Assembly: GCA_035527835.1 (NCBI GenBank)
Contig: DATKZS010000059.1
Location: 1-12,465 of the forward strand
Length of the DNA: 12,465 nucleotides
Source of the DNA: DATKZS01 sp035527835 [NCBI: bacterium]
Lineage (GTDB): Bacteria > RBG-13-61-14
Direction of reading: 5' to 3'
The notes beneath the pieces are model-generated. The model searched no databases. It had not been told where the DNA came from and worked only from the letters and a program-made list of their open reading frames with translations. Position 1 is the first letter of the stretch. Every line of letters begins with the position of its first letter. This document shows positions 1 to 12,465 of this stretch, piece after piece. Made by a program: the position numbers and the translations under genes.

Positions 1-1
1 T

Positions 2-92
2 GGGGCTTGGGGCTTGGGGCTTGAGGCTTGGGGCTTGGGGCTTGGGGCTTGGGGCTTGGGGCTTGAGGCTTGGGGCTTGGGGCTTGGGGCCT
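2..92. repeat. Tandem heptanucleotide array, 13 GGGGCTT-type units
   Basis: Thirteen consecutive 7-bp units with consensus GGGGCTT begin at 2, 9, 16 and so on. The units at 23 and 65 are GAGGCTT, and the last (86-92) is GGGGCCT. The array touches the left edge and may continue beyond it. Runs of four G separated by CTT on the plus strand fit an intramolecular G-quadruplex motif. A period of 7 is out of phase with codons, and the reading frame through it gives only low-complexity Leu/Gly/Ala/Trp, so I do not treat it as coding. Confidence 0.95.
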
Positions 93-133
93 GAGACAAG
101 ACGCCAGGCCTCAAGCCTCAGGCCCCAAGCCTC
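65..133. repeat. Long imperfect inverted repeat made of heptamer units
   Basis: Four heptamers at 106-133 (AGGCCTC, AAGCCTC, AGGCCCC, AAGCCTC) are inverted copies of the array. They can pair with the units at 65-92 across a 13-base loop (93-105), giving a stem of about 28 bp with a few G/A differences. The structure starts three bases past the stop codon of the minus-strand regulator. It would therefore form a strong hairpin in that gene's 3' end and might act as a terminator or RNA-stability element, although no T-run follows it. Confidence 0.75.
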
Positions 134-136
134 TCT

Positions 137-586
137 TCACTGTTCGCGCAGCGGCCCTTTGCGGCGGCGGAATTTTTTCTCGAACTTCATGAAGCCCAGG
201 AACCGCATGATCTGGGCCAGGTAATCCGGGTTAACGCACACCTCGCGGAGCAACTCCTTGATCGCCTCCTTGTCCGCGCGGCCCATGCCCTTCATCTCGT
301 CAATATAGGAACAGGCCAGCTTGACGAGGTCCGAATCGGCGAGCGAGCCGCTGCGCTTCTGGCCGATGCGGCGGACCGGGCCGGCGTTCTCCGGGGTCCC
401 CTGCAGGAACCAGTCGAGGCTGGCGCCCGTGCTCTCGGCGATCCGTTCCAGCACCATGCGTCCCGGCATAACCCCCGAATAATAGCGGGAAAGCTGCACC
501 GGGCTCACCCCGATGCGGCGGGCGAACTCCTTTTTGCTCTCCCCCGGCCGGCGCAGCGCATTCAGTCTCTTATCCAGGTCCTTCAT
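137..586 (-). CDS. XRE-family helix-turn-helix transcriptional regulator
   Basis: This is a 149-aa protein. Residues about 5-55 form a Cro/C1-type (XRE) DNA-binding domain, with the helix-turn-helix around residues 17-38 (SKKEFARRIGVSPVQLSRYY). The segment LDWFLQG near residue 57-63 is typical of the end of this fold. The rest has no domain that I recognise. It is charged, with a helical middle and a strongly basic tail (KFEKKFRRRK). The ATG at 584-586 is preceded on the minus strand by AGGA at a suitable distance. The gene is divergent from the antirepressor-like gene at 724, and an imperfect palindrome just upstream of its start would suit autoregulation. The family call is firm. Its role as repressor of the divergent gene is inferred from layout only. 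Confidence 0.88.
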   Translation of the reverse strand: MKDLDKRLNALRRPGESKKEFARRIGVSPVQLSRYYSGVMPGRMVLERIAESTGASLDWFLQGTPENAGPVRRIGQKRSGSLADSDLVKLACSYIDEMKGMGRADKEAIKELLREVCVNPDYLAQIMRFLGFMKFEKKFRRRKGPLREQ

Positions 587-588
587 GA

Positions 589-608
589 TTAATTATCCTG
601 ATAGTTAA
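589..608. promoter_or_regulatory. Imperfect 20-bp palindrome, candidate operator
   Basis: The sequence reads TTAA-n-TATC-nn-GATA-n-TTAA, so 16 of its 20 bases are symmetric. It lies two bases upstream of the regulator's start codon and just before the promoter at 617-646. This is where an XRE protein would repress its own transcription and perhaps that of the divergent gene. Operator function is inferred from symmetry and position. Confidence 0.45.
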
Positions 609-616
609 TTTTTCGC

Positions 617-646
617 TTGACAACTCTTAACCGTTTAGTTTATCAT
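617..646 (+). promoter_or_regulatory. Sigma-70-type promoter for the antirepressor-like gene
   Basis: A perfect -35 box TTGACA (617-622) is followed after 18 bases by TATCAT (641-646), a five-of-six match to the -10 consensus. Transcription would start near 653 and leave a leader of about 70 bases before the ATG at 724. The local sequence is AT-rich compared with the surrounding genes. Confidence 0.6.
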
Positions 647-660
647 GGCACTCAAGGTAC

Positions 661-696
661 TGATCCCGGATGCCGGAACCTTTTCCGGCATGACAC
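661..696. repeat. REP-like GTCAT palindromic repeat
   Basis: Bases 670-691 form a perfect 9-bp stem (ATGCCGGAA / TTCCGGCAT) with a CCTT loop. Read on the minus strand it begins TGTCATGCCGG and its second arm continues GGCATCCGGGATCA. This matches the general GTCAT-n-CC...GG-n-ATCC pattern of intergenic palindromic repeats common in proteobacterial genomes. It lies inside the predicted 5' leader of the gene at 724, so it could also fold in that mRNA. I recognised the repeat class by pattern, without a genome-wide comparison. Confidence 0.6.
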
Positions 697-723
697 TCTC
701 CAGGATCTAGCATATAGCCGGCC

Positions 724-1251
724 ATGAGCAAAGGGGCACATGATCTTATCGCATCTCTGTCCGACGCGGGCCTCCCGCCCGCCTCGCGCTTCGCCTATTT
801 CCCGGCGTCGCAAATCTTCGGCAAGACCATCGTGCCCATCTATTACAGCGGCGCCCGGCCCACTATTCCCCTCCTCCACATCGCCGGCGCCATCGGCATC
901 AGCTTTAAAAAGGCCTTCACCATCGTCCGCGGCCACCGCGACGTCCTCGATATATTTGACGCCGCCACCTGCGACCTGGTGCCCTCCGCCTCTCCCCTCG
1001 AACCCATTAAAACCCGCCTCTGCCTGGGCATGGACGCCATCTGCGTCCTGATCTTCGCCCTCGACCATAACCGCGTCAAGGACGACGCCGGAAGAAAGCG
1101 CCTGATCGCCGCCAAGCGCTGGTTCTGCTGCCAGGTCTCCAACAAGATCAAGATCTCCGGCCGCAAGAACCAGCCCCGCTGGGACGCCGGGCTGACCACA
1201 GACCAGTCGCGCGAGCTGAAAAAGCTGTTCGCCCGCGTGAACGGCCAATGA
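724..1251 (+). CDS. Phage antirepressor N-terminal-domain (P22_AR_N-like) protein
   Basis: This 175-aa protein is clearly coding, with strong C/G bias at third positions. Residues about 32-135 resemble the P22 Ant N-terminal domain (P22_AR_N). A strand-rich start (FGKTIVPIYYSG) leads into a helix (IPLLHIAGAIGISFKKAF, 48-65). Then comes the segment LCLGMDAI...LIFALDHNRVK (99-119), which parallels the CLPLD...WLF.INPNRVK signature of that family. The C-terminus is short and basic, with no second antirepressor domain. In phages such proteins inactivate a repressor, so the divergent XRE gene is the obvious candidate partner. No clear Shine-Dalgarno precedes the ATG, and a stop lies in frame just upstream, so the start cannot move far upstream. 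No other phage genes are present. The family match is by eye. If it is wrong, this is a conserved-looking hypothetical protein. Confidence 0.55.
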   Translation: MSKGAHDLIASLSDAGLPPASRFAYFPASQIFGKTIVPIYYSGARPTIPLLHIAGAIGISFKKAFTIVRGHRDVLDIFDAATCDLVPSASPLEPIKTRLCLGMDAICVLIFALDHNRVKDDAGRKRLIAAKRWFCCQVSNKIKISGRKNQPRWDAGLTTDQSRELKKLFARVNGQ

Positions 1252-1304
1252 TTGATAATGGAATTTGCCCCTGGACGGACCGGACCGCCACAACGATTAA
1301 TCAA

Positions 1305-1325
1305 GCTGTTCGGCCCCGAACCAGC
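1305..1325. terminator. Hairpin in convergent intergenic gap
   Basis: GCTG-TTCGG, a CC loop, CCGAA, one bulged C and CAGC give a 9-bp stem with one bulge. It lies 54 bases past the stop of the gene at 724, in the gap between two convergent genes. No T-run follows on either strand, so a terminator role is tentative. The rest of 1252-1505 shows nothing that I can name. Confidence 0.3.
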
Positions 1326-1474
1326 CATGGAAATGCCCGGACGGCAGGGAATGGCGGGGAAGATTGATCAGCGGCTCCCCTCTTCCTCGGAAGATGCGGG
1401 CGGGCCTCACGCGCCTCTCATCACCAAAATCATTAGCACATGCGAATAAGATAATCAAGCGCGTCAACCCGGAG

Positions 1475-1503
1475 GCGCCGGCCTTGTCATCCCGGCGCGC
1501 CGG
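1475..1503. terminator. GC-rich hairpin after the barrel gene
   Basis: GCGCCGG (1475-1481) pairs with CCGGCGC (1492-1498) across a 10-base loop. A perfect 12-bp palindrome CCGGCGCGCCGG (1492-1503) also ends two bases short of the barrel gene's stop codon (1506-1508). The stretch GTCATCCCGG here recalls the start of the REP-like element at 661-696, so it may be a degenerate relative. There is no T-run, so any termination would not be of the classical intrinsic type. Confidence 0.35.
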
Positions 1504-1505
1504 CG

Positions 1506-4091
1506 TCAGAACCCGTAGTTCATCTGGTAGAACAGCCCGCTTTCCTCGTCGGACCAGGCCCATTCGGCGGTGATGATGATGTTGGGCGGCACGTGGATGC
1601 GGTAGCTGAAGCCGTAGCCGCCGTGCCAGGGCTGGTCCCAGGTGTCGCGCTCGAACAGGTCGTCGGCCACCATGCCCACGTCGTAGAACAGGGCCGCGTC
1701 CTGGAACTTCCACAGCCGCCAGCGGTACTCGAGGCTCGCGGTCACCATGTCGTTGTCGCGGAAGCGCCTGGAGGCGAAGCCCTTGATCGAGGACGACGAT
1801 CCGATGGTGGTGAGCTCGTAGAAGGGCACGTCGAGGATCCGCCTTCCGTACCAGTCAATCTCGTTGGCGAAGAGGTGGCTCATCTGGAGGCGCGCGGCCA
1901 GGGTCCGGTTCTTGTCCGGGCCGATCAATTTGGTGAGCAGGGTGCGGCGCGGGCCGGCAAGCGAGTCAACGTAGGGGATCGGGTTCAGGAAGTCCGGGTG
2001 CCAGCAGCCGCGCAGGTCAACCGTGGCCCGGGCGTAGTCGTAGCTGGCGCCGAAGATCCCGCTGACCACGTACAGGTCCAGCGACTCGTAGTTCCCGAAC
2101 TTGGGCAGGTTCCTGGCCTCCCGCATGTCGCGGTAGAGCGTGACCGAAAAGCTGTTCAGGTTCCCGCCCTGCATCCCGTACACCGTGCCGCCCCAGCGCG
2201 CGCCCGTGAGCTCGCTTCTCCGGCCGTAGCGCTCCTCGATCGAGGGCACGCCCTCGCCGCCCGAGGCCGGCTGGATCCCGCTCGTGATCGAGATCTGGTT
2301 ATAGCCGACCCGGAAGTCCGCGCCGTAAATGCCCCCGAAATACTTGGAGAAGGTGACGTTGGCCTGCGACTTCTTCCACCAATAATACGTGAGATGGCTA
2401 AGCTCCGAGTCGTTGCCGATGCCGCGGTACGGCTCCGCCGGAAACGACCCGTAGTCCAAAGACACCCGGAACGACTCGACCCCCTTGATGAACCGGAGGT
2501 TGCTGAAGTCCACGCTGTAGGAGTAATAGCCCCGGTCGGTGAACAGGAAGAGGAACCCGAACGAGGTCCCGCCGCCCAGGAAATCTATGTCGGAATAGCT
2601 CAAGCCCGGCCCGACCCCCAAAAGGTACGGGTCAATGATAAAGGCCGGGGACAGGAACTTGTTGATCTGCACCGTCCGCTTCTGCTCCATGAAGGTGGAT
2701 TGCGGCTTCTCTTTCCGGGTGTCGGCCACCGGCTCCGCGTCAGGCCATACGCTCTTTAGCTCGTGGCGCGCGGTCTCGACCGTGAGCGGGTCCTGGTAAA
2801 TCCCGGTAAGCTCGGCTTCCATGCCCGGGCGGTAATCCCGCGGGTCGCCGTACACCGCGAAGCGCACCGGGAACGGAGCGTGGCCGGCCTTTTGCAGCTC
2901 GCGCACGATGTACCCGAACTTGCCGATCATGCCCGGGGTCGTCTCCACCGGGTCGCTCTTGTCATCGTTGTCCGCGTAATAAAGGTCCTGGTACAGGGCG
3001 GTGCGGGGGGCAAGCCCGAGGTGGACCATGATCGTACCCGCCCGGTTCCCGCTCACCGCGGCCCACTCGGTCGGGCCGTAATCCAGGTGCAGCTCCGACG
3101 GGTCGGTGTACCCGTCCACCATAAAGCCTTCCGGATTGTGCTGGCTCACGAACTTCATGCCGCGCGCATCGTCGTTCAGGTCAATCGCCAGGATCAGGCT
3201 GCTCTTGTTGATGTACTCGCCCCAGTTGGCAGCGCTCTCCACTCTAAGATCGTACTCGATGTGCCGGGGGTAAAAATAAACGTGGTTGTACGCCCGCTTC
3301 TGATAGCTGGCCCAGGTCTCCAGGACCGTCTCGAATTCCTTGACCACCCGCACCGGGCCCGCCCGGACCCCGCGGAGGTAATGGTTAAAATCCTGCTCCG
3401 TCAACGGATACGACGCCGCGCCAAAAATGACCTCCACAACCATCTGCAGCTTCATCCGGTCAACCACGTTCGGAAGCAGGCCATCAGCGCCCTTCACCTG
3501 GAAACGCTCGAAGTTCACCGGGTTGCCCGCCGGGTAGGCCGCCACGTAACCGCTCGCCTCAATCGTGTCATCGTTCACGAGCGATACGTAACTCCGCGGC
3601 GACAGCGGAGGGGGCGACGCCATCGCGCATACGTAAACATACGAGGCATCCCCGGAACCAGGATCAACCAGCTTGATCTCTTCGCAGGCCTCGCCGCCCG
3701 CCGGGCCCATGCCGTCGCCCGTCTTCGGGCCCGCGTCCATCGCCATGAACACCAGCTCGTCATCCGGGTCGAAAGAGGGATCGGGGTCGGGACCGGACTC
3801 CGGGCCGCGGTCAAACGCGTAGGAAAGGAAATACTCGCGGGTGAGCGGAGACTTGTAACCCGAGGTCTCCATGCGCTCATCTATCTGGAACGGGATCGCC
3901 TGCCACCCGCCCGACCACGCAAACGCCCGGATCGAGGACGGCGCCTTGCCAAGCAGTGAATCGAGCTGCGCGCCCTCGATCACCACCGGGTCCGCGGTTC
4001 TTGACCACGCGGAAAAAGCCGCGGGAACGTGCGCAAAGATCACGGTCAATAAGGTGCAGACGCCAAGGACCGACCTGGTTTTTACCGCCAC
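1506..4091 (-). CDS. Exported Omp85-superfamily outer-membrane barrel protein with a large unassigned N-terminal domain
   Basis: The GTG at 4089-4091 is chosen because AAGGAGA lies 7 bases upstream and a signal peptide starts directly from it. The frame stays open further upstream to an ATG at 4181, but that would place a 30-residue basic extension before the signal peptide. The mature protein starts around residue 27. Residues about 28-465 are a soluble domain with the segments IPFQIDER (66-73) and DDELVFMAMD (110-119). I cannot assign it, and I see no obvious POTRA repeats. Residues about 475-861 are a beta-barrel of the BamA/TamA type. It includes YRGIGNDS, a conserved loop-6-like IKGF (769-772) followed by RRF, alternating aromatic strands, and a C-terminal phenylalanine (YQMNYGF). 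It should sit in the outer membrane. Whether it secretes or anchors its N-terminal domain, or inserts other proteins, is unknown. It is divergent from the radical SAM gene. Confidence 0.8.
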   Translation of the reverse strand: MAVKTRSVLGVCTLLTVIFAHVPAAFSAWSRTADPVVIEGAQLDSLLGKAPSSIRAFAWSGGWQAIPFQIDERMETSGYKSPLTREYFLSYAFDRGPESGPDPDPSFDPDDELVFMAMDAGPKTGDGMGPAGGEACEEIKLVDPGSGDASYVYVCAMASPPPLSPRSYVSLVNDDTIEASGYVAAYPAGNPVNFERFQVKGADGLLPNVVDRMKLQMVVEVIFGAASYPLTEQDFNHYLRGVRAGPVRVVKEFETVLETWASYQKRAYNHVYFYPRHIEYDLRVESAANWGEYINKSSLILAIDLNDDARGMKFVSQHNPEGFMVDGYTDPSELHLDYGPTEWAAVSGNRAGTIMVHLGLAPRTALYQDLYYADNDDKSDPVETTPGMIGKFGYIVRELQKAGHAPFPVRFAVYGDPRDYRPGMEAELTGIYQDPLTVETARHELKSVWPDAEPVADTRKEKPQSTFMEQKRTVQINKFLSPAFIIDPYLLGVGPGLSYSDIDFLGGGTSFGFLFLFTDRGYYSYSVDFSNLRFIKGVESFRVSLDYGSFPAEPYRGIGNDSELSHLTYYWWKKSQANVTFSKYFGGIYGADFRVGYNQISITSGIQPASGGEGVPSIEERYGRRSELTGARWGGTVYGMQGGNLNSFSVTLYRDMREARNLPKFGNYESLDLYVVSGIFGASYDYARATVDLRGCWHPDFLNPIPYVDSLAGPRRTLLTKLIGPDKNRTLAARLQMSHLFANEIDWYGRRILDVPFYELTTIGSSSSIKGFASRRFRDNDMVTASLEYRWRLWKFQDAALFYDVGMVADDLFERDTWDQPWHGGYGFSYRIHVPPNIIITAEWAWSDEESGLFYQMNYGF

Positions 4092-4098
4092 GGATGGT

Positions 4099-4105
4099 TC
4101 TCCTT
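4099..4105 (-). promoter_or_regulatory. Ribosome-binding site deciding the GTG start of the barrel gene
   Basis: AAGGAGA on the minus strand lies 7 bases before the GTG at 4091. No comparable site precedes the upstream in-frame ATGs at 4181 and 4169, so the shorter 861-aa product is preferred. Confidence 0.7.
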
Positions 4106-4235
4106 CCTTCTTCTTCCGACCCGCTCGATTAATGCCATGCTTTATTGCAAAGCCTGACAATCTAATCATAAACCGCAGCACTAATCAAGAGAAAATTTTC
4201 GTAACCCGCGTCATTATTCCCGGAAGCCCCGGCGA

Positions 4236-4262
4236 TTGACAAAACGGCCCCGGATTGATAAG
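4236..4262 (+). promoter_or_regulatory. Possible promoter for the radical SAM gene
   Basis: A perfect TTGACA (4236-4241) lies in the AT-richer divergent region. The best nearby -10 candidate is GATAAG (4257-4262), a four-of-six match at a short 15-base spacing, so the assignment is weak. No better pair was seen before the start codon at 4326. Confidence 0.3.
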
Positions 4263-4325
4263 TATCCGATATGTTGAACAACTCCTGTTCCCGCACCGGC
4301 CGCCTCAAGTCAGCAGGCGAACACC

Positions 4326-6197
<1,872 letters not shown>

Positions 6198-6210
6198 CCT
6201 CCTTCGGAGT

Positions 6211-6232
6211 GCGGCGGCACGACGCCGCTTTT
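6211..6232 (+). terminator. Intrinsic-type terminator after the radical SAM gene
   Basis: GCGGCG (6211-6216), a six-base loop and CGCCGC (6223-6228) are followed directly by TTTT (6229-6232). It starts 14 bases after the stop codon. It would separate the radical SAM transcript from the trmJ-GH31 genes and from the small ORF at 6250. Confidence 0.6.
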
Positions 6233-6249
6233 CGACAGACGGGAGTTAA

Positions 6250-6321
6250 ATGAAAAATGCATCATCGCAGCCCCTTCCTTGCCATGAGCGGCTTAATTTG
6301 AAAAAATGGCATGGCGGGTGA
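6250..6321 (+). CDS. Possible 23-aa small ORF ending in Gly-Gly
   Basis: An ATG at 6250 preceded by GGGAG (6 to 10 bases upstream) opens a 23-codon frame, MKNASSQPLPCHERLNLKKW followed by HGG and TGA at 6319-6321. It lies between the radical SAM terminator and trmJ. It has one Cys and a basic C-terminal half. It is too short for codon-bias evidence and may be chance. It could equally be part of the trmJ leader. Confidence 0.2.
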   Translation: MKNASSQPLPCHERLNLKKWHGG

Positions 6322-6342
6322 AGCGAGGAAAGAGGACGGAAC

Positions 6343-7176
6343 ATGTGGCGGGATTATCCGGAGCAGGCCAAGGACCGGCTCAAGCTGCTCGATAATTTGC
6401 GGGTGGTGCTGGTCAGCCCGAAGTTCCCGGGCAACCTGGGCATGACCGCGCGGGCCATGAAGAACTGCGCGGTGTCCGACCTGCGCCTGGTGGCGCCGCG
6501 GGCCGAGCTGAACAAGGAGGCCTATCTGCTCGCGCCCGCCGGCTCGGATATTCTCGACACCGCGAAAATCCACGACACGCTGGCCCAAGCGGTCAGCGAC
6601 TGCGGCCTGGTGATCGGGACCACGCGGAGGAAGGGCGTGGCGCGGCGCAACATCATCACCGCGGAACAGGCCGCGGACATGGTCCGGCCGGTGCTGGCCG
6701 TGAACCGGGTCGCGCTGGTCTTCGGGGCCGAGGACAACGGACTATCCAACGATGACCTCTCCATCTGCCACTGGATGCTCAGCATGACGACCGGCTCCGA
6801 AGCCCAGTCCTTTAACCTCTCCCACTCCGTGGCCATCATTTTGTTCCTTATCAACCGCGCCGTGGTGGGAGCCGCGCTGGACCAGCGCAAGCTGGCGACC
6901 ACCCGCAACCTGGAGGCCATGTTCAGCGACATCGAGCGCTTCCTGCTGGAGACCGGGTTCATCCGCAAGGAGGACCCGAAGCGGATCATGACCACGGTGC
7001 GGCAGATCCTGCACCGCTCCGGCCTGTCCGAGCGTGACATCAAGATCCTGCGCGGCACCCTGCGGCAGTCCCGCTGGCGCATCAAGAACCCGGACGCCGA
7101 GCTTTATCCGCGCGACATGAAAATCCGCCTCGGGAGCAGGAAGAGGAAAAAAGGGAAAGGAGCCGAGGATGAGTAG
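6343..7176 (+). CDS. trmJ: TrmJ-like tRNA 2'-O-methyltransferase (SPOUT, TrmH superfamily)
   Basis: This 277-aa protein has the three knotted-fold motifs of SpoU/TrmH methyltransferases. Motif 1 is GNLGMTARAMKN (30-41), with the conserved N31 and R37. Motif 2 is LVFGAEDNGLS (125-135), with E130. Motif 3 is SFNLSHSV (156-163), which closes the S-adenosylmethionine pocket. The C-terminal region (RDIKILRGTLRQ, about 229-240) and the overall length fit TrmJ, which methylates the 2'-OH of nucleotide 32 in the tRNA anticodon loop in the cytoplasm. In motif 2 the residue before the Glu is Ala, where E. coli-type TrmJ has Arg. That position varies in relatives. The start ATG has AGAGGA six bases upstream. 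The tail is lysine-rich, and its last 8 bases overlap the next gene, so the two are probably co-transcribed. Another TrmH-superfamily subfamily is possible but less likely. Confidence 0.8.
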   Translation: MWRDYPEQAKDRLKLLDNLRVVLVSPKFPGNLGMTARAMKNCAVSDLRLVAPRAELNKEAYLLAPAGSDILDTAKIHDTLAQAVSDCGLVIGTTRRKGVARRNIITAEQAADMVRPVLAVNRVALVFGAEDNGLSNDDLSICHWMLSMTTGSEAQSFNLSHSVAIILFLINRAVVGAALDQRKLATTRNLEAMFSDIERFLLETGFIRKEDPKRIMTTVRQILHRSGLSERDIKILRGTLRQSRWRIKNPDAELYPRDMKIRLGSRKRKKGKGAEDE

Positions 7177-9652
7177 GGCGATGGGAAAAGCGGCGGCCGT
7201 CAGAGCGGCCATGTGCGTCATCGCGGCGGCCGTGGTCCTGGCCGCGGGCGCTCCGGGGTTTTCCGCGCGGGGCCAAGCGAAGGGCCTGGGCGCGGTCAAG
7301 GAGGTGAGGCCGGGACCGGACCGCGTCGAGGTCGTGTGCGCGAACGGCGCGGTCAGGGTAGGCATGGCGGGCGACGGCTCGCTGCACGTCGTGGCCACGG
7401 ACGATGCTGAGTTCTCGCGCTTCCCGAGCTTCGCCGTGCTGCCGGAGGTGAGGGAGCGGGCGGTGGAGGTGAAGGAGGAGCCGGAGCGGCTGGTGCTGTC
7501 CGCGGGCCTGCTCACGCTCATCATTGACCGCAAGGACTCGCGCATGACCGTGCTCGATCAATCGGGCGCGGAAATCATCGCGGAGCCGGACGGCGGCGGC
7601 GCCTTCTTCGACGGCGACACCGTGGGCTGCGTGAAGGCGATGCCGGCGGACGAGCATTATTACGGCTTCGGCGAGAAGATGGGCCCGCTTGATCGCCGCG
7701 GCCGCAAGATGATCATGTGGAACACCGACAACGGCTGGTCGCCCAAGAACGACTCGCTCTACCAGTCGCACCCGTACTACCTGGCATTGCGCCAGGGCCG
7801 CGCTTATGGGCTGTTCTTCGATAATACTTTCCGCAGCGTCTTCGACGTGGGCGCGGCAACGCCGGACCTGCTGTCGTTTTGCGCGGCGGGCGGCGAGCTG
7901 GATTACTGGGTCCTGGCCGGGCCCGCGCCCAAGGACGTGCTCACGCGCTACGGGGCTCTGGTCGGGACCGCGCCGCTGCCGCCGAAATGGGCGCTCGGCT
8001 ACCACCAGTGCCGCTACTCGTACCAGGACGAAAAAAAGGTGCGCGAGATCAGGGACGGGTTCATCGAGAACAAGATTCCCGTGGACGCGATCTGGCTCGA
8101 CATCCATTACATGAACGGCTATCGCGTGTTCAGCTTTGACCCCAAGCGCTTCCCCGACCCCGCCGGCCTGATCGCGGAGCTCAAAAAGGACGGCATCCAC
8201 ACCGTGGTAATAGTTGATCCCGGCGTGAAAGTTGATCCGGGATACGCGCCCTATGACGAAGGCATCGCAAAAGATTATTTCGTGCACGGCCTTGACGCTA
8301 AGCCGTTCCGGGCGCAGGTCTGGCCGGGCGACGCCAACTTCCCGGACTTCTACCGGCCCGAGGTGAGACAGTGGTGGGGCGGACTGCACAAGTTCTACAC
8401 GGACCTCGGAATCGCCGGGATCTGGAACGACATGAACGAACCGGCCGGCTGGGACAACTACCTCAAGATCGCCGGCATCCCGCTCGCCTCCCGGCCCGTG
8501 CCCTGGCTCGATATGCGCCACGGCGCCGCGCCGGACCTCGTGCCCCACGCCCGCATCCACAACGTCTATGCGCTGCTGGAGGCCGAGGCAACCTATAGCG
8601 GGCTCATGCAACTCAAGCCGGACGCGCGGCCGTTCGTGCTCACCCGCGCCGGCTACCCCGGCATCGTGCGCCACACCGCCACCTGGACCGGCGACAACCA
8701 CGCCACCTGGGACAACCTGCGCACCGGGCTCACCATGCTCCTCAACATGGGCATGTCGGGCATGGCATTCGTCGGCAACGACATCGGCGGCTTCGGCGGA
8801 GGGCCGTCCCCAGAGCTCTACGCCCGCTGGATCGAGCAGGGCGTGTTCTATCCGTTCTGCCGCACCCACACCGCCTACGGGACCCCGCCGCAGGAGCCGT
8901 GGTCATACGGCCCCGAGGTCACCGCCATCAGCCGCGACGCCATCGCCCTCCGCTATGAGCTCATGCCCTACATCTACTCGCTGTTCGAGGAATCCACCCG
9001 CACCAACTGGCCCATCATACGGCCCATGGTCTTCGAGTTCCCGGACGACGACAAGGTCACGAACATGTCCGACCAGTTCATGCTCGGCCCCTCGCTCCTG
9101 GTGGCGCCGGTGGTGGAGAAGGGAGCGGTGAAAAGGACTGTGTACCTGCCGATAGGGACCTGGTACGATTTTTACACCATAGCCAAGTTTCACGGCCCGC
9201 AGGAGATAGAGGTTGACGCGCCGCTCTCCAAGACGCCGATGTTCGTAAGGGCTGGTGGAATCATTCCCGTGGAGATTGATTTAAAGCGTTATCATGAAGA
9301 CCCTTGGGCCGGCATAAAGATCAAAGTCTACCCTGGTCCTGAGGAAATGTCGTTCACTCTTTATGAGGATGACGGATCGAGCTTTGGTTATCAGAAAGGC
9401 TTATTTGCTAAGACGGAAATTGTTGGGAAGCCTGATCCTAAAGGTTATGAGGTTTCGATAAAGCCTCATAAGGGAGGGTTCAAGTCGCCTGTCCCGCATT
9501 ACCTATTTATTATAGATTGCAATGAATGCGGCGTTATTGGAGAGAGCTTTGGCCGTGCTTATGATGGTGTTGGCATTGATTCCTCCCATAATGCATGCAT
9601 TTTCCACGTGACGGAAGGGGAAACATGGCTAGTAGAGCCGAACCACGATTAA
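7169..9652 (+). CDS. Exported GH31 alpha-glucosidase, copy 1
   Basis: This 827-aa protein begins with a signal peptide (hydrophobic core about 15-28, possible cleavage after FSA). It belongs to glycoside hydrolase family 31. An N-terminal beta-sandwich (HYYGFGEK about 167-174) precedes the catalytic barrel. The barrel contains AIWLDIHYM, the nucleophile D421 in GIWNDMNEP, the likely acid/base D509 in TWTGDN, and FVGNDIGGF. C-terminal beta-domains follow (FTLYEDDG). The pattern fits retaining alpha-glucosidases rather than alpha-xylosidases, acting outside the cytoplasm. Its start overlaps trmJ and has AAAGGAG six bases upstream (7156-7162). From about 9246 to the stop, codon use changes sharply. 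My hand count gives about 45% G/C at third positions, against mostly G/C before that. The tail is still in frame but diverges from copy 2 after FTLYEDDG. Confidence 0.93.
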   Translation: MSRAMGKAAAVRAAMCVIAAAVVLAAGAPGFSARGQAKGLGAVKEVRPGPDRVEVVCANGAVRVGMAGDGSLHVVATDDAEFSRFPSFAVLPEVRERAVEVKEEPERLVLSAGLLTLIIDRKDSRMTVLDQSGAEIIAEPDGGGAFFDGDTVGCVKAMPADEHYYGFGEKMGPLDRRGRKMIMWNTDNGWSPKNDSLYQSHPYYLALRQGRAYGLFFDNTFRSVFDVGAATPDLLSFCAAGGELDYWVLAGPAPKDVLTRYGALVGTAPLPPKWALGYHQCRYSYQDEKKVREIRDGFIENKIPVDAIWLDIHYMNGYRVFSFDPKRFPDPAGLIAELKKDGIHTVVIVDPGVKVDPGYAPYDEGIAKDYFVHGLDAKPFRAQVWPGDANFPDFYRPEVRQWWGGLHKFYTDLGIAGIWNDMNEPAGWDNYLKIAGIPLASRPVPWLDMRHGAAPDLVPHARIHNVYALLEAEATYSGLMQLKPDARPFVLTRAGYPGIVRHTATWTGDNHATWDNLRTGLTMLLNMGMSGMAFVGNDIGGFGGGPSPELYARWIEQGVFYPFCRTHTAYGTPPQEPWSYGPEVTAISRDAIALRYELMPYIYSLFEESTRTNWPIIRPMVFEFPDDDKVTNMSDQFMLGPSLLVAPVVEKGAVKRTVYLPIGTWYDFYTIAKFHGPQEIEVDAPLSKTPMFVRAGGIIPVEIDLKRYHEDPWAGIKIKVYPGPEEMSFTLYEDDGSSFGYQKGLFAKTEIVGKPDPKGYEVSIKPHKGGFKSPVPHYLFIIDCNECGVIGESFGRAYDGVGIDSSHNACIFHVTEGETWLVEPNHD

Positions 9653-9729
9653 CGTGACGGCACAATCCAAAGTGGCCATGACTCCGCGGTATGGCTTAAC
9701 AAGTTCAGGTTTGTCGAAAGGGGACGAAG

Positions 9730-12222
9730 ATGTTGAGATCGGCTTTTAGAAAAGCGGCGAGTGTAAGCGCGGCCGCGCTGGTGATCGTTCTGGCAATAGG
9801 TCTGTCCGGCGCGGGCCGGCCCAAGGCCGAGGCGCTGGGCGCGGTCACGGACGTGCGGGTGAAGGACGGTTACGTGGAGCTCGCGTGCAAGAACGGCGTG
9901 ATGCGGCTGTCGTCGCGCGGCGACGGCGTGCTCCGGGTGCGGGCCACGCATCAGACCGCGTTCTCGGACCTGCCCAGCTTTGCGCTCAAGCCGGACGTAG
10001 CGCCGGACGCGGCGCCCGCCATGAGCGAAAACGCGGACAAGGTCGTCCTGACCACGCCTCTGATCCGGGCCGAGGTGGACCGGCACACGGGCAACGTCAA
10101 CTTTTTAGATGGCGCGGGCAATGACCTCGCGGAGGAGCCGGCGGACGGCGGGATTTTCTTCGAGGGCGACGGCGTGAGCTGCGTGAAGGCCATGCCGCCG
10201 GACGAGCATTATTACGGGTTCGGCGAGAAGACCGGCCCGCTCGACAAGCGCGGCACCAGGATGATCATGTGGAACTCCGACAACATGTACACCACGAAAA
10301 CCGACCCCATGTACCAGTCGCACCCGTTCTATCTGGCCGTCCGCTCCGGCCGCGCTTACGGCCTCTTCTTCGACAACACCTACAAGGGCGTGTTCGACGT
10401 GGGCAAGTCCGACCCGGACATTTTAAGCTTTTCCGCGGCCGGCGGCGAGATGAACTACTACGTGCTGGCCGGGCCATCTCCGCGCGACGTGCTCACGCGC
10501 TACGGCTCGCTGGTGGGGACCATGAACCTGCCGCCGCTGTGGGGCCTGGGCTACCACCAGTGCCGCTATTCTTACAAGACGGCCACGCGGGTGCGCGAGA
10601 TCCGGGACGGGTTCCAGAAGAACGACATCCCGCTCGACGCGATTTACCTGGACATCCACTACATGGACGATTACCGCGTGTTCACCTTCGACCCCCAGCG
10701 CTTTCCGGACCCGAAGGCACTTACCGCCGAGCTCAAGCGCGACGGCATCCACACCGTGGTCATCGTTGATCCCGGCGTCAAGAAGGACCCGGGCTACTAC
10801 GTGTACGAGCAGGGTCTGGCCGGCAATTACTTCGTGCCCGGGCAAGACGGCAAGCCCTTCTCCGCCTGGGTCTGGCCCAAGGAGTCCAACTTCCCGGACT
10901 TTTACCGCGCCGACGTCAGGAAGTGGTGGGGCGGACTCCACAAGTTCTACACCGACCTCGGCATTGACGGCATCTGGAACGACATGAACGAGCTCGCCGG
11001 CTGGAAGCGGGAGATTCGGATCAGTGACGTGCCCATACCCATGGGCAAGCCCGACTGGGAAGAGATGGTCCACGGCGCGCCGCCCAACACCCTGCCCCAC
11101 GCCGTGGTCCGGAACGCTTACGCGAACCTCGAAGCGCAGGCCACCTACGACGGCCTGATCGCGCAACGTCCCGACGAGCGGCCGCTCATCATCTCGCGCG
11201 CGGGGTATCCGGGGTTGCAGCGCTACTCGCTGATCTGGACCGGCGACAACACCGCGAGCTGGGACCAGATGGCCATGGGCGAGACCATGCTCCTCAACCT
11301 GGGCCTGACCGGGCTTAGCTGGGTCGGCAACGACGTGGGCGGGTTCATGGGCGCGCCGTCCAACGAGCTTTACGTGCGCTGGCTCACGCAGGGCATCTTC
11401 TATCCGTTCTGCCGCAACCACACCGCGATCAAGATGCCGGACAAGGAGCCGTGGTCGTTCACCCCCGAGATCACGGACCTCTCCCGCGACCTCATCAACT
11501 TCCGCTACCGCCTGCTGCCCTATACCTATGCCGTGTTCGAGGAATCCACGCGCCGAAACTGGCCGGTGATGCGGGCCATGGTCTTCGAGTTCCCGGCCGA
11601 CCCCGCCGTCGCCAACATGTCCGACCAGTTCATGCTCGGCGAGTGGCTGCTGGCGGCGCCGGTGATCGAGAAGGGCCGCGTGAAGAAGATCGTGCATTTC
11701 CCGGCCGGCAACTGGTACGACTTCTTCAGCGGGCAAAAATATTCAGGGCCCGCGGACGTCGAGGTGGACGCGCCGCTGGGCAAGTTCCCGCTCTTCGCCA
11801 AGGAAGGCGCGATCATCCCGCTGGCCCCGGTGATGCGTCACACCGGCGAGAAGCCGTGGGACCCGCTCACGGTCAAGGTGTTCCCGGCGGCGGGGCCGAC
11901 GTCGTTCACGCTTTACGAGGACGACGGGGAGAGCTTCTCGTATCGGAGCGGGCAGTGGGCGCGGACCACGTTCCGCTGTACGCCGATAAACAACGGCGTC
12001 GAGGTCAGGCTCGAGCCGAGGGCCGGCGCGTTCGATCCGCAAAGAACCGGCATCGAGCTCCAGGTCCACGGCCGGAAGCCGGAGGCCCAGGTCACGCTCC
12101 TTGACGACACGGGCCAACAACTGCCCCCGCCCGCCGCCACCTTTGACCGCGCCTCCAACGTGTGGCTCATAAAAATACCCGGCGGCGGAGACGGGCTCAC
12201 GGTGAGGATCGCGGGACCGTAG
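9730..12222 (+). CDS. Exported GH31 alpha-glucosidase, copy 2
   Basis: This 830-aa paralogue of the preceding gene lies 77 bases downstream. It has its own signal peptide (hydrophobic core about 12-28) and an AAGGGGA site before the ATG. All family 31 elements are present: HYYGFGEK, AIYLDIHYM, the nucleophile D418 in GIWNDMNEL, the acid/base D506 in IWTGDN, and WVGNDVGGF. The two catalytic aspartates are 88 residues apart, exactly as in copy 1. By eye about two thirds of residues are identical in the central region, so the pair arose by an old tandem duplication. The proline that usually follows the DMNE motif is leucine here, and the loop after it differs (KREIRISDV against DNYLKIAGI). A change in substrate preference is therefore possible. 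Codon use is uniformly GC-rich to the stop, unlike copy 1. Confidence 0.93.
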   Translation: MLRSAFRKAASVSAAALVIVLAIGLSGAGRPKAEALGAVTDVRVKDGYVELACKNGVMRLSSRGDGVLRVRATHQTAFSDLPSFALKPDVAPDAAPAMSENADKVVLTTPLIRAEVDRHTGNVNFLDGAGNDLAEEPADGGIFFEGDGVSCVKAMPPDEHYYGFGEKTGPLDKRGTRMIMWNSDNMYTTKTDPMYQSHPFYLAVRSGRAYGLFFDNTYKGVFDVGKSDPDILSFSAAGGEMNYYVLAGPSPRDVLTRYGSLVGTMNLPPLWGLGYHQCRYSYKTATRVREIRDGFQKNDIPLDAIYLDIHYMDDYRVFTFDPQRFPDPKALTAELKRDGIHTVVIVDPGVKKDPGYYVYEQGLAGNYFVPGQDGKPFSAWVWPKESNFPDFYRADVRKWWGGLHKFYTDLGIDGIWNDMNELAGWKREIRISDVPIPMGKPDWEEMVHGAPPNTLPHAVVRNAYANLEAQATYDGLIAQRPDERPLIISRAGYPGLQRYSLIWTGDNTASWDQMAMGETMLLNLGLTGLSWVGNDVGGFMGAPSNELYVRWLTQGIFYPFCRNHTAIKMPDKEPWSFTPEITDLSRDLINFRYRLLPYTYAVFEESTRRNWPVMRAMVFEFPADPAVANMSDQFMLGEWLLAAPVIEKGRVKKIVHFPAGNWYDFFSGQKYSGPADVEVDAPLGKFPLFAKEGAIIPLAPVMRHTGEKPWDPLTVKVFPAAGPTSFTLYEDDGESFSYRSGQWARTTFRCTPINNGVEVRLEPRAGAFDPQRTGIELQVHGRKPEAQVTLLDDTGQQLPPPAATFDRASNVWLIKIPGGGDGLTVRIAGP

Positions 12223-12250
12223 AGCGTAAGGAAACGCCTTGCCCTGAGCG

Positions 12251-12263
12251 TACCCGTCGGGTA
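12251..12263 (+). terminator. Weak hairpin between copy 2 and the last gene
   Basis: TACCC and GGGTA form a five-base stem around a GTC loop, followed by TTATCATT. The stem is short and the T content moderate, so it could weaken rather than stop transcription into the gene at 12308. Confidence 0.25.
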
Positions 12264-12293
12264 TTATCATTGACGATGACGCCGGCTTTATGC

Positions 12294-12300
12294 AGGAGGT
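12294..12300 (+). promoter_or_regulatory. Strong ribosome-binding site for a GTG start
   Basis: AGGAGGT lies 7 bases before the GTG at 12308. This near-perfect site fixes the GTG, rather than the in-frame ATG at 12320, as the start of the last gene. Confidence 0.8.
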
Positions 12301-12307
12301 ATATTAA

Positions 12308-12465
12308 GTGAAATCGAGAATGAAACTGGTTGGGTTGCTCGTCGTGCTGGCCGTGTTGCCGCTCGTCCCCGCTCGGGCCATCAAGACGGCGGACGATCCG
12401 GAGGCGTGGAAGGGACTGACCGCGGAGCAGATCGCGCGGGTGAAGAAGGGCGAGATCGTGCTCTT
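12308..12465 (+). CDS. Exported protein of unknown function, 5' part only
   Basis: Fifty-two codons are visible before the window edge, starting at a GTG with a strong ribosome-binding site. The first ~24 residues are a signal peptide: basic start MKSRMK, hydrophobic core LVGLLVVLAVLPLV, and likely cleavage after PARA. The mature start contains LTAEQIARVKKGEIVL. Short openings of this kind (a helix, then KGEIV) precede START-like SRPBCC domains in some exported proteobacterial proteins, but too little is seen to assign it. It runs in the same direction as the GH31 genes, 85 bases downstream, and may belong to the same transcription unit. Confidence 0.75.
   Translation, partial: MKSRMKLVGLLVVLAVLPLVPARAIKTADDPEAWKGLTAEQIARVKKGEIVL

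What the first reader, a model, noticed from the sequence alone, without database searches (positions are those of the whole stretch)
9246..9652. Abrupt codon-use and GC shift in the last ~400 bases of GH31 copy 1
From about 9246 the gene switches from mostly G/C third positions to about 45% G/C by hand count, with many T-ending codons (cct, ggt, gat, tat) that are rare elsewhere in the window. It stays in frame and homologous to copy 2 as far as FTLYEDDG, then the protein tail is different. This looks like replacement of the 3' end by recombination with a lower-GC homologue. A chimeric assembly join is the main alternative.
Basis: seen in the sequence. Interest (0 to 1): 0.6.

Follow-up and report, generated by a model that had tools for sequence, protein, structure and literature searches.

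The report
Foreign-looking tail on a sugar-cutting enzyme
The last 135 codons of one bacterial alpha-glucosidase-like gene are written in a clearly different codon style from the rest, most likely because that end was swapped in from another gene by recombination, a known kind of event whose donor was not found.

Summary
GH31 copy 1 (7169-9652) has GC3 0.884 up to 9244 and 0.437 from 9245; the best change-point is 9245 (LR 120 against at most 14.9 in 300 shuffles). It is the most extreme of 93 aligned GH31 sequences, and no 3' end among 215 usable ORFs of a related genome comes near it. The tail reads as constrained protein: DUF5110 matches at 4.5e-15; only 4 of 20,000 shuffles lack in-frame stops. 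Relatives are nearer to copy 1 than copy 2 before the break (69:43 columns) and nearer to copy 2 after it (9:24; Fisher p 6.5e-4). Composition is host-like again in copy 2, so a chimeric assembly needs two joins within about 500 bases. I favour within-gene replacement of the 3' end. Against it: no donor in about 1,780 genomes, copy 2's tail is still the best-scoring relative, and tree tests are indecisive. In-situ divergence and chimera stay open. The kind is known; a related genome shows a similar island in a restriction enzyme's specificity region. Interest is modest.

The parts
7169..9244 (+). Host-like body of GH31 copy 1: mutarotase-like domain, TIM barrel, first C-terminal domain
   Evidence: Pfam PF13802, PF01055, PF21365; GC3 0.884
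9122..9244 (+). Mildly softened stretch before the break (GC3 0.76)
   Evidence: Segmentation; not in the best-BIC model
9245..9649 (+). Low-GC3 3' tail of GH31 copy 1 (135 codons): DUF5110 and terminal strands
   Evidence: Change-point 9245, GC3 0.437; DUF5110 E 4.5e-15
9239..9268 (+). Junction stretch MFVRAGGIIP, where the codon style flips; it lies at the end of the PF21365 match (residues 614-699) and before the DUF5110 match (716-773)
   Evidence: Codon list; domain limits; P690 just before it invariant and G696 in it nearly invariant among 45 sequences
9653..9729 (.). Spacer between the two GH31 genes, GC 0.532, like three other spacers of the window (0.506-0.545); likely zone of the second junction
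   Evidence: placing the junction here is inference; the first 24 codons of copy 2 have GC3 0.54, so it could lie slightly further on
9730..12222 (+). GH31 copy 2, GC3 0.897, 58% identical to copy 1 over 751 aligned positions
6343..7176 (+). TrmJ-family RNA methyltransferase, next to a GH31 gene in 2 of the 3 genomes of the related group
   Evidence: TIGR00050 above cut-off; neighbourhood

Best explanation
The 3' end of GH31 copy 1 was replaced by homology-assisted recombination with an incoming fragment of a divergent, lower-GC GH31 gene. The upstream crossover fell in the conserved FVRAGGIIP stretch at about 9245 and kept the frame; the downstream one fell between the stop codon and the first codons of copy 2 (about 9650-9800). 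The product remains a full-length GH31 protein whose DUF5110 and terminal strands are foreign. Shown: the composition break, the intact constrained ORF, the change of affinity at the break, and the return to host-like composition in copy 2. Inferred: recombination as the cause, an unsampled donor, the place of the second crossover, and continued enzyme activity.
For: Break LR 120 at 9245. Tail-minus-body GC3 is -0.447 against a mean of -0.075 over 93 GH31 sequences (SD 0.065, copy 1 included), z -7.2 against the other 92. In 215 usable ORFs of related genome G003 the lowest 3'-end shift is -0.196. The tail is constrained: 4 of 20,000 shuffles have no in-frame stop, with 8 and 14 stops in the other two forward frames; Y732, D734 and G736 of YEDDG are kept. 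Relatives' affinity reverses at the break: 69:43 columns in residues 241-692, 9:24 in 693-772, p 6.5e-4; taken one by one, p is 1.5e-4 (L085), 0.0048 (L087), 0.12 (L086) and 0.14 (L001). End branch of copy 1 is 0.41 in the body tree but 2.15 and 2.79 in the tail trees; copy 2 has 0.64, 0.47 and 0.70. With the same 45 sequences, residues 781 to the end model at pLDDT block means of 38-58 in copy 1 and 89-94 in copy 2. The copy 1 model still aligns to GH31 structures out to residue 824. Method check: in G003 the strongest any-window island (-0.459) lies in an Eco57I-like restriction-methylase, over its distal methylase part and specificity domain, a region type for which domain movement is reported (PMC3077401, PMC3983042; listing and abstract starts only).
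Against: No donor: in 1,785 genome searches (1,778 distinct) the best tail match has 43.1 bits, against 58 for copy 2's tail and 316 for itself in a local comparison. Tail trees put copy 1 weakly beside copy 2 (86/68; 94/61); AU p values of 0.47-0.55 reject no placement tried. By score ratio, the loss of tail similarity between the copies is not unusual: 31% of 215 gene pairs of comparable body likeness are as low or lower. GH31 tails diverge fast in general and on average end with a slightly lower GC3. Copy 1 has a second low-GC3 patch inside its barrel (8207-8299), so not every dip marks foreign DNA.
Confidence: 0.6

Rival explanations
1. Assembly chimera: an assembler crossed from the host gene into a lower-GC organism's GH31 homologue at a shared conserved stretch, and back again before copy 2.
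For: No whole genome is held for the window and its best relative in the genome collection is 48% identical, so it is probably a metagenome contig (inference). Chimeric contigs between related sequences are a described fault of metagenome assembly (PMC7299287, passages). The break lies in a conserved stretch.
Against: It needs two switches within about 500 bases, because copy 2 is host-like in GC3 and the two GH31 bodies are sisters at 100% SH-aLRT. The TrmJ-GH31 adjacency on the left flank also occurs in L001 and L097. The frame is exact. The codon style flips within a codon or two, leaving little room for a shared k-mer (inference).
Confidence: 0.2
2. In-situ change: the C-terminal domain of copy 1 lost constraint after duplication and diverged fast, and its codons drifted to an AT-richer local equilibrium.
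For: Copy 2's tail is still the best-scoring relative and weak sister. Four spacers have GC 0.51-0.55. The tail's synonymous choice fits a flat model as well as any of the 93 genes tested. Residues 773-827 share only 9% identity with copy 2 and model poorly.
Against: Relaxed protein constraint does not by itself move synonymous sites from 0.88 to 0.44 (inference), while residues 693-771 keep YEDDG and a clear DUF5110 match. A step at 9245 is in the best model, a softened stretch before it is not. GC 0.453 at 9301-9600 is below the four spacers measured. A spell as untranslated DNA would leave stops.
Confidence: 0.17
3. A chance fluctuation or an ordinary gene-end effect.
For: A mild 3' drop is common in GH31 genes (mean -0.075), and short patches occur, such as 8207-8299 and a 30-codon low of 0.43 in the Omp85 gene.
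Against: LR 120 against at most 14.9 in shuffles; z -7.2 among GH31 sequences; no 3' end as extreme in 215 ORFs.
Confidence: 0.02

Closest known systems
Within-gene (fragmentary) lateral genetic transfer in prokaryotes (PMC2639706, abstract and section list seen; PMC3212841, passages seen)
   Same: A recombination break inside a coding gene, with part of the gene of another origin. PMC3212841 counts 678 of 5,282 gene sets with observable breakpoints within E. coli and Shigella.
   Different: Those studies compare orthologous sets and see breakpoints in alignments; here the break rests on one sequence's composition and affinity, with no donor.
Target-recognition-domain replacement in restriction-modification enzymes
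   Same: A low-GC3 block set in frame in a high-GC3 gene; a similar signature in G003 gene L163:3200-6208, Eco57I and TaqI_C domains.
   Different: There the swapped part sets DNA specificity (recalled); the GH31 C-terminal sandwich is not known to me as a swap target.
GH31 alpha-glucosidase family (Pfam PF01055, PF13802, PF21365, PF17137)
   Same: Full domain order in both copies; the copy 1 model matches MalA 2g3m (Z 44.6) and FjDex31A 6jr8 (Z 44.3).
   Different: Residues 773-827 of copy 1 share 9% identity with copy 2 and, searched alone, found no significant relative among the aligned tails.

Membership tests
GH31 glycoside hydrolase | GH31 TIM barrel with the other family domains | tested here: met
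   PF01055 1e-121, PF13802 3.5e-35, PF21365 3.6e-30, PF17137 6.9e-14
GH31 glycoside hydrolase | Two catalytic aspartates (roles recalled, not tested): in WNDMNE and WTGDN | tested here: met
   D421 and D509 are invariant columns in 45 sequences
GH31 glycoside hydrolase | Enzyme activity and substrate | not testable with these tools
   NCBIfam MalA, alpha-xylosidase and alpha-glucosidase models match below their cut-offs, so the substrate is open
Within-gene lateral transfer | A breakpoint inside the coding sequence | tested here: met
   GC3 change-point 9245, affinity reversal
Within-gene lateral transfer | Different tree position on the two sides | tested here: inconclusive
   Body: copies 1 and 2 sisters at 100% SH-aLRT; tail: weakly sisters, long branch, AU p 0.47-0.55
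Within-gene lateral transfer | An identified donor lineage | tested here: inconclusive
   None in 1,785 genome searches; best 43.1 bits; most phyla not sampled
Assembly chimera | Coverage or spanning-read break | not testable with these tools
   No reads are held

The most novel reading that the evidence does not exclude
The C-terminal DUF5110 module of tandem GH31 enzymes in this group is an exchangeable cassette: recombination at the conserved FVRAGGIIP seam lets bacteria re-tail sugar enzymes as restriction enzymes re-tail their specificity domains.
Probability: 0.07. Interest if true: 0.5.

Novelty: new member of a known kind. Interest (0 to 1): 0.27.

Why it matters
If the replacement is real, it is a clean example of a domain-sized patch entering one of two tandem enzyme copies, with a visible seam, in a little-known bacterial group. 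It shows how a duplicated sugar enzyme can gain a new C-terminal module, and offers a concrete pair (copy 1, copy 2) for testing what the DUF5110 region does. If it is a chimera, it is a warning about mosaic enzymes in metagenome contigs.

Tried and rejected
Overlapping or antisense gene as the cause: apart from copy 1 itself, the ORFs lying mainly inside 9245-9652 have at most 43 codons (minimum 30). Structured RNA: no Rfam match at gathering threshold in the window. Promoter or terminator: in 9000-9900, one promoter-like match against 0.6 expected, no terminator against 0.9 expected. Repeat-mediated rearrangement with copy 2: the repeat search (20 nt or more) listed direct repeats in copy 1 only up to 8917, with their copy 2 counterparts, and no inverted repeats. 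Plasmid source: 3 weak partial matches, 35-43% identity. Viral contigs: 2 stretches matched a pattern, none a relative of the tail. A codon-usage match to a donor: none of the 93 GH31 genes tested beat a flat model.

Rows dropped or chosen: 94 GH31 ORFs were extracted and one of 519 codons dropped, leaving 93, in which L086 and L097 are the same gene. The body tree and first tail tree used 69 of 93; I left out by choice L097 and 23 cyanobacterial rows; the second tail tree used 33. In the control genome, 45 of 277 ORFs were dropped for N letters and 17 for low GC3. An apparent outlier of an earlier run was an N run. Of the six strongest any-window shifts listed I inspected four: L163 looks real, the other three (L156, L170, L157) look to me like false N-terminal extensions or a wrong frame. 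By raw identity over the trimmed tail alignment the nearest row to copy 1 was L069 (31%), not copy 2; by BLAST and phmmer score and by tree path it is copy 2. The papers search for GH31 with DUF5110 and C-terminal domain found 0, and a looser one had nothing on GH31 tail swaps in the 8 rows shown of 1,025. A search with the name Candidatus Lernaellota was a recalled guess at the group; nothing here shows that the window belongs to it.

Full report
What was checked. The window holds two tandem GH31 genes (7169-9652 and 9730-12222) after a TrmJ-family methyltransferase, a radical SAM gene and an Omp85-like gene. Copy 1's GC3 is 0.884 to base 9244 and 0.437 from 9245 to the stop; the likelihood ratio for one break is 120, against at most 14.9 in 300 shuffles and 9-21 for the best break in three other window genes. 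The shift also affects codon positions 1 and 2, and 300-base GC falls to 0.453. A suffix log-likelihood over codon use peaks at the same base, though its alternative was fitted to the tail. The best-BIC model also holds a 31-codon patch at 8207-8299 with GC3 0.48.

How unusual it is. In an alignment of 93 GH31 sequences, cut at the same column, the 3' part has on average GC3 0.075 lower than the body, SD 0.065 with copy 1 included; copy 1 has -0.447, z -7.2 against the other 92, and the next lowest is -0.191. Of 240 ORFs of 400 codons or more in the window and the loci then held, copy 1 has the largest 3'-end drop. In 41 stretches (647 kb) of G003, a genome of the small group nearest to the window, 277 ORFs of 270 codons or more were found; 45 with N letters and 17 with low GC3 were dropped, leaving 215: no 3' end falls by more than 0.196. 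One gene there has an internal island nearly as strong as copy 1's (-0.459 against -0.461 for the worst 130-codon window): the distal methylase part and TaqI-like specificity domain of an Eco57I-like enzyme. Movement of such specificity regions is reported (search listing and abstract starts of PMC3077401 and PMC3983042), so I take this as a positive control for the signature; it also shows that such islands are rare but not unique in the group.

The tail is real protein. It matches DUF5110 at 4.5e-15 and five distinct GH31 sequences of known structure at E of 2.1e-5 or better. Shuffled tail bases avoid in-frame stops in 4 of 20,000 trials. The invariant YEDDG positions are kept. With the same 45 sequences (2 from the window, 43 of the 80 loci), AlphaFold2 gives copy 1 a mean pLDDT of 87, with a dip at 701-720 (65-75), confident at 721-770, and poor from 781 on (38-58); copy 2 gets 92 and is confident to its end. 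The copy 1 model aligns with GH31 structures from residue 37 to 824 (6jr8, Z 44.3, rmsd 2.0, 764 aligned). So the last part is divergent but placed as a normal GH31 tail.

Where the tail belongs. In the body, copies 1 and 2 are sisters (60% identity, 100% SH-aLRT), next to genes of G001-G003. In the tail, copy 1 and copy 2 share 40% over 79 residues, while copy 2 shares 49% over 91 with L085 of G003. Counting columns, four relatives (L085, L001, L087, L086) favour copy 1 over copy 2 by 69:43 in residues 241-692 and copy 2 by 24:9 in residues 693-772 (Fisher 6.5e-4); taken alone, L085 and L087 are significant (1.5e-4, 0.0048), L001 and L086 are not (0.14, 0.12). The end branch of copy 1 is 0.41 in the body tree and 2.15 and 2.79 in the tail trees. 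These fit replacement by a divergent homologue. But the tail trees still put it weakly beside copy 2 (86/68, 94/61), AU tests give p 0.47-0.55, and among 215 gene pairs of similar body likeness 31% have tails as unlike or more so. The protein evidence is supportive, not conclusive.

Search for a donor. The tail was searched in 18, 7, 343, 347, 350, 299, 227 and 194 genomes (1,785 searches, 1,778 distinct genomes). The best match has 43.1 bits, in the Calothrix genome of L066; in a local comparison copy 2's tail has 58 and the tail itself 316. Plasmids gave 3 weak matches, viral contigs none.

Chimera or nature. No reads are held. A chimera would need two switches in about 500 bases, since the spacer has GC 0.532, like the three others measured (0.506-0.545), and copy 2 is host-like, save for its first 24 codons (GC3 0.54). 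The flanks belong together, because TrmJ sits beside a GH31 gene in G001 and G002, 2 of the 3 genomes of that group. That lowers but does not remove this option.

Reading. I hold that the 3' end was replaced by recombination at the conserved FVRAGGIIP stretch (0.60), over chimera (0.20) and in-situ divergence (0.17). The seam lies close to a domain border (PF21365 ends at residue 699, DUF5110 starts at 716). Within-gene transfer in prokaryotes is established (PMC2639706, abstract; PMC3212841, passages), so the finding is a new member of a known kind. The effect on the enzyme is untested.

Noticed in passing
window 8207-8299: A second, short low-GC3 patch (31 codons, 0.48) inside the copy 1 barrel; the DNA at 8038-8245 is still 77% identical to copy 2. 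It may be chance or a shorter tract.
   Followed up: partly
L163:3200-6208 (+), genome G003: An Eco57I-like restriction-methylase gene with a low-GC3 block (about codons 640-920, GC3 0.10-0.35 in 40-codon bins) over the distal methylase part and TaqI-like specificity domain; probably a swapped specificity region.
   Followed up: partly
window 4326-6197 (+): The radical SAM gene matches TIGR03975 (RiPP maturation radical SAM C-methyltransferase) at 594 bits against a cut-off of 282. No precursor peptide was looked for.
   Followed up: no
L097 (genome G002, contig C675): GH31 coding sequence lies on both sides of the TrmJ gene here (one side cut by the contig end), unlike the TrmJ-GH31-GH31 order of the window; the linkage of TrmJ and GH31 recurs in 2 of 3 genomes of the group.
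   Followed up: partly
window 1506-4181 (-): Omp85-superfamily gene of 891 codons with a local 30-codon low of GC3 0.43.
   Followed up: no
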